64,000 nt of DNA, taken from NCBI RefSeq assembly GCF_900103175.1, contig NZ_FNLF01000002.1, forward strand, positions 558,001 to 622,000, given 5' to 3'. The stretch is from Tsukamurella pulmonis. GTDB taxonomy: Bacteria; Actinomycetota; Actinomycetes; Mycobacteriales; Mycobacteriaceae. A program made the translations under genes and the position numbers. Positions 1-64,000 of the stretch are shown piece after piece (the first letter of the stretch is position 1; every line of letters starts with the position of its first letter). The notes beneath the pieces are model-generated. The model did not search any database and had not been told where the DNA came from. It saw only the letters and a program-made list of their open reading frames with translations.

Positions 1-162
1 CGCGGGGTCGATCGTCAGCACCACGACGCGCCGCCCGTGCTCCGCGGCCCACAGCGCCATCGCCGCCGCGGTGGTGGTCTTGCCCACGCCGCCGCTGCCG
101 CAGCACACGACCACGCGCGTGCCCGGATCCAGCAATTGCGGTCCCAGCTTCAGGTCGATCAT
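1..162 (-). CDS. ArsA/GET3-like ATPase, N-terminal part (runs off the window)
   Basis: Only the first 54 codons are in the window. The start ATG at 162 overlaps the stop of the upstream ArsA-like gene (ATGA), so the two are translationally coupled. The protein begins [14 protein letters not shown] and then shows the P-loop GSGGVGKTT at residues 28-36, the deviant Walker A of ArsA/GET3/MinD-type ATPases. It corresponds by order and motif to Rv3680, the second of a mycobacterial pair (Rv3679-Rv3680) that is thought to form a GET3-like ATPase complex. The rest of the gene lies outside, so domain completeness cannot be judged. Confidence 0.85.
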
Positions 163-1199
163 CGGACACCCGCCTCGATCAGTGCGCCCGACAACTCGTA
201 CACGCCGCCCAGGTCCACGCCGCCCGTGAGCAGCGGCAGCTCCAGCAGGCCGGGCGCGTCCACCGCGCCGAGGTCCGCGCGCGCATCGTCCTGCCCGCGC
301 ACGGTGCGCGCGAACTGGATCGTCTCCGTGAGTAGACCGGCGAAGTCCTCGTCCGAGAGCGGCAGCCCGGCGCCGTCGAGCGCGGCGCGCACCTGCGGCC
401 CGTCGACCGTCCCCTCGGCGGCGGCGCGCAGTTCCTCGTCGGAGAGCAACTGCGGGAGCGTCCGGTTCACGATCAACGCGCCCACCTTCAGGTCCAGCGC
501 GTGCAGCTCGCGCACCGCTTCCGCCGTCTCCTGGATCGGCAGCGACTCGAGGAGCGTGACCAGGTGCACGACGGTGTCGGGGGAGTGCAGTAGGCGCACG
601 ACCCGGTCGGCCTGGCCCGCGATCGGCCCGGCCTTCGCGATCTCCTTCATCGCCCGCGTCACGTCGAGGAACTTCCCGATCCGGCCGGTGGGCGGGGCGT
701 CCACGACGATCGCGTCGTAGGCGTAGCGCCCGTCCTTGCCCCGGCGCTGCGTGCACTCCATGATCTTGCCGGTGATCAGGATGTCCTTGAGGCCGGGCGC
801 CAGCGTCGTCGCGAACTCGATCGCGCCGATCGACTTGAGCGCTCGCGCCGCGAGCCCCATGCCGTAATTGGTCTTGAGATAGTCGAGGAACGTGGCCTCG
901 ACGTCCATCGGCAGCGCGAAGACGGCGCCGCCGCCGTCGGCGTCGGCGATCTTGGACTCGGTCGGGGGAAGCTCGCCCGCCTCGAAGATCGGGGCGATGC
1001 CGCCGCGGCCCTCAACCTCGATGAGCAGCACCTTCTTGCCGCCGGAGGCGAGCGCCAGCGCGAGGGCGGAGGCCACCGTCGACTTGCCGGTGCCGCCCTT
1101 GCCGGACACGAAGTGCAGCCGCGAATCCCGGAGCCCGTCGGGCCAGGCCGTCCCCGTGTCCTGCGCGACCCCTCCGGGGCCCGCCTCGCTCACCACCAC
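159..1199 (-). CDS. ArsA/GET3-like ATPase (Rv3679-type)
   Basis: This is a cytoplasmic ATPase of the ArsA/GET3 family, about 346 residues, close to the length of Rv3679. The Walker [11 protein letters not shown] lies near residue 30, and an [16 protein letters not shown] stretch supplies the switch II region. Conserved blocks [18 protein letters not shown] and [18 protein letters not shown] follow. The reading frame stays open upstream past the divergent DUF4177 start, so the start is uncertain; I place it at one of three adjacent GTG codons (1199, 1196, 1193). Its stop overlaps the start of the second ATPase by 4 bp, so the pair forms an operon. Its target is not shown by the sequence. Confidence 0.85.
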
Positions 1200-1338
1200 G
1201 ACCGGAGCATATCCATACCCTCGTGCAGGGCCGGGCCGATAACGTGAACCTCCCCCGGCAATGCGACCGAGAACACGTTCTGCAGTGACGTAGGGATCGC
1301 GCCTTCTCCGCCGGGCCCGAGGTCGATAGGGTGTGGAC

Positions 1339-1503
1339 ATGAGCGACAAGACCTCGTGGGAGTACTCCACCATCCCCCTGCTGACGCACGCCACCAAGCA
1401 GATCCTCGACACCTGGGGCGCCGACGGCTGGGAGCTGGTCACCGTGCTCCCCGGCCCCACCGGCGAGCAGCACGTCGCCTACATGAAGCGGCCGCTCGCG
1501 TGA
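1339..1503 (+). CDS. DUF4177-type small protein
   Basis: A 54-residue protein starting MSDKTSWEYSTIPLLTH and containing ILDTWGADGWELVTVLPGP, the typical DUF4177 pattern (W-ELV core followed by a short beta strand). It sits at the position of the small gene Rv3678A of M. tuberculosis. Its last codon overlaps the GTG start of the RidA gene (GTGA), so these genes are co-translated. Function is unknown. It is transcribed divergently from the ArsA-like pair. Confidence 0.75.
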   Translation: MSDKTSWEYSTIPLLTHATKQILDTWGADGWELVTVLPGPTGEQHVAYMKRPLA

Positions 1504-1964
1504 CCGCGTCCGAGCGTCTCGCCGAGCTGGGCATCGTCCTGCCGGAGGTCGTGCCGCCGCTCGCCGCGTACGTCCCCGCCACGCAGGTCGGCGACTTCGT
1601 CTACACCTCGGGCCAGCTGCCCATGCGCGACGGCGAGCTCGTCGCCCAGGGCAAGGTCAGCGAGAACCGCGAGGGCATCGTGCACCTCGACGACGCGACC
1701 TTCGCGGCCCGGCAGTGCGCGCTCAACGCTCTCGCCGCGATTCACGCGCTGGTCGGCATCGACTCGGTCAAGCGCGTCGTCAAGGTCACCGGTTACGTCG
1801 CCTCCGCGCCCGGCTTCTCCAACCAGGCGCTGGTGCTCAACGGGGCGTCGCTCCTGATCGGCGAGGTCTTCGGCGACGCGGGCGTGCACGTGCGGTCGGC
1901 CGTCGGCGTCGCGGAGCTGCCGCTCGGCGCACCCGTCGAGGTCGAGCTCACGGTCCAGGTATGA
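1500..1964 (+). CDS. RidA/YjgF-family protein (Rv3678c-type)
   Basis: 154 residues. RidA proteins are trimeric cytosolic enamine/imine deaminases that remove reactive 2-aminoacrylate-type intermediates. Visible family features are VGDFVYTSGQLPMRDGELV near residues 30-48, KVTGYVASAPGF in the middle and the C-terminal VGVAELPLGAPVEVELTVQV. The family's substrate-binding Arg in the usual position is replaced by the VGVAELPLGAPVE context typical of the actinobacterial subgroup, so true deaminase activity is not certain. The GTG start overlaps the DUF4177 stop and the gene's own stop overlaps the next gene (ATGA), giving a tight three-gene unit. Confidence 0.88.
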   Translation: MTASERLAELGIVLPEVVPPLAAYVPATQVGDFVYTSGQLPMRDGELVAQGKVSENREGIVHLDDATFAARQCALNALAAIHALVGIDSVKRVVKVTGYVASAPGFSNQALVLNGASLLIGEVFGDAGVHVRSAVGVAELPLGAPVEVELTVQV

Positions 1965-2776
1965 CGGAGCACCCGGCGCCGGGCACGCTGCGGCAGGTCA
2001 CGCCCTACGCCGCGGTGATGCTCTGCGACAACCCGTCGGTGATGACCCTCGAGGGCACCAACACGTGGATCCTGCGCGCCCCGGGGCGCGCGGAGGCCGT
2101 CGTCGTCGATCCCGGCCCGAAGGGCGAGAAGAAGCATCTCAAGCGGGTCGCGAAGGCCGCCGGCACCGTCGCCCTCACGCTGGTCACGCACCGGCACGGC
2201 GACCACACCGGCGCCCTGAAGAAGTGGGAGGAGCGCACCCGCAGCCCCATCCGGGCCTTCTCCGAGAAGTACTGCACCGATTCCGCGACGCCGCTCGTCG
2301 GCGGCGAGGTGATCGAGGTGGCGGGGCTGCGGATCGAGGTGGTGCACACGCCCGGCCACACCGCCGACTCGCTGAGCTTCCTCGTCGACGGCGCCGAGGG
2401 GGAGCCCGGCGCGCTCGTCTCGGGCGACACGATCCTCGGCCGCGGCACCACTGTGCTCGACGCGAGTGACGGCACGCTCGCCGACTACCTGGGCTCGCTG
2501 GAGACGTTGTCGACGGTGGCCGCCGGCCGCGTCCTGCTGCCGGGGCACGGTCCGGACCTGCCCGACGCGGGCCCGGTCGTCACGGCCTACACGGCGCACC
2601 GCCAGGACCGTCTGCAACAGGTCCGCGACGCACTGGACGAGCTCGGCGTGCGCGCCGCCGATGCGAAGCCGATGAAGATCGTCAAGCACGTCTACCGCGA
2701 CGTGGACAAGAAGGCCTGGCCCGCGGCGCGGCAGTCCGTGAAGGTGCAGCTGCAATACCTCGCCGAGCACGGCTGA
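1961..2776 (+). CDS. Metallo-beta-lactamase-fold hydrolase (Rv3677c-type)
   Basis: 271 residues, LACTB2-like member of the MBL superfamily. The metal motif THRHGDHTG is near residues 70-78, with HTPGHTADS and VSGDTILG supplying the later His and Asp ligands and LLPGHGPDL the final His. The C-terminal third is helical, with a basic winged region (RADAKPMKIVKHVYRD), as in the LACTB2 group, some of which act on RNA. The substrate here is not known. It is the last gene of the coupled DUF4177-RidA-MBL set and is followed after 6 bp by a PrpF-like gene that may be read through. Confidence 0.88.
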   Translation: MTEHPAPGTLRQVTPYAAVMLCDNPSVMTLEGTNTWILRAPGRAEAVVVDPGPKGEKKHLKRVAKAAGTVALTLVTHRHGDHTGALKKWEERTRSPIRAFSEKYCTDSATPLVGGEVIEVAGLRIEVVHTPGHTADSLSFLVDGAEGEPGALVSGDTILGRGTTVLDASDGTLADYLGSLETLSTVAAGRVLLPGHGPDLPDAGPVVTAYTAHRQDRLQQVRDALDELGVRAADAKPMKIVKHVYRDVDKKAWPAARQSVKVQLQYLAEHG

Positions 2777-2782
2777 CCCGCC

Positions 2783-3925
2783 GTGGCGCTGCGCTGGATC
2801 GACGCCGTCTTCCTGCGGGGAGGCACCAGCAAGGGCCTGTTCTTCCGGGAGACCGACCTGCCGCCGCCCGGCCCCGAGCGCGACGGGCTGTACCTCCGCG
2901 CGCTCGGCTCGCCCGACCCGTTCGGCCGGCAGCTCGACGGCATGGGCGGCGGGCTGTCGTCGCTGTCGAAAGTCGTGGCGGTGCGGGCGAGCGATCGGCC
3001 CGGCGTCGATCTGGAGTACACGTTCGGGCAGGCCGCGATCCGCGAGCCGGTGATGGACTACTCCGGCAACTGCGGGAACCTCTCCGCCGCCGTCGTGCCG
3101 TTCGCGCTGGGGGCGGGACTGCTCGCGCTCGACGACGGCGACCATGCCGTCGTGGTGCACAACACGAACACCGACAAGTCGCTCCGCGTCCGGCTGACCG
3201 TCGTGGGCGGCGCGGCGGCGACCGAGGGCGCGCTCGCGATTCCCGGCGTGCCCGGCACCGGCGCGGCCGTCGAGCTCGAGTACCTCGACCCGGGCGGCGC
3301 CCGGACGGGATCCCTGCTGCCCGGCGGCGGCCCGCGGACGCGGCTGCGGTTCGAGGGGCGCGACTATGCGGCGTCGCTGCTGGACGCGGCGACGCCGATG
3401 GTCTTCGTCGCGGCGGGGGAACTGGGAGTGACCGGCACCGAGACGCCGGAGGACCTCGACGCGGACGCCGGCCTGCAGGCGCGGCTCGACGGCCTCCGGC
3501 GCGCCGGCGCGGTCGCGATGGGACTCGCGGACCGTCCGGAGGAGGCGCCCCTCGCGGTACCCAAGATCGCCGTCGTCGCCGGGCCCCGCGCGACGCGCAC
3601 GATCGACGGGACGGAGCTACCGGCGGACGCGTCGGACGTGGTCGTGCGGACGATCTCGATGGGGCAGACGCACCGGGCGATCCCCGGCACCGCCGCGCTG
3701 GCGGTGGCCGTCGCCGCAGCGGTGCCGGGCTCGCTGGTCGCCGAGGCGGCGTCGCGTGCTGAGGGCGACGTGCGCATCGCCACCCCGTCGGGCGTCGTCA
3801 CGGCTCGCGCCGTGGTGGCCTCGCGGCCCGACGGGCCGCACGCCGTGACGGCCTCGCTGCTGCGGACGGCCCGGCCCCTCATGCGCGGTCAGGTCGCCGT
3901 CCCGGCGGGTGATCCCACCCACTGA
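2783..3925 (+). CDS. PrpF/4-oxalomesaconate tautomerase-family protein
   Basis: 380 residues with a GTG start 6 bp after the MBL gene. The protein shows the PrpF family signature: FLRGGTSKGLFF at residues 10-21, then DGMGGGLSSLSKV and the active-site region MDYSGNCGNLSAAV with the conserved Cys, and a late MGQTHRAIPGTAA. Members isomerise or tautomerise unsaturated tricarboxylates, for example 2-methylaconitate in the methylcitrate cycle or 4-oxalomesaconate in aromatic degradation. No methylcitrate genes are adjacent, so the substrate cannot be assigned. This gene is not part of the mycobacterial Rv3677-Rv3676 order that I recall and looks like an insertion. Confidence 0.85.
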   Translation: MALRWIDAVFLRGGTSKGLFFRETDLPPPGPERDGLYLRALGSPDPFGRQLDGMGGGLSSLSKVVAVRASDRPGVDLEYTFGQAAIREPVMDYSGNCGNLSAAVVPFALGAGLLALDDGDHAVVVHNTNTDKSLRVRLTVVGGAAATEGALAIPGVPGTGAAVELEYLDPGGARTGSLLPGGGPRTRLRFEGRDYAASLLDAATPMVFVAAGELGVTGTETPEDLDADAGLQARLDGLRRAGAVAMGLADRPEEAPLAVPKIAVVAGPRATRTIDGTELPADASDVVVRTISMGQTHRAIPGTAALAVAVAAAVPGSLVAEAASRAEGDVRIATPSGVVTARAVVASRPDGPHAVTASLLRTARPLMRGQVAVPAGDPTH

Positions 3926-3930
3926 CGAGA

Positions 3931-3980
3931 AACGTCCGGTCATTCGTCTCCACGATCGTGGGAACGAACGACCGGACGTT
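3931..3980. terminator. Bidirectional hairpin terminator between prpF-like gene and glxR
   Basis: Arms of 17 nt at 3931-3947 (AACGTCCGGTCATTCGT) and 3964-3980 pair with a single mismatch, around a 16-nt loop that itself contains the palindrome CCACGATCGTGG. It lies between two convergent genes. There is no U tract, as is common for actinobacterial terminators. Confidence 0.7.
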
Positions 3981-4003
3981 GTCGGATCCGGTGCGGCGCG
4001 GGG

Positions 4004-4678
4004 CTAGCGGGCGCGGCGGGCCAGGCGCTCGGAATCCGTGATCACCACGGACTTGCCCTCGAGCCGCAGCCAGCCGCGGTGGGCGAAGTCGGCCAGCGCC
4101 TTGTTCACGGTCTCGCGGGACGCGCCGACGAGCTGCGCGATCTCCTCCTGCGTGAGGTCGTGCGTGACTCGCAGCGCGCCGTTCTCGTGCGTGCCGAAGC
4201 GCTGCGCGAGCTGCAGCAGCTGCTTGGCCACGCGGCCGGGAACGTCGGTGAAGATGAGGTCGGCGAGGTTGTTGTTGGTGCGGCGCAGGCGGCGGGCCAG
4301 CACGCGCAGCAGCTGCTCGGCGATCTCGGGCCGGTCGCGGATCCACGCGCGCAGCGCCTCGCGGTCCATCGTCATCGCGCGGACCTCGGTGATGCAGGTG
4401 GCACTCGACGTGCGCGGGCCCGGGTCGAAGATGGACATCTCGCCGAACATGTCCGACGGGCCCATCACCGACAGCAGGTTCTCCCGGCCGTCCGGCGAGC
4501 GGCGGCCGAGCTTCACCTTGCCCGAGAGAATGATGTACAGCCGGTCACCGGGCTCGCCCTCGTTGAAGATGACGTGCCCGCGGGGGTAGTCGACCTCGTG
4601 CAGATCCTTGGTGAGCGCATCGACTGCGCCCGGCTCGACACCCTGAAAAATGCCGGCCCGCGCCAGGACCTCGTCCAC
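4004..4678 (-). CDS. glxR: CRP/FNR-family cAMP-responsive global regulator
   Basis: 224 residues from the GTG at 4678 ([16 protein letters not shown]), exactly the length and N-terminus of actinobacterial GlxR/Crp (Rv3676 orthologue). Residues about 15-120 form the cyclic-nucleotide domain with [21 protein letters not shown] as the cAMP pocket containing the conserved Glu, Arg and Ser-Ser-Ala. The C-terminal winged helix includes [21 protein letters not shown] as recognition helix. It acts as a homodimer on TGTGA-N6-TCACA-type sites. A candidate site lies upstream at 4765-4780, suggesting autoregulation. The longer upstream frame (to 4909) is not needed and has no matching N-terminus in the family. 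Confidence 0.95.
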
Positions 4679-4764
4679 GGGGTACCTCGTTCCTTGATCG
4701 ACGATCCGTCGCGTGCGGAGATGCCGCGACCTGAAGTGTGAGTTTATGCAGCGGTCCGCGCAGA

Positions 4765-4780
4765 TGTGGGAAATCGCACA
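4765..4780. promoter_or_regulatory. Candidate GlxR/CRP binding site upstream of glxR
   Basis: The sequence TGTGGGAAATCGCACA has the TGTG-N8-CACA spacing of CRP-family operators and lies about 90 bp upstream of the glxR start in the divergence-free gap between glxR and the small membrane-protein gene. Positions 5 and 12 of the consensus are not A/T. A weaker half-site, TGTGAGTTTATGCAGC, begins nearby at 4736. Autoregulation is an inference. Confidence 0.4.
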
Positions 4781-4909
4781 GACGACTAACCGAAAGACTA
4801 CCCGTTCACATGTCGAACGGCACGCCGGCGTTCCCCGTACCGTCCGAGTCGGGCCGGAACCGACCGCGATGCGCCGGCGCCCCGGGCGGCCGGACACCGG
4901 TGCCGGCAC

Positions 4910-5125
4910 TCAACTGGCGCGACGCTCCGTGCCGCCGTCGAGGTCGAGGCTGTCGACGGCCTTCGGCAGGCCGATCCGGGCCAGCGTCTCGACGTCCGGC
5001 GCCTCGTCGTCCCCGGCGACGGGTGGCACGACGGGCTCGGCCGTCACCCGTGCCTCGATACGCTCCATGGCCAACGCGAACAGCATCAGCACCACCGGGA
5101 ACAGCAACCCGAGCAATCCTTGCAT
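4910..5125 (-). CDS. Small membrane protein (Rv3675-type)
   Basis: 71 residues. One N-terminal hydrophobic segment (LLGLLFPVVLMLFALAM, residues 4-20) is followed by a charged, acidic tail rich in Pro, Glu and Asp. It lies upstream of and collinear with glxR, as Rv3675 does next to Rv3676. Function is unknown. Start ATG at 5125; it is divergent from nth. Confidence 0.75.
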   Translation of the reverse strand: MQGLLGLLFPVVLMLFALAMERIEARVTAEPVVPPVAGDDEAPDVETLARIGLPKAVDSLDLDGGTERRAS

Positions 5126-5200
5126 GCCGGACAGTAAACACAGCCAAGGTCTCGATACGGCAACGATGACGTCTGCGCACCGTCGTTAGAATCGGATCCC

Positions 5201-5971
5201 ATGCCCCCGGAGTCGGAAACCCACCTCGGACTGGTGCGGCGCGCCCGGAGGATGAATCGGACACTCGCCGCCGCCTTCCCCCATGTGTACTGCGAACTCG
5301 ACTTCACCGATCCGCTCGAGCTCTCGGTCGCCACGATCCTCTCCGCGCAGTGCACCGACGTGCGCGTGAATCAAGTCACACCGGCCCTGTTCGCGCGCTA
5401 CCGCACCGCCGCCGACTACGCCGGGGCGAACCGCGCCGAGCTCGAGGAGTACATCCGCTCGACGGGCTTCTACCGCAACAAGGCCACGTCGATCATGGGG
5501 CTCGGGCAGGCCCTCGTGGACCGCTTCGACGGCGAGGTGCCGCGCACGATGAAGGAGCTGGTGACACTGCCCGGCTTCGGCCGCAAGACCGCCAACGTGA
5601 TCCTCGGCAACGCCTTCGACGTCCCCGGGATCACCGTCGATACGCACTTCTCCCGGCTCGTGCACCGCTGGGAGTGGACGCAGGAGAACGATCCGGTGAA
5701 GATCGAGCACGCCGTCGGCGAGCTGATCCCCCGCAAGGAGTGGACGCTGCTGAGCCACCGCGTGATCTTCCACGGCCGCCGCGTCTGCCACGCCCGCAAG
5801 CCCGCCTGCGGCGTCTGCGTGCTCGCCAAGGACTGCCCCGCCTTCGGGACCGGGCCGATCGACCCCGTCGAGGCCGCGGAGCTGGTCAAGGGCCCCGAAC
5901 GTGAGCACCTGCTCGAGATCGCGCCGCCTCCGCCGCGGCGCCGGCGCGCCCCGACGGGAGCGGCGCGATGA
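5201..5971 (+). CDS. nth: Endonuclease III
   Basis: 256 residues. A bifunctional DNA glycosylase/AP lyase that removes oxidised pyrimidines in base-excision repair. The helix-hairpin-helix [15 protein letters not shown] carries the catalytic Lys, and [10 protein letters not shown] carries the catalytic Asp. The four-cysteine iron-sulfur loop is intact as C-X6-C-X2-C-X5-C within [17 protein letters not shown]. The Pro/Arg-rich tail after residue 235 is longer than in E. coli Nth. The stop overlaps the start of the thioredoxin-like gene (ATGA), opening a four-gene operon nth-tlpA-nudix-marP matching Rv3674c-Rv3671c. Confidence 0.96.
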
Positions 5972-6645
5972 CGGGCCCCGAGCGCGATCCCGCGCCTCTG
6001 CTGCCGGGCGAGCGCCCGAGCCGCATCCCGGCGAGCGTGCGCTGGCTCGTCGTGTGCGCGATCGTCGCGCTCGCGCTGGGCGTGGCCATCTGGCCCCGCG
6101 GTGACGACGGTGCCACCCCGGCCGGGCCCTCCGCGGCGCCGTCGACCAGCGCGAGCCCCGGACAGCTGGCGGACGCGCGTATCCGCGCCGCCCTGCCGCC
6201 GTGCCCCGCCGGGATCGGCGCGACCGCACTGGCCGGCAAGCCCCTGACCTGCCTCGGCGACGGTGCCCCCGTCGATCTGGCGGCCGCGGGCGGCAAGCCC
6301 GTGCTGCTCAACATCTGGGCCTGGTGGTGCGGTCCGTGCCGCGTCGAGTTGCCCGTGCTCGCCGAGGTCGCGGCCCGCGCGGGGGACCGGCTGGGTGTGC
6401 TCGGCGTGCACGCCGACCCGAACGCCGTCGCCGGTCTCGACCTGCTGGCCGAGCTGAAGGTCGCGCTGCCGACGGTGCAGGACCCGCAGGGCGTCGTCGC
6501 CACTACCCTCGGCGCGCCCCGGGCGTACCCCGTGACCGTTCTGTTGCGCGCCGATGGCACTGTGGCCGGTGTGCACGCCCAACCCTTCACCTCCGTCGAC
6601 GAGGTCGCGGACCTGCTGCGCACCGAGCTGGGGGTGACCCTGTGA
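5968..6645 (+). CDS. TlpA/ResA-like membrane-anchored thioredoxin (Rv3673c-type)
   Basis: 225 residues. One transmembrane anchor (about residues 25-42, [18 protein letters not shown]), then a Pro/Ala linker and a thioredoxin fold on the outside. The redox motif is WCGPC in [17 protein letters not shown]. Two additional cysteines precede the fold (PPCPAG and LTCLGDG). Such proteins reduce or oxidise extracytoplasmic thiols. The start overlaps nth by 4 bp and the stop overlaps the NUDIX start by 4 bp, indicating translational coupling. Confidence 0.88.
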
Positions 6646-7352
6646 CGGCGCCGCGGTGGCTCGATCCGCTGCTCGGCAACCTCGGCGACATCGCGGGAGA
6701 GCTGGAGCACCGCGGCGGCGCCGTCGCCGCCCTGCAGCGCGTGCGCAACCCGCGCCGGGCCTCGGTCCTCATCCTCTTCGACGGCGACCCGTCCGCGGCC
6801 GGGGCGGGCCCGCCCGAGGACGCGACGGTGCTGCTCACCCAGCGCGCCTCGGCGATGCGCCAGCACGCGGGGCAGGTGGCCTTCCCCGGCGGCGCCCGCG
6901 ATCCGGAGGACGCGGACGACGTGGCGGTCGCGCTGCGCGAGGCCGAGGAGGAGACGGGGCTGGACCCCGCCGCCGTCCAGGTGCTCGCCGAGCTCGACCC
7001 GATCGAGGTCCCGGTCTCGGGCTTCCGCGTGGTGCCCGTGATCGGCTTCGCCGCCAGTCCGCCCGACGTGCGCGCCGTCGATCCCGCGGAGACCGCACTG
7101 GTCCGGCGCGTGCCGCTCGCCGAGCTCATCGATCCGGCGCACCGGTTCATGGTGCGCAAGTCCTTCTACCGCGGTCCCGCCTTCGCCGCCGGGCCGATGC
7201 TGGTCTGGGGCTTCACCGGCGGGCTGTTGAACGCGCTGATCAGCGCCGCGGGCTGGGAGCGGCCCTGGAACACCGACGACGTGCGGCCGCTCACCGACGA
7301 GGTGCACGCCGCCGCGGCGCGCGCCCAGAACTGGCAGGAGAGCCCTCGATGA
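6642..7352 (+). CDS. NUDIX hydrolase, CoA pyrophosphatase-like (Rv3672c-type)
   Basis: 236 residues from a GTG that overlaps the previous stop (GTGA). The NUDIX box is seen as FPGGARDPED followed by ALREAEEETGL, with the metal-binding REAEEE glutamates. The preceding LLTQRASAMRQHAGQVAFPGG is the UPF0035-type pattern of CoA/acyl-CoA pyrophosphatases (YeaB/NUDT7 group). A role in trimming CoA derivatives is inferred from family only. The stop overlaps the marP start (ATGA). Confidence 0.88.
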   Translation: MTAPRWLDPLLGNLGDIAGELEHRGGAVAALQRVRNPRRASVLILFDGDPSAAGAGPPEDATVLLTQRASAMRQHAGQVAFPGGARDPEDADDVAVALREAEEETGLDPAAVQVLAELDPIEVPVSGFRVVPVIGFAASPPDVRAVDPAETALVRRVPLAELIDPAHRFMVRKSFYRGPAFAAGPMLVWGFTGGLLNALISAAGWERPWNTDDVRPLTDEVHAAAARAQNWQESPR

Positions 7353-8542
7353 CCGGTTCGACCTGGGTCGACGTGGTCGTCGTCGTCCTGATGATCCTGG
7401 CCGCCGTCTCCGGCTACCGGCAGGGAGCGGCGGCCTCGGTGCTCGCCTTCATCGGCGTCGTGCTCGGCGCCGCGGCCGGCGTGCTGCTCGCACCGCACGT
7501 GCTCGACTCCGTCGGCGACGCCAAGGGGCGGCTGCTGCTGGGCGTCGGCCTGCTGGCCGGGCTGGTGATCATCGGCGAGCTCTCGGGCATGGTGCTCGGG
7601 CGGGCGGTGCGCAGTTCGATCCGCAGCACCGGCCTGCGCACCGTCGACTCCGGTGTCGGCGCCGTGGTGCAGGTCGGCGCACTGCTCGTGGCCGCCTGGC
7701 TGGTGGCGATCCCGCTGACCTCGGCGGCCGCCCCGCAGATCTCCCGCTCCGTCAACGGCTCCGCCGTACTCGGTGCTGTCAACGAGTTCGCGAAGGTCGT
7801 CGGCGCCGACGGGCTGCCGCAGAAGTTCTCCGCGATCATCGACGACTCCGGCCTGCCGCAGGCGCTGGGGCCGTTCGTCAACACCCCCGTGGTCAGCGTC
7901 GAGGCGCCGGACCGGATGGACTTCACCGACCCGGCGGTGCAGCGCGTCCGCTCGTCCGTGGTCCGGATCGACGGCCAGGCGCCCTCGTGCAGTCGCGCGC
8001 TGGAGGGCACGGGCTTCGTCGCCACTCCGGGCCGCGTGGTCACCAACGCCCACGTCGTCGCCGGCACGCGCAGCGTGCAGGTCACCGTCGACGGGACCAC
8101 GAAGTACAGTGCGCAGGTCGTCTACTTCGACGCCCAGACCGACGTCGCGGTGCTCGAGGTGCCGGGCCTGAAGGCCACGCCGCTGCGCATCGTCTTCAAC
8201 GGCGCCAAGCCCGGCGATCCGGGCTTCGTGCTCGGCTACCCGGGCGGCGGCCCGCTGACCCTGTCCTCGTCGCGCGTGCGCAGCCAGCAGACCCTCGAGG
8301 GGCGCAACATCTACCGCGACGCCCAGGTCCGGCGCGACGTCTACCTGCTCCGCGGCCAGGTGCGTCCCGGCAACTCGGGCGGACCCGTCTTCGACCGCGA
8401 GGGCAACGTGGTCGGCGTGATCTTCGGTGTGGCCGTGGACGACGCCGACACCGCCTTCGCCCTCACGGCCAAGCAGGTCGAGCCCGCGCTGAGGGCGACC
8501 GCGACCGAGGGCGTCTCGACGGGGGCCTGCGTCAACCGCTGA
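7349..8542 (+). CDS. marP: Periplasmic serine protease MarP (acid/oxidative stress resistance)
   Basis: 397 residues. The N-terminal about 150 residues form a CvpA-like membrane domain with four hydrophobic segments. The C-terminal half is a chymotrypsin-like protease facing the periplasm, with catalytic His in NAHVVAG, Asp in AQTDVAVLEV and Ser in RPGNSGGPVF. A pair of cysteines (PSCSRALEG and the C-terminal GACVNR) matches the regulatory disulfide described for mycobacterial MarP. It ends the nth operon and is the orthologue of Rv3671c, which is required for intrabacterial pH homeostasis in M. tuberculosis. Confidence 0.93.
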   Translation: MTGSTWVDVVVVVLMILAAVSGYRQGAAASVLAFIGVVLGAAAGVLLAPHVLDSVGDAKGRLLLGVGLLAGLVIIGELSGMVLGRAVRSSIRSTGLRTVDSGVGAVVQVGALLVAAWLVAIPLTSAAAPQISRSVNGSAVLGAVNEFAKVVGADGLPQKFSAIIDDSGLPQALGPFVNTPVVSVEAPDRMDFTDPAVQRVRSSVVRIDGQAPSCSRALEGTGFVATPGRVVTNAHVVAGTRSVQVTVDGTTKYSAQVVYFDAQTDVAVLEVPGLKATPLRIVFNGAKPGDPGFVLGYPGGGPLTLSSSRVRSQQTLEGRNIYRDAQVRRDVYLLRGQVRPGNSGGPVFDREGNVVGVIFGVAVDDADTAFALTAKQVEPALRATATEGVSTGACVNR

Positions 8543-8546
8543 CGCA

Positions 8547-8564
8547 CCGGACGGGCCGGTCCGG
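8547..8564. terminator. Hairpin between convergent marP and hydrolase genes
   Basis: A 6-bp GC stem (CCGGAC at 8547-8552 with GTCCGG at 8559-8564) and a 6-nt loop sit in the 25-bp gap between convergent genes. Short, without U tract. Confidence 0.45.
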
Positions 8565-8567
8565 GGG

Positions 8568-9533
8568 TCAGGGCAGCAGCCGGGGCCCGGGCAGGCCCGC
8601 GAGGAAGTCCACGAGCTGCGGCCCGACGGTGCCGGGCGCCTCCTCGTGCGCGTAGTGACCGGCGCCCTCGACGGCCCGCACCCGGTAGTCCGTGGCCCAG
8701 TCGTGGCTGGAGTACACGGGCTGGGGGAGCACGTACGGGTCCTGCTCGCCGCGGAAGGCGAGGACGGGGATGTGCAGCCGCTGGTTCATACTGCTCAGGA
8801 ATCGGCTGCCGTCCGGGCGGAACTGGCTGCGCCACGCCCAGCGGGCGTATTCGAGGGCGCTGTGCGCCGTGCCGGGGATCCGGATGGCGCTGCGGTAGTG
8901 CGCGATCGCCTCGGTGTAGTCCTCGGTGCCGCGCCAGGCGGCGCCGCTGCGGGCGGCGTAGAGGGCGCCGATCTCGGCACCGTCGTCGCGGGTGAGCCGG
9001 TCCTCGGCGACGCGGGGCAGCTGCGCGAACGTGATGGGGCCCAGCATCGCCGAGCGCTGGTCCTTGTTGCGCAGCGCCGAGCGCTTGAGCGCGATCGGGT
9101 GCGGCGAGGAGATCACGGCGATGGCCGAGACCACGCGGGGATGCAGTGTGGCGGTGGCCCAGCAGCCGAGGCCGCCCTCGCCGTGGCCGACGATCGCCGC
9201 CGACGTGTGGCCCAGCGCGCGGATCAGGCCCGCGACATCGCCGGAGAGCGTCCAGCCGTCGTAACCGCGGGGCGGCTTGTCGCTGTCGCCGTAGCCACGC
9301 AGGTCGACGGCGACGGCGCGGTAGCCGGCCCCGTGCAGGTGCGGTAGCAGGTGCCGCCAGCTCCACCAGAACCCGCCGAAGCCGTGCAGCAGCACCACCA
9401 GCGGCCGGTCGTGGGCGAGCCCCTCGCCCGCGGGCCGGTACTCGACGGCGTGCAGCCGGATGCCGTTGGCGCGCACGTCGAGATGCTCCCAGGGGCCGGG
9501 GAACCGGACGCTCGACGGATCTGGTCTGGTCAC
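8568..9533 (-). CDS. Alpha/beta hydrolase, EphE-like, with replaced nucleophile
   Basis: 321 residues, in the position of Rv3670 (annotated as epoxide hydrolase EphE). The oxyanion motif HGFGGFWWSW is present near residue 50, the acid Asp in FRGEQDPYVLP and the late His in GAGHYAHEE. The nucleophile elbow reads VGHGEGG: the residue expected to be Ser or Asp (residue 118) is Gly. As written the protein should lack the usual nucleophile, so it may be inactive, use the neighbouring Glu, or have a binding role. It is convergent with marP. Confidence 0.8.
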   Translation of the reverse strand: MTRPDPSSVRFPGPWEHLDVRANGIRLHAVEYRPAGEGLAHDRPLVVLLHGFGGFWWSWRHLLPHLHGAGYRAVAVDLRGYGDSDKPPRGYDGWTLSGDVAGLIRALGHTSAAIVGHGEGGLGCWATATLHPRVVSAIAVISSPHPIALKRSALRNKDQRSAMLGPITFAQLPRVAEDRLTRDDGAEIGALYAARSGAAWRGTEDYTEAIAHYRSAIRIPGTAHSALEYARWAWRSQFRPDGSRFLSSMNQRLHIPVLAFRGEQDPYVLPQPVYSSHDWATDYRVRAVEGAGHYAHEEAPGTVGPQLVDFLAGLPGPRLLP

Positions 9534-9557
9534 CGAAGGTGCCTCAGGGTCGTGCGG

Positions 9558-10043
9558 TCAGCGTCGCGCGACGGCGTCCGCCGCCTCGTGCTCGCCCGGG
9601 GAGAGCAGCGACTGCGACTGCTTGAGCGAGGCGATGGTCTTCTGCGGGCCGCGGATGCGCTTGACCTTGCGGTAGCCGAGGAAGGCCGCGATCCCGGCCA
9701 CGATCAGCATCAGGACGAAGACGATCAGCGACGCCGCCCACATCGGCAGCCACACGTTGAGCAGCCACGTGAGGAAGAAGAAGAAGAAGAACGACGAGTA
9801 CAGCGCCACGACGCCGGCGACGGCGAAGAACGCCGAGCCGGTGGCCGCCTTCTTCACGTCCTGCATCGTCTCGGCCTTGGCCAGCTCGACCTCGGCGCGC
9901 ACCAGGGAGGAGACCTGCGCCGAGGCGTCCCGCACGAGACTGCCGATGGTCGGATCGCCCGATGCGGTCACGTTGGGATCGGTGAGCGGGATCGCGGAGA
10001 GCGTCCGCGGGGTCCCGCCGGTGGGCGTGCTGTCCAAGCTCAC
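9558..10043 (-). CDS. Phage-holin-superfamily (DUF1469) membrane protein (Rv3669-type)
   Basis: 161 residues from a GTG preceded by the ribosome-binding site GAGGA. An amphipathic helix region (IGSLVRDASAQVSSLVRAEV, residues about 33-52) is followed by two transmembrane helices, the first unusually rich in Phe (SSFFFFFFLTWLL). This is the actinobacterial Act-Holin/DUF1469 layout. Function is not established. It is the last gene of the conserved block before a stretch that is not in the mycobacterial order. Confidence 0.8.
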   Translation of the reverse strand: MSLDSTPTGGTPRTLSAIPLTDPNVTASGDPTIGSLVRDASAQVSSLVRAEVELAKAETMQDVKKAATGSAFFAVAGVVALYSSFFFFFFLTWLLNVWLPMWAASLIVFVLMLIVAGIAAFLGYRKVKRIRGPQKTIASLKQSQSLLSPGEHEAADAVARR

Positions 10044-10080
10044 TGTCGTCCTCCTCTAGTTGTAGTCATCGTGCCAGAGG

Positions 10081-11295
10081 TCACCCTTGTTCGTGCGCCC
10101 GACCACGCCGGAGGAGCAGCAACGCCCCCAGCACCGACGCGACGAGCGAGGTGAGCAGCACCGCCGCCTTGGCCAGATCGGCCTCGCCCGGTGGCAGTGC
10201 GAGCTCCGCGACCAGCAGGCTCACGGTGAAGCCGATCGCGCCGAGCACACTGAGCGCCAGGATGTCCCGGTTGTCGAGCCCCTCGGGCCGATCGGCCAGC
10301 CGGAGCTTGACGGCGAGGATGCTCGAGCCGGAGATGCCGATGATCTTGCCGAAGAACAGCCCGATCATGATGCCCAGTGCGAGCTCGTCGGTGAACAGCT
10401 CGCGGAAGACCTCCCCGTTGACGGCGACCCCGGAGGCGAAGAAGGCGAAGATGGGGACGCAGACCAGTGCGGAGAAGGGCTGGATGCGGTGCTCGAGCCG
10501 CTCCGCGGGCGATTCGTGCTCACCGGGATCGGGCTTGACGCGGGTCAGCAGGCCGAGGGCGACGCCGGCGATGGTGGCGTGCACGCCCGACTGCAGCATG
10601 GCCACCCACACCACGATCGCGATGGGGACGTAGTACAGGGGCGTGGTGATCCGACGGTGCTGCCCGAACCAGTACAGCGCGCAGCCGACGCCCGCCACGG
10701 CGAGCCAGCCGACCTTGAGATCGGCGGCGAAGAGCACCGCGATGACGGCGATGGCGATGAGGTCGTCGACCACCGCCAGCCCGAGCAGGAAGACCCGGGC
10801 ACCCGACGGCAGCCGGGAACCGATGAGCGAGAGGATGCCCAGCGCGAAGGCGATGTCGGTGGCGATGGGGATGGCCCAGGCACTGTCGATGTACGGGGTG
10901 TCGCGCGCGATCGTGAAGGCGATGACCGCGGGCACCACGACGCCGCCCACCGCGCAGAGCACGGGCAGCGCGGCGCCGCGCAGCGTGGACAGCTCGCCCA
11001 CCACCAGCTCGCGCTTGAGCTCGAGCCCGGCGACGAAGAAGAAGATCGCCAGCAGGCCGTCCTTGGCCCAATCGGCCAGCGTCAGCTTCAGGTGCAGCGA
11101 GTGCCCGAAGATCGTCCAGTCGTCGCTGCCGAGGGTGATCTCGGCGAGATGGGTGTAGCTCTCCGACCAGGGGGAGTTGGCCCATAGGAGTGCGATCGCC
11201 GCTGCGATGAGAAGGGCTGTGCCGCCGACCGTCTCAGTGCGCAGGAAGCGGACCAACGCCCGTGATGCCCGGAACCGGGGCGGTGCGTCGTTCAT
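10081..11295 (-). CDS. nhaA: Na+/H+ antiporter NhaA
   Basis: 404 residues with about 11-12 transmembrane helices. The ion-binding pair of aspartates is in LAVVDDLIAIAVIAVLF. FFFVAGLELKRELVVGEL and PIATDIAFALGILSLIG are strongly conserved NhaA blocks. The inner-membrane antiporter expels Na+ in exchange for H+ and supports pH and salt homeostasis. The start is the ATG at 11295 (MNDAPPRF); the reading frame continues upstream across the start of the divergent MFS gene without support. Confidence 0.94.
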   Translation of the reverse strand: MNDAPPRFRASRALVRFLRTETVGGTALLIAAAIALLWANSPWSESYTHLAEITLGSDDWTIFGHSLHLKLTLADWAKDGLLAIFFFVAGLELKRELVVGELSTLRGAALPVLCAVGGVVVPAVIAFTIARDTPYIDSAWAIPIATDIAFALGILSLIGSRLPSGARVFLLGLAVVDDLIAIAVIAVLFAADLKVGWLAVAGVGCALYWFGQHRRITTPLYYVPIAIVVWVAMLQSGVHATIAGVALGLLTRVKPDPGEHESPAERLEHRIQPFSALVCVPIFAFFASGVAVNGEVFRELFTDELALGIMIGLFFGKIIGISGSSILAVKLRLADRPEGLDNRDILALSVLGAIGFTVSLLVAELALPPGEADLAKAAVLLTSLVASVLGALLLLRRGRAHEQG

Positions 11296-11374
11296 TCGTC
11301 GACGGTACCGCAGGTGGTCGTCGTGATCCGGGTCACCGCCGGAGGGTGTTGTGGCGCCGCGTAATCTCTGCGCA

Positions 11375-12694
11375 ATGAATCGCAGGCGGATCGTCGTCGC
11401 CTCGATGGTGGGCACCACCATCGAGTTCTTCGACTTCTACATCTACGCGACCGCAGCAGTGCTGGTCTTCCCCACCCTGTTCTTCCCGAAGGGCGACGAC
11501 ACGGCGGCGCTGCTCGCCTCGTTCGCGACCTTCGGGCTCGCGTTCGCGGCGCGGCCGCTGGGCTCGATCCTGTTCGGTCACTTCGGTGACCGGGTGGGGC
11601 GCAAGGCCACCCTCGTCGGATCGCTGCTCACGATGGGCATCGCGACCTTCCTCATCGGCGTGCTGCCCACCTTCGACCAGGTCGGGTACTGGGCGCCCGC
11701 GCTGCTCGCGGTGATGCGCTTCGCCCAGGGCCTGGGCCTGGGCGGGGAGTGGTCGGGAGCCGCCCTGCTGGCGACCGAGACCGCCGCGCCGGGCAAGCGC
11801 GCCTGGGCGGCGATGTGGCCCCAGCTCGGCGCACCGTTCGGCTTCTTCCTCGCCAACGGCACCTTCCTGGTGATCATGCAGCTGATGGACTTCGACTCGA
11901 AGACCTCGGCGTCGAACCACGCGTTCATGACCTGGGGCTGGCGCATCCCCTTCCTCGCCTCCGCGGTGATGGTGATCGTCGGCCTGTACGTCCGGCTCAA
12001 GCTCACCGAGACCCCCGTCTTCGCGAAGGCCGTCGAGGAGGGCAAGAAGGTCAAGGCCCCGCTGGGCGAGGTCCTGCGTACCGCGTGGCGCCCGCTCATC
12101 ATCGGCACCTTCGTCATGGTGGCCACGTACACCCTGTTCTACCTGGTGACCACGTGGATCGTCTCCTACGGCACCGGCAAGGTGGTGGACAAGTCCGGCG
12201 TGAAGCTGGGCATCTCCTACATCGACTTCCTGCAGATGCAGCTCATCGCGGTGGTCTTCTTCGCGATCTTCGTCGCCGTCTCCGGGCATCTCGCCGACCG
12301 CGTCGGTCGCCGGACGGTGCTCATCGTGGTGACGCTGGCGATCATCGCGTACGGGCTCTCCTTCCAGTGGATCCTCGACCCGTCGACCACGACGCAGGGC
12401 ACGATGCTCGCCGTCCTCATCGCGGGCCTGACCCTGATGGGCCTGACCTTCGGACCGATGAGCGCCGTGCTGCCGGAGCTGTTCGCCACCAACGTGCGGT
12501 ACACGGGCAGCGGCATCGCCTACAACTTCGCGTCGATCCTGGGCGCCGCCATCGCGCCGTTCATCGCCACCTGGCTGGTCAGCGATTACGGCGTCGGCTG
12601 GGTCGGCGTCTATCTGGCGCTGGCCGGCCTCTCCACCCTGATCGCGCTGATCGTCATGAAGGAGACGCGCGACGTGGAGCTCGACAAGGTCTGA
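11375..12694 (+). CDS. MHS-family MFS transporter (metabolite:H+ symporter)
   Basis: 439 residues with 12 predicted transmembrane segments. The pattern SMVGTTIEFFDFYIYATAAV at the N-terminus, GHFGDRVGRKATL (loop 2-3 motif) and LGLGGEWSGAALL are diagnostic of the metabolite:H+ symporter group that includes ShiA, ProP and KgtP and mycobacterial Rv1200. Substrate cannot be read from the sequence; a shikimate- or dicarboxylate-like acid is likely. Start at the ATG of MNRRRIVVAS; an upstream GTG at 11351 adds eight residues without family support. Confidence 0.88.
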   Translation: MNRRRIVVASMVGTTIEFFDFYIYATAAVLVFPTLFFPKGDDTAALLASFATFGLAFAARPLGSILFGHFGDRVGRKATLVGSLLTMGIATFLIGVLPTFDQVGYWAPALLAVMRFAQGLGLGGEWSGAALLATETAAPGKRAWAAMWPQLGAPFGFFLANGTFLVIMQLMDFDSKTSASNHAFMTWGWRIPFLASAVMVIVGLYVRLKLTETPVFAKAVEEGKKVKAPLGEVLRTAWRPLIIGTFVMVATYTLFYLVTTWIVSYGTGKVVDKSGVKLGISYIDFLQMQLIAVVFFAIFVAVSGHLADRVGRRTVLIVVTLAIIAYGLSFQWILDPSTTTQGTMLAVLIAGLTLMGLTFGPMSAVLPELFATNVRYTGSGIAYNFASILGAAIAPFIATWLVSDYGVGWVGVYLALAGLSTLIALIVMKETRDVELDKV

Positions 12695-12739
12695 TCGACC
12701 GCGCGCCGCCGGTGACGGTGGCGACGGGGCACCGACGGC

Positions 12740-12768
12740 GACGGCGCCGACCACTGGTCGGCGCCGTC
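12740..12768. terminator. Strong perfect hairpin between MFS gene and the giant gene
   Basis: A 14-bp perfect stem (GACGGCGCCGACCA at 12740-12753) closes on a single-nucleotide loop with its complement at 12755-12768. It lies between two convergent genes and can serve both. No U tract. Confidence 0.75.
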
Positions 12769-12782
12769 GTGCGTGGTGCGGG

Positions 12783-15700
12783 TCAGCCCGCGGTGACCGG
12801 GGAGTCCGAGTCGGAGGACGAGTCGGCGGTGGAATCCCCTGCGCCGGAGGCATCCGTATCCGACGACGCCCCGGAGCCGGAGGTCGCGTCCGACCCGGAC
12901 GAGTCCGCGCCGCCCGTCCCCGCACCGCTCGTGCTCGGGGCGTCCGCGCTCGAGCCCGATCCGCTCGTGTCGGCCCCGCCGGACGGGCTCGTGGCCGCGC
13001 CGCCGGGCGCATCGGAGGTGCCCCGATCCGAGCTGCCGGAGCCGGACCCGTTCGTCCCGGTGCTCGACGGGGAATCCGTCGACGGTGCCGGAAGCTCCGG
13101 CTGCGTCGCGGTCGCACCGCTCGAACCCGTGGTCGTTGACGCCTTCTCGGCGGCATCGGCCGCGGCCTTGGCCTCGGCCGCCGCCTTCTCGGCCGCCGCC
13201 CTGTCCTGCGCGGAGCGGTCCACGGCGGGCTTGTCGACCGGCGTGCGCGCGGCCTCGGCGGCGGCGCGGTCGGCCGCGGCCTTGGCCTCGGCCGCCTTCT
13301 CCGCCGCTGTCCGTGCGGCCGCCTCACCGTCCTGCGTGCCGGTGCCCGCGGCCTCGGCCTCCTTCGCTGCTGTTGCTTGGTCGGCGGCGGCTTTGTCTGC
13401 TGCGGCTTTCTGGGCGGCGGCGTTGTCTGCCATGGCTTTGTCGATGGCGGCCTTGTCGGCGGCGTTCTTCTCGGCGGTGGCTTGGGCGGCTGCTGCTTGG
13501 TCGGCGGCGTTCTTGGCGGTGTCGGCCTTGGTCGCTGCGTCCTGTTGGGCTGCTGCGGCGTCGGCGGCTGCCTTGTCGGCTGCTGCTTGGGTGGCGGCGG
13601 CCTGTTCGGCGGTGGCGGTGGCCTGGGCGGCTTGTTCGGTGGCTGCGGCCTGTTTGGCGTCGGCGTCCTGTTGTGCGGTGGTGGCCTTCTCGGCTGCTGC
13701 GGTCTTGTCCGCGGCGGTCTGGTCGGCTGCCTGCTTGGCGGTGGTGGCCTGTTCGGCTGCGGCGGTGGCGGCGTCGGCTGCTGCCTGGTCCGCTGCGGCC
13801 TTCTCGGCTGCCTGGGTGGCGGCGTCGGTGGCGTTGCGTTGTGCGGTGGCGGCGTCGGCGGCGGACTTGTCGGCCTGGGCCTGCGCTTGGGCGGAGGCGT
13901 CGGCTGCTGCCTGGTCCGCGGCGGCTTTCTCGGCTGCCTGGGTGGCGGCGTCGGTGGCGTTGCGTTGTGCGGTGGCGGCGTCGGCGGCGGACTTGTCGGC
14001 CTGGGCTTGGGCTTCTGCGGAGTTCGCTGCGTTCTGCTTGTCCGCGGTTGCCTTGTCCTGGGCGGCCTTTGCTGCGGCTGCGGCGTCGGCTGCTTGCTGG
14101 TCGGCGGCGGCGCGTTCGGTGGCGGCCTTCTCGGCTGCCTGCTTGGCGGTGTCGGCTGCGGTCTTGTCCGCGGTTGCCTTGTCCTGGGCGGTCTTCGCTG
14201 CGGCTGCGGTGTCGGCTGCTTGCTGGTCGGCGGCGGCGCGTTCGGTGGCGGCCTTGTCGGCTGCGGTCTTCGCTGCGTCGGCGGCGTCGGCGGCCTTGGT
14301 GGCGGCGTCGGCTGCTGCCTGATCGGCGGTGGCGGCGTCCTGCAGTGCCTTCGCGGCGTCGGCCGCTGCCTTGTCCGCGGCGGCCTTCTCGGCGGCCGCT
14401 TGCTGCGCGGCGGCGGTCGTCGAGGCTGCTCGGTCGGCGGCGGCCTTGGCCGCCTGCTCGGCGTCCTGCTGTGCCTGCGCTGCGTCGGCGGCGACCTTGT
14501 CGGCTGCTGCCTTCTCCGCGGCGGCCTTGTCCGCGGTTGCCCGTGTGGCGGTCGCTGCGTCGGCGGCGGCCTGGGCGGCGTCGGTGGCACGGGTCTGTGC
14601 TGCTGCGGCGTCGGCCTGTGCCTTGTCGGCGGCGGTCTTCGCGGCGTCGGCGTCGGCGGCGGCCTGGGTGGCGGCGGCTGCCTTGTCCGCGGCGAGCTTC
14701 TCCGCAGCGGTCGCTGCGTCGGTGTTGCCGGCGGCGGTGGTAGCGGCTTCGCGGGCCTTCGCGGCGTCGGCGGCGGCGCGGTCGGCGTCGGCCTTGGCCT
14801 TGTCGGCTGCGGTCTTCGCGGCGTCCGCGGCTGCGGTGGCGGTGGCGGCGGCTGCGGCCTTGTCGGTCGCCTCCTTCGCTGCTGTTGCTTGGTCGGCGGC
14901 GGCTTTGTCTGCTGCGGCTTTCTGGGCGGCGGCGTTGTCTGCCATGGCTTTGTCGATGGCGGCCTTGTCGGCGGCGTTCTTCTCGGCGGTGGCTTGGGCG
15001 GCTGCTGCTTGGTCGGCGGCGTTCTTGGCGGTGTCGGCCTTGGTCGCTGCGTCCTGTTGGGCTGCTGCGGCGTCGGCGGCTGCCTTGTCGGCTGCTGCTT
15101 GGGTGGCGGCGGCCTGTTCGGCGGTGGCGGTGGCCTGGGCGGCTTGTTCGGTGGCTGCGGCCTGTTTGGCGTCGGCGTCCTGTTGTGCGGTGGTGGCCTT
15201 CTCGGCTGCTGCGGTCTTGTCCGCGGCGGTCTGGTCGGCTGCCTGCTTGGCGGTGGTGGCCTGTTCGGCTGCGGCGGTGGCGGCGTCGGCTGCTGCCTGG
15301 TCCGCTGCGGCCTTCTCGGCTGCCTGGGTGGCGGCGTCGGTGGCGTTGCGTTGTGCGGTGGCGGCGTCGGCGGCGGACTTGTCGGCCTGGGCCTGCGCTT
15401 GGGCGGAGGCGTCGGCTGCTGCCTGGTCCGCGGCGGCTTTCTCGGCTGCCTGGGTGGCGGCGTCGGTGGCGTTGCGTTGTGCGGTGGCGGCGTCGGCGGC
15501 GGACTTGTCGGCCTGGGCTTGGGCTTCTGCGGAGTTCGCTGCGTTCTGCTTGTCCGCGGTTGCCTTGTCCTGGGCGGCCTTTGCTGCGGCTGCGGCGTCG
15601 GCTGCTTGCTGGTCGGCGGCGGCGCGTTCGGTGGCGGCCTTCTCGGCTGCCTGCTTGGCGGTGTCGGCTGCGGTCTTGTCCGCGGTTGCCTTGTCCTGGG

Positions 15701-18700
15701 CGGTCTTCGCTGCGGCTGCGGTGTCGGCTGCTTGCTGGTCGGCGGCGGCGCGTTCGGTGGCGGCCTTGTCGGCTGCGGTCTTCGCTGCGTCGGCGGCGTC
15801 GGCGGCCTTGGTGGCGGCGTCGGCTGCTGCCTGATCGGCGGTGGCGGCGTCCTGCAGTGCCTTCGCGGCGTCGGCCGCTGCCTTGTCCGCGGCGGCCTTC
15901 TCGGCGGCCGCTTGCTGCGCGGCGGCGGTCGTCGAGGCTGCTCGGTCGGCGGCGGCCTTGGCCGCCTGCTCGGCGTCCTGCTGTGCCTGCGCTGCGTCGG
16001 CGGCGACCTTGTCGGCTGCTGCCTTCTCCGCGGCGGCCTTGTCCGCGGTTGCCCGTGTGGCGGTCGCTGCGTCGGCGGCGGCCTGGGCGGCGTCGGTGGC
16101 ACGGGTCTGTGCTGCTGCGGCGTCGGCCTGTGCCTTGTCGGCGGCGGTCTTCGCGGCGTCGGCGTCGGCGGCGGCCTGGGTGGCGGCGGCTGCCTTGTCC
16201 GCGGCGAGCTTCTCCGCAGCGGTCGCTGCGTCGGTGTTGCCGGCGGCGGTGGTAGCGGCTTCGCGGGCCTTCGCGGCGTCGGCGGCGGCGCGGTCGGCGT
16301 CGGCCTTGGCCTTGTCGGCTGCGGTCTTCGCGGCGTCCGCGGCTGCGGTGGCGGTGGCGGCGGCTGCGGCCTTGTCGGTCGCCTCCTTCGCTGCTGTTGC
16401 TTGCTCGAGTGCCGACTTCTCCGCAGCGATCCTGTCGGCCTCCGCCCGGTTCACTGCGTCCGTGCCCGCCTTCGCGGCATCGGCCGCGGCCTGCGCCGCG
16501 GTCCGGGCTTCGTCCTCGGCGGTCGCCTGGTCGGCGGCGGCCCGCTGCGCGGTGGCCGTATCCGTCGCGACGCGCTCGGCCGCAGCGCCCGCTGCAGCGT
16601 CCGCCTCGCGCTGCGCAGTCGCCGCCTCGGCGGCGGCGGTATCGGCCGCTGCCTTCTCGGCGAGCGCCTTCTCGGCGGCGGTCCGTGCGGCGGACTCGTT
16701 CTCGGCGGCGGCCCGCGCGGCCGCCGCAGCGGCATCTCCGGTCGCCGCGGCCTCGGTGGCGGCCTTCTCGGCGGCCGCCTGCGCAGTCGCGGCGGCCTCG
16801 GCGGCGGCCTGGTCCGCAGCGGCCTTGTCGGCCGCGGCCTGCGCGGTCCGGGCCTTGTCGGCGGCGGTCGTCTCGGCGGCGTCCCGCGCCGCGGCGGCGA
16901 GCTGCGCGTCGCGGTCGGCGGCGGCCGCGGCGTCAGCGGCCTGCTGGTCGGCGGTGCCCTTCTCCGTGGCGATCCTCGCGGCCTCGACGGCCTTCTGCTG
17001 CGCGGCGTTCGCCTCGGCCGCCGCCTCGTCGGCGGCGGCGCGGGCGGCATCCGCGGCGGCCCGATCGGCCGCGGCCTTGTCGGTGGCCGCCTTGGCCGCG
17101 GCGTCGGCGCTCTGCCGGGCGGCGGCCGCGGCAGCCACTGCCTTATCGGCCGCTGCCCTGTCTGCTGCTGCCTTGTCGGCTGCGGCACGGGCCGTGGTCG
17201 CCTGGGCGGTGGCGACCCGTGCCGCATCGGCGGCCTTCTGCTCCGCGGCCGCGGCATCGGCCGCCACCTTGTCCGCCGCCGTCTTCGCTGCGGCGGACTG
17301 CTGCTGGGCGGCCTTGGCGGCGGTCTCCTTCTGCGCCGCCGCCGTCGCGGCCGCGGCAGCGGCGGAGGTGATGGCGGCTCGTTCGAGCGCGGTGGCCTCG
17401 GCGGCGGCCTTGCTCGCGGCGAGCCTGTCGGCAGCCGCCTTCGCGGCCGCGGCGGAGTCGTTCGGATTCGCCGCGGCGTACGCCGCGGACTTGTCCGCCG
17501 CGGCCTGCAGCGCTGCGGCCTTGTCCTTCGCCGTACGGACCGCGGGATCGTCGTAGGCGACAGGTCCCACTGCCGCGGCTGAGCGATCCGCAGTCGTCTG
17601 CGCGGCGGTGGCCTTCTCCGTCGCCGTGGTCAGCGCGGCATCGGCCGTCTGCTTGGTGGCGTTCGCCCCGGCCAGCGTGTCCTGCGACACGGTATAGGCG
17701 GCGGCGGCCGACGTGGATTGGTTCGACGCGGTGGTGGCGGCTGCCGTTGCGGTGGTCGACGCGCTCTGCGCGACGTTGTTGCGGGCGATCGCATCGTTGA
17801 GCGCCGCCTGCGCGGCGGCGAGATTGGCACGCTCCGTGCGGTACGCCCCGAGGAGCTCCCAGAACGGGGAGAAGATGCTGCCGCCGGTCGCGGCGCGCAG
17901 TTCGTTTTCCCGCTGCGTCACCAGCGCCTGCGCGGCACTGACATCGGCGGCCGTCCTGGTGGCGGTGGCCTGCGCCTGTTGCGCGGCCGTGACCGCTGCG
18001 GCGGCCTTGGCCTGCGCCTGCTGCAGAGCTGTCGCGCTGGTCTGGGCGGCGCGCTGCGCGTCCTGCTGCGCGCGGGCGGCATCGGCCGCGGCCTGGCTCG
18101 CCGCCGCCTGCTGGGAAGCGGCGACCGCGGACGTGGCGGCATCCTGCTGGGCCTTGACCGCCGCGGCGGCCGTCGCCTGCGCCTTCGCGCTGTCAGCGGT
18201 GGCCCTCTCGGCGGCGGCCTTGTCCGCGGCGGCTTTGTCGGCCGCTGCTCGCGCCGTGGCATCCGCGTCGGCGCGCGTCGCCGTGGCCGTGGCAGCGGCG
18301 CGCTCGGCTGCAGCACGGTCGGCGTCCGCTTGCGTGGCGGCCTGCTGTGCCTTCTGCGCGGTCGCCGCCGCGGTCGCCGCCGCGGCATCGGCCTCGCGCT
18401 GGCGGGTCGCCGCGGCTGCGGCGGCCTGCTGAGCGGCCACCTGTGCCGCCGCCGACGTGCGGGCGGCGTCCTCGGCGGCCGCCGCGGCATCCTTCGCGAT
18501 GCGAGCGGCGTCGGTCTTGGCGGCGGCGAGTCGCTCCGCGTCGGCGCGAGCGGCATCGGCGGCCGCCTTGTCCGCCGCTGCCCGATCGGCCGCGGTGTTC
18601 GCGACGGCGGCCTTGTCGGCGGCTGCCTTCTCCGCCGCAACCTTCTCCGCCACAGCCTGATCCGCGACCGCCCGGTCGCGATCGGCTGCAGCCCGAGCGT

Positions 18701-21700
18701 CGGCCGAGTCCGCCGCGGCGGTGCGCGTCGCGTCGGCCTGCTCGGTGGCCTTCGTCGCTGCGGCGCTCTTCTCCGCCGCGGTGCGGGCCGCGTCGGCGGC
18801 GGCCTTCTCGGCGGCGGCCTTGTCGGCGGCGGCCGCATCGGACTCGGAGGTCTTCTGTGCGGCGTTCGCAGCGGCACGGTCGGCCGCCGCTGCCGCGGCC
18901 GCGCCGGCCTCCGCTGCGGCCGCGGCAGCGGAGTCCGCTTCCACTTGCTCCGCCTGGGACGTACGCAGGTCGTTCTGTGCGGCGGCGGTGCGCTCGGCCG
19001 CTGCGGCCGCGACTGCCGCCTTCTCGGTGGAACCGGTAGCGGCATCACGCGCGGCGGACCGAGCGGCGTCCGCCTCGGCCGCGGAACGCTCCGCGGCGGC
19101 CTTGTCGGCGGCGGCGCGGGCGTCCGCCGCCGTCTTCGCGGTCGCGGCATCCTGCGCGGCCCGCTGGGCGGCGGTGGCGGACTGATCGGCGGTGTTCCGC
19201 GTGGCGGCGGCGTTGTCAGCCGCGGTCTTGGCTGCGGCGGCCTTCTCCTCGGCGGCCTGCGCGGCCGCATCCGACTCGGCGCCGGCCTTCTCGGCTGCGG
19301 TCCTGTCCTGGGCGGCCTGCGCGGCGGCCGCGTCGGCCAGCTGCTGCGCGGTCCGGGCCGCGGCGGCGTTGTCGGCCGCCGTCGCCGCGGCGACGGTCTT
19401 CGCCGCGAGGTCCTGGTCGGCGAGGGCCCGGTTGTTGTCGGCCTGGTTCTTGGCAGTGAGCGCCTGTGCGGCAGCGGAATCGGCTGCCGCGGACTCGCTG
19501 GTCGCGGTGGCGGCACGCTCGGTGGCGGCGTCCGCCACCCGGGTCGCCTCGGCGGCGTTCTCGTCGGCCGCGGTCTTGGCTGCGGCGGCCTCCGCGGCCG
19601 CCTCCTCGGCGGCGGTGGCCTTCTGCGCTGCTTGCTGTGCGGCGGTGGTTGTGGTGGTGGCGTTGGTGGTGGCGGTGTCGAGGGTGGCGGCGGTGGTGGT
19701 TCGTTCGTCGGCGGCGCGGCGGGCGGCTGCGGCGGTGTCGGCGGCGGTTTGGTCGGCGGCCTGTTGTGCGGCGGTTTTGTCGGCGGCGTTGGTGGCGGCG
19801 TCGGCGGCCTGCTTTTCGGCGTGGGTCTGTGCGGCGGCGGATCGTTCGGCGGCTGCGGCGGTGTCGGCGGCGGTCTTGTCGGCGGCCTGTTGTGCGGCGG
19901 TTTTGTCGGCGGCGTTGGTGGCGGCGTCGGCGGCCTGCTTTTCGGCCTGGGCTTGTGCGGCGGCGGAGTCGGCGGCGGTGGCGTTGTCGGCGGTGGCCTT
20001 GTCGGCTGCTGCCGCGGCGGCGTCGCGGGCGGCGGTGGCGTCGGCGCTCGCCTCGGCGGCCTGCTTTTCGGCCTGGGCTTGTGCGGCGGCGGAGTCGGCG
20101 GCGGTGGCCTTGTCGGCCGCGGCCTTCGCTGCGGCCTGCTCGGCTGCGGCGGCAGTGGTGGTGGCCTGGGTGGTGGCGTCGGCGGCTGCCTTGTCGGCGG
20201 CGGTCTTGTCGGCGGCTGCCTTCTCGGCGGTGGCCCGGTCCTCGGCTGCCTTGTCGGCGGCGGTCTGGCGTTCGGTTTCGCGCTGGGCGGCTGCGGCGTC
20301 GGCGGCCTGCTTTTCTGCGGTGGCCTTCTCGGCGGCCTGCTTCGCGTCGGCTGCGGTGGCGGTGGCGTCGTTGAGGCGGTCGATGGCGTCGGTTGCTGCC
20401 TGGTCGGCGGCGGATCGGGCCTTCTCGGCTGCGGTCTTCGCGGCGGCGGCGTCGGTTGCTGCCTGGTCGGCGGCGGCCTTGGTGGCCTGTGCGGTGGCCA
20501 GCTTCTCGGCTGCGGTCGTGGCGGCGGCGGTGTCGTTCGCGGCTTGTTCGTCTGCGGCGGCGCGGTCCTGGCTCGCCTTCTCCGCGGCCGCCTGCGCCTG
20601 AGCCTGCGCCTGCTGCGCCGCGGTGAGCTCATCGGCCGCGGTCTTCGCTGTCGCGGCGGCGTCCTGCGCGGCCTTGATCGCCGACGCCGCGGCCTGCTCG
20701 GCCGCCTTCTGCTCGGCGACGGCCTGCTCTGCGGCGGACCGCGTCTCCGACTCCGCTGCAGAAGCGGCGCGCGCCTCGGTGGCGCGGGAGTCGGCGATCG
20801 CGACGGCCTCCGCCTTGTCCCGGGCGGCCTGCGCGGCGGCCGCGTCGGCCAGCTGCTGCGCGGTCAGGGCCGCGGCGGCGTTGTCGGCCGCCGTCGTGGC
20901 GGCCTCGGTCTTCGTGGCGAGATCCTGGTCGGCCACGGCCTTCGCGGCATCGGCATCCTTCTTGGCCGCCTGCGACTGATCCGCAGCCGCCGCGGCGGCT
21001 GCGGCATCAGCGGCGGCCGACCTCGCCCGGTCGGCGGCGTTCATCGCCGTCGTGGCGGCGTCGGCGGCCTTCTGGTCCGCGGTGGCCTTCTCAGCGGCCG
21101 CCTGGTTCGCGGCAGTGGTTGCGGCGGTGGCCTTCTGCGCTGCTTGCTGTGCGGCGGTGGTTGTGGTGGTGGCGTTGGTGGTGGCGGTGTCGAGGGTGGC
21201 GGCGGTGGTGGTTCGTTCGTCGGCGGCGCGGCGGGCGGCTGCGGCGGTGTCGGCGGCGGTTTGGTCGGCGGCCTGTTGTGCGGCGGTTTTGTCGGCGGCG
21301 TTGGTGGCGGCGTCGGCGGCCTGCTTTTCGGCGTGGGTCTGTGCGGCGGCGGATCGTTCGGCGGCTGCGGCGGTGTCGGCGGCGGTCTTGTCGGCGGCCT
21401 GTTGTGCGGCGGTTTTGTCGGCGGCGTTGGTGGCGGCGTCGGCGGCCTGCTTTTCGGCCTGGGCTTGTGCGGCGGCGGAGTCGGCGGCGGTGGCGTTGTC
21501 GGCGGTGGCCTTGTCGGCTGCTGCCGCGGCGGCGTCGCGGGCGGCGGTGGCGTCGGCGCTCGCCTCGGCGGCCTGCTTTTCGGCCTGGGCTTGTGCGGCG
21601 GCGGAGTCGGCGGCGGTGGCCTTGTCGGCCGCGGCCTTCGCTGCGGCCTGCTCGGCTGCGGCGGCAGTGGTGGTGGCCTGGGTGGTGGCGTCGGCGGCTG

Positions 21701-23096
21701 CCTTGTCGGCGGCGGTCTTGTCGGCGGCTGCCTTCTCGGCGGTGGCCCGGTCCTCGGCTGCCTTGTCGGCGGCGGTCTGGCGTTCGGTTTCGCGCTGGGC
21801 GGCTGCGGCGTCGGCGGCCTGCTTTTCTGCGGTGGCCTTCTCGGCGGCCTGCTTCGCGTCGGCTGCGGTGGCGGTGGCGTCGTTGAGGCGGTCGATGGCG
21901 TCGGTTGCTGCCTGGTCGGCGGCGGATCGGGCCTTCTCGGCTGCGGTCTTCGCGGCGGCGGCGGCGGTTGCTGCCTGGTCGGCGGCGGCCTTGGTGGCCT
22001 GTGCGGTGGCCAGCTTCTCGGCTGCGGTCGTGGCGGCGGCGGTGTCGTTCGCGGCTTGTTCGTCTGCGGCGGCGCGGTCCTGGCTCGCCTTCTCCGCGGC
22101 CGCCTGCGCCTGCTCAGCGGCCGCGGTGGCGGCGGCGAGGCGCTCGTCGGCCTTCTTCACGGCCTCCGCGGTCGCGGACTGGTTCGCGCGGGCGGCCTCG
22201 ACGGCCTTGCGGGCCCGCTCCGCCTCGCGCGCAGCCCAATCCGCGGCGATCCGCGCACCGAGCGCGTTGGCGCGCGCCTGTGCCGCCCAGTCGACACCGG
22301 GAATGCTCACGGGGGAGCGGAGATCGAAGTATCCGCCGATACCGAAGCCGAACCCGATTCCGGGGCCCAGGCCGATGCCGAAGCCGATGCCGGCGCCGAG
22401 GCGCAGGGTGCCGTCGGGGGCGTAGCCCAAACCGGCGCCCGCGCCGAAGCCGATGCCGTACCCGGGGGCGAGCCCCAGGCTCACTCCGCCGCCGAGACCG
22501 TAGGGGAGGTACGGGCCGAATCCGGGCGTGATCCCGAGCTGGAAGCCGGGCGTGAAGCCGTAGCCCGAGTTGAAGCCCGCGCCGAGGCCCGCGCCGGAAC
22601 CGAAGCCGAAGCCGTTGCCGAGCCCGGCGCCCAGACCTGCACCGGCACCGAAGCCGAGGCCCGGCCCCACCCCGACACCTGCGCCGATGCCGAAACCCGG
22701 ACCGCGCGAGGGTGCGCCCACGCCGATCCACGGGCCGAGTCCGATCTGCCCGAAGTCCGCGGCATTGGAGATGACGTACCTGCCGTTGCTGGTGAAACCG
22801 CCGATCGCGAACCCGCAGCTCAGGTCGAGCGGCGAGCTTGCGCCGCGCGCGCCCAGCCAGACCAGGCGGGTCGGGTAGCACTGTGCGCCGGACCCCGTCA
22901 CGGAGCTCCGCCCGCTTGCGGCGCTCGTCGGCACCTGCACGCTGAACGGCGCGCCGCCGGAGACCGAGATCGCCGAGGTCAGAACCTCACGGCCACCTGC
23001 CTCGGCATCCGCCTGCGCGGAGGCGAGTCCGAGCGAGGTCGAGGTCATCATTCCGACGACGGTGGTGGTGGCTGCAGCGGCACGGGCGATCGACAT
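12783..23096 (-). CDS. Giant secreted Ala-rich (coiled-coil-like) repeat protein, 3,437 residues
   Basis: The N-terminus (about 1-27) is a Sec-type signal peptide ending LASA-QA. Residues about 30-130 are a small non-repetitive domain with two cysteines (GAQCYPTRLVW, LDLSCGFAI). Residues about 132-255 are a Gly-rich segment of GFGIGAGVGVG type. From about 262 to 3,318 the chain is built almost only of Ala, Lys, Asp, Glu, Thr and Gln in AADKAAAEK-like heptads, consistent with a very long alpha-helical rod or coiled coil. The last 120 residues are Ser/Gly/Thr/Asp-rich without an LPXTG signal. Two 504-residue copies (about 2,238-3,245) are tandem and nearly identical, and a 330-residue pair (about 329-658 and 832-1,162) is spaced at the same 504 residues. 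The ribosome-binding site AGGA lies 8 nt before the ATG. I do not recognise the protein; a surface rod or stalk is an inference. Confidence 0.85.
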   Translation of the reverse strand: MSIARAAAATTTVVGMMTSTSLGLASAQADAEAGGREVLTSAISVSGGAPFSVQVPTSAASGRSSVTGSGAQCYPTRLVWLGARGASSPLDLSCGFAIGGFTSNGRYVISNAADFGQIGLGPWIGVGAPSRGPGFGIGAGVGVGPGLGFGAGAGLGAGLGNGFGFGSGAGLGAGFNSGYGFTPGFQLGITPGFGPYLPYGLGGGVSLGLAPGYGIGFGAGAGLGYAPDGTLRLGAGIGFGIGLGPGIGFGFGIGGYFDLRSPVSIPGVDWAAQARANALGARIAADWAAREAERARKAVEAARANQSATAEAVKKADERLAAATAAAEQAQAAAEKASQDRAAADEQAANDTAAATTAAEKLATAQATKAAADQAATAAAAAKTAAEKARSAADQAATDAIDRLNDATATAADAKQAAEKATAEKQAADAAAAQRETERQTAADKAAEDRATAEKAAADKTAADKAAADATTQATTTAAAAEQAAAKAAADKATAADSAAAQAQAEKQAAEASADATAARDAAAAAADKATADNATAADSAAAQAQAEKQAADAATNAADKTAAQQAADKTAADTAAAAERSAAAQTHAEKQAADAATNAADKTAAQQAADQTAADTAAAARRAADERTTTAATLDTATTNATTTTTAAQQAAQKATAATTAANQAAAEKATADQKAADAATTAMNAADRARSAAADAAAAAAAADQSQAAKKDADAAKAVADQDLATKTEAATTAADNAAAALTAQQLADAAAAQAARDKAEAVAIADSRATEARAASAAESETRSAAEQAVAEQKAAEQAAASAIKAAQDAAATAKTAADELTAAQQAQAQAQAAAEKASQDRAAADEQAANDTAAATTAAEKLATAQATKAAADQAATDAAAAKTAAEKARSAADQAATDAIDRLNDATATAADAKQAAEKATAEKQAADAAAAQRETERQTAADKAAEDRATAEKAAADKTAADKAAADATTQATTTAAAAEQAAAKAAADKATAADSAAAQAQAEKQAAEASADATAARDAAAAAADKATADNATAADSAAAQAQAEKQAADAATNAADKTAAQQAADKTAADTAAAAERSAAAQTHAEKQAADAATNAADKTAAQQAADQTAADTAAAARRAADERTTTAATLDTATTNATTTTTAAQQAAQKATAAEEAAAEAAAAKTAADENAAEATRVADAATERAATATSESAAADSAAAQALTAKNQADNNRALADQDLAAKTVAAATAADNAAAARTAQQLADAAAAQAAQDRTAAEKAGAESDAAAQAAEEKAAAAKTAADNAAATRNTADQSATAAQRAAQDAATAKTAADARAAADKAAAERSAAEADAARSAARDAATGSTEKAAVAAAAAERTAAAQNDLRTSQAEQVEADSAAAAAAEAGAAAAAAADRAAANAAQKTSESDAAAADKAAAEKAAADAARTAAEKSAAATKATEQADATRTAAADSADARAAADRDRAVADQAVAEKVAAEKAAADKAAVANTAADRAAADKAAADAARADAERLAAAKTDAARIAKDAAAAAEDAARTSAAAQVAAQQAAAAAATRQREADAAAATAAATAQKAQQAATQADADRAAAERAAATATATRADADATARAAADKAAADKAAAERATADSAKAQATAAAAVKAQQDAATSAVAASQQAAASQAAADAARAQQDAQRAAQTSATALQQAQAKAAAAVTAAQQAQATATRTAADVSAAQALVTQRENELRAATGGSIFSPFWELLGAYRTERANLAAAQAALNDAIARNNVAQSASTTATAAATTASNQSTSAAAAYTVSQDTLAGANATKQTADAALTTATEKATAAQTTADRSAAAVGPVAYDDPAVRTAKDKAAALQAAADKSAAYAAANPNDSAAAAKAAADRLAASKAAAEATALERAAITSAAAAAATAAAQKETAAKAAQQQSAAAKTAADKVAADAAAAEQKAADAARVATAQATTARAAADKAAADRAAADKAVAAAAAARQSADAAAKAATDKAAADRAAADAARAAADEAAAEANAAQQKAVEAARIATEKGTADQQAADAAAAADRDAQLAAAARDAAETTAADKARTAQAAADKAAADQAAAEAAATAQAAAEKAATEAAATGDAAAAAARAAAENESAARTAAEKALAEKAAADTAAAEAATAQREADAAAGAAAERVATDTATAQRAAADQATAEDEARTAAQAAADAAKAGTDAVNRAEADRIAAEKSALEQATAAKEATDKAAAAATATAAADAAKTAADKAKADADRAAADAAKAREAATTAAGNTDAATAAEKLAADKAAAATQAAADADAAKTAADKAQADAAAAQTRATDAAQAAADAATATRATADKAAAEKAAADKVAADAAQAQQDAEQAAKAAADRAASTTAAAQQAAAEKAAADKAAADAAKALQDAATADQAAADAATKAADAADAAKTAADKAATERAAADQQAADTAAAAKTAQDKATADKTAADTAKQAAEKAATERAAADQQAADAAAAAKAAQDKATADKQNAANSAEAQAQADKSAADAATAQRNATDAATQAAEKAAADQAAADASAQAQAQADKSAADAATAQRNATDAATQAAEKAAADQAAADAATAAAEQATTAKQAADQTAADKTAAAEKATTAQQDADAKQAAATEQAAQATATAEQAAATQAAADKAAADAAAAQQDAATKADTAKNAADQAAAAQATAEKNAADKAAIDKAMADNAAAQKAAADKAAADQATAAKEATDKAAAAATATAAADAAKTAADKAKADADRAAADAAKAREAATTAAGNTDAATAAEKLAADKAAAATQAAADADAAKTAADKAQADAAAAQTRATDAAQAAADAATATRATADKAAAEKAAADKVAADAAQAQQDAEQAAKAAADRAASTTAAAQQAAAEKAAADKAAADAAKALQDAATADQAAADAATKAADAADAAKTAADKAATERAAADQQAADTAAAAKTAQDKATADKTAADTAKQAAEKAATERAAADQQAADAAAAAKAAQDKATADKQNAANSAEAQAQADKSAADAATAQRNATDAATQAAEKAAADQAAADASAQAQAQADKSAADAATAQRNATDAATQAAEKAAADQAAADAATAAAEQATTAKQAADQTAADKTAAAEKATTAQQDADAKQAAATEQAAQATATAEQAAATQAAADKAAADAAAAQQDAATKADTAKNAADQAAAAQATAEKNAADKAAIDKAMADNAAAQKAAADKAAADQATAAKEAEAAGTGTQDGEAAARTAAEKAAEAKAAADRAAAEAARTPVDKPAVDRSAQDRAAAEKAAAEAKAAADAAEKASTTTGSSGATATQPELPAPSTDSPSSTGTNGSGSGSSDRGTSDAPGGAATSPSGGADTSGSGSSADAPSTSGAGTGGADSSGSDATSGSGASSDTDASGAGDSTADSSSDSDSPVTAG
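13361..16384. repeat. Tandem duplication, 2 x 1,512 bp, inside the giant gene
   Basis: The sequence beginning CCTTCGCTGCTGTTGCTTGG at 13361 recurs at 14873, and its first 18 bases start a third copy at 16385. The spacing is exactly 1,512 bp each time. The two full units (13361-14872 and 14873-16384) appear identical wherever I compared them, and translated copies match residue for residue. The unit is 504 codons, that is 72 heptads. Confidence 0.9.
19609..20601. repeat. Long direct repeat B, copy 1 (about 993 bp)
   Basis: Near-identical to 21121-22113, displaced by 1,512 bp. I see a single substitution (a Ser/Ala change read on one frame, near 20461 versus 21973). Outside this block the same 1,512-bp register continues as a diverged similarity, for example 19321 versus 20833. 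Confidence 0.85.
21121..22113. repeat. Long direct repeat B, copy 2 (about 993 bp)
   Basis: Partner of 19609-20601. It ends where the coding sequence enters the non-repetitive segment before the Gly-rich domain. Confidence 0.85.
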
Positions 23097-23307
23097 GTGT
23101 ACGGTCCTGGTTCGGAGGAAATGCGCCGGTGGGAGATGCAGCGCAGTACATAGTGTGATTGCACACAGATCCGCCGTCCAGAATTTGCAATGGAACGCAT
23201 GAAATCTTGATCTAGTTTTTGAATTGATCTTTCAAATGCAGATTGCCTCGAACGGGCATTCGTTCTACGAGGCAGGATTCCATGGTTTGTTCGTTAGCAA
23301 TAGATTG
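23097..23307. promoter_or_regulatory. Intergenic region upstream of the giant gene, with a palindrome
   Basis: A 211-bp stretch, more AT-rich than its surroundings. It holds a perfect inverted repeat GTGTG-ATTG-CACAC at 23153-23166, about 57 bp before the giant gene's ATG, next to a possible minus-strand -10 (CTATGT). The palindrome is too compact for a GlxR site (4-nt instead of 8-nt centre). The 3' side contains only the stop of the mug gene. No other gene is seen. Confidence 0.45.
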
Positions 23308-23886
23308 TTATTCGCGCAGTCTCCCCGGTACCCCCGCAGCATCGGCCGCGGCGCGGTACGCCCTGGCCAGGCTCGCTACCGTCTCGTGCGCGTTGAGCCC
23401 GCTCGGGTTCGGCAGCACCCACACCTCAGCATCGGCGATGTCGTCGGGCTGGCGTCCCGGGACGGCTTTCGGGCGGTCGAACGCAGTGCGATACGCGGTG
23501 ATGCCGAGGACCGCGAGGACCCGTGGTCGCACGTCCGCGACCCGCGCGAGCAGCTGCGCACCGCCGTCGTGCAGCTCGGCGGCCGTGAGCTCGCTCGCCT
23601 TCGCCGTCGCCCGGGGCGCGACGTTGGTGATGCCGACCCCCGCGTCGACGAGGGCGTTCCGGTCGGCGAAACTCATCCCGTCCGAGGCGTCGATGACGTG
23701 ATCGACGATCCCCGCCGCGTACAGCGCGGGGTAGAAGCGGTTGCCCGGCCGCGCGAAATGCGCGCCGGTCGCCGCGGTCCACAGGCCCGGGTTGATGCCG
23801 GAGAACAGCAGCCGGCAATCGGGGCCGAGGAGGTCGGGCACCGTCGTGTCCGAGTAGGCGAGGAGTTGTTCGCGGGTGAAGCCCAT
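23308..23886 (-). CDS. mug: G/U mismatch-specific DNA glycosylase
   Basis: 192 residues. The protein removes uracil or ethenocytosine opposite guanine in base-excision repair. The MUG/TDG motif LLFSGINPGLWTAATGAHFA is near residues 26-45, with the GINPG Asn of the active site, and the late motif VWVLPNPSGLNAHET matches the NPSG(L)N loop that inserts into the helix. Actinobacterial length is typical. It is transcribed toward the giant gene's promoter and divergently from the SnoaL-like gene. Confidence 0.9.
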   Translation of the reverse strand: MGFTREQLLAYSDTTVPDLLGPDCRLLFSGINPGLWTAATGAHFARPGNRFYPALYAAGIVDHVIDASDGMSFADRNALVDAGVGITNVAPRATAKASELTAAELHDGGAQLLARVADVRPRVLAVLGITAYRTAFDRPKAVPGRQPDDIADAEVWVLPNPSGLNAHETVASLARAYRAAADAAGVPGRLRE

Positions 23887-23931
23887 GCGTTACTGCCTAC
23901 CGTGCCGCACCCGCGTGGTCCACTGGGGGGC

Positions 23932-24456
23932 ATGACCGTCGACGATCTGCTCGCGCGCGCCGCGATCCACGACGTGGTGCTGCGCTACTGCCGCGGCATC
24001 GACCGCCTCGATCCCGAAGCCGTGCGCGCCTGCTACCACCCGGGCGCCGTCGACCACCACACCGGATTCGACGGTCCCGTCGAGGAATACGTTGCGTGGG
24101 TGCGCGGACAGCTCGCCTCGCTCGGCGGCACGCACCACCAGGTCGGCAACCACCTGTGTGAGCTCGCGGACGACGTCGCGGTCGTCGAGACCTACTGCAC
24201 CGCAACGCACTGGTCCGCGCCGGACGCGGAACTGCAGGCCTACCTGACGCTCGGTGTGCGCTACGTGGACCGGTTCGAGCGCCGGGCCGGACGGTGGGCC
24301 ATCGCCGAACGGTGGGCGGTCACGGACTGGACCCGGTGGGAGAAGGACCTGACGGGACCGCTCGGCGTGCCGGAGGCGGGGCCGCCGCCCGCGCGCGACG
24401 GGGGCGACCCGATCGACGTGCTCCGCGCTCAGGTGTTCGGCCGCGACCTCTCGTAG
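23932..24456 (+). CDS. SnoaL/NTF2-like domain protein
   Basis: 174 residues from ATG with upstream GGGGGG as ribosome-binding site. The sequence ARAAIHDVVLRYCRGIDRLDPEAVRACYHPGAVDHH near the N-terminus is the classic SnoaL_4 pattern (Tyr/Arg-Asp near the pocket). Such proteins are small cone-shaped folds that act as dehydratases, isomerases or ligand binders. Substrate is unknown. The 3' end overlaps the stop region of the convergent ABC ATPase by 28 bp. Confidence 0.8.
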   Translation: MTVDDLLARAAIHDVVLRYCRGIDRLDPEAVRACYHPGAVDHHTGFDGPVEEYVAWVRGQLASLGGTHHQVGNHLCELADDVAVVETYCTATHWSAPDAELQAYLTLGVRYVDRFERRAGRWAIAERWAVTDWTRWEKDLTGPLGVPEAGPPPARDGGDPIDVLRAQVFGRDLS

Positions 24457-25388
24457 AGCCTGCGCACGACGTCCTCGATGTCCGGCTCGTCGACGGTCAG
24501 GTCGCGCACCGTCGCCCGCTCCGCGACGGCCGCGAGGACCTGCGGCAGCGGCGCGCTCAGCTCCAGGCGCTGGCGCAGGCCCCCGCCCTCGCTGGCGAGG
24601 TGCCGCGCACCGTCGACGTGCAGGTCCGGAGTGGGCCGGTCCAGGTCGAGCACGAGCACCCGGGCGGCGCCGACGGTGCCGATCAGCCCGTCCAGGCCGC
24701 CGTCGAAGGCGGTGCGCCCGTGATCGACCACCAGGATCCGCTCGCACAGCCGCTCCACGTCGCCCATGTCGTGCGTGGTGAGCAGCAGGGTGAGCCCGCG
24801 CTCGGCGCGTTCGGCGATGAGGAACTCGCGCAGGCGCTGCTTGCTGAGCACATCGAGACCGATGGTGGGCTCGTCGAGGATGAGCAGCTCCGGCGAATGC
24901 ATCAGCGACGCGGCGACTTCCGCGCGCATCCGCTCGCCGAGGCTGAGCTGGCGCACCGGCCGGTCCAGGTAGTCGCCCAGTTCGAGTTGTTCGATGAGCC
25001 GGTCGGAGCGCTCCTTCGCGATAGCGTCGGGGAGGCGGTGCACGGCGGCGAGGATCTCCAGCGACCGGCCGGTGGGCAGGTCCCACCACAGCTGCGACCG
25101 CTGCCCGAAGACCACGCCCACCCGCCGGGCCACGTCGCGCCGCCGGGCCAGGGGGTCGAGCCCCACGGTGCGTACCGTCCCCGACGTGGGCACGAGGATG
25201 CCCATGAGCATCTTGATCGTCGTCGATTTCCCGGCGCCGTTCGCGCCGATGTACCCGACGGATTCGCCCGGCGCGACCGTGAGATCGAGGTGGTCGACGG
25301 CCGTCGTCACGGTCTTGGTACGCCCGTTCCATCCACGCTTGACGAAGGTCCGGGTCAGTCCCCGTGTCTCGATGATGTGATCGCTCAT
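24429..25388 (-). CDS. ABC exporter ATP-binding protein (ABC-2 type)
   Basis: 319 residues. Walker A GANGAGKST, Q-loop region VVFGQRSQLWWDLP, signature LSLGERMRAEVA, Walker B LLILDEPTIGLD and switch His in LTTHDMGD are all present. The FGQRSQLWWDLP stretch is characteristic of the ABC transporters paired with DUF990-type ABC-2 permeases. It is the third gene of a permease-permease-ATPase operon, overlapping the middle gene by 4 bp. Substrate not recognised. Confidence 0.9.
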   Translation of the reverse strand: MSDHIIETRGLTRTFVKRGWNGRTKTVTTAVDHLDLTVAPGESVGYIGANGAGKSTTIKMLMGILVPTSGTVRTVGLDPLARRRDVARRVGVVFGQRSQLWWDLPTGRSLEILAAVHRLPDAIAKERSDRLIEQLELGDYLDRPVRQLSLGERMRAEVAASLMHSPELLILDEPTIGLDVLSKQRLREFLIAERAERGLTLLLTTHDMGDVERLCERILVVDHGRTAFDGGLDGLIGTVGAARVLVLDLDRPTPDLHVDGARHLASEGGGLRQRLELSAPLPQVLAAVAERATVRDLTVDEPDIEDVVRRLYERSRPNT

Positions 25389-26212
25389 CCGCCCGCTCCC
25401 CGGTAGTGCCGTAGTCCCCACCGCCATGTCGCGCCCGCCAGCAGGACCGCCCACGCGGTGGCCAGCGGCAGCGCCCACGCCAGCTCCGGCCGGAAGAGCC
25501 CGTCGCCGGGCAACCCCAGGATGAACAGAGCCGGAAGGTATCCCGTGAACGCGAGCGGCAGCACGAAGCCGAAGGTCACCTTGATCGCGCCCGGCCACAC
25601 CGACGCGGGCTGCGTGGCGGCGTAGCGGCCGCCGTAGACGAACGAGCTGGTGAACTCGGCGCCGTTGACCAGGACGAACTGCAATCCGGCGGCGATCACG
25701 AAGACCGCCGAGTAGATGATCGGCCCGCACACCAGCGCCAGCGCCAGCATGCCGACGGTGCCCGGCCCCCAGGCGATGTCGTTGTGCGTCAGGGCGTAGC
25801 CGAGCGCGACCAGGCTCACCGCGGGCCGGGTCACCCGGTGGATGCGGATGTCGCTGGTCATGAGCTGCAACAGGATCGGCTGCGGCCGCAGGTAGAACAC
25901 GTCGATGGTGCCGGCCCGCACGTAGCGCGGCAGCTTGTCCAGGTGCCCGAACAGGATGTCCGCGGTGCAGAAGGAGAGATCGGCCAGCGCGAAGACCAGC
26001 AGCACGGACGAGAAGGTCAGTCCGCCGATCACCTTCGCGTTGTGGAACAGGAGCCACACCTCGGCCAGCTCCACCAGGCCGAGCAGCAGCGCGGCGAACA
26101 GGTCCATCCCCAGCGAGGCCCGGTAACTCACCTGCGCCTGCACGCGGGAGGTCAGCACGGCGCGGTACGGCGCGAGCGGCCCGGGGCGCGCGGTGGAGGC
26201 GGGGTCAGCCAC
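25385..26212 (-). CDS. ABC-2 family permease (DUF990-like)
   Basis: 275 residues with six predicted membrane segments. The start is a GTG at 26212 overlapping the upstream permease by 8 bp; the longer frame to 26317 lies inside that gene. LSFCTADILFGHLDKLPRYVRAGTIDVFYLRP contains the conserved loop with Arg-x-Gly that couples to the ATPase in this group. Probably forms a heterodimer with the next permease. Confidence 0.82.
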   Translation of the reverse strand: MADPASTARPGPLAPYRAVLTSRVQAQVSYRASLGMDLFAALLLGLVELAEVWLLFHNAKVIGGLTFSSVLLVFALADLSFCTADILFGHLDKLPRYVRAGTIDVFYLRPQPILLQLMTSDIRIHRVTRPAVSLVALGYALTHNDIAWGPGTVGMLALALVCGPIIYSAVFVIAAGLQFVLVNGAEFTSSFVYGGRYAATQPASVWPGAIKVTFGFVLPLAFTGYLPALFILGLPGDGLFRPELAWALPLATAWAVLLAGATWRWGLRHYRGAGG

Positions 26213-27065
26213 CCTGCACCTCCAGGCGTCGTCGACCCGCCGCCGTGAGGGCCTGGCCCAGGGCGAGCACCGCCACCGTCCACCCCGCCTGGACCGTGAC
26301 GGCGACCAGGCCCGCACCGGCGTCGATGCGGCCGGAGAGGATGTCGCACGGCGGCATGATGATCCACCCGAACGGCGTGAACTCGGCGACCCGGGTCAGC
26401 CAGTCCGGGAACAGGCCGACCGGCACGAACATGCCCATGAGGAAGGTGCCGACCACCACGTAGAACATCTGGATGCCGCGGGTGTCCACGACCCAGAATC
26501 CGAGGATCTGCACGCAGTACAGTAGCGCCTGCGCGAGCACGATGGAGAGCAGGATGCTCACCGCGGCGAGCGGATACGCCGCGATCTCGCCCGCCCAGGC
26601 CATCATCGACGTCGCGGAGCCGATCACCACGAGTGGCAGCGCCCGCGGGATGAGCGAGTAGACCGCTCCGCCGAGCACCGTCGCGAGCGTGGCGAACTGG
26701 ACGTTGAGGGGGCGCAGGAAGTCGACGGCGATGTCACCGGTGCGGATCCGCTCGGCGAGGGCACCGTCGCCGCCGAACGCGCCGATCGCGGTCAGCAGGC
26801 CCTGCGAGAGGAAGATGTAACTCACCATGAGCTCCGGTGTGTACCCGCCCGCCGTCCCGCCCGCCCCGGTCAGTGTGGCGAGCAGGATCGCCATTTTGAC
26901 GAAGCCGAACACGGAGTTGGTGAACACCCCGGCGACCGCGGCGCTCAGGTACGTGGACTGCTGGCGGAATCCGGCCACCGTCAGCCGTGCGTACGGCAGG
27001 CCCTCGGCACGGACGGCGAGGAGGGCGGCACGCCCGGGAACTGCGGCCGCGGATGGCGACGACAC
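26205..27065 (-). CDS. ABC-2 family permease
   Basis: 286 residues, GTG start, about six transmembrane segments. The coupling-loop motif GDGALAERIRTGDIAVDFLRPLN is the counterpart of the RAGTIDVFYLRP motif in the partner permease. First gene of the exporter operon. It is separated from acsA by 44 bp, with the acsA stop facing its start, so it may be read through from acsA. Confidence 0.82.
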   Translation of the reverse strand: MSSPSAAAVPGRAALLAVRAEGLPYARLTVAGFRQQSTYLSAAVAGVFTNSVFGFVKMAILLATLTGAGGTAGGYTPELMVSYIFLSQGLLTAIGAFGGDGALAERIRTGDIAVDFLRPLNVQFATLATVLGGAVYSLIPRALPLVVIGSATSMMAWAGEIAAYPLAAVSILLSIVLAQALLYCVQILGFWVVDTRGIQMFYVVVGTFLMGMFVPVGLFPDWLTRVAEFTPFGWIIMPPCDILSGRIDAGAGLVAVTVQAGWTVAVLALGQALTAAGRRRLEVQGG

Positions 27066-27109
27066 AGCTACCGGACGTTACCGCCCTCGGACGCTCGAAG
27101 CGAGGTGAT

Positions 27110-29056
<1,947 letters not shown>

Positions 29057-29274
29057 GGGTCAATCGTAGGGAGGGCGCCCGCAGCAGTCAGGGGAAAGAG
29101 GAAAATCGGCGTTCCCAGGGGCGGGTTGCAGCGGGTTGCGCTCGGCTGGGGCGGAAAATCAGTGGCGGTCGGCGCCCGGTTCGGTTAGCGGTGCTGCCGG
29201 TTACCGGGACAGCGCGGGGCAGCACACATAAAGTGCTGTGCACCGAAAGTCGGCCAACTCAGGCGGAGGTAGTT
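29057..29274. promoter_or_regulatory. Divergent acsA/dpp intergenic region
   Basis: A 218-bp gap that must hold both promoters. The ribosome-binding site GGAGG lies at about 29264-29268, just before the GTG of dppA. I looked for a TGTG-N8-CACA GlxR-type site and did not find a convincing one. Confidence 0.5.
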
Positions 29275-30906
29275 GTGGGAATTCGAAGTAGGCGGCGATC
29301 CGGGGTGCGGGCGATCCTCGCAGTCGCGGTCGCCGCGAGCCTGGCGGTGTCCGGGTGCAGCATGGAGGGCGCGCGGTCGCAGAACACCGTCGGGCCCGAT
29401 GCGATCGTGCGCGTGAACGGCGGCGAGCCGCAGAGCGGGCTCGTCCCGTCGGACACCAACGAGAACATGGGCGGCCGTGTCCTGGACATGATGTTCACCG
29501 GGCTGTACTCGTACCAGGCGGACGGAACGCCGGTGCTGGCGAACGCGGAGTCGGTCGAAACCACCGACAACAAGCACTTCACGGTCAAACTCAAGCGGGA
29601 CTGGACCTTCCACGACGGCACCCCCGTCAAGGCGTCGAACTACGTGCGCGCCTGGAACTTCGGTGCCGCGATCGGCAACCTGCAGAAGCAGCAGAGCTTC
29701 TACGCCCCGATCGCCGGCTTCGACGAGGTCTCCGAGAAGGGCGCCACGAAGACCGAGATGAGCGGGCTGAAGGTGATCGACGACTACACCTTCACGATCG
29801 ACCTCGCCGCGCCCAACATCGACTTCAAGCTGGCGCTGGGGTACGTCCCGTTCGTGCCGCTGCCCGACGTCTTCTTCACGGAGGGCAAGGAGAAGTTCGG
29901 CCAGAATCCGGTGGGCAACGGGCCCTACAAGCTCAAGCAGTGGCGGCACAACGTCCAGCTCGAGACCGTGCGCTACGAGGACTACAAGGGGCCCAAGCCG
30001 AAGAACGGCGGGCTCACCTTCGTCATGTACGAGTCCTACGACCCCGCCTACGTGGATCTGACCTCGGGGAACCTGGACGCGCTCGACACCATCCCCAACA
30101 GTGCGCTGCGGTCCTTCCAGAAGACGCTGGGCAAGAAGGCCATCGTGCGCCCGACCGCGCAGACGCAGTCCTTCGTGATCCCGGAGTTCCTCGAGCACTT
30201 CGGTCCCGACGAGGAGGGACGCCTGCGACGGCAGGCCATCTCGATGGCCATCAACCGGCAGCAGATCATCGACGTGGTCTTCCAGGGGTTCCGCAACCCG
30301 TCGCTGGAGTTCACCGCCCGCTCGATCCCCGGATGGAGCGGGGACCTGCCGGGCAACGAGACCGTCAAGCACAACCCGGAGCTGGCCAAGCAGCGGTGGG
30401 AGCAGGCGAACGCGATCAAGCCGTGGAGCGGCGAGTTCACCATCGCCTACAACTCGGACGGCGACCACAAGCAGTGGATCGACGCGGTGACCAACCAGAT
30501 CCGGAACACCCTGGGCATCGAGGCCGCGGGCAAGCCCTACCCCACGTTCAAGCAGATCCGCGACGAGCTGACCAAGAAGACGCTCAAGTCCGCGGGCCGC
30601 AACGGCTGGCAGGGCGACTACCCGACGCAGCTGAACTTCCTGGAGTCGAACTACCTCACGGGCGGCGGCTCGAACGACGGCGACTACAGCAACCCGGCGT
30701 TCGACGCGAAGATCGCGCAGGCCCAGCAGGCGCTGGATCCCGCGCAGTCGACCCGGCTCATCAACGAGGCCCAGGCCTTCCTGCTGGCCGATCTGCCTGT
30801 CGTCCCGCTGTGGGACTACAAGGCGGCGGGCGGCGTCGGCGACGGCGTGAAGGGTGATATCACCTGGAACGGCCGTTTCGACTTCACGAACATCACGAAG
30901 GAGTGA
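29275..30906 (+). CDS. dppA: Dipeptide/oligopeptide ABC transporter substrate-binding lipoprotein
   Basis: 543 residues from a GTG behind a GGAGG site. The N-terminus is a lipoprotein signal with Arg-rich start (RSRRRSG) and lipobox LAVSGCS, so the protein is anchored on the outside of the cytoplasmic membrane. The SBP_bac_5 signature GGRVLDMMFTGLYSY and the DDYTFTIDL, VGNGPYKLKQW and NPAFDAKIAQAQ blocks follow. Orthologue of Rv3666c by position. It delivers peptides, possibly also haem as reported for mycobacterial Dpp, to DppBCD. Confidence 0.92.
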   Translation: MGIRSRRRSGVRAILAVAVAASLAVSGCSMEGARSQNTVGPDAIVRVNGGEPQSGLVPSDTNENMGGRVLDMMFTGLYSYQADGTPVLANAESVETTDNKHFTVKLKRDWTFHDGTPVKASNYVRAWNFGAAIGNLQKQQSFYAPIAGFDEVSEKGATKTEMSGLKVIDDYTFTIDLAAPNIDFKLALGYVPFVPLPDVFFTEGKEKFGQNPVGNGPYKLKQWRHNVQLETVRYEDYKGPKPKNGGLTFVMYESYDPAYVDLTSGNLDALDTIPNSALRSFQKTLGKKAIVRPTAQTQSFVIPEFLEHFGPDEEGRLRRQAISMAINRQQIIDVVFQGFRNPSLEFTARSIPGWSGDLPGNETVKHNPELAKQRWEQANAIKPWSGEFTIAYNSDGDHKQWIDAVTNQIRNTLGIEAAGKPYPTFKQIRDELTKKTLKSAGRNGWQGDYPTQLNFLESNYLTGGGSNDGDYSNPAFDAKIAQAQQALDPAQSTRLINEAQAFLLADLPVVPLWDYKAAGGVGDGVKGDITWNGRFDFTNITKE

Positions 30907-30910
30907 TGGC

Positions 30911-31837
30911 ATGACCAGATATCTCCTGAGCAGGCTCGGGCAGTTGGTGATCGTCTTCTTCGGCGCCACGCTGCTCATCTACGCGCTCGTGTTCCTGGTC
31001 CCCGCGGACCCGATCGCGGCGCTCGGCGGCGATCGCACGCTGCCGCCCGAGGTGGTCGAGGGCCTGCGCGCCCAGTACCACCTCGACCAGCCCTTCCTGG
31101 TGCAGTACTGGTACTACATCAAGGGCGTCTTCACGCTCGACTTCGGAGTCTCCTTCTCGGGCCAGCCCGTCTGGGACGTGATGAAGCGCGCCTTCCCGGT
31201 CACCGTCAACCTGGCGCTCATCGCGCTGGTCGTCGAGGCCGTGCTCGGCATCTTCTTCGGCGTGCTCGCCGGCCTGAAGAAGGGCAAGTGGTTCGACACG
31301 TCGATCCTGTTCGTCTCCCTGATCATCATCGCGGTGCCGATCTTCGTCCTGGGCTTCATCGCCCAGTTCATCTTCGGCGTGAAGCTGCAGTGGTTCCCGG
31401 TCACCGTCGGCGGCAACCTGGACTTCTACCACCTGCTGCTGCCGGGCATCGTCCTCGGGCTGGTGTCCTTCGCGTACGTCGTGCGGCTGACCCGCTCGCA
31501 GGTCTCGCAGAACCTCACCGCCGACTACGTGCGGACCGCGACGGCCAAGGGCCTGCCGCGCTCGCGCGTCGTCCTGGTGCACGTGCTGCGCAACTCGCTG
31601 ATCCCGGTGGTGACCTTCCTGGGCGCCGACATCGGCGCGCTCATGGGCGGCGCACTCGTCACCGAGGGCATCTTCAACATCCCCGGCGTGGGCGGCACCA
31701 TCTACCAGGCCATCATCCGGGGCGAGGCCACCACGGTGGTCTCGTTCGTGACGGTGCTCATCGTCATCTACCTCATCTGCAACGTGGTGGTCGACCTGCT
31801 CTACGCCGCCCTCGACCCGAGGATCCGCTATGCCTGA
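30911..31837 (+). CDS. dppB: Dipeptide ABC transporter permease
   Basis: 308 residues, six transmembrane segments. The N-terminal pattern YLLSRLGQLVIVFFGATLLIY and the EAA coupling loop near DYVRTATAKGLPRSRVVLVHVLRNSLIP are typical of DppB/OppB. The start is 4 bp after the dppA stop; its 3' end overlaps dppC by 8 bp. Confidence 0.93.
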   Translation: MTRYLLSRLGQLVIVFFGATLLIYALVFLVPADPIAALGGDRTLPPEVVEGLRAQYHLDQPFLVQYWYYIKGVFTLDFGVSFSGQPVWDVMKRAFPVTVNLALIALVVEAVLGIFFGVLAGLKKGKWFDTSILFVSLIIIAVPIFVLGFIAQFIFGVKLQWFPVTVGGNLDFYHLLLPGIVLGLVSFAYVVRLTRSQVSQNLTADYVRTATAKGLPRSRVVLVHVLRNSLIPVVTFLGADIGALMGGALVTEGIFNIPGVGGTIYQAIIRGEATTVVSFVTVLIVIYLICNVVVDLLYAALDPRIRYA

Positions 31838-32780
31838 CAATCACACCTATCCCGGCCAGGAACGCTTCGTCGCCGCGGCCGACGACGTGGTCGTCGGCGC
31901 CATCGACGCCGTCGATCGCGATGTGGAGCCCACCGGCTTCTGGAAGACCGCGTGGCTGCAGCTGAAGGTGAAGCCGCTGTTCTGGGTCTGCGTCGCGCTG
32001 CTGACCCTGATCCTGCTCGTCGTGCTGTTCCCCGGCGTCTTCGCCTTCGGCAAGGACCCGCACAAGGCCGACCTCGGCCGTTCCCTGCTCCCGCCGAGCG
32101 GCGAGCACTGGTTCGGCACCGATCTGCAGGGCTACGACATCTACGCCCGCACGATCTACGGCGCGCGGGCCTCGGTGCTGGTGGGCGTCCTGACCACCAT
32201 CGCGGTGGTCGTCATCGGCGGCCTGCTCGGCGCCACCGCCGGTTTCTACGGCGGCTGGCTCGACTCGCTCATCGCGCGACTGTCCGACGTCTTCTTCGGC
32301 GTCCCCCTCATGCTGGCCGCCGTCGTGGTCATGCAGATGGTCACCACGCGCACGGTCTACTCGGTGGTGCTCGTATTGGCGATCTTCAGTTGGCCGCAGA
32401 TCGCCCGCATCGCGCGCTCGGCGGCCATCTCCATCCGCAACGAGGAGTTCATCGACGCCTCGAAGTCGTTGGGCTCGTCGAAGATCCGCACGCTCTTCAC
32501 TCACGTGATCCCGAACTGTCTCGGCCCGGTGATCGTGGTCGCGACCGTGGCGCTGGGTGTTTACATCGTCACGGAGGCCACGCTGTCGTACCTCGGCATC
32601 GGACTCCCCGGCAGCGAGGTCTCCTGGGGTCTCGACATCGCCGACGGGCAAGAACTGCTCCGCGAGGGCACGCCCATCCTGTTCTTCCCCGCGTCCGCGC
32701 TGGCGCTCACCGTGCTCACGTTCATGATGCTCGGTGACGTCCTCAGCGACGCACTCGATCCGAAGGCGAGGAAGCGCTGA
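31830..32780 (+). CDS. dppC: Dipeptide ABC transporter permease
   Basis: 316 residues. An N-terminal cytoplasmic extension of about 45 residues precedes the first membrane segment. The EHWFGTDLQGYDIYARTIYGAR motif and the EAA loop EEFIDASKSLGSSKIRTLFTHVIPN identify DppC/OppC. Its stop overlaps the start of dppD (TGATG). Confidence 0.93.
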   Translation: MPDNHTYPGQERFVAAADDVVVGAIDAVDRDVEPTGFWKTAWLQLKVKPLFWVCVALLTLILLVVLFPGVFAFGKDPHKADLGRSLLPPSGEHWFGTDLQGYDIYARTIYGARASVLVGVLTTIAVVVIGGLLGATAGFYGGWLDSLIARLSDVFFGVPLMLAAVVVMQMVTTRTVYSVVLVLAIFSWPQIARIARSAAISIRNEEFIDASKSLGSSKIRTLFTHVIPNCLGPVIVVATVALGVYIVTEATLSYLGIGLPGSEVSWGLDIADGQELLREGTPILFFPASALALTVLTFMMLGDVLSDALDPKARKR

Positions 32781-34525
32781 TGAGCGACGAGCACAAGCAC
32801 GGTCTGGGCAAGATCAAGGACAAGGTCGCCTCAGCCCTGGGTAAGACGCCGTCCCCGCTGCTCGAGATCCGCGACCTGGTCGTGGAGTTCGAGGTGCAGG
32901 GCAAGCCGGTCCCCGCGGTGCGGGGCGCCAACCTCACGGTCTACCCGGGCCAGACGGTGGCGATCGTCGGCGAGTCCGGCTCGGGCAAGTCCACCACGGC
33001 CGCGGCCGTGATGGGCCTGCTGCAGGGCACCGGCAAGGTGGCGAGCGGGCAGATCGTCTTCGACGGCAAGGACCTGTCGAAGGCCTCGGAGAAGGAGTTC
33101 CAGCAGATCCGCGGCAGCGGCATCGGCCTGGTCCCGCAGGACCCGAACAGCAACCTGAATCCGCTGTGGCGCGTCGGTTTCCAGATCAAGGAGACCCTCA
33201 AGGCGAACAACGTGGACCAGGGCGACGCCCGGAAGCGGGCGATCGAGCTGCTCACCGAGGCCGGGATGAAGGACCCCGACCGCCGGGTGAACCAGTACCC
33301 GCACGAGTACTCGGGCGGCATGAAGCAGCGCGCGCTCATCGCGATCGGCCTGGCCTGCCGGCCCAAGCTGCTCATCGCCGACGAGCCCACGTCGGCCCTC
33401 GACGTCACGGTGCAGCGCCAGATCCTCGATCACTTGGACACGCTCACCTCCGACCTGGGCACCGCGGTGCTGCTGATCACGCACGATCTGGGCCTGGCCG
33501 CCGAGCGCGCCAGCCACCTAGTGGTCATGTACAAGGGCCGCGTGGTGGAATCGGGTCCGGCGCTGGAGATCCTGCAGGATCCGCAGCACGAGTACACCAA
33601 GCGTCTGGTCGCCGCGGCGCCGTCGCTGTCGGCGCACCGCGACGAGGCGTCGGCCGTGTCCGGTGTCCGGGAGGTCGAGGCCGAGACGCTGCACGACGAG
33701 GTGCAGGACGACGCCGCGGCGGGCCCCGCCGAGGTCGTCGTGGTCTCGAACCTGTTGAAGGACTTCCCGATCCGTGGTTCGCTGCCCTTCCAGAGCAGCG
33801 ATTTCCGCGCGGTCGACGACGTGAGCTTCACCATGCTGCGGGGCACCACCACGGCGGTGGTGGGCGAGTCCGGATCCGGTAAGTCGACGGTGGCACGGAT
33901 GGTGCTAGGTCTGCTCGAACCGACCAGCGGCACCGTCGAATTCGACGGGAAGGACGTCACCAGCCTGCGCGGGGCGGAGGCCAAGGAGTTCCGGCGGCGG
34001 GTGCAGCCCGTCTTCCAGAACCCCTACGGTTCACTGGATCCGATGTACTCGATCTACCGGGCGATCACCGAGCCGCTGGTGGTGCACGGGATCGGGGACA
34101 AGGCCTCGCGCCTGGCGCGGGCCAAGGACCTGCTCGAGATGGTGGCCCTGCCGACCGACACCATGCACCGCTACCCGAACGAGCTGTCCGGCGGTCAGCG
34201 TCAGCGCGTCGCCATCGCGCGCGCGTTGGCGCTCAACCCGGAGGTCATTGTGCTCGACGAGGCGGTCTCCGCGCTCGACGTGCTCGTGCAGGCGCAGATC
34301 CTCACGCTGCTCGAGGGGCTCCAGAAGGAGCTGGGCCTGACCTACCTGTTCATCACCCACGACCTGGCGGTGGTCAAGCAGATCGCCCACCAGACGCTGG
34401 TGATGGCGGGCGGCAAGGTGGTCGAGGCCGGCCCGACGGATCAGGTCTACGACAGCCCGACGTCGGACTACACGCGGACGCTGATCGCGGCGATCCCCGG
34501 TGGTTCGATCGAGCTGGCGGGCTGA
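32780..34525 (+). CDS. dppD: Dipeptide ABC transporter ATPase, DppD-DppF fusion
   Basis: 581 residues with two complete ABC domains. Domain 1 (about 25-275) has Walker A GESGSGKSTT, signature YSGGMKQR and Walker B LLIADEPTSALD. Domain 2 (about 315-565) has GESGSGKSTV, LSGGQRQR and VIVLDEAVSALD, where Asp-Glu-Ala replaces the usual Asp-Glu-Pro. One gene thus supplies both ATPase halves, as Rv3663c does in M. tuberculosis. It completes the dppABCD operon. Confidence 0.93.
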   Translation: MSDEHKHGLGKIKDKVASALGKTPSPLLEIRDLVVEFEVQGKPVPAVRGANLTVYPGQTVAIVGESGSGKSTTAAAVMGLLQGTGKVASGQIVFDGKDLSKASEKEFQQIRGSGIGLVPQDPNSNLNPLWRVGFQIKETLKANNVDQGDARKRAIELLTEAGMKDPDRRVNQYPHEYSGGMKQRALIAIGLACRPKLLIADEPTSALDVTVQRQILDHLDTLTSDLGTAVLLITHDLGLAAERASHLVVMYKGRVVESGPALEILQDPQHEYTKRLVAAAPSLSAHRDEASAVSGVREVEAETLHDEVQDDAAAGPAEVVVVSNLLKDFPIRGSLPFQSSDFRAVDDVSFTMLRGTTTAVVGESGSGKSTVARMVLGLLEPTSGTVEFDGKDVTSLRGAEAKEFRRRVQPVFQNPYGSLDPMYSIYRAITEPLVVHGIGDKASRLARAKDLLEMVALPTDTMHRYPNELSGGQRQRVAIARALALNPEVIVLDEAVSALDVLVQAQILTLLEGLQKELGLTYLFITHDLAVVKQIAHQTLVMAGGKVVEAGPTDQVYDSPTSDYTRTLIAAIPGGSIELAG

Positions 34526-34564
34526 GCAGAGGGGACGCGCGACGAGCGGGCTAGGGTGGGGCGT

Positions 34565-35302
34565 GTGACCGACCCGCTGAGCCCGCTCGTCGCCGTCCCC
34601 GCCGTCGCGGAGGCGGCCGCCGCCGCTCGTGAAGCGCTGGCGAAGGTGCACCGTCATCCCGCGAACCGCCGCGAGTGGCGGGCCACGGCCACGGAATCAT
34701 CCCTGCGCGGGGCCCGCGCCTCCGCCGCGCTCGACGGCGGCGCCGTCGCGCTCAGCCGCGACGAACTGATCAACGACCCGGTGCTCGCCGGCGCCATGCG
34801 CGCCTACCAGGCGATCGACGGCGACCTGCTCGACGCGACCGTCGGCGTGTGGCGGCGCGCGCCGCTGCAGGTACTCGCCCGGTTGCACACACTGGCCGCG
34901 GCGGAGCTGGTCGACGGTGACGACGAGCGCCTCGGCCGGCCCCGCGCCGGCACGGGGGAGCGGCTGGGGCTGCTCGCGCAGCTGGTGACCGGGGGTACGC
35001 AGGCGTCCGCACCGGTGGTGGCGGCGATCGTGCATGGCGAGCTGCTCTCGCTGCGCCCGTTCGAGGTGGCCGACGGCGTGGTCGCCCGCGCCGCCTCCCG
35101 CCTGGTGACGGTGGCGTCGGGACTCGATCCGCACGCGCTCGGCATCCCCGAGACGACCTGGCTCAAGTTCGCACCGAGCTATGCGGACGCCGCGGACGCC
35201 TTCGGCATGGGCGATCCCGACGGGGTGGTGGCCTGGGTGGTGCTCTGCTGTCAGGCCCTGGAGGCCGGCGGGCTGGAGGCGCTCGCGCTCGCCGAGCGCT
35301 GA
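34565..35302 (+). CDS. Fic-fold-like protein with degenerate motif (Rv3662c-type)
   Basis: 245 residues from a GTG at 34565 (another in-frame GTG at 34556 adds three residues). The segment HGELLSLRPFEVADGVVARAASRLV resembles the Fic active-site loop HPFxDGNGRxxR, but the catalytic His is Arg and the Gly-Asn-Gly-Arg turn is lost. An N-terminal SSLRGARASAALDGG resembles the autoinhibitory SxIEG helix of Fic proteins. AMP transfer therefore looks unlikely. The gene follows dppD by 39 bp, in the position of Rv3662c. Function unknown. Confidence 0.7.
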   Translation: MTDPLSPLVAVPAVAEAAAAAREALAKVHRHPANRREWRATATESSLRGARASAALDGGAVALSRDELINDPVLAGAMRAYQAIDGDLLDATVGVWRRAPLQVLARLHTLAAAELVDGDDERLGRPRAGTGERLGLLAQLVTGGTQASAPVVAAIVHGELLSLRPFEVADGVVARAASRLVTVASGLDPHALGIPETTWLKFAPSYADAADAFGMGDPDGVVAWVVLCCQALEAGGLEALALAER

Positions 35303-35375
35303 TGCGGATCACCGTGCCGCCGTGCGTGACCGGGGCGCGCGGCCCCGGACATGCGCAACGGCGACCCGGCCTGAG

Positions 35376-35684
35376 CTGAGGAATCGCACTCGAGGTGCTG
35401 TCCTCAGAACGGGTCCGAATCGCCGTTCGCTAGCACGGATCCCGGTTACCAAGCGTGCGTCAGGGTGGGCTGTATTACGGCCTCGGCGTCAACCGGTGGA
35501 GAGACCCACTATCCGCAGGTCTTGTGCTGACCACTCAAATTCCCCGGTGGCGCAGGCTCACAGCGCTTTCCGCCATAGGTGGCGAGCTCCGCGTGGGTGC
35601 CTGGTGTCCGTGCTGGGAGCCTTGACGCTCAGGAACCCTCGACCTTCTCTTCCGGTGGGGGTTTGGCTTTGCGCCGCTCCGTGA
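35376..35684 (-). ncRNA. Candidate Ms1/MTS2823-like 6S-type small RNA
   Basis: The 459-bp gap between the Rv3662c-type and Rv3661-type genes holds no ORF of substance. In M. tuberculosis the abundant MTS2823 (Ms1) RNA, which binds core RNA polymerase, is encoded in the same gap. Here the minus strand has a good sigma-A promoter (35689-35717), and about 300 nt downstream a hairpin with arms CTGAGGA (35376-35382) and TCCTCAG (35401-35407) plus an inner GCAC/GTGC pair. Start near 35,682 and end near 35,376 are estimates. I did not compare the sequence with a covariance model, so the identity rests on synteny and promoter. Confidence 0.6.
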
Positions 35685-35688
35685 CTCC

Positions 35689-35717
35689 TTTCTACCCTGT
35701 GAGCGCCGTCACAGCAA
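35689..35717 (-). promoter_or_regulatory. Sigma-A-like promoter for the candidate Ms1 RNA
   Basis: On the minus strand TTGCTG (35717-35712) is followed after exactly 17 nt by TAGAAA (35694-35689). It points away from the HAD gene into the gene-free gap. Confidence 0.6.
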
Positions 35718-35761
35718 GGGGTGGAGCGGAAAAATTTCGGAGCAACTGCTACCGGTGGGTA

Positions 35762-36583
35762 TCAGTGCTTCTTCCGGTGCAGCGCAAGGTAAGTCGCGAC
35801 GCCCGCGCCCGCGGCGACCACGCCGAGGCCGGCCGTCGCGAGCACCGAGTTCCGCGACGGCGTGGGCAGCCGGTCGCGCAACGGCGTGGGGTTGGAGAAG
35901 GAGACGACGGGCCAGCCGCGCTCGGCCGCCTCCTTGCGCAGCGCGCGGTCGGGGTTGACCGCGGTGGGATGCCCGACCGCGGCCAGCATCGGCACGTCGG
36001 TGATGGAGTCCGAGTACGCGAAACTCTGCTCGAGGTCGTAGCCGTGCTCGGCGGCGAGCGCCTTCATCGCGGTCACCTTGTTCTCGCCGTAGCAGTAGAA
36101 CTCGACCTCGCCGGCGTACTTGCCGTCCTCGACCTTCATCTTCGAGGCCGCGGAATGATCGGCGCCGAGCATCTCGGCGATCGGCGCGACCATCTCCTCG
36201 CCCGAGGCGGAGACGATCACCACGTCGTGCCCGCGGGCGTGGTGCCCGGCGATGAGCTCGGCGGCCTCCGCGAAGACGAGGGGATTGACCACGTCGTAAA
36301 GCGCCTCGCGCACGATCGAGGTCACCTGCTCGACGTTCCAGCCCTCGCACATCTGCGTGAGGTGATCGCGCATCCGCTCCATCTGGTCGTGATCGGCGGC
36401 CGTCAGCATCATCAGGAACTGGGCGTAGCTGGACTTGAGCACGGCGCGGCGGTTGAGCAGGCCCTCGTCGAAGAAGGGACGCGAGAAGGCCAGCGCGGAC
36501 GACTTCGCGATGATCGTCTTGTCCAGGTCGAAGAAGGCGGCGACCCGGCGCACCGGGGCCTCGTCGGGCGCGGTAGGGCTCAC
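35762..36583 (-). CDS. HAD-IB family phosphatase (Rv3661-type, SerB-like)
   Basis: 273 residues from the GTG at 36583; a TTG at 36625 would add 14 Arg-rich residues. HAD motif I is AAFFDLDKTIIAKSS, motif II VIVSASGEEMV and motif IV YSDSITDVPML. The C-terminus ends in a single transmembrane helix (SVLATAGLGVVAAGAGVATYLAL) with a short basic tail, so the enzyme is membrane-tethered. Close in layout to Rv3661; the substrate (phosphoserine-like or lipid phosphate) is not known. Confidence 0.88.
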   Translation of the reverse strand: MSPTAPDEAPVRRVAAFFDLDKTIIAKSSALAFSRPFFDEGLLNRRAVLKSSYAQFLMMLTAADHDQMERMRDHLTQMCEGWNVEQVTSIVREALYDVVNPLVFAEAAELIAGHHARGHDVVIVSASGEEMVAPIAEMLGADHSAASKMKVEDGKYAGEVEFYCYGENKVTAMKALAAEHGYDLEQSFAYSDSITDVPMLAAVGHPTAVNPDRALRKEAAERGWPVVSFSNPTPLRDRLPTPSRNSVLATAGLGVVAAGAGVATYLALHRKKH

Positions 36584-36731
36584 GCCGATCAGCCTACCGG
36601 TGTCGCGCCGCCGAGCGCCTGGCAAGAGCGGAGACCGGATTCCTCCACAACTTTCTGGAATCGGACACGTTCATTCACAGGCGGGGCCGATCCGGGGCGA
36701 ACCGGACACCCCTATCGGCGACGGTGGTGCC

Positions 36732-37823
36732 ATGCGGGGAATCGAGATCGGGATGGCGGTGGCGGACGGGCCGCTCGCCGACGACGTGCGTCGCGCGGCC
36801 GCCGCGGCAGCGCGCTCCGTCACGGACATCGATCGCGGCAGGCCCCGCGCGGGCTGGGCGTCGGCGGCGGGACTGGTGCTGGACCTGGCGGCCGCCACGG
36901 CGATGGCGGAGGCGGCCCGCGCCGGTGGACTGCCCCGCAGGGACGGCGTCGCCATCGTGGCCGCGCAAGCGGGCATGGCGGAGTTGGCAGCCGCCGTCGA
37001 GGTCGGGGCGGCGCACGTCTTCGTCCTCCCGGACCAGGTCCGGGACCTGGCCCGGTTCCTCGCCGCGCGCGAACAGGACGACGGTGCCCGCTCCCGCGTC
37101 GTCGCCGTCCTCGGCGGGCACGGCGGGGCGGGGGCGTCCGTCCTGGCCGCGGCGGTCGCGGTGGCGGCACCCGGCCGCGGCGTCACGGCGCTCGCCGTCG
37201 ACGCCGATCCCTGGGGCGGCGGCCTCGACCTGCTGCTCGGTTGCGCCGACGTGCCCGGCCTGCGATGGGGTGATCTCGCGCTGCGCGGCGGGCACGTGCC
37301 GGCCGAGGCGCTGGTCGCGGCGCTACCGGGGCGGGTGGGTGCCCTCGCCGTGCTGGCCGCCGGCGGTACGGCGGGCGGCGCCGCGGGTGGCGCGATGGTG
37401 CCGGAGATCCCGGTGGAGGGGCTGCTCGCAGTCATCGATGCAGGGCGCCGCAGCGTGGGGGTCACCGTGGTCGATCTGCCGCGCCGCAACGATCCCGCGA
37501 CCGCCGCGTGCCTCGAGGTCGCCGATGTGGTGGTCGTCGTGGCCTCGGCCACGGTGCGCGGATGCGCCGCGGCCCGCGCGGTGGCCGGTGGGGTGGCGGG
37601 ACGCGCGCGGCAGGCCGCGCTGGTGGTGCGTGGTCCTGCTCCCGGCGGGCTCTCGGCGCGGGACGTGGAGCGCGCCGTCGGCCTGCCCCTGCTCGCGTCG
37701 ATGCGCCCGCAGCCCGGGCTCGCCGCGCAACTCGACGGCGGGGGACTGCGGCTGCGCCGGGGAACGCCGCTGGCCGTCGCGGCGGGGCGCGTGCTCGACG
37801 GTGTGCGCCGGGGTGCGGCATGA
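36732..37823 (+). CDS. ssd: Septum site-determining protein Ssd, MinD-like
   Basis: 363 residues. A MinD/ParA-like fold matching Rv3660c in position and size. The P-loop region VLGGHGGAGASVLAA has the shape of a deviant Walker A but lacks both the signature Lys and the KT pair, so nucleotide hydrolysis is doubtful. ALAVDADPWGGGLDLLLG is the switch I/Walker A-prime region. In mycobacteria Ssd affects septation and stress responses. It overlaps tadA by 4 bp and begins the tad-type locus. Confidence 0.85.
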   Translation: MRGIEIGMAVADGPLADDVRRAAAAAARSVTDIDRGRPRAGWASAAGLVLDLAAATAMAEAARAGGLPRRDGVAIVAAQAGMAELAAAVEVGAAHVFVLPDQVRDLARFLAAREQDDGARSRVVAVLGGHGGAGASVLAAAVAVAAPGRGVTALAVDADPWGGGLDLLLGCADVPGLRWGDLALRGGHVPAEALVAALPGRVGALAVLAAGGTAGGAAGGAMVPEIPVEGLLAVIDAGRRSVGVTVVDLPRRNDPATAACLEVADVVVVVASATVRGCAAARAVAGGVAGRARQAALVVRGPAPGGLSARDVERAVGLPLLASMRPQPGLAAQLDGGGLRLRRGTPLAVAAGRVLDGVRRGAA

Positions 37824-39067
37824 GCGCGCCGGGCCCCGGTGCCGACCTGCTGGCGCGGGTGCGTGAGCGGCTCGCGCACTCCGCGACCGTACTCACGCCC
37901 GATGTCATGGCCGCCGCGCTGCGCGCCGAATGCGGAGGCGTGCTGGGGGATACGGACCTGCTGGACGGCCTCGCCTATCTCGAGACCGAGCTCGTCGGTG
38001 CGGGCCGACTCGAACCGCTGCTCGCCGATCCGGCCGTCGCGGACGTGCTGGTCTGCGGGCCCCACCGGGTCTGGGTGGACCGCGGCGCGGGCCTCGAGTG
38101 CACCGACGTCGTCTTCGAGGACGACGACGCCGTCCGCCGGCTCGCCGCTCGGTTGGCGCTCGCGGCGGGCCGTCGCCTCGACGACGCGCAGCCCTGGGTC
38201 GACGGACATCTCCCGGCGGGGCCGGGAGGGCGCGCCGGGAGCGGGATCCGGCTGCACGCGGTGCTGCCGCCGCTGGCGCACCGCGGTACGTGCATTTCGC
38301 TGCGCGTGCTGCGGCCCGCGACCCAGACGCTGGATTCGCTCATCGACGGCGGGGCGGTGCCCGCCGAAGTCGCGCCCCTGGTCCGCCGTGTCGTGGCGGC
38401 GCGGCTGGCCTTCTTGGTGGTCGGCGGCACCGGCAGCGGGAAGACCACCCTGCTCAACGGGCTGCTCGGCGCGATCGATCCGGCCGAGCGGGTGCTCTGC
38501 GTCGAGGACGCGCACGAGCTCGACCCCGTCCATCCGCACGTGGTCTCACTGCTCGCACGCGGTGCGAACGTCGAGGGCGTGGGTGAGGTGACGGTCCGCG
38601 ACCTCGTCCGGCAATCCCTGCGGATGCGGCCCGACCGGATCGTCGTCGGCGAGGTGCGCGGCGCTGAGGTCGTCGATCTGCTGACGGCCCTGAACACCGG
38701 CCACGACGGCGGTGCCGGCACCGTCCACGCCAACTCCCCGCGAGAGGTGCCCGCGCGGCTGGAGGCGCTCGCCGCGCTCGGCGGGCTGGGGCGGGAGGCG
38801 CTGCACGCACAGGTGGCCGCCGCGTTCTTATCTGTAGCTATCGGTTCGGTGTCCCACTCTGTAGCGGACGGTGTTCTGGGGTCGTGCTGTGTTCGTCTGC
38901 GTCAGTGTTATCTGGGCTGTAGCGGATGGTGGGGTTTCAGTCGATGCCGAGTTGGTGTTCCCAGCGGTCCCAGTCGTCGCCGGCGGGGTGGCTCTCGCCG
39001 CGGGCTTTGCGGTGGCGTGTGCGTTCCTGAGCGAACCAGGCTTCGACCCAGGGCGGCAGCACAGTGA
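37820..39067 (+). pseudogene. tadA: TadA/CpaF-type secretion ATPase, C-terminal end replaced
   Basis: The first about 335 residues (to 38826) are a good CpaF/TadA ATPase: N-terminal domain, Walker [17 protein letters not shown], Asp box CVEDAHEL, Walker [19 protein letters not shown] and the His box [18 protein letters not shown]. After LHAQVAAA the sequence abruptly leaves the family and the frame runs through 80 unrelated residues to 39067. About 50 residues of the native end, and the tadB, tadC and pilin genes normally next, are missing. The disruption marks the start of the accessory region. The ATPase core is complete but the pilus system cannot work from this locus. Confidence 0.8.
38827..38936. 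other. Junction of conserved chromosome and accessory region
   Basis: Base composition and coding signal change at about 38827. The junction side carries the motif CTGTAGC three times (38832, 38859, 38917), twice inside the larger TGTAGCGGAYGGTG. No transposase inverted repeat or recombinase gene is visible beside it. Confidence 0.5.
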
Positions 39068-39134
39068 CTCCGTCGTAGAAGTCGTCCCGGATGTCGCTCT
39101 CGGTGCCGTCGGGTAAGTCGCGATTGGTGCTCAC
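38937..39134 (-). CDS. Small acidic protein of unknown function
   Basis: 65 residues, Asp/Glu/Trp-rich (SDIRDDFYDGV, PPWVEAWFAQERTRHRK, GDDWDRWEHQLGID). Composition is protein-like and differs from the Arg-rich shadow frames. The GTG start is poorly placed behind an AGGA, so the true start is uncertain. It is divergent from the cassette to its right. I do not recognise it. Confidence 0.45.
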   Translation of the reverse strand: MSTNRDLPDGTESDIRDDFYDGVTVLPPWVEAWFAQERTRHRKARGESHPAGDDWDRWEHQLGID

Positions 39135-39298
39135 TCCTATTGGGACGCATCGGCTCGGTGATCGGTTCCCTGCCTTCTCCTCAAATCGGTCGGAGCCGTC
39201 GAGTTCGATGGTTGCGCTGCGGCGTGTCCGAACGTCAGGATCGTTACCCCCTCTGCAAGATGGACAGCAAGTTTGGTAACGATTTCTGGGGAGGCGTC

Positions 39299-40114
39299 AT
39301 GGTGCGGATCGAAGGGCTGCGTCCGAGGGCGCCGCGAACGCAGGCATTGCGAATGCTGCGGCCGCATATGGTGCCGATCGCTGCGATCGCGCTCGCTGCG
39401 GATGAGGCGTGTGCGCAGTTGTGTGAGGCGTTGTACCTGGATCCGGCGTCGCGACGTCGGTACGACTCGAAGTCGCGGGGGCTGCTGACGGCGATGGTGT
39501 GGTCGGAGGGGCTGCGCGAGTGGACCAACGCGGTGAACCCGCCGCACGTGCGGCTGCACGAGCCGCACAACTGGACCGAGCTGATCGTGCACGGCAACCT
39601 GCACGTGAAGGTCGAGCGGGACACCCCGTGGCGGCAGGTCTCGCAGAGTGAGCGCCAGCGGCTGCGCAAGCAGCAGTGCCAGGACTACACGCTGCCGTTC
39701 GACGTGGTGAGCACCGCCGAGTTCGCGGTGACCAACGTCGACCTGTCCGGAACGCTCAACGACGCGAACCGGATCATCGGAGTGCAGGCCCGCACCCGCC
39801 TCGGCGAGCGGTACCTGTGGGCCCCGCACGAGGTGGACATCGAGTCGGCGCGCCGCATGCTGGTGGCCTGGCGGCGCCGCAGGGTGCCGTGGCTGATGAC
39901 TTCCGAGCGGGCGTTGGTGCTGGCCGCAACGGACGAAGCCCGTGAGGAAGCGGCCCGCCTGCGTGCCGAGAATGAGGACCTTCAAGACCGCCTCGCCCGC
40001 GCTGAGGCCGACATCGCCGTCCTCGCCCGCAGTGCCGGCCTGGCCGCGGAGCGCAGCCGCTTCGAGGTCCCCACCAACCCGAACGCCGCCGAGGATGCCG
40101 AAGCGGACGAGTAG
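39299..40114 (+). CDS. Unrecognised 271-residue protein with C-terminal coiled coil
   Basis: The ATG follows a GGGGAGG site by 5 nt. The protein is basic and mixed helical, with LRPHMVPIAAIALAADEACAQLCEALYL, a central block LHEPHNWTELIVHGNLHVKVERD, and TLNDANRIIGVQARTRLGERYLWAPHEVD. Residues about 205-245 form a heptad-like coiled coil (EAARLRAENEDLQDRLARAEADI). It precedes the XRE-ImmA gene by 130 bp on the same strand and may be its partner. No family assigned. Confidence 0.65.
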   Translation: MVRIEGLRPRAPRTQALRMLRPHMVPIAAIALAADEACAQLCEALYLDPASRRRYDSKSRGLLTAMVWSEGLREWTNAVNPPHVRLHEPHNWTELIVHGNLHVKVERDTPWRQVSQSERQRLRKQQCQDYTLPFDVVSTAEFAVTNVDLSGTLNDANRIIGVQARTRLGERYLWAPHEVDIESARRMLVAWRRRRVPWLMTSERALVLAATDEAREEAARLRAENEDLQDRLARAEADIAVLARSAGLAAERSRFEVPTNPNAAEDAEADE

Positions 40115-40244
40115 AACCCCAACGGCCGTTCCTCCTCCGTGGTGCGGGTGTGACGGTAGGGATTACCGGTGATCGGGGAATGATTGCGTGGTGTTCGGCA
40201 CGTCAGCGTGATCCGTGAGGGTGGGAGGGTCTAAGATTTTGGCC

Positions 40245-41384
40245 ATGGGAACGGTGACGGATCTTGATTCGCGGGCGTCGCGTTCGCCGCTGTCGACCGA
40301 CCGCTGCGCGGTGGCCGCCACATTGAGCGCCACCCGTGAGCGCCGCGGACTGACGGCCAAGCAGGTTGCTGATGCCTTGGGGCGTTCCCCGAGTTACGTC
40401 TCGCGCGCTGAGAGCGGCGACGGATCGGTCAGTGGTGCGGATCTGACGTTGTGGGCGCAGGTGCTCGATGTGACCGAGGAGCTGCTGTGCACGGTGTTGC
40501 CGCAGGAGCCGCCCGAGGGTGTGCACTTCCGTAGCCAAACTGTCACTAAGCGGTTGCAGGACAGGTTGATTCAGCATGCGAACTTCGCCGGTTGGATGCT
40601 CAACCGGTTGCATGAGGACACGTTGGCGACCGCGGTGCATCCGCGGTCGGTGCCGCAGCTGGATGTGGACCTGCTCGATGAGGGGTCGGAGGAGGCCGCG
40701 CAGCTGGTGCGGCAGGCGTGGCGCATCCATGGCCCGGTCTCCGACATCGCCGGCCTGCTCGAGAGCGCCGGGATCATGATCTTGCCGATGCCCGCCGATG
40801 TGGACAAGGTCGACGCGATCAGCGTCCGCACCACCGGCCCGGTGACCGCTGTGATCCTGCTCAACCCCCACGCGCCGGAGGATCGGCAGCGGCACACCCT
40901 CGCCCACGAGCTGGGGCACCTGGTGATGGATGAACTGTCGGGTGTGTCGTTGGGGCTCAAGGAGATCGAGAACCGGGCGGATCGGTTCGCCGCGGAGTTC
41001 CTCGCCCCATACGGGTCGTTGCGCGACGAGCTGCGGGGGATCACCCCGGCCCGGATCGACACCCTCGACGATCTGCGGCGCCGGTGGGGGGTAAGCCTGT
41101 CGGCGCTGGTGCGCCGCGCGCACGTGCACGCCGACATCACCGAATCGCAGTACCGGTACTGGTTCCGCACCCTCAACGCCCGGAACCTGCTGCGGGACAA
41201 GCGGCGATCGACGTACCCGGTCCGGCCGCAGGCGGCCGCGGAGTTCTTCGCCTCACTGCGGAACAGTCGCTACGCCGTCGCCGATATCGCTGCGATCACC
41301 GCGACCAGGCCCCGGGAGTTGCAGGACGTGTTCGGCGACTCGTGGCCGTTCCCGCGGCTGCGGCCGCAGCTGAGCAGCGTCTAA
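40245..41384 (+). CDS. XRE-family regulator fused to ImmA/IrrE-type metallopeptidase
   Basis: 379 residues from the ATG at 40245 (a GTG at 40215 is possible). Residues about 25-80 form a Cro/C1-type helix-turn-helix (GLTAKQVADALGRSPSYVSRAESG). Residues about 175-260 are a DUF955/ImmA domain with zinc motif LAHELGHLVMDE. The C-terminal 100 residues are unassigned (a second helix-turn-helix-like SALVRRAHVHADIT is possible). Such fused proteins control phage, ICE or toxin-type genes by proteolysis of a repressor. Part of a three-gene rightward set in the accessory region. Confidence 0.85.
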   Translation: MGTVTDLDSRASRSPLSTDRCAVAATLSATRERRGLTAKQVADALGRSPSYVSRAESGDGSVSGADLTLWAQVLDVTEELLCTVLPQEPPEGVHFRSQTVTKRLQDRLIQHANFAGWMLNRLHEDTLATAVHPRSVPQLDVDLLDEGSEEAAQLVRQAWRIHGPVSDIAGLLESAGIMILPMPADVDKVDAISVRTTGPVTAVILLNPHAPEDRQRHTLAHELGHLVMDELSGVSLGLKEIENRADRFAAEFLAPYGSLRDELRGITPARIDTLDDLRRRWGVSLSALVRRAHVHADITESQYRYWFRTLNARNLLRDKRRSTYPVRPQAAAEFFASLRNSRYAVADIAAITATRPRELQDVFGDSWPFPRLRPQLSSV

Positions 41385-41400
41385 CCCCGTCCAGGTCGCT

Positions 41401-41847
41401 GTGCGGGCTATCCGCCGGACGTGGCGTCCGGCGCCGCTTCCACCGGACGCGGTGCATTCGGCCGCAGCCACGCTGCGTGAGCACCAAACCGAGCAGGACG
41501 TCGCCGCCGGCGGCGAGGTGCGCCGCCGCGTCGTCTGCGACGACGGCAGGGTCGCGCTCGGCCGCGTCAAGCTCAACCGTCGCCGAAAGGCCCGCCGCAC
41601 CTACGCGTTCCTGATCTGGCGTGAACACGGCGAGCGTCGTGAGCTGATGCTCGGCGAAGCGACCGCTCGCACCTTCCCGGCCAACCTACGCGCCGCCTGG
41701 GATCTGGTGCACGCGCACCGGCTCACCACCGCCGAAGGACGACGCACCTGGCCGCAGACCCGCCACCAGCTCCATGCCCAGGCCGTCCATGACCGCAACG
41801 GGAGCGAAGGGCCGGACTGCGCAACGCCCCGCGAAACGCACTCGTGA
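41401..41847 (+). CDS. Unrecognised basic protein downstream of the XRE-ImmA gene
   Basis: 148 residues, GTG start 16 bp after the XRE-ImmA stop. Arg-rich, with RVVCDDGRVALGRVKLNRRR and YAFLIWREHGERRELMLGEATARTF. Composition and spacing favour a real co-transcribed gene, but no family is recognised. Confidence 0.5.
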   Translation: MRAIRRTWRPAPLPPDAVHSAAATLREHQTEQDVAAGGEVRRRVVCDDGRVALGRVKLNRRRKARRTYAFLIWREHGERRELMLGEATARTFPANLRAAWDLVHAHRLTTAEGRRTWPQTRHQLHAQAVHDRNGSEGPDCATPRETHS

Positions 41848-42005
41848 TAGCCACCTACGCCGAGTTGCGGGTGGCGCCGCTGAACACGATGCTCCGTCGG
41901 CCCGGGACATCGAGCCGGGCTGTCCGGCCGGCGATCATGCCGACCGGGATCTCGTCCAGTCGGTCCGCGAAGGGTGATCGCGAACGCGTGGCCGTGGCTT
42001 GCCTC
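41848..42005. other. Short gap, nothing recognised
   Basis: 158 bp between the third cassette gene and the end of the phosphatase gene. No hairpin terminator or repeat stood out. Confidence 0.5.
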
Positions 42006-43391
42006 CTACTTCTTGGCCCGGTCCAGGCCGAGTACGTCGGTGATGTAGAAGAACGGGTCGGTCTGGTCGGTGACGCCGACGACGTTGGCGGCGCCGGGGC
42101 CGTACGCGGCGATGCGGACCTGGCCGCCGGTGTGCTGCTCCTCGCCCGGGTCGAGCGACGTGCCGTAGTTGACCGTGAGCAGGCCGCCGTCCTTGGTGTT
42201 GAGCGTGCGGGTCAGGCCCGGGGTGACGGAGCCGGTCTCGACGATCTGGCTGGTGTGCGCGTGATCGCCGGTGACGATGACCAGGGTGTCCTTGTCCTTC
42301 TTCGCGAAGTCGAGCGCCGCGGTGACGGCCTCGGACAGCTGGACGGTCTCGCCGATCTGGCCGCACGGGTCGGCGTCGTGGTTGGCCTTGTCGACGGAGC
42401 CGGACTCGACCTGCAGGAAGAAGCCCTTGTCGCCCCCCAGCAGGTCGATCGCCTTCTTGGTCATGGTCTCGAGCTTCGGGGTCGCGGCGAACTCGGGGTT
42501 CGGCGAGCAGGTGACGGCCGGCTCCTTGCCGCCCTCCTTGGTCGCGGTGGCCTTGCCCCACAGGCGGGGCAGGTTGCCGTCGGCGAAGACGCCGAGCAGC
42601 GGCTTGTCCTGGCCCGCGTCCTTGACGGCGTCGAGCTCCTCACCCGAGCGGACCATCTGGTAGCCGCGCTCCTTGGCCTGCACCTCGAGCGTCTTGCCCG
42701 CGTACTGGCCGGCGCCGGCGACCTCCTGGAAGGTCTTGAAGCCGCCGCCCAGGGTGACGTCGGCGCGGGCCGCCAGCAGCTGCTCGGTGATCGACCCGAG
42801 GCCGCCGTTCTCCAGGGCGTCCGACGCGCACTTCTCCTTGGTGGCGACGGGGCCGTAGCACTTGCGCTGCGCGACGTGCGCGACCTGCACGGCCGGGGTC
42901 GCGTCCTGCAGCTCGGTGGTGGTGACGTTGCCCGTCTTGCGGCCGTTGGCCTTGGCGATCTCGAGGATCGAGCGCTGCGCCTTGCCGTTGACGTCCACGC
43001 CGACGGCGCCGTTGTAGGTCTTGGTGCCGGTGGCCCACGCGGAGCCGGAGGCGGCGGAATCGGTCGTGTAGTCGGGCTTCTTGGTGTTCTTGTCCAGCGC
43101 GTACGTGGTGTAGTCACCCGACAGCGGCAGCTGGTCGATGCCGGGGATCTGGCCGCCGGCGCCCCACTGGTAGTCACGGGCCAGCGTGAGCTCCTGGTTG
43201 GCGGTGCCGTCACCGATGATCAGGATGACGTTCTTCGCCTTCGACCGCTGGATCGAATCGGCGATCGCCTGCGTCTGGTCGCCGGCGAGGCGCTTCGCAC
43301 CCCCGTGGGCGGTGATGTCGCCCGCCGCGGACCGGGTGATGTCCACCTTCGACGCGGTGTCGCCCGAGACCCCCGGGCCCCCGTCGTTACT
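42006..43391 (-). pseudogene. Alkaline phosphatase (PhoA family), N-terminus removed by an IS
   Basis: About 460 residues remain in frame. The metal/active-site blocks are intact: [20 protein letters not shown], the phosphoserine motif [48 protein letters not shown] and the late EEQHTGGQV. The frame begins directly at the end of the ISL3 element ([17 protein letters not shown]), and an in-frame TGA stands in the IS end. The signal peptide and start are missing. A cytoplasmic product could start at the ATG-equivalent GTG at 43346, but export is lost, so I call it a broken gene. Confidence 0.8.
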
Positions 43392-44830
43392 GGCTCATCC
43401 CAATCGGGGGTGTAGGAGTTGGGGTCTGAAGCCGCCGGTCTCGAGCAGGCTTCGGGCGATGTAGTTGGTCAGGTTGCGGAACCCGAGTGCGGAGCCGCGC
43501 AGGTGTTCGAGCCGTCCGTTGAGCGCCTCGGTCGGCCCGTTGCTGGTGCCGGGTCGTTCGAAGTAGGCGAGCACGTCAGCGGCTCGCTTCTTCAGGGTCC
43601 GGCTCAGGGTGGTGAGCTCGGTGAGCACCTTGGGGACGCCGGCGCTGAGGTCGGTGATCAGCTTCTCCATGAGCTCGCGGCCACGTTGCCGGTCCTCGTG
43701 GCGATAGGCGGCGATCATGCGCTGGTAGACACCCCAGGTCGCCTCGACCTCGACGTGAGCGTCATCAACGAACAGCGCGCGTAGCCTGTCGCTCTGCTTG
43801 TCGGTGAGCAGGTCCGCGCCGGTGTGCAGCGTGCGCCGCGACTTGTAGAGCGGGTCGTCCCTGAACCCACGGTGCCCGTGGATCGCGAGTTGGACCCGGC
43901 GCCGGCACCTGTCGAGGGCGTCACCGGCCAGGCGCACGACGTGGAAGGGATCCATCACCGTGACCGCGTCCGGGATCTCCTCCGCAGCGGCGGTCTTGAA
44001 CCCGGTGAAGCCGTCCATCGCGACCACCTCGACCGCGTCACGGAAGGCGTCGTCGCGGTCGGCGAGCCAGGTCTTGAACGCCGCCTTCGACCGGCCCTCG
44101 ACCATGTCCAGCAGCCTTGCTGGGCCGGCGCCATCGCGGACCGGGGTGAGGTCGATGATCACGGTGACATACTTGTCGCCACGCCTGGTGTGGCGCCAGA
44201 CGTGCTCATCGACGCCAATGACCTTCACGCCCTCGAACCGCGTGGGGTCGTTGATCAGCAGCCGCTTGCCTTCAGCCAGGACCGCGTTGTTGGCGGTGTC
44301 CCACGCGACCCCGAGTCCCTCGGCGACACGGGCGACGGTGAGGTGTGCGACCACGATCCCTTCCAGCGCCCACCGCAGCCCGGTGCGCGAGAGCTTCGCG
44401 CGTGGCTCCGCAGCGGCGCTGGTGTCTTGGCGCCACACGTGTCCGCAGTCGGCACAGCGGTAGCGGCGCACTACAACTTCCAGCACGGTCGGTCGCCAGC
44501 CCAGCGGCTCGTGGGCCAACCGCCGGATCACGGTGTCACGAGCAGCGCCTTCGCTGCCGCACCGTCGGCACCACTGATCTGGTTCCACCACGCGGCACGC
44601 TAGGACCGCACGATCCGGTTCAAGTCGTTGTCCGGTCACGCTCAGACCGAGGCCGTCGAGTCGAGCGAAGGCGGTGAGGTCAGGGCGGCCGAAGCCGGCC
44701 GGCGGGGTTGTGTCGGTCACGTCGAGGTCTTTCGGATGGATGGCGTAGGAACCTCCGTCGTCGGGAGACCTCGACGTCTATCTGCGGACCGACGCGCCCG
44801 GCCGACCTACACCGGCATCTGAGAAGACCC
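43392..44830. mobile_element. ISL3-family insertion sequence, complete
   Basis: The left end reads GGCTCATCCCAATCGGGGGT at 43392, and the right end, read inward from 44830, is GGGTCTTCTCAGATGCCGGT; both continue to GTAGG, giving an imperfect inverted repeat of about 25 bp. It contains one transposase gene. The 8-bp flanks do not match, so the element has been rearranged since insertion. Confidence 0.75.
43395..44720 (-). CDS. ISL3-family transposase
   Basis: 441 residues. The N-terminal zinc-finger cysteines are in CRRCGSEG and YRCADCGHVWR, followed by a helix-turn-helix. The DDE domain shows VIGVDEHVWRHTRRGDKYVTVIIDLTP, VVAMDGFTGFK and the Glu in SNGPTEALNGRLEHLRG. Full family length; presumably functional. 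Confidence 0.93.
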   Translation of the reverse strand: MTDTTPPAGFGRPDLTAFARLDGLGLSVTGQRLEPDRAVLACRVVEPDQWCRRCGSEGAARDTVIRRLAHEPLGWRPTVLEVVVRRYRCADCGHVWRQDTSAAAEPRAKLSRTGLRWALEGIVVAHLTVARVAEGLGVAWDTANNAVLAEGKRLLINDPTRFEGVKVIGVDEHVWRHTRRGDKYVTVIIDLTPVRDGAGPARLLDMVEGRSKAAFKTWLADRDDAFRDAVEVVAMDGFTGFKTAAAEEIPDAVTVMDPFHVVRLAGDALDRCRRRVQLAIHGHRGFRDDPLYKSRRTLHTGADLLTDKQSDRLRALFVDDAHVEVEATWGVYQRMIAAYRHEDRQRGRELMEKLITDLSAGVPKVLTELTTLSRTLKKRAADVLAYFERPGTSNGPTEALNGRLEHLRGSALGFRNLTNYIARSLLETGGFRPQLLHPRLG

Positions 44831-45348
44831 CTGAAACGTCTTCGACGAAGACGGGACCGGCGAGGAGGAGGGCGCGGTGAGCTAAAAGAATGGAGCTTGC
44901 TCGGCTTCGACGCCGCCGCAAGCTCCGGTGAAACGGTCGGTACTAGTCGGTCGTCGTCGGTCACCACCGGATGGCGGCGTCCCCCACGCTCGGCGTTCGC
45001 GCAGGTCAGCGGCTCGTTCGCCCAGTGGGCGCATCAGGCGATAGACGCAAAGCCGACGTGATTAGGTCGTCGGTTCGATTCCGACAGGCGGCTCCGGCGA
45101 ACAGCCCCTGACCTGCGGAAACGTAGGGCAGGGGCGGTTCGGTTCTGATGGTCGCGCGATGCGCTGGCCTCACGGCTCTGCCCGACACCCGACGTCGCTC
45201 TCCTCTGCGACGGACCCCTCGCCGGATGAACGCTCGGACATCCTGTCCGTGTGCCGATAGGCCTCGCACCGCTCGGCAACGCAGCGTGGCGCTGCGTCGC
45301 GACCTGGCGACGGCTCGGCGGGGCGCGATCGTCTCGTGCGTTGGCGGA
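44831..45348. other. 518-bp gap holding a palindrome and a tRNA fragment
   Basis: No protein-like ORF. Just beyond the IS end lies a perfect palindrome CGTCTTCG-A-CGAAGACG (44837-44853). A tRNA 3'-end fragment is at 45061-45094. The small frames across the fragment translate to the CRNRTDDL-type peptide that commonly arises from tRNA antisense and is not a gene. Confidence 0.6.
45061..45094 (+). other. tRNA 3'-end fragment (tRNA-Thr-like), possible attachment-site remnant
   Basis: A T-arm with perfect 5-bp stem and the loop TTCGATT (GTCGG-TTCGATT-CCGAC, 45068-45084) is followed by AGGCGGCT and CC, matching the acceptor 3' strand of actinobacterial tRNA-Thr. The D arm and anticodon arm are absent upstream. 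Such fragments are left where an integrative element recombined at a tRNA gene. Confidence 0.65.
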
Positions 45349-45660
45349 CTACGGAAGCTTGGACGCGAGGACGTCGGCCGCCAGGATCTCGGGTGCTGCG
45401 CCGAGGAGGTGCTGGTTGGCCATCAGGGCTGCGACGATGGCGCCGTTGGCGTGGGCGTCGCGAGCGGCCTCGTCGGGGAATGCATCGAAGATCCAGAAGG
45501 TGTCGGCGTGGGTCCTGACCGCGAACCAGACAATCGTTCCTACTTCTTCGTTGGCGAGCGCGACAGCGCCGGCGAGCAGATCGGCGAGCGCGTCGTGCTG
45601 TCCATCGGCCGCGACGATCTTGGCGACGAAGGCATACGGAAGTGATGCGGGTGTGGACAT
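45349..45660 (-). CDS. Antibiotic biosynthesis monooxygenase (ABM) domain protein
   Basis: 103 residues with AGGAG ahead of the ATG. A small dimeric ferredoxin-like fold: FVAKIVAADGQHDALADLLAGAVALANEE, then IVWFAVRTHADTFWIFDAFPDEAARDAHANG, the YgiN/ABM pattern. Likely a quinol or redox-stress monooxygenase. It is divergent from a GlxA-like regulator across 108 bp, which suggests regulation by it. Confidence 0.85.
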   Translation of the reverse strand: MSTPASLPYAFVAKIVAADGQHDALADLLAGAVALANEEVGTIVWFAVRTHADTFWIFDAFPDEAARDAHANGAIVAALMANQHLLGAAPEILAADVLASKLP

Positions 45661-45768
45661 GAGGGGTTCTCCTAGGTGTCGAGGTTTCTTGGTGAAGCGA
45701 GTTCAGCGTATGACGAGCAAGGGCATGTGAGAAGTGGCGTATACGGCAGTATTGCTATTGTTGGCGCC

Positions 45769-46710
45769 ATGCGTATCGGACTGATCGCGATCGACGGCTG
45801 CTTCGGTTCGGCTGTCGCGTCGATCATCGACATCGTGCGGGTGGCCGACGGAGCCCGCAGCGATGTCGACCCGCGGATCGACGCGATCGAACTCGCCATC
45901 CTCGGACCGAAACGGCGAGTGACCACGACGGCATCGATGACCCTGTCGGTGGACCACCCGCTGTCGGAGTCCGGAGAGTTCGACGTGGTCGTCGTCCCTG
46001 CGCTTGGAACCCTCACGGCCGCCGCGACCCACGACGCCCTCCAGAGCCGAGATGCTCGTTCGGTCATCGCCTCGCTCGGGCGCCTCGACGAGGCGACCAC
46101 CCGGATCGCCGCGGCGTGCACCGGCGTGTTCGCTGTCGCCGAGACTGGACGGATGCATCATCGGCGGGCGACGACCAGTTGGTTCCTGGGGCCGGAGTTC
46201 CTGAAGCGCTATCCGACCGTCGCCCTCGATCTCGACACCATGGTCGTGGTCGACGGGAACCTCGTCACCGCCGGCGCCGCGTTCGCCCACATCGACCTCG
46301 CGCTCTCACTCGTGCGATCGATCAGCCCCGACCTGGCCCAACATGTCGCCAAGCTCCTCATCATAGACGAGCGTCCGTCGCAGGCGGCCTTCGTCGCCTA
46401 CGAACATCTCCGGCACGAGGACCCGATCGTCGTCGAGTTCGAACGCTTCGTGCGCGCCCGCCTGGACGAACCGTTCAACGTCGCCTTCGTCGCGCAGTCG
46501 CTCGGCACCAGCCGGCGCACCCTCGAACGACGAGTCCGTGCGGCGCTCAACCTCACTCCGCTCGGCTTCGTCCAACGGCTTCGCATCGAACGAGCTCGGC
46601 ACCTCTCAGCAACCACGGACCTCACCTCCGCCGAGATCGCGCTACGGGTCGGCTACGCGAACGCCGAGACTCTGCGCTCCCTCCTGCGCAGGGAGCGACG
46701 CCGTTCCTGA
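45769..46710 (+). CDS. GlxA-like AraC-family transcriptional regulator
   Basis: 313 residues from MRIGLIAIDG; the upstream frame to 45676 is unnecessary. The N-terminal DJ-1/PfpI-like domain (about 1-190) has the pseudo-nucleophile turn AAACTGVFAVAETG. Residues about 215-313 carry two AraC helix-turn-helices (FVAQSLGTSRRTLERRV, IALRVGYANAETLRSLLRRE). Divergent from the ABM gene, its probable target. The pair lies between two ISL3 ends. Confidence 0.88.
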   Translation: MRIGLIAIDGCFGSAVASIIDIVRVADGARSDVDPRIDAIELAILGPKRRVTTTASMTLSVDHPLSESGEFDVVVVPALGTLTAAATHDALQSRDARSVIASLGRLDEATTRIAAACTGVFAVAETGRMHHRRATTSWFLGPEFLKRYPTVALDLDTMVVVDGNLVTAGAAFAHIDLALSLVRSISPDLAQHVAKLLIIDERPSQAAFVAYEHLRHEDPIVVEFERFVRARLDEPFNVAFVAQSLGTSRRTLERRVRAALNLTPLGFVQRLRIERARHLSATTDLTSAEIALRVGYANAETLRSLLRRERRRS

Positions 46711-46923
46711 CCTATCGCCATGCCTGTAGCCAGTGTCCTAGCGCTCGGTTGGAACCACCTCTCAGCACGTCGCGTCGACGCTCCTGCGTCGCCCCTGGAC
46801 GACCCACTCGACACGCCCGCAGCACAGGCCGTGTGACGTGCCCCAGCTTCCCGGACGGTCGGGGTTGGGTGGCTGTGATGTCGCTGCGTTCTCGTCGAGG
46901 GGGTCAGCAGACCCGATCAGGGT
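46711..46923. other. Gap, nothing recognised
   Basis: 213 bp between the GlxA-like gene and the ISL3 remnant without an ORF, hairpin or repeat that I can support. Confidence 0.4.
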
Positions 46924-47104
46924 CGATTGGGATGAGCCGCGAAGGCGGTGAGGTCAGGGCGGCCGAAGCCGGCCGGCGGGGTTGTGTCGGTCACGTCGAG
47001 GTCTTTCGGATGGATGGCGTAGGAACCTCCATCGTCGGGAGACCTCGACGTCTATCTGCGGACCGACGCGCCCGACCGACCTACACCCTCATCTGGGAAG
47101 AGCC
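46924..47104. mobile_element. ISL3-family remnant (both ends fused)
   Basis: Positions 46939-47104 match 44665-44830 of the complete copy almost exactly (a few substitutions, mostly in the terminal repeat). Just before it, 46924-46938 is the inverted left-end repeat CGATTGGGATGAGCC. The transposase body is gone. Confidence 0.75.
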
Positions 47105-47120
47105 TCGTTGGCTCTTCCCA
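47094..47120. repeat. Perfect 11-bp inverted repeat formed by two abutting IS ends
   Basis: TGGGAAGAGCC (47094-47104), loop TCGTT, GGCTCTTCCCA (47110-47120). It is the outer end of the ISL3 remnant facing the outer end of the next ISL3 copy, five bases apart. Confidence 0.85.
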
Positions 47121-48330
47121 AGCGAGAGTGCATGAGCGGGTCCGCCGCTGACGTGGCGCGGCACAAGATGTAGAGGGCCCCGGGGTGTGACGATGAAGGT
47201 TCCTACGCCATCTCGATCACACTCCGAGGACCTGTGTCTGAGCCTACGTCGTCTCTGCTTGCCGATACCATCTGCCGTGCCATCGATCTGGGGGTCAGCG
47301 TCGTCGACGCTGCCACCGCCGATGACGTGACGCACCTGTGGTGCGAGGTCCTCACGCCTGACCTGGAATGCCCGGGCTGCGGCGAGGTCTCGGCGTGGTG
47401 CGCGATCACATCGTCCGCGAGCTGGTGGACCTGCCGGTCTGCGGTGCCCGTTCGGTGCTGCACGTGGCCCGCAGCATCTCACGGGTGTTCGGGAACTCGG
47501 CGTTGATGAGCACAAGTGGAAGCACGTCCGCGGCAACGGCGATTCCTCGTGGGTGACGGTCCTGGTGGATCTGACCCCCGTGCGTGAGGGCACCGGTCCC
47601 GCCCGGCTGCTGGACATGGTTGCCGGCCGCTCCGCGCAAGCCCTCCGCGGCTGGCTTCAAGAGCGCGATCAAGCGTTCCGGGACCGGATCAAGGTCACCG
47701 CGATGGACGGGTTCGGCGGCTACCACACCGCCGCAGCGCAGGTACTCGCCGCAGCGCGAACGGTGATGGACCCGTTCCACGTCATCCACCTGGCGGCGGA
47801 CAAGGTCACCGGCTGCCGGCAGCGGCTGCAGCAGGCGATCTGCGGGCACCGCGGCCGCTCCGGGGACCCGCTCTATGGGATTCGCCGGATCCTGCTCACC
47901 CGGCCTGCTCTCCTCGCCGACAAACAGCAGGTCAAGCTCGATTCGGCGTTGGCTGCTGATGAGCGTCACGTCGCGGTCGAGGTCACCGCCCAGGTGTATC
48001 AGGATCTGATCGCCGCCTACGAGCACCCTGACCGACGGGCAGGGAAGATCGCAATGTTCAAGACTCTCAAACGAATCCACACCGGAGTCCCCGCCGGGCT
48101 CGACGAACTCGCACAGCTCGGCCGCAGCCTCTTGAAACGCCGCCGAGAGATCCTGGCGTACTTCGACACCGGCGTCAGCAACGGCCCGGTCGAGGCAATC
48201 AACGGACGACTCGAGCACCTGCGTGGCATCGCCCTGGGCTTCCGCAACCTCGAGCACTACATCTTGCGGTCGCTACTGCACTCCGGTCAGCTCGCCGACC
48301 GGGTCAACGCACTCTGAAATGAGAAGAGCC
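47110..48330. mobile_element. Second ISL3-family element, internally deleted
   Basis: The left end GGCTCTTCCCAAGCGAGAGT (47110) and the inverted right end GGCTCTTCTCATTTCAGAGT (ending 48330) form a 25-bp imperfect inverted repeat. At 1,221 bp it is shorter than an intact ISL3 element. The flanks show no 8-bp duplication. Confidence 0.75.
47234..48317 (+). pseudogene. ISL3-family transposase, broken by deletion and frameshift
   Basis: The N-terminal zinc-finger part reads from 47234 (LWCEVLTPDLECPGCGEV) then changes frame near 47368 (VRDHIVRELVDLPVCGARSVLHVARS). The middle, including the first catalytic Asp region, is deleted. From about 47520 the DDE C-terminal part resumes (VTAMDGFGGYHTAAA, NGPVEAINGRLEHLRGIALGFRN). 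No functional transposase can be made. Confidence 0.85.
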
Positions 48331-48393
48331 ACTGAAGTGCCCGGGTGAGGTATGGCGGTCGTCGGCCACGCCGCAGGCAGGGCTTGGTGCTTG

Positions 48394-49452
48394 ATGATCG
48401 TCATTGGTGTGGATCCGCATAAGTCGACGCATACGGCGACGGCGGTCGATTCGGGAACAAACAAGGATCTGGGGTCGCTGAGGATCTCCGCCGACCTGAA
48501 CTCCTATCGCGAGTTGATTAAGTGGGCGGGGCAGTGGCCGGAGCGGATCTGGGCGGTGGAGAACGCGTCCGGGTTGGGGCATCACCTGACGCAGTGGCTC
48601 GTGAGCCAAGCGGAGGCGGTGGTGGATGTGCCGGCGACCGCCACAGCCCGGGTGCGGGAGCTCTCCCGAGGCGGGCGTCGAAAGAATGATCGAATCGACG
48701 CGGCCGCGGCGGCGTGCGTCGCCTTCTCGCAAGGCGACTTCCGGCCGGTGGGCGCCGAGAAGCATTCGGATGGGTTGCGGGTCCTCGATGAACGCCGGAT
48801 TGACCTCGTGCGGCACAAGGGGAGGCTGACGAACCAGCTGCATGCTCTACTGCGGGAACTGCTGCCGGGCGGTTTGGATCGGGCGTTCACGACGGAGGAG
48901 GCATCGGATGCGCTCCGCAGGCTTGCGCCGGCTTCGGGCGCGGATGCGATGCGCAAGGAGGTGGGGCTGGCGATCGTCGGTGATCTGCGCAGGCTGCGCT
49001 TTCAGATCGATGACATCACCACCAGGATCGAGGTCGAGTTGAAGGCCTCGGGGACGAGCCTGTTGGAGATTGAGGGCGTCGGGACGGTGACGGCGTGCCG
49101 GATTCTGTCCCGGACGGGCGACCCGGCTCGGTTCCGGGATCAGTCGGCATTCGCTTCCTATGCTGGGACCGCGCCAATCGAGGTGGCCAGCGCCGATAAG
49201 CAACGACACCGGGGCCTACCCCTTGAGGGCGACAGATCTTTGAACGCGGCGATCTACATCGTTGCCGTTACCCAATCCCGGATGGCGGGCAGCGCTGGTA
49301 ACGCGTATTACCGGCGCAAGCTTGACGAAGGCAAGACGTCACGTGAGGCGATCCGATGCTTGAAGCGACAGATCGCGAAACGCTTGTGGCGCACAATGAT
49401 CAGCGATGCGGGAGAGGCCGCGGATGGATATTGTAGCGTGAGTGCGTGCTGA
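48394..49452 (+). CDS. IS110-family transposase (DEDD)
   Basis: 352 residues from ATG (MIVIGVDPHKSTHTATAVD). The N-terminal RuvC-like DEDD domain shows VGVDPHK, IWAVENASG and KNDRIDAAAAACVA. The C-terminal transposase_20 domain is seen in LLEIEGVGTVTACRILSRTGDPARFRDQSAFASYAG. IS110 elements have no clear inverted repeats, so element ends cannot be set. The gene follows the ISL3 copy by 64 bp. Confidence 0.92.
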   Translation: MIVIGVDPHKSTHTATAVDSGTNKDLGSLRISADLNSYRELIKWAGQWPERIWAVENASGLGHHLTQWLVSQAEAVVDVPATATARVRELSRGGRRKNDRIDAAAAACVAFSQGDFRPVGAEKHSDGLRVLDERRIDLVRHKGRLTNQLHALLRELLPGGLDRAFTTEEASDALRRLAPASGADAMRKEVGLAIVGDLRRLRFQIDDITTRIEVELKASGTSLLEIEGVGTVTACRILSRTGDPARFRDQSAFASYAGTAPIEVASADKQRHRGLPLEGDRSLNAAIYIVAVTQSRMAGSAGNAYYRRKLDEGKTSREAIRCLKRQIAKRLWRTMISDAGEAADGYCSVSAC

Positions 49453-49587
49453 TCGGTGCGGCCGGTGAGATCGGCAGCTTGAGCGACCGATGGGCGCAGC
49501 GTTCGGAGATCGACCTGCGATCGACAACGTTTGTTCCCGACTAAACGGGACTCTACGGCTTGTTCGATTTGGCCGCGCAGTCCGCTG
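49453..49587. other. Short gap, probable IS110 right flank
   Basis: 135 bp, no ORF. It likely includes the right end of the IS110 element; nothing else is recognised. Confidence 0.35.
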
Positions 49588-50748
49588 TCATTCCCAGTAG
49601 GCGCGCCAGTCGAGTTCTTCGCGGATCTTTTCTTGGTGCAGCTGTTGAGATGCGGGTGTGAGCGCGACGTCGGGGTGTGGTTCGGCGAAGAAGTTGCCCT
49701 GGCCCCGGGCTGATTCGTGGGCTCCGGTATCGATGTAGCAATAGCCTTGCCCTGATAGAGACGCTGGGGATTCGGCGAGCCCGAGGTAGTGCAGTACGTT
49801 TTGGGCCACGGCGGCGGCGCCGTTTTTGGCGAAGATGGCGGCCTTAGGGAGGGGCCTGTTCGTGGGGGAGGTGACTGCGGAGAGGTCGCCGATCGCCCAT
49901 ACGCCGTGGTGTTCGGTGAGCATTGAAGCTCGGTCGACTGGAATCCATCCCGGTGTGTCCAGGGTCAACGCGGGTTCGTGCGGCGGGACGAAGACCAGCA
50001 GGTCGAAGGTGTCGTGCACGCCGTTGGTGAAGTGCAGGGTTTTGGTCTGATGGTCTACTCGCTCGACCTGGTGTAGTGGATGCAGGTCGATTCCCGACGC
50101 TCTGACGCGGTTCGCCAGTTCCATGCCGACGTCGGGCCCGGCGGAGGGCATTGGCTGCGGTTCCGGGGTGTATACGGCGATATCTGTATGGTCCCGCACG
50201 CCGCGTTCGGTCAGGAGATCTGCCGCGAGAAAGGTGCCCTCGTAGGGGGCGACGGGGCAGCGGAAGGGCATCGATGCGACGAGGAAGACCAGTCGGCCGC
50301 CCTCGAACGCGGTCAGTGCCCGGTGGGCACGTGCGGCGTCGGCGGTGGCGTAATAGTGCACGGCGACGCCTGCGTCGGCCGCCTCTTGGAGGCCGGGCAC
50401 TTGCTGCGTTGCATTGCGGGCTCCCAGCGCGAGTACGAGCGCGTCGTAGTCCACGTGCGCACCGTCGTCGAGGATGACGGTGCTGTTGGCGGCGTCGACA
50501 CCGGAGACAGAGCCGCGCACCGTCCGAATTCCAGCGAGGCTCTTCTCGGACGGGCGGATCGGGACGCTCTCTGGAGTGCGCCAGCCCCGCATGACCCACG
50601 GCAGAGTGAAGCCAAGGTAGTGCTCGAAGTTTTCGTCGATCAATGTGATGTCGGTGTTGTCGAGGGGAGTGCCGGATTCGCGCAACTCTTTGATCACGCT
50701 GAGTCCGCCGATTCCGGCGCCGGCGATGACGATTCGTTTGCTATTCAT
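49588..50748 (-). CDS. FAD-dependent sulfide:quinone/FCSD-like oxidoreductase
   Basis: 386 residues. FAD dinucleotide motif IVIAGAGIGGLSVIKEL at the N-terminus, second Rossmann around ALVLALGAR, and VWAIGDLSAV near residue 283 as the FAD C-terminal signature. Cys164 in MPFRCPVAPYE and Cys337 in GQGYCYIDTG occupy the two redox-cysteine positions of flavocytochrome c sulfide dehydrogenase and type III-like SQR. Probably oxidises sulfide or a persulfide to the quinone pool. It is the last gene of a leftward operon MMPL-DUF2892-DsbA-SQR. Confidence 0.85.
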   Translation of the reverse strand: MNSKRIVIAGAGIGGLSVIKELRESGTPLDNTDITLIDENFEHYLGFTLPWVMRGWRTPESVPIRPSEKSLAGIRTVRGSVSGVDAANSTVILDDGAHVDYDALVLALGARNATQQVPGLQEAADAGVAVHYYATADAARAHRALTAFEGGRLVFLVASMPFRCPVAPYEGTFLAADLLTERGVRDHTDIAVYTPEPQPMPSAGPDVGMELANRVRASGIDLHPLHQVERVDHQTKTLHFTNGVHDTFDLLVFVPPHEPALTLDTPGWIPVDRASMLTEHHGVWAIGDLSAVTSPTNRPLPKAAIFAKNGAAAVAQNVLHYLGLAESPASLSGQGYCYIDTGAHESARGQGNFFAEPHPDVALTPASQQLHQEKIREELDWRAYWE

Positions 50749-50768
50749 GATCTCGATTTGCTCCGTTC

Positions 50769-51374
50769 TCAGAGGTGAGCTGCTACAGGGTGTGGAAACC
50801 GTTGTACGGATGCGAAGGTCTTGACGGTGGCGAGTGTTTCGAGAGCGGTGAGAAGGTCGCGTGCGGCGGTGGGAGTCGGTATCGCGGTGAGCACGGGACC
50901 GTGGAAGACGGTCTCGCCGATCCCGATCAGGGGGCTTCCTGCGCTTTCGCCCGCGGCTTCTTGACTGAGCGAATGCGCGTCGCGCACCGCGACGTCGAAG
51001 GTCGGGTCGTCGATGCTCGAGATGTGGTGTGCGGGCAGGTCGAGCTCGAGTAGCATTTCGCGCACTGACTGACCGTCGATCGTGCCGCCGTCTCGGTGGT
51101 ACTGGTCGCTGAACGTGCGCAGGGCCTGCCACATCCGCTCGCTGTCTAGTTCGCGCTCCAGCGAGGCGAACAGTCTGCCCGCCGCTCGGGAATCCTGCAT
51201 CCGCTTGCGGGCACGTTCGGGCAGTTCGCGTCCCTCGTTGAGGAGGGCCAAACTCATCAGCTTCCACTGTAGTTCGTTGGGATTGCCGACAGTGGCTAGC
51301 AGCCACTGTGCGGTGGTCCACGAATACGGGCACACCGGGTCCAGCCAGATCGTGAATGCGGGCCGTTGGTTCAC
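50769..51374 (-). CDS. DsbA-family oxidoreductase, mycothiol nitroreductase-like (Rv2466c type)
   Basis: 201 residues from a GTG preceded by AAGGAG. The N-terminus IWLDPVCPYSWTTAQWL holds the redox CPYS motif in the DPVCPxxW context of Rv2466c-type mycothiol-dependent reductases; there is no signal peptide, so it acts in the cytoplasm. Typical family thioredoxin fold with an inserted helical domain (residues about 60-150). Its place between a membrane DUF2892 protein and an SQR suggests work on sulfane sulfur or mycothiol persulfide. The assignment of substrate is inference. Confidence 0.82.
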   Translation of the reverse strand: MNQRPAFTIWLDPVCPYSWTTAQWLLATVGNPNELQWKLMSLALLNEGRELPERARKRMQDSRAAGRLFASLERELDSERMWQALRTFSDQYHRDGGTIDGQSVREMLLELDLPAHHISSIDDPTFDVAVRDAHSLSQEAAGESAGSPLIGIGETVFHGPVLTAIPTPTAARDLLTALETLATVKTFASVQRFPHPVAAHL

Positions 51375-51443
51375 TCGTAGCTCCTTCCGTCGTTTCCACT
51401 GGATTGATCGCTGATCGCATCAAGTCCGTCCGTAGCGGCCTAC

Positions 51444-51797
51444 CTAGAATGCCCTTCCCGATTGCAGTCCCATCTTCTTGAGAAGTACGGCGGCGGGGCA
51501 AAGTCCGGTGATGCTTGATTGGATCAGGTTCAGTGAAACAAGCCCCGATAGGAGGGCCCAACAGGGTGAGACGGTGACGCTGAGGGCGACTCCGGTGAGG
51601 TTCAGTGTTCCGGCGAGGAGCAGGACGGCTTGGTCGATGTTGGGTTTGCGCATGCGGTGAGATCGTTTCGTGTCTTCAATGTACACGTCGGGGATCGCTT
51701 TGCGCAGGTCACGGTGCTGCGGTTGGAGTCGCCGCAGGGTGTCCGCTCCTGATTCGGTGGAGTGATCGGGTGCTGTGGTTTCGGGCTTGTCGGTCAT
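51444..51797 (-). CDS. DUF2892-type membrane protein (YgaP-like membrane region)
   Basis: 117 residues, ATG behind AGGAG. The first 55 residues are soluble (an amphipathic stretch that in the related YgaP is a rhodanese); residues about 60-117 form two transmembrane helices with the family motif MRKPNIDQAVLLLAGTLNLTGVALS and the terminal GLCPAAVLLKKMG, where the Cys is conserved. No rhodanese catalytic loop is present. DUF2892 proteins occur with sulfur-trafficking genes. It follows the MMPL gene by 23 bp. Confidence 0.8.
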   Translation of the reverse strand: MTDKPETTAPDHSTESGADTLRRLQPQHRDLRKAIPDVYIEDTKRSHRMRKPNIDQAVLLLAGTLNLTGVALSVTVSPCWALLSGLVSLNLIQSSITGLCPAAVLLKKMGLQSGRAF

Positions 51798-51820
51798 GGT
51801 TGTGCTCCTGTTTTCACGGG

Positions 51821-53986
51821 TTAGTCGTGGGCGAAGCTGATGTTCGGCAGTATCCGGGCGAGCCACGCGGGACAAGCCCACGCTGCGCGTCCTGCCAGGC
51901 GTAGTGCGACGGGGAGCAGGACCAGCCGGATAAGGAAGGTGTCGAGGAGAACAGCGACGCCGAGGATGACGCCCATCTCCTTCGGGGGCAGTGGCCCGGA
52001 CAGGGCGAAGGTGAAGAAGACGGCGACCATGACGCCGCCGGCGGCGAAGATGACGCGACCGGAGTGGGCGACGGCTCCGATCATCGCTTCTTTCGGGTCA
52101 CCGGAGCGTTCCCAGTGCTCCTTGGCGGAGGAGAGGAGGAACACGGTGTAGTCCATAGCGATCGCGAAGATCATCGCGAAGAAGAACACCGGCGCCCATG
52201 CATCGAGGAAGCCCTGCGGTTCGAAGCCGAACAGGTTCGCGCCGATACCGTCCTGGAACACCAAGCGGGCGACACCGAACGCAGCAGCAGTCGACAGCAG
52301 GCTCACCACGGTGCCGATCAGGGCGATCAACGGTGCACGCAACGCGACCAGCAGCAGCGCGAAGCCCAACAGGAGGACCACAGCGATCACCATCGGGGTG
52401 GAGGTGTCGAGTTGCGCCTTCAGGTCGAGATTCTCCACCGCCGCGCCGCCGACCAAGGTGCCGTCTGGAAGGTCGGAGCGGAGCCGGTCGACTGTCGCGC
52501 TCAGGCTCGGGTCGGAGGGATCGACCTTCGGGATCGCGGAGATCAGCGACAAGCCGCTGTCGTCGGTTGCTGCGGCGGGCGGCATCGCGCCGGCGATTCC
52601 CTCGTCAGCGGCCAGCACCTGGTGCGCCTGCGAGGCGGCCGAGGACGGGGTGATGATTTGCAGTGTTCCGGGAGCGCCGGGGCCGAAGGCCCGCTTGACC
52701 TGGTCGTAGCCGACTCGCGCGTTGGCATCGGACGGTAGCACCGCGATCGAAGGCATCGCGGTCTTCAGTCCCGCCAGGGGGATCGACAGCGCGATCAGGA
52801 TCGCCAACGCAGCGGCGCCCCACGCGAATGGGCGCTTCCACAAACGCTGCCCCCATCGCTCGAAGGCTGGTGAGCGGTGTTCACCGACTCGGGCCCACGG
52901 CAGCGCCAGCGCGTTGATCCGCTTGTCGAGCTTGACTAGCACCAGCGGCAGCAGCGTCAGCGTTGCCGCGAGGACGAACACGACAGAGAGCATGATCCCG
53001 CCAGCCATCGACCGGAACGACGGCGAAGGCACGAGCATCACCGCGGACAGGGAGATCAGCACGGTCGCCCCGGACAGCAACACGGCCTTACCGGCGGTGT
53101 TCATAGTCTGCGCGATCGCCTCCCGCGGCGACACGCCGTGCCCGAAGCGCGCTGCCCGGTACCGCACCACCAGGAACAACGCGTAGTCGATACCCAGCGC
53201 GAGGGAGAACATCATCGCGAAGTTCATCGCCCAGATCGACACGGGCACGATCTCATTGATCAAGACCAGCGCACCGGCCGAGGCCACCAGCCCGGCCAAG
53301 GTGAGAAGCAGCGGCAGGCCGGCAGCGACCAGGGTTCCGAAGGCGATCACCAGAATCGCGAGAGTCACCGGCCACGACAGCATCTCCGAGGTGAGCATCG
53401 CCTCCAGGTTCGCCGCGTTGAAGTCCGACCACAGCACCGACGAGCCGGTCGGATTCACCGACACCGCATCCGTCGAGAGCGCACTCAGTGGCCCCTTGAG
53501 ATCGGTCGCCGCCCGAACCATCTCGTTCGTACCTGCCCCGGCACCGGCGAGGACGATCGCCGTCTTACCATCGGCGCTCAAGGTCACGCCCGGCTGTGGC
53601 GCGACGACCTGGGCGATCCGCGGATCCGCCTTCAACTCCGAGGTCACCCGCTCGAGGATCTGAGGCCCCTGGCCTTCGGTCAACGCCGCAGTGTCGCTAT
53701 GCACGACCACCTGGATCGCGTGACTGGCGTTGCCACCGAAGTGCTTCTGCGCCAGCTCCCGCACCTGCACCGACTGCGAACCGTCGGCCTGCCAGCCCGC
53801 GCCGGAGAGATTCTTCTCCACAAACGGCGCGAAGATCCCCAGCCCCACAACCAACAGCACCCACACCGCCGTGACAACCCGGCCGTGCTCGCTGACCCAC
53901 ACGCCAAGGCGCCCCAACGCGCCGGTCAACGACGAACTCGTTGCACCGGCTGCGGATTTCGGCGCGTCTCCGACTGTCTCTGCCAT
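51821..53986 (-). CDS. MMPL-family transporter
   Basis: 721 residues from ATG with GGAGTGAAGAC upstream. Two repeats of an RND-like layout: a TM helix, an extracytoplasmic loop, then five to six membrane helices. The proton-relay-like FAMMFSLALGIDYALFLVVRYR and its second-half counterpart FAMIFAIAMDYTVFLLSSAKE both carry the Asp-Tyr pair of MmpL proteins. The C-terminal long extension of mycobacterial lipid MmpLs is absent. First gene of the leftward operon; two G-tract operators lie within 70 bp upstream of its start. Confidence 0.9.
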   Translation of the reverse strand: MAETVGDAPKSAAGATSSSLTGALGRLGVWVSEHGRVVTAVWVLLVVGLGIFAPFVEKNLSGAGWQADGSQSVQVRELAQKHFGGNASHAIQVVVHSDTAALTEGQGPQILERVTSELKADPRIAQVVAPQPGVTLSADGKTAIVLAGAGAGTNEMVRAATDLKGPLSALSTDAVSVNPTGSSVLWSDFNAANLEAMLTSEMLSWPVTLAILVIAFGTLVAAGLPLLLTLAGLVASAGALVLINEIVPVSIWAMNFAMMFSLALGIDYALFLVVRYRAARFGHGVSPREAIAQTMNTAGKAVLLSGATVLISLSAVMLVPSPSFRSMAGGIMLSVVFVLAATLTLLPLVLVKLDKRINALALPWARVGEHRSPAFERWGQRLWKRPFAWGAAALAILIALSIPLAGLKTAMPSIAVLPSDANARVGYDQVKRAFGPGAPGTLQIITPSSAASQAHQVLAADEGIAGAMPPAAATDDSGLSLISAIPKVDPSDPSLSATVDRLRSDLPDGTLVGGAAVENLDLKAQLDTSTPMVIAVVLLLGFALLLVALRAPLIALIGTVVSLLSTAAAFGVARLVFQDGIGANLFGFEPQGFLDAWAPVFFFAMIFAIAMDYTVFLLSSAKEHWERSGDPKEAMIGAVAHSGRVIFAAGGVMVAVFFTFALSGPLPPKEMGVILGVAVLLDTFLIRLVLLPVALRLAGRAAWACPAWLARILPNISFAHD

Positions 53987-54004
53987 GTCTTCACTCCTCA
54001 CCAT

Positions 54005-54020
54005 TAACCCCCCAGGGGGA
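54005..54020. promoter_or_regulatory. CsoR/CstR-type operator 1
   Basis: The C-tract/G-tract near-palindrome TAACCCCCCAGGGGGA is the recognisable operator form of the CsoR/RcnR family (TACCCC-GGGGTA type). It lies 19 bp upstream of the MMPL start in the divergent promoter region. Confidence 0.75.
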
Positions 54021-54040
54021 TCGGATGCAGCGAACCTAGC

Positions 54041-54056
54041 ATCCCCCCAGGGGGTT
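54041..54056. promoter_or_regulatory. CsoR/CstR-type operator 2
   Basis: The sequence ATCCCCCCAGGGGGTT is a second copy, about 36 bp from the first (centre to centre) and about 50 bp upstream of the DUF302 start. Two operators between divergent operons indicate that both are under the regulator at 54508. Confidence 0.75.
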
Positions 54057-54106
54057 GTGCAATACTGGGTGCACAGCCTCCTCGGGTATCGAAGAAGGAT
54101 GAGTCA

Positions 54107-54511
54107 ATGAACGAATTCACGATGACCAGGTCACTCCCGACGCCGTATGCGCAGGCTGTGGCGCAGGTGCGGGAGGGGTTGGCGCGCGTGGGATTCGGGG
54201 TTCTCGCGGAGATCGACATCGCAGCCACCCTCAAGGCGAAGCTTGATGTGGATGTGCCGGCGAAGTTGATCCTCGGCGCGTGTCGGCCGCAACTCGCCCA
54301 TCAAGCGCTACAGGCGGATCCGCGGGTTGCCTCCCTGCTTCCGTGCAACGTGGTCGTCAGCGCAGACGGCGACGGCTCCGTCGTTGAGATCATGAACCCC
54401 GACGTGATGCCGGGATTCACCGGCAATCCCACGCTCACGGCTGTCGCTACAGAGGCCCGGGAGTTGCTGACCGTTATGCTCGACGCGCTCACCGACGGCG
54501 GCGCCGAGTGA
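54107..54511 (+). CDS. DUF302 protein
   Basis: 134 residues, ATG behind AAGGA. DUF302 features: PYAQAVAQVREGLARVGFGVLAEIDIAATLKAKL, ILGACRPQLAHQAL with the conserved Cys-x-Pro, and the terminal beta region LLPCNVVVSADGDGSVVEIMNP. Commonly found with sulfur or metal redox genes; the reaction is unknown. It overlaps the regulator gene by 4 bp (GTGA). Confidence 0.88.
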   Translation: MNEFTMTRSLPTPYAQAVAQVREGLARVGFGVLAEIDIAATLKAKLDVDVPAKLILGACRPQLAHQALQADPRVASLLPCNVVVSADGDGSVVEIMNPDVMPGFTGNPTLTAVATEARELLTVMLDALTDGGAE

Positions 54512-54768
54512 AGATTCCAGAGCAAGCTGCCAAGCCGATCCTCACCAGGCTCAAGCGCGCACACGGACACCTCGCCACCGTCATCCGGATGCTCGAAGAC
54601 GGCGACGACTGCGAAGACGTCCTCACCCAACTCGCCGCCGTCAACAAGGCCCTCGGACGCAGCGGCTACGCCCTCGTAGCCACCGGCCTTCAGCACTGCA
54701 TGGCAACCGAAGGCCCCGACAACGTCGACCAACAGAAGCTAGAAAAACTCTTCCTAGCCCTTGCCTAG
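54508..54768 (+). CDS. CsoR/RcnR-family regulator, CstR-like
   Basis: 86 residues. The family helix ILTRLKRAHGHLATVIRMLEDGDDCEDVL is followed by LVATGLQHCMATEG. Cys35 and Cys64 are the two sensor cysteines, spaced 29 as in CsoR (36/65) and CstR (31/60). The third copper ligand of CsoR, a His four residues before the second Cys, is Gly60 here; only His63 directly precedes Cys64. This pattern fits the persulfide sensor CstR better than a copper sensor. It is a tetramer repressor of the two operators just upstream. Confidence 0.85.
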   Translation: MKIPEQAAKPILTRLKRAHGHLATVIRMLEDGDDCEDVLTQLAAVNKALGRSGYALVATGLQHCMATEGPDNVDQQKLEKLFLALA

Positions 54769-56415
54769 GCTGCGCGGACGCCGTGTCGGTTCATGATGTC
54801 GGCAGAAGCGTCGAGACAGGACGTCCCAGGCGCTATTTTTTTTCGAGTTCGGCAGGCTGTTGACAAACACACAGGAACCCTCCGCTATGGCAGGATTTTC
54901 CCGTCGTGCGGGGAGGCGCAGGGCGATGAGCGCGGCGAGTAACGCACTGACCACGGCGCTGGCGAGAAATACCGCGGACATCGCCGCGGTATAGGCGTGC
55001 GCGCTGGCAGCGGCGAGGTCGTCTCCGGCCGGTCCGGGCAGGTCCGCCGCGATGAGTTGTGCGGCGGCGATGCCCTCGCGGGCTGCGGCGGCTACTGGTG
55101 CGGGTAGGCCGGTCAGATGCGGGTCGAGGTCGCGGCCGTAGGTGAGATTGAGCAGTGTGCCGAGGATGGCGACGCTGAATGCGGCGCCGATTTGCCGGAT
55201 GGCCATGAGAAGCCCTGAGCCTGCAGCGCTGCGGTGTTCGGGAAGGGTTGCCATGACCGCGTCGACTGCCGGTGCCAGGGCGAGTCCGGCTCCTAGCCCC
55301 ACGACGGCTAGGCAGGCGGCGATGAAGCCGTACTCGGAATCTGCGGTGATGCGGGAGGCGAGGACGAAACCCATTGCGGTGATGAATAACCCGGCGACGA
55401 TCGGGATCTTCGCACCGATGCGGGTGACGATGCTGTCGACGGCGGCGGCCGCGACGAGGATCGCCAACACCAGCGGGACGAGTCGCAGTCCGGTGCCGAG
55501 AGCGTCGTGGTGGCGGAGGATCTGCAGGTACTGGGGAAGAACGAACAGCACACCGACGAGGGTGAATGTTCCCGCGGTGGCCGCGAGGGTGGGCCAGGTG
55601 AATCCCGGATTGGAGAATAGTCGCAGATCGATCAACGGATGGCTGGCCCGTCGCTCCCACACCAGGAATCCCGCGATGAGCACCACTCCCGTACCGAGGG
55701 TCGTCAACACAACAGGGTGAGTCCAGCCGTCGTCGGGAGCCTGGATGACCCCGAACACGAGGGCCGCTGTTCCGGTCACAGCGGTGACAATGCCCGGCCA
55801 GTCCAGCGGTGGTGCGTCAGGGTCGGAGGACTCGGGAAGTAGTGCAATACAAGCGATGAGGGCGGCAACACCGACCGGGACATTGATCAGGAACACAGAG
55901 CCCCACCAGAAATGCTGCAGGAGCCAGCCGCCGACGATCGGGCCCAGGGGCAGGCCGATGCCCAGAGCGCCCACCCACACTGCAATCGCGCGGCGCCGCT
56001 GGTCGGGTGGGAACAGGATCGGCAGAATTCCCAGCGATAGTGGCACGATGATCGCGGCGCCGACACCCATGACTGCGCGCGCGGCGATCAAGGCGCCTGT
56101 GGTCCCGCTATACGCAGCCCACGCCGACGCGGAGACGAACGCCACGAGGCCGAACAGTAGGAGTCGTTTACGGCCGTACCGGTCCCCGAAACCGCCAGCG
56201 GGTAACATCAGCGCGGCGAATACGAGGGTGTATGCGTTGACGATCCACTGCAGTTGGGTGGTGCTAGCACCGAGGTCCTGCGCCAGGGTGGGCAGGGCGA
56301 CATTGAGGACCATCAAGTCCAAGCCGACGGTAAGCAGGGCGATGACCAGCGCTGCCAACCCGGCCCAGCGCCTGATCGGGGGCAGCTCAGCGCTCAGGTG
56401 AGTGTGCTCGCTCAT
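54754..56415 (-). CDS. DHA2-type MFS drug/metabolite exporter
   Basis: 553 residues, 14 predicted transmembrane segments. The motif VGLDLMVLNVALPTLAQDLGAS, GGFGDRYGRKRLLLFG (loop 2-3) and GIGLPLGPIVGGWLLQ (motif C) are typical of EmrB/QacA-type exporters. The last about 35 residues (after AEGSCVFVNSLPNSK) lie over an odd run of eight T and do not resemble family tails, and the gene overlaps the CstR stop by 15 bp. Its 5' end overlaps the lspA stop region. Substrate unknown. Confidence 0.85.
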   Translation of the reverse strand: MSEHTHLSAELPPIRRWAGLAALVIALLTVGLDLMVLNVALPTLAQDLGASTTQLQWIVNAYTLVFAALMLPAGGFGDRYGRKRLLLFGLVAFVSASAWAAYSGTTGALIAARAVMGVGAAIIVPLSLGILPILFPPDQRRRAIAVWVGALGIGLPLGPIVGGWLLQHFWWGSVFLINVPVGVAALIACIALLPESSDPDAPPLDWPGIVTAVTGTAALVFGVIQAPDDGWTHPVVLTTLGTGVVLIAGFLVWERRASHPLIDLRLFSNPGFTWPTLAATAGTFTLVGVLFVLPQYLQILRHHDALGTGLRLVPLVLAILVAAAAVDSIVTRIGAKIPIVAGLFITAMGFVLASRITADSEYGFIAACLAVVGLGAGLALAPAVDAVMATLPEHRSAAGSGLLMAIRQIGAAFSVAILGTLLNLTYGRDLDPHLTGLPAPVAAAAREGIAAAQLIAADLPGPAGDDLAAASAHAYTAAMSAVFLASAVVSALLAALIALRLPARRENPAIAEGSCVFVNSLPNSKKNSAWDVLSRRFCRHHEPTRRPRSLGKG

Positions 56416-56905
56416 CGGAACTCCTCGATACGGTGAGGGTGATCAAGATGGCAGCGCCGCTGACGATGAAAGTGTCAGCGAGATTGAACGTCGGCCACCA
56501 GCCGGTGTGCAGATAGTCGGTGACGACCCCATCGGGGAACCGATCGATGAGGTTGGCGCTTGCCCCACCGAGTATCGCTGCCAGCCCCAGCCGCCCGAGG
56601 CGCCCGGCGCTCGGCGCCATCCGCCACGCGATGGCCGCAACGGCGAAGGTGATAACGCCGGTGACTGTGAGCAGCACCCACGCCGGGGCATCGGCGGCGA
56701 GCGAAAACGCCGCACCCGGATTGAATGCCAGCCGCAGCTGCACCAGCCCAGTTCCGATGACTGTGTCGCCCGCCAGCGCACTAGCGGCCCAGGCCTTGAT
56801 GGCGAGATCGGTGGCCGCGAGTCCGGCGGCGATGGACAGCAGCCCGCACCGCCGCGCGAGGCGTGCGCGACCGGTCGCCGCCGCCGGAACCGTCGCGGTG
56901 ATCAC
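56387..56905 (-). CDS. lspA: Lipoprotein signal peptidase II
   Basis: 172 residues from a GTG that overlaps the ATPase stop by 4 bp. Four transmembrane helices. The two catalytic aspartates are in GGASANLIDRFPDG and FNLADTFIV, with FNPGAAFSL before. It is an accessory copy placed in a metal-resistance operon, as in lead-resistance loci where an LspA-like protein accompanies the Pb/Cd ATPase. It overlaps the MFS gene start by 29 bp. Confidence 0.92.
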   Translation of the reverse strand: MITATVPAAATGRARLARRCGLLSIAAGLAATDLAIKAWAASALAGDTVIGTGLVQLRLAFNPGAAFSLAADAPAWVLLTVTGVITFAVAAIAWRMAPSAGRLGRLGLAAILGGASANLIDRFPDGVVTDYLHTGWWPTFNLADTFIVSGAAILITLTVSRSSDERAHSPER

Positions 56906-58926
56906 TGACCGACCGCCACCATGGTCGGAGTCCGCTGGCCAGCACCGCTCCCCGCCTGGGCAAGCGCCCTGATTCGCCCGGCGCGGACGCCGTTGGCGAT
57001 GACGACGATCTCGGCGAGTTCGTGGACGGCGACGACGGCGGCGAGGCCGAGGATCCCGAACAGCGCGAGGGGGATGAGGATCGCGATCAGCCCGAGGGAT
57101 AGGCCGACGTTCTGCAGCATGATGGTTCGGGCTCGGCGGGCGTGGTCGAGTGCTTGGGGGAGGGTGCGGAGGTCTTCGCCCATGAGGGCGACGTCGGCGG
57201 TTTCGATCGCGACGTCGGATCCCATGGCGCCCATGGCGATGCCGAGGTCGGCGGTGGCCAGGGCGGGGGCGTCGTTGACGCCGTCGCCGACCATCGCGGT
57301 GAACGAATCCTGGCGGAGGTCGCCGATGATGCGGGCCTTGTCCTCGGGGCGCAGGTCGGCGTGCACATCATCGATGCCGGCGATCTTCGCCAGGGCGGTG
57401 GCGGTGGCGGTGTTGTCGCCGGTGAGCATCGCGACAGTGGCGCCGCTGCGGTGCAGATGGGCGATCACCTCGCCGGCTTCGGGACGCAGCTCGTCGCGGA
57501 CGGCGACCGCCCCGATGACCTGCCCGTCGTATTCGACCAGCACGGCGGTGGCGCCGCCGGCCTGCATCGCCGCGACCCGCTCGGCGAGGGGGCCGGGTTC
57601 GATCCAGCCGGGACGCCCAAGCCGTGCGGGGCGGCCGTCGACGAGACCGGTCAAGCCGGCCCCGGGAACGGCCTGCACATCGACCGCGGCGGTGGTCTGG
57701 CCGTGGGCGGCGAGGATCGCGCGGGCGAGGGGGTGTTCGCTGTGCGCTTCGAGCGCCGCTGCGACGGCGAGCACCCACTCCTGCCCCGGAGAGCGGCCAC
57801 CGTTGTCGGTGCCGCCCGGGCCGCTGCTGTCGACGCTGGGCGCAGCGGTGTCGGTGGTGGGTTCGGTGGTGGCGATGTCGACGACGGTGGGCCGGTTCGC
57901 GGTCAGGGTGCCGGTCTTGTCGAGGGCGACGGTGCGGATGCGGCCGAGGGCTTCGAGGGCGGCGCCGCCTTTGACGAGGACGCCGATCTTGCTGGCGGCG
58001 CCGATCGCGGCGACCACGGTCACCGGTACGGAGATCGCCAGCGCGCACGGGGAGGCGGCGACGAGCACGACCAGTGCCCGTTCGATCCAGGTGGCCGGGT
58101 CGCCGAGGAGGGATCCGAGGATGGCGATGGCGGCGGCGAAGATCATGATCGCCGGCACCAGAGGTTTGGCGATCGTGTCGGCGAGGCGTTGCGCGTCGCC
58201 CTTGCGGGACTGTTCGGCCTCGACGATCTGCACGATCTTGGCCAGCGAGTTGTTCTCCGCGGTGGTGGTGACCTGCACGGTCAGGGCGCCGGTGCCGTTG
58301 ATCGACCCGGCGTACACCTGCGTGCCGGGTCCGGCTTCGACGGGCACCGATTCGCCGGTGATCGCGGAAACATCCAGCGCGGTGCGGCCTTCGGTGATGA
58401 GGCCGTCGGTGGCGATCCGCTCACCGGGTTTGACCAGCATCAAGTCCCCGACGGCCAGCTCGTCGGGGGAGACGACGGTCGGGGTGCCGTCGCGCAGGAC
58501 GGTCGCGGTGTCCGGGACCAGGTTCAGCAGCGCTCGTAGGCCGCGGCGGGTGCGGGAGACCGCGTACTCCTCGAGGCCTTCACTGATGGAGAACAGCACA
58601 GCGAGCATCGCCGCTTCGCCGACCTCGCCGAGGATCACCGCGCCGACCGCGGCGATCGTCATCAGGGTGCCGACGCCGATCTTGCCCTTCGCCAACCGGC
58701 GCAACGTGGAGGGGACGAACGTCCACGCCCCGATCAGCAGCGCCACCCACTCCAAGGCGAGGGCTATCGGTTCGGGGCCGCCGGTCCAGCCGACGATGTA
58801 CGCGGCGAGCAGAAACACTGCGGCCGCGGCGGCGGCCTGCAGCTCCCGCACCTGCCACCAGTGCTCCGGGGCCTGCTCGTCCTCACCGGCGGGTTCGTCG
58901 TGCCCGCAGCCGCATGCGTCGCTCAT
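56902..58926 (-). CDS. P1B-type heavy-metal ATPase (Zn/Cd/Pb exporter)
   Basis: 674 residues. Phosphorylation motif DKTGTLT, phosphatase motif TGES, HP motif in SEHPLA, hinge GDGVNDAPALA. The transmembrane metal motif is SPC (VAASPCALAISVPVT) where CPC is usual in Zn/Cd/Pb pumps; actinobacterial CtpG relatives also vary there. The N-terminus has a short Cys/His string (CGCGHDEP) in place of a full HMA domain. Middle gene of cmtR-ATPase-lspA, overlapping both neighbours by 4 bp. Confidence 0.92.
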   Translation of the reverse strand: MSDACGCGHDEPAGEDEQAPEHWWQVRELQAAAAAAVFLLAAYIVGWTGGPEPIALALEWVALLIGAWTFVPSTLRRLAKGKIGVGTLMTIAAVGAVILGEVGEAAMLAVLFSISEGLEEYAVSRTRRGLRALLNLVPDTATVLRDGTPTVVSPDELAVGDLMLVKPGERIATDGLITEGRTALDVSAITGESVPVEAGPGTQVYAGSINGTGALTVQVTTTAENNSLAKIVQIVEAEQSRKGDAQRLADTIAKPLVPAIMIFAAAIAILGSLLGDPATWIERALVVLVAASPCALAISVPVTVVAAIGAASKIGVLVKGGAALEALGRIRTVALDKTGTLTANRPTVVDIATTEPTTDTAAPSVDSSGPGGTDNGGRSPGQEWVLAVAAALEAHSEHPLARAILAAHGQTTAAVDVQAVPGAGLTGLVDGRPARLGRPGWIEPGPLAERVAAMQAGGATAVLVEYDGQVIGAVAVRDELRPEAGEVIAHLHRSGATVAMLTGDNTATATALAKIAGIDDVHADLRPEDKARIIGDLRQDSFTAMVGDGVNDAPALATADLGIAMGAMGSDVAIETADVALMGEDLRTLPQALDHARRARTIMLQNVGLSLGLIAILIPLALFGILGLAAVVAVHELAEIVVIANGVRAGRIRALAQAGSGAGQRTPTMVAVGQ

Positions 58927-59354
58927 CGCCGCACCGCCTTCGCCGCCGAAGCTTCCTCGGTCCCGGCCGCGGTCGTGCCGTCGCTTCCGCAGCACGGTAC
59001 GGCGGTGTCGGTGCCGTAGTTCGGGCACAACGCCACGGCGTTGCCCGTCGCCGCCAGCAGCGTTTCCGCCGCTGCGAGTAGATCCATCAACTCCGGCCGG
59101 GCCAGGCTGTAGAACACCTGCCGGCCTTCCGGGCGGCCCTCGACGAGCCCGCAGTCCCGCAGGCACGCCACGTGCGCCGAGACGGTCGACTGCGCCAGGC
59201 CCAACTCGGCCATCAGGTCCGCCACCCGGGCTTCGCCGCCGTGGGCGAGGCGGGTCGCGATCGCCAGCCGGGTGCCGTCGGAGAGACTGTGGAACAACGC
59301 CACCGCCGGATCGAGGTCCGCCCCGGTCGCCACCGAACACTCATTCATCGTCAT
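58923..59354 (-). CDS. cmtR: ArsR-family metal sensor CmtR (Cd/Pb)
   Basis: 143 residues (start ATG 59354, or 59348). Winged helix with recognition region LAQSTVSAHVACLRDCGLV. Cys64 and Cys68 in the recognition helix and Cys110 in NAVALCPNYG match the Cd/Pb ligands Cys57, Cys61 and Cys102 of M. tuberculosis CmtR. The tail after residue 110 is Cys-rich once more (AVPCCGSDG). It represses its own operon through the operator directly upstream. The minus-strand -10 (TATCAT) ends 7 nt before the ATG, so the mRNA may be leaderless. Confidence 0.93.
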   Translation of the reverse strand: MTMNECSVATGADLDPAVALFHSLSDGTRLAIATRLAHGGEARVADLMAELGLAQSTVSAHVACLRDCGLVEGRPEGRQVFYSLARPELMDLLAAAETLLAATGNAVALCPNYGTDTAVPCCGSDGTTAAGTEEASAAKAVRR

Positions 59355-59357
59355 ACG

Positions 59358-59389
59358 ACGATGATACCTGTATTGGTCGGTGTAATCGA
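59358..59389. promoter_or_regulatory. CmtR operator/promoter in front of cmtR
   Basis: ACGATGATA (59358-59366), 12-nt spacer, GGTGTAATCGA (59379-59389). The identical arms with identical spacing recur at 63944-63975. Read on the minus strand TATCAT (59366-59361) serves as -10. Confidence 0.65.
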
Positions 59390-59490
59390 GCCCCCTCGAA
59401 CGATCCGGGAGTGACAGCATTGAACGCTCGGTACAACAGACTGGAGGCTGGCGCTCATCAAGCCGACTGCGACCAATGTCCTGCTGTTGC

Positions 59491-60393
59491 TTAGGCAGGC
59501 AGGCCCAGGCGGCGGCTGATCCAGTCGAGTTCAGCCGTGAGACCTCGCGACCAGACGGTGAAGTCGTGCCCGCCCGGCAACCGAAGGGTCCGCACGTCCA
59601 TGCCCGCGCGGGCAGCCGCAACGGCCACGCGCTGTGCGGCGGCGGTCGACGCAGCATCATCGGTGCCGGCGACGAGAACGCCAGCAGTGTCGGGGAACTT
59701 GCGCCAGGACAGCAACGTCATGGGATCGGCGCGGGCGTAGTCTCCTCGGTCGCCCGCGAAGGCCTCCCGGAGGGTGCGCTCGCGCCCTCCGCCGAGGTCG
59801 GGCTCGGATTCCGGCGACAAGGCGAGGAACGTGCGGAAGACGTCTGGAAACCGCGTCACCAACTGAAGGGCGCAGGTGCCGCCGTACGAGTAGCCGCCGA
59901 CCGCCCACGCCCGCGCCGCCGGGGCGACGGACAGGTTCTGACGTACCCAGGCGGGTACGTCCTCCGCGAGGTAGGTGGCCGCGCGCGTGCGCCGGGTATC
60001 GGCGCATAGTGGATTCTCGAACTGACCACCTGTCGCGTCCGGGACCACCACGACGGGTGTGACGCCGCCTTTGCGCTGCGCGTAGGTGTCCATGATCCGT
60101 GCGAGCCTCCCGCCCGAAAACCAGTCACGGGGCGCGCCGGGCTGGCCGTGCACGAGCATCAGGACCGGCAACTGTTCGCGGGCGCCGGATAGGTACGCGG
60201 GCGGCAAGTACACCAACGCCTGCCGAGCGGCGAAGCGGGACCGGACGGAGGGGATGTTCGTCCTGACCACCACCCCGCGCTGGACTGTCGAACCGGGGGA
60301 TGGCTTGGGCATCGTTGCCGGGTAGTCAACAGGAAGGAGGTCCTCCACCGACGGGTAGGCCGAGTACAACGAGTTGACCTGACCGGCCCCCAT
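59491..60393 (-). pseudogene. Alpha/beta-hydrolase esterase, C-terminal part (split by IS21)
   Basis: The esterase domain: oxyanion region MLVHGQPGAPRDW, nucleophile elbow AVGGYSYGGTCALQL with Ser, and terminal GGHDFTVWSRGL with His. It resembles the mycolyltransferase/esterase-D-like group. The first residues (MGAGQVNSLYSAYPSVEDLLP) are really the middle of a longer protein whose N-terminal membrane part is at 63420-63815. Without the IS21 element the two halves join in frame as one 417-residue protein. Confidence 0.85.
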
Positions 60394-60394
60394 C
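60389..60394. repeat. IS21 target-site duplication, left copy
   Basis: CCCATC directly before the element; the matching copy is at 63460-63465. Confidence 0.85.
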
Positions 60395-60438
60395 TGGCTA
60401 TGTCAAGTTGATCTGGCCCCGGTAGGGCGGTTTCATTC

Positions 60439-60458
60439 GGCCCCACCTGAGTGGGGCC
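60439..60458. terminator. Hairpin near the IS21 left end
   Basis: GGCCCCAC-CTGA-GTGGGGCC (60439-60458), an 8-bp perfect GC stem with tetraloop, downstream of istB. Could stop transcripts leaving the element or be a transposase subsite. Confidence 0.5.
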
Positions 60459-60480
60459 CTGAGCCGCTAGAGTCCGGGGT

Positions 60481-60732
60481 GTGGATGGGCGGCCGCGGGT
60501 GCGCAGTGTGGTTGCGCCGACTGGTTGGGATCGCGAGTCGGTGCGTGCGTATGCCGAGTTCGTGATCGCGCGTGATGATCAGCTCGGTGATCAGGTATCG
60601 GTCCGGGTGAAGATTAAAGACGGGGAGCCACTGCCGAACCTGACGACCCGGTGGACCGTGGTTTATGTCACTCACCAGAACCGGGCCTTGCGCCGGCATC
60701 TGTCGGTAGTCAAGGACGAACGCCGCGCTTAG
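60481..60732 (+). CDS. Small passenger ORF in the IS21 element
   Basis: 83 residues from a GTG (VDGRPRVRSVVAPTGWDRES). The composition is protein-like, with VSVRVKIKDGEPLPNLTTRWTVVYVTHQNRALRRHL. It is convergent with istB and overlaps its end by 4 bp. No function is recognised and the opposite-strand frame (60433-60699) looks less likely. Confidence 0.45.
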   Translation: MDGRPRVRSVVAPTGWDRESVRAYAEFVIARDDQLGDQVSVRVKIKDGEPLPNLTTRWTVVYVTHQNRALRRHLSVVKDERRA

Positions 60733-61556
60733 CCCGCGGTAGCTGCTGCTTCGGTGTGAGCCAGGCGGTAGCTGTGAGTGCCGGTTTCGATGATGGTGCC
60801 GCGGTAGGTGAGCCGGTCGACGATCGCGGCGCAGAGTCGTGGGTCGGTGAAGGTGTCTGTCCAGCCGGAGAAGGACTGGTTGGAAGCGATCGCGACGCTG
60901 TTCTTCTCTTCGCGTTCGGTGAGGACTTGGAAGAGCAGTTCGGCGCCGCGGCGATCGAGTTCCATGTAGCCGAGCTCGTCGATGATGAGCAGGTCAACGC
61001 GGCCGTAGCGGTTGATGGTCTTCGCGAGCTGCTTCTCGTCAGCGGCCTCGACCAGCTCGTTCACTAGTTTGGTGGCGAGGGTGTAGCGGACTCTAAAGCC
61101 TTGCTCGGCGGCAGCGGTTCCCAATCCGATCAGCAGATGGGATTTGCCGGTTCCGGAGTCGCCGATGAGGCAGAGCGGCAGTCCGTGGCGGATCCAGTCG
61201 CCGGTGGCGAGCTGGTGGATGGTGGCGGGTTCGATGTCGGGGTTGGCGTCGAAGTCGAAGTCCGCCAGCCACTTCTCCCGCGGGAACCCCGCGGCTTTGA
61301 CGCGGCGAACAGTGGAGCGGCGGTCCCGGTCGTCGACTTCGGCGAGCAGGAGTTCGGCGAGGAACCCCTGGTAGGACAATTGCTGCTTGGCGGCGGCGGT
61401 GAGGTGCTGGTCGATCATCGACCGCACTGTCGGCAGGCGTAGGCGCCGGCAGGCCTGGTCAACGGCGGCGAGGGCGGCTTCTTCGGTGAGGCCGCCCCGG
61501 CGGCGCAACGACGGGGCCAGCGCATTCGTCTGGTTCTTATTGGCGGTTGCGGTCAT
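60729..61556 (-). CDS. istB: IS21-family helper ATPase IstB
   Basis: 275 residues. AAA+ ATPase with Walker A CLIGDSGTGKSHLLIGLG and Walker B VDLLIIDELGYMELD, sensor SNQSFSGW. It guides IstA to the target. Overlaps the istA stop by 4 bp. Confidence 0.95.
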   Translation of the reverse strand: MTATANKNQTNALAPSLRRRGGLTEEAALAAVDQACRRLRLPTVRSMIDQHLTAAAKQQLSYQGFLAELLLAEVDDRDRRSTVRRVKAAGFPREKWLADFDFDANPDIEPATIHQLATGDWIRHGLPLCLIGDSGTGKSHLLIGLGTAAAEQGFRVRYTLATKLVNELVEAADEKQLAKTINRYGRVDLLIIDELGYMELDRRGAELLFQVLTEREEKNSVAIASNQSFSGWTDTFTDPRLCAAIVDRLTYRGTIIETGTHSYRLAHTEAAATAG

Positions 61557-63313
61557 AGCCGGGTGGGCCTTTCAATCGGTGGTGGGTCCAGCGACTCAAT
61601 CGGTGGTGGGTCCAGCGACGCAGGTAGCGCGTCGGAGGCAGTGCGTCGCCGGTGCTGCGGGAGCAGGCGGTCGTAGGCCGTAACGCTGGGCAGCGGTCGC
61701 CGGTCGGGTGGCAGGCCGGCGATCACCGCCGCGGGGTCTGCGAGCCGTCGTTGGGTGAGGCTGACAACTCGTTGCTCGCGTCGTTCGGCATGGCGATCGA
61801 GATGACGGCCAGCGTTGGCCCCACCTGTCTGGTCGGCAGCGACCGAGGCGTGCGCGAGCAGGCGGGCTTCGGCGCGGCGAGCCTCAACGGCGACGACCTC
61901 GGCGCTCACCGCCCCGACCCGCAATGCAGCATCGATGCCGGCGATCACCGCCGCGGCGGGCAGGCTGCGGTGCAGCAGCAGGACGTCGATCAGCTCGCTG
62001 GTGCCGTCGGTGTCGCCGTTGACTCGTCGGGCGGCGGCCCAGAACGCATCATGGCTGGCGGTGAACACCCCGGCAGCGCGGGCCTGCGCCAACGCCGTTG
62101 ATCCCGGCAGGGCACCGGGTTTGAACTTGAGCACCTCGAGGTAGTGGTCGAGGTCGATCTTCGCGGTGCCGCGGCCGGCGACCCGTGGATGCCGCGCGAC
62201 CAGGGTCCGGCCGTCGTAGACCAGCAGCTGGGAGGCTTGTAGTGAGACGCGGACTCGGCGGCCGATCAGGTGCGCCGGCACCGAATACTTCACCATCCGA
62301 ACGGTGATCATCGCCGACCGATCGACCCGTGGTGTGAGGATCAGGCCCGGGTCGAAATCCTCCACCGGCAGCGGCGCGAGCGCTGCTCGGTCGTGCTCGT
62401 AGTCCTGGCCGATGGTGCGCAGTCGTCCGTCGATCCGGCGGCCCTCGTCGCGGTCCTCCCAGGCTTTGATCTGCTCGTTGAGCTCATCGAGGGACTCGAC
62501 CTGCGGCATTGGGGTCAGCCGGTTGCGGCGGAACCATCCGACCTCGCCTTCAACGCCGCCCTTCTCGTGCGCCCCGGCGATGCCGGGCTGGCAGTAGAAC
62601 GGATCGAATCCGTAGTGCGAGTGAAACAACGTCCACCGCGGGTTCTCCTGTCGCCGCCGGTCTCCGCCCTGCAGGACCGCGACCACCGCCGAGGTGAGAT
62701 TGTCGTAGCGGATATGCCGGGTCGGGACCCCGCCGAGCTCGCGGAACGCCTCGACGTGCCCTTCGAGGAACGCTTCCTGCCCGCCGGTCGGATAGACCCG
62801 GTGAATGGCCTTGCCCGAGTGCGAGAGCCGGTAGACGAACATGTGGCACTTGGTCTTCACCCCGCCCAGGATCACCCAGACCTCGCCGAAGTCGACCTCC
62901 GCCTCCGCGCCCGGGGCGTGGTCCTGGGCGATGAACACCTCCGTCCGGCGGCCGGCCTCCACCTCGATCTGCGCCCGCCGGACCCGCACGTAGTCCCGCA
63001 CCGTCGAATACGACAACTCGACCGCATCGTGCTCGATCGCCAGGCGTTCCCGGATCCGCGTCGCGGTGTGCCGCTGCTTACGCGGAGCATCCAGATCCGA
63101 CCGCAACATCTCATCAATCGCCGCCTTGAACCGGTCCAACCGCGGCGACGACCGCTCCGGCGTCTTCCGCGGCGGCGGCTCCGCCGATGACAACGCCTGC
63201 CGCACCGTCCTCCGGTGCACGCCATGCTTGCGAGCCAACGCCCGGATACTCATGCCCTCGACCCGGGCGTCCCGCCGGATCTGCGCGAACAGCTCCACCT
63301 TCGATCCCATCAT
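61553..63313 (-). CDS. istA: IS21-family transposase IstA
   Basis: 586 residues. N-terminal helix-turn-helix MSIRALARKHGVHRRTVRQAL; DDE residues in AEVDFGEVWVIL, IRYDNLTSAVVAV and EKGGVEGEVGWFRR; C-terminal beta domain. The tail contains an 8-residue duplication (PPPIESLD twice) from a 24-bp tandem repeat at 61572-61619. First ATG at 63313 with a second two codons on. Confidence 0.95.
   Translation of the reverse strand: MMGSKVELFAQIRRDARVEGMSIRALARKHGVHRRTVRQALSSAEPPPRKTPERSSPRLDRFKAAIDEMLRSDLDAPRKQRHTATRIRERLAIEHDAVELSYSTVRDYVRVRRAQIEVEAGRRTEVFIAQDHAPGAEAEVDFGEVWVILGGVKTKCHMFVYRLSHSGKAIHRVYPTGGQEAFLEGHVEAFRELGGVPTRHIRYDNLTSAVVAVLQGGDRRRQENPRWTLFHSHYGFDPFYCQPGIAGAHEKGGVEGEVGWFRRNRLTPMPQVESLDELNEQIKAWEDRDEGRRIDGRLRTIGQDYEHDRAALAPLPVEDFDPGLILTPRVDRSAMITVRMVKYSVPAHLIGRRVRVSLQASQLLVYDGRTLVARHPRVAGRGTAKIDLDHYLEVLKFKPGALPGSTALAQARAAGVFTASHDAFWAAARRVNGDTDGTSELIDVLLLHRSLPAAAVIAGIDAALRVGAVSAEVVAVEARRAEARLLAHASVAADQTGGANAGRHLDRHAERREQRVVSLTQRRLADPAAVIAGLPPDRRPLPSVTAYDRLLPQHRRRTASDALPASLDPPPIESLDPPPIERPTRL
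61572..61619. repeat. 24-bp tandem repeat (2 copies) in the istA 3' end
   Basis: TCAATCGGTGGTGGGTCCAG-CGAC twice in succession (61572-61595, 61596-61619), in frame. Confidence 0.85.
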
Positions 63314-63419
63314 TGGCCACCACCTGCTTCGGCTCGGAAACGATGTTCACGAGCAACCATCAGGTGGGGCCAGATCAAACCGTCGCAACACCACCGGCGA
63401 GTCGCAAACGGGGCCAGGT

Positions 63420-63815
63420 CTAGCCGTCGAGCCGGGGCCTCTTCAAGCTGTCATAGCCACCCATCAGCATCACGACACCGACAGCCGCGCTACTCAACCC
63501 GGCGGACCGCCACGACGGGGCGCCCGCCACACGCGCTCCTGCCAGCAGCAGCGCCAACACTCCGAGAGCGATCCACAGCAACACCAGCGGGTCGAGGCGA
63601 TCCGGGAAAGGTTTCCACACGAACTCCACGAGGTAGTCCACCACCGCCGTCACAACGAGGGCGGCGCCGACGCAGGCGAGGACGATCCGTGCAGACCCCG
63701 TGCGACGGGACGCGCCGATCAGGCCAGCGAGAGCAGCACCGCCCGCGACGAGCAACAGAAGGGGTACGGGACCTGCCGTGAGCTGCAGATTCCGCAGAGG
63801 ATTCACCGTCTGCAC
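63420..63815 (-). pseudogene. Alpha/beta-hydrolase esterase, N-terminal membrane part (split by IS21)
   Basis: About 118 native residues from GTG (MQTVNPLRNLQLTAGPVP) to VVMLMG, then IS sequence to a TAG at 63420. It contains three to four hydrophobic helices (VPLLLLVAGGAALAGLIG, IVLACVGAALVVTAVVDYLV, LVLLWIALGVLALLLAG). Its downstream continuation is the esterase domain at 59491-60388. An operator-like sequence identical to that of cmtR lies about 130 bp upstream. Confidence 0.85.
63460..63465. repeat. IS21 target-site duplication, right copy
   Basis: CCCATC directly after the element, matching 60389-60394. Confidence 0.85.
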
Positions 63816-64000
63816 TCCCGTTCGCGCACGCGCCCCAGGAGAGGCGTCTTCAGTGAGGCAGATCTGAGGGCAACATCGTCCGGACTAATGACGGTTTGGC
63901 GATCGCACCGAGCCGCAACAAACCTGACTCTCATCGTTCGTGGACGATGATAGCGGGATTCTGTGGTGTAATCGAATCGTCACGAAGAATTCCCGGGTCA
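63816..64000. promoter_or_regulatory. Leader and promoter region of the split esterase gene
   Basis: No ORF. It contains the CmtR-like operator at 63944-63975 and, on the minus strand, about 125 nt of untranslated leader before the esterase start. Confidence 0.5.
63944..63975. promoter_or_regulatory. Second CmtR-like operator
   Basis: ACGATGATA (63944-63952), 12-nt spacer of different sequence, GGTGTAATCGA (63965-63975): both arms and the spacing equal those in front of cmtR. TATCAT on the minus strand could be the -10 for the split esterase. Confidence 0.65.

Follow-up and report, generated by a model that had tools for sequence, protein, structure and literature searches.

Alanine-rich helical rods are represented by TolA domain II and by the Maxi-type antifreeze protein, the latter a hairpin at mid-chain; both are far shorter than the protein described here and belong to an unrelated context. 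The SMC proteins Smc and MukB are described as long antiparallel coiled coils that fold at a central hinge and bring their ends together, with arms of ~47-49 nm whose function, in these accounts, is limited to particular length ranges that recur periodically (PMC5344682; PMC5526789). On Gram-positive surfaces, the sequence preceding the adhesin domain of Antigen I/II and of PrgB is thought to coil with the sequence following it and to place the central domain at the tip, as outlined in PMC7726212. Giant extracellular proteins of a single lineage are also on record, namely Giant1-5 of Apilactobacillus kunkeei, given as 3,000-8,000 residues (PMC12863079). A search of open-licence literature, by titles and abstract openings, found no description of a protein such as the one reported below.

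The window analyzed here is a stretch of 64,000 nucleotides (G+C 70%) from Tsukamurella pulmonis, in a genome of 4.78 Mb held in two contigs. A sequence-only reading had noted an uninterrupted frame of 3,437 residues at 12783..23096; the frame stands, with an ATG start, and lies on the minus strand, which that reading left unstated. Across the gene the equivalent frame of the plus strand has two stops, and third-position G+C is 0.79-0.89 along its length. dN/dS is ~0.20-0.25 in the N-terminal region (298-301 codons; 0.188/0.763 against the orthologue in genome G013 and 0.192/0.947 against that in G010), 0.29-0.48 in the central module (0.273/0.940 against G013, 0.383/0.790 against G010), and 0.222/0.811 between the N termini of two paralogues. 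The family is under purifying selection and the window frame is coding. A spurious frame or wrong strand is ruled out by the dN/dS values together with orthologues in three other genomes.

The protein opens with an export-signal-like N terminus, identified by eye (residues 1-28, 23013..23096, minus strand as for all parts of the gene), which ends in ASA before a Gln, agrees with the signal peptide proposed previously, and is conserved in G013 and G010. A two-Cys domain follows (residues 60-130, 22707..22919) with Cys73 and Cys94, the sole cysteines of the protein, and then a Gly-rich stretch in which Gly alternates with F/I/L/V/A (residues 131-262, 22311..22706). The paralogues carry a CY...DC pair at the place equivalent to the two cysteines (by eye) and are without the Gly-rich stretch. 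The rod consists of an N arm of heptads (residues 274-1736, 17889..22277), a central module (residues 1737-1885, 17442..17888) and a C arm of heptads (residues 1886-3320, 13137..17441) that ends past a PVDK motif at residue 3286. The last part is a tail rich in Ser, Gly, Thr and Asp (residues 3321-3437, 12786..13136) whose C terminus reads SDSPVTAG and in which, by eye, there is no LPXTG sorting signal. Two-Cys domain, Gly-rich stretch and Ser/Gly tail are thus all present in the sequence as the earlier reading had described them; the minus strand, the central module and two 504-residue tandem duplications, one exact and the other exact over ~2/3 of its length, were not part of it. Directly past the stop codon, a perfect 13-bp inverted repeat with a 3-nt loop, read from the sequence (12740..12768, minus strand), is a possible terminator between convergent genes; a terminator scan made no call there, and a T run is absent at the repeat.

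The previous statement that the protein has no sorting motif or nameable domain also holds for the databases searched. The whole protein has matches to 0 families of Pfam and NCBIfam (E 0.1 and 0.01; low-complexity filters may mask weak rod matches), its two ends of ~300 residues each to 0 families of Pfam, and three pieces of it to 0 entries of PHROGs. Two profiles gave 0 matches to the PDB, the profile of the central module among them at E 0.1. In an AlphaFold model the N-terminal region has a mean pLDDT of 31, too low for the model to be of use.

The rod had been pictured as heptads of Ala, Lys, Asp and Glu, and of this description the heptads stand, with Thr and Gln to be added to the residue list: the rod is 48.9% Ala, 10.1% Thr, 9.7% Asp, 8.0% Gln, 6.6% Lys and 4.9% Glu, so that by composition Thr and Gln are of no less weight than Lys and Glu. 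In the window protein the power of Ala at period 3.50 reaches 27 in the N arm and 56 in the C arm, where 200 shuffles of each arm, scanned at every second period, peaked at 10.0 and 10.2. Across the six proteins of the family the Ala period peaks at 3.50 in 11 of 12 arms, and ten of the 12 also exceed the maximum of 200 shuffles; the N arm of the G013 paralogue (G013b) peaks at 3.50 inside the shuffle range (8.8 vs a maximum of 11.1), and that of the G010 paralogue (G010b) peaks at 3.49, beyond it (18.3 vs 8.5). Sustained periodicity of 3.5 residues, a hallmark of long coiled-coil proteins, is therefore a feature of this rod. In the window protein, heptad phase is held to 56 degrees over the C arm and to ~95 degrees over the N arm, a single weak window near the middle of the latter excepted. 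Repeat offsets (identity >=0.80 over 150 nt, best 14 offsets per gene) are multiples of 7 residues in 19 of 20 cases, for example 504, 462, 42 and 378, the exception being 183 residues, the strongest of the offsets in G010b.

Near the rod midpoint, all six genes encode a central module composed of a hydrophobic turn, the motif AVGxVxYDD 100-104 residues later, and then NPND; the window protein has the turn GGSIFSPFWELL followed by AAAVGPVAYDD and NPND, G004 has AVGVLDYDN, and in G010b HPDD replaces NPND. The turns of the other five proteins are GGLLTPIINLLF, GGVLTVILSLLF, GLIGGLLEWLF and, twice, GLIYNALDKILL; their letters vary among the proteins and their hydrophobicity is kept. In each of the six rods, LIVMFWY residues are densest at the turn, where a 13-residue window holds 7-8 of them; the best window elsewhere holds <=4 in five rods and 6 in G004. 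The module contains glycines as well as the short hydrophobic turn. Each rod has two breaks ~100 residues apart, the turn and YDD, either of which may mark the exact turn and axis. Searches with the central module found six genes in 4 of 16 genomes of the genus, and matches in 2 of 298 genomes of the order and 1 of 396 of the phylum (best first-look candidates scored), all within Tsukamurella; phages gave no match.

The two arms flanking this module are matched in length. Measuring the N arm from the rod start to the turn and the C arm from YDD to PVD, and leaving out by our own choice the 100-104 residues between the breaks, the N and C arms are 1463 and 1446 residues in the window protein, 931 and 942 in G010, 958 and 943 in G004, 1335 and 1320 in G013b, and 957 and 910 in G010b. 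At a rise of 0.1485 nm per helical residue, these lengths correspond to 217/215, 138/140, 142/140, 198/196 and 142/135 nm, respectively. In these five uninterrupted rods the arms differ by 11-47 residues (the largest difference, 47, in G010b), though arm length ranges from 910 to 1463; N and C lengths correlate with r = 0.997, and the N share of both arms is 0.497-0.513, in five proteins that are related and not independent, so that these figures serve as a guide. Permuting the C arms gives a fit as good or better in 4 of 120 cases, because three of the proteins are similar in size. Placing the axis at the turn gives each of the five proteins an excess of 57-115 residues in the C arm, and placing it at YDD an excess of 93-151 residues in the N arm; since the arms co-vary under either axis, co-variation is independent of that choice, and exact equality depends on it. 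The sixth protein, the G013 orthologue, is interrupted and has an N arm of 1463 residues and a C arm of ~1950 (summed over the pieces flanking an insertion), an excess of one 504-residue unit. Here the constraint may have been lost after the insertion split the gene.

Arm length is also connected with duplications of equal size on the two sides. Each arm of the window gene contains a tandem duplication of 504 residues (72 heptads): in the N arm, with approximate edges, copy 1 spans residues ~329-832 (20601..22112) and copy 2 residues ~833-1336 (19089..20600), 99.9% identical over the first 330 residues and 87% over 504; in the C arm, copy 1 spans residues 2232-2735 (14892..16403) and copy 2 residues 2736-3239 (13380..14891), with identical DNA. 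Exact DNA identity extends over 1535 bp between the C-arm copies and over 843 and 148 bp between the N-arm copies, which then have partly diverged. In the G013 paralogue each arm contains instead a duplication of 378 residues (54 heptads), at ~526-945 in the N arm (0.67-1.00 identity in most windows) and ~1681-2101 in the C arm (0.95-1.00). In the short forms, G010 has no window above 0.62 at offset 504, G010b has one window (0.63) at 378, and G004 has three isolated windows (0.63-0.89) at 504. A 42-residue tandem repeat is found in both arms of the three orthologues whose rod is uninterrupted. If duplications could take any length from 210 to 700 that is a multiple of 7, limits that we set ourselves, equal lengths would have a chance of ~0.014 per gene. 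The window duplications also occupy mirror positions, ~42-63 residues from the base of the N arm and ~39-49 from that of the C arm, for which chance alone, with tolerances set post hoc, gives 0.11; the mirror placement of the 378 pair is only rough, with a chance of 0.42.

The 504-residue pair is common to the window gene and the G013 orthologue, at an equivalent place. In ungapped DNA identity (window 19089-22112 and 13380-16403), the C-arm copies score 1.00 within the window genome and 0.84 within G013, vs 0.72 between the two genomes. Copies that are more alike within than between genomes imply either homogenization or duplications that recur, and we suggest one or the other for the 504-residue copies.

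The family thus comprises six genes, four orthologues and two paralogues, in 4 of 16 Tsukamurella genomes. The earlier proposal to search related genomes for the N-terminal domain was productive, yielding orthologues in three other Tsukamurella genomes: with the first 144 residues as query, 6 of 61 genomes match, four strongly, all of them Tsukamurella (the three other orthologues at 64-68% N-terminal identity to the window protein), and two weakly, beyond the genus, at 36-39% identity (E 1e-4 to 1e-3). In a wider search (best first-look candidates scored), 25 of 301 genomes match, of which four are strong (E <1e-140) and all within the genus; the other 21, one of which, G015, is in the genus, are weak, with E values from 5e-10 to 1e-3 and query ranges that fall mostly in the Gly-rich part. 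At 7 of these weak loci, in frames of at least 350 residues (first 400 residues read), comparable architecture was not seen, and by these searches the other sampled genera hold no convincing relative. The paralogues, of 3077 residues in G013 (L044:3152-12385) and 2312 residues in G010 (L078:5070-12008), lie at separate sites, the G013 copy having come to light through a further match in the wider search, and both begin with a lipobox-like ITASAC (by eye) that the window protein does not have. Their N terminus matches in 5 of 301 genomes (best first-look candidates scored), strongly in G010 and G013 and weakly in three. Within the window genome this N-terminus search turned up no paralogue, and the rod matched nothing else at E 1e-10 (best 150 of 1176 candidates scored); plasmids gave no match to the N terminus of the window protein. 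A pattern scan of genome contigs returned 240 matching stretches, one of them a relative, in Tsukamurella sp. TY48; the scan is non-exhaustive, and missed the counterparts in G004 and G010.

The gene is adjoined by an MFS transporter gene and a uracil-DNA-glycosylase-like (UDG) gene, and the block of NhaA, MFS, UDG, ABC and Acs is kept in the four carriers, whole, or partial near the ends of the sequence examined. The MFS gene is found in 15 of 16 genomes of the genus, the single miss being a draft in 890 contigs. At the site equivalent to window 12695-23307, the 11 non-carriers (L067-L077) have a ketopantoate-reductase-like gene in eight cases (Pfam ApbA at E 6e-34 in the one copy scanned; frame broken in G014, L073) and only 25-29 bp in three, which indicates that the giant gene is an optional occupant of a fixed site. 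Among carriers the 220-240 bp upstream are conserved in part, column identity averaging 67%. Damage is seen in two of the four orthologues: a transposase-bearing insertion (Pfam rve, HTH_Tnp_1; L011 ~1915-4540) divides the one in G013, with the remaining C arm and Ser/Gly tail beyond it, and the one in G004 has an in-frame TAG inside the two-Cys domain (L012 ~13865, minus strand), after which the frame reopens at a later start. Elsewhere in the window, a 628-residue frame (6656-8542, plus strand) joins a colicin V production domain to a trypsin-like protease domain, and we take it to resemble mycobacterial MarP.

We propose that the rod is an exported, Ala-rich coiled coil that doubles back at the central module into an antiparallel hairpin, the simplest reading in our view and one that we consider reasonably probable. 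The N arm of ~1,460 residues would pack antiparallel on the equally long C arm; by our own, subjective, estimate this pairing of the two arms is likely. The base would sit at the cell, with the two-Cys domain and Gly-rich stretch at one end of the chain and the Ser/Gly tail at the other, and the far tip would be the central module with its hydrophobic loop, ~215 nm away in this protein and ~140 nm away in the short relatives. The lipobox-like start of the paralogues fits an N-terminal anchor at the base. An intramolecular antiparallel hairpin requires equal arms, and any duplication on one side then calls for compensation on the other; arms may thus lengthen by in-register tandem duplications, one being retained when matched by an equal length in the opposite arm. 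The geometry is read from evolution: a conserved central turn, equal arms and paired duplications point to a chain that doubles back and reaches ~215 nm rather than ~440 nm. Against the hairpin stand the unequal arms of the G013 orthologue and the difference of 47 residues in G010b, the 183-residue offset of G010b, the N arm of G013b with no heptad signal beyond shuffles, the chances of 0.11 and 0.42 for the mirror positions, the presence of two breaks per rod, and scans of complementarity between the arms in which antiparallel pairing does not clearly stand out from parallel.

The same heptads, running along both arms, could also build a straight rod of ~440 nm, as a parallel coiled-coil homodimer or a single helix, with the module as a flexible joint or mid-rod binding site. 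Composition does not demand antiparallel pairing, and in scans of charge, size and aliphatic complementarity between the arms the peaks were comparable whether pairing was antiparallel or parallel; a straight rod leaves unexplained, however, why in five proteins with arms of 910-1463 residues the module strays from the midpoint by no more than 1.3%, and why duplications of equal length occur in both arms of two different genes, and we regard it as quite unlikely. A midpoint module and equal arms would likewise be required if straight chains formed an antiparallel homodimer, each N arm on the partner's C arm and two modules stacked mid-way. The glycines and short hydrophobic turn of the module are instead what is expected of a chain reversal, and such a dimer would carry signal and two-Cys domains at opposite ends and, in the lipobox-like paralogues, be anchored at both; these arguments make it unlikely.

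Patchy presence in 4 of 16 genomes of the genus, the insertion and unequal arms in G013, the TAG in G004, and repeat copies that resemble each other more closely within genomes than across them would all fit a simple-sequence gene that expands neutrally or selfishly, with its matched arms coincidental and decayed copies its normal state. The dN/dS of 0.20-0.48, the register of 7 residues in 19 of 20 repeat offsets (best 14 offsets per gene), the arm correlation and the paired duplication lengths speak against such an expansion, which we hold to be very improbable. The extended surface fibre of the sequence-only reading is retained in part: the protein is giant, rod-like and, by eye, exported, and a surface location may be inferred, whereas the turn, arms and duplications argue for doubling back rather than for a single extended fibre. 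The reach of a hairpin would be half that of the straight fibre previously pictured.

Arms of matched length about a central module, found in five proteins here and not in the interrupted sixth, are the likeness to SMC proteins. Those, however, are ATPases that act on chromosomal DNA and have globular heads, whereas the window protein appears exported (by eye), has arms ~3 to 4.5 times longer, and shows no ABC-type ATPase head domain (Pfam gave 0 families with the whole protein or with either ~300-residue end). By the features tested, it would work like an SMC protein and is not a member of that family. The arms are also far longer than those of Antigen I/II and PrgB. Those proteins carry an LPXTG anchor together with a polymer adhesin domain; the window protein has Ala-heptad arms, no LPXTG (by eye) and no match to the adhesin domain (0 families with the whole protein in Pfam or NCBIfam, 0 PDB chains with the module profile), and on these features is not a member of the Antigen I/II or polymer adhesins. 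To Giant1-5 it is likened by description, as a giant and apparently extracellular protein seen in one lineage.

We put slightly above an even chance the reading that these proteins are giant exported hairpins of SMC-like shape, 140-215 nm long, which form a new family, so far in one genus, whose arms co-evolve by paired in-register duplications and whose fast-changing hydrophobic tip is the working end. The hairpin may serve as a stalk whose tip touches other cells nearby or hydrophobic surfaces; that the hydrophobic tip is adhesive is a guess, and in our subjective view a tentative one. If the hairpin is correct, this would be a very long bacterial coiled-coil hairpin located outside the cell, and its relatives a natural experiment on how an antiparallel coiled coil changes length with its register kept. 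Matched steps of 504 residues in one gene and 378 in another, with neither in the short forms, make the length rule testable by deletions. The family would then document, as it occurs in nature, how the arms of an extracellular coiled coil are matched in length. To our knowledge few surface stalks are known in mycolic-acid bacteria, and the hairpin, if real, would provide these organisms with a defined surface structure of long reach.
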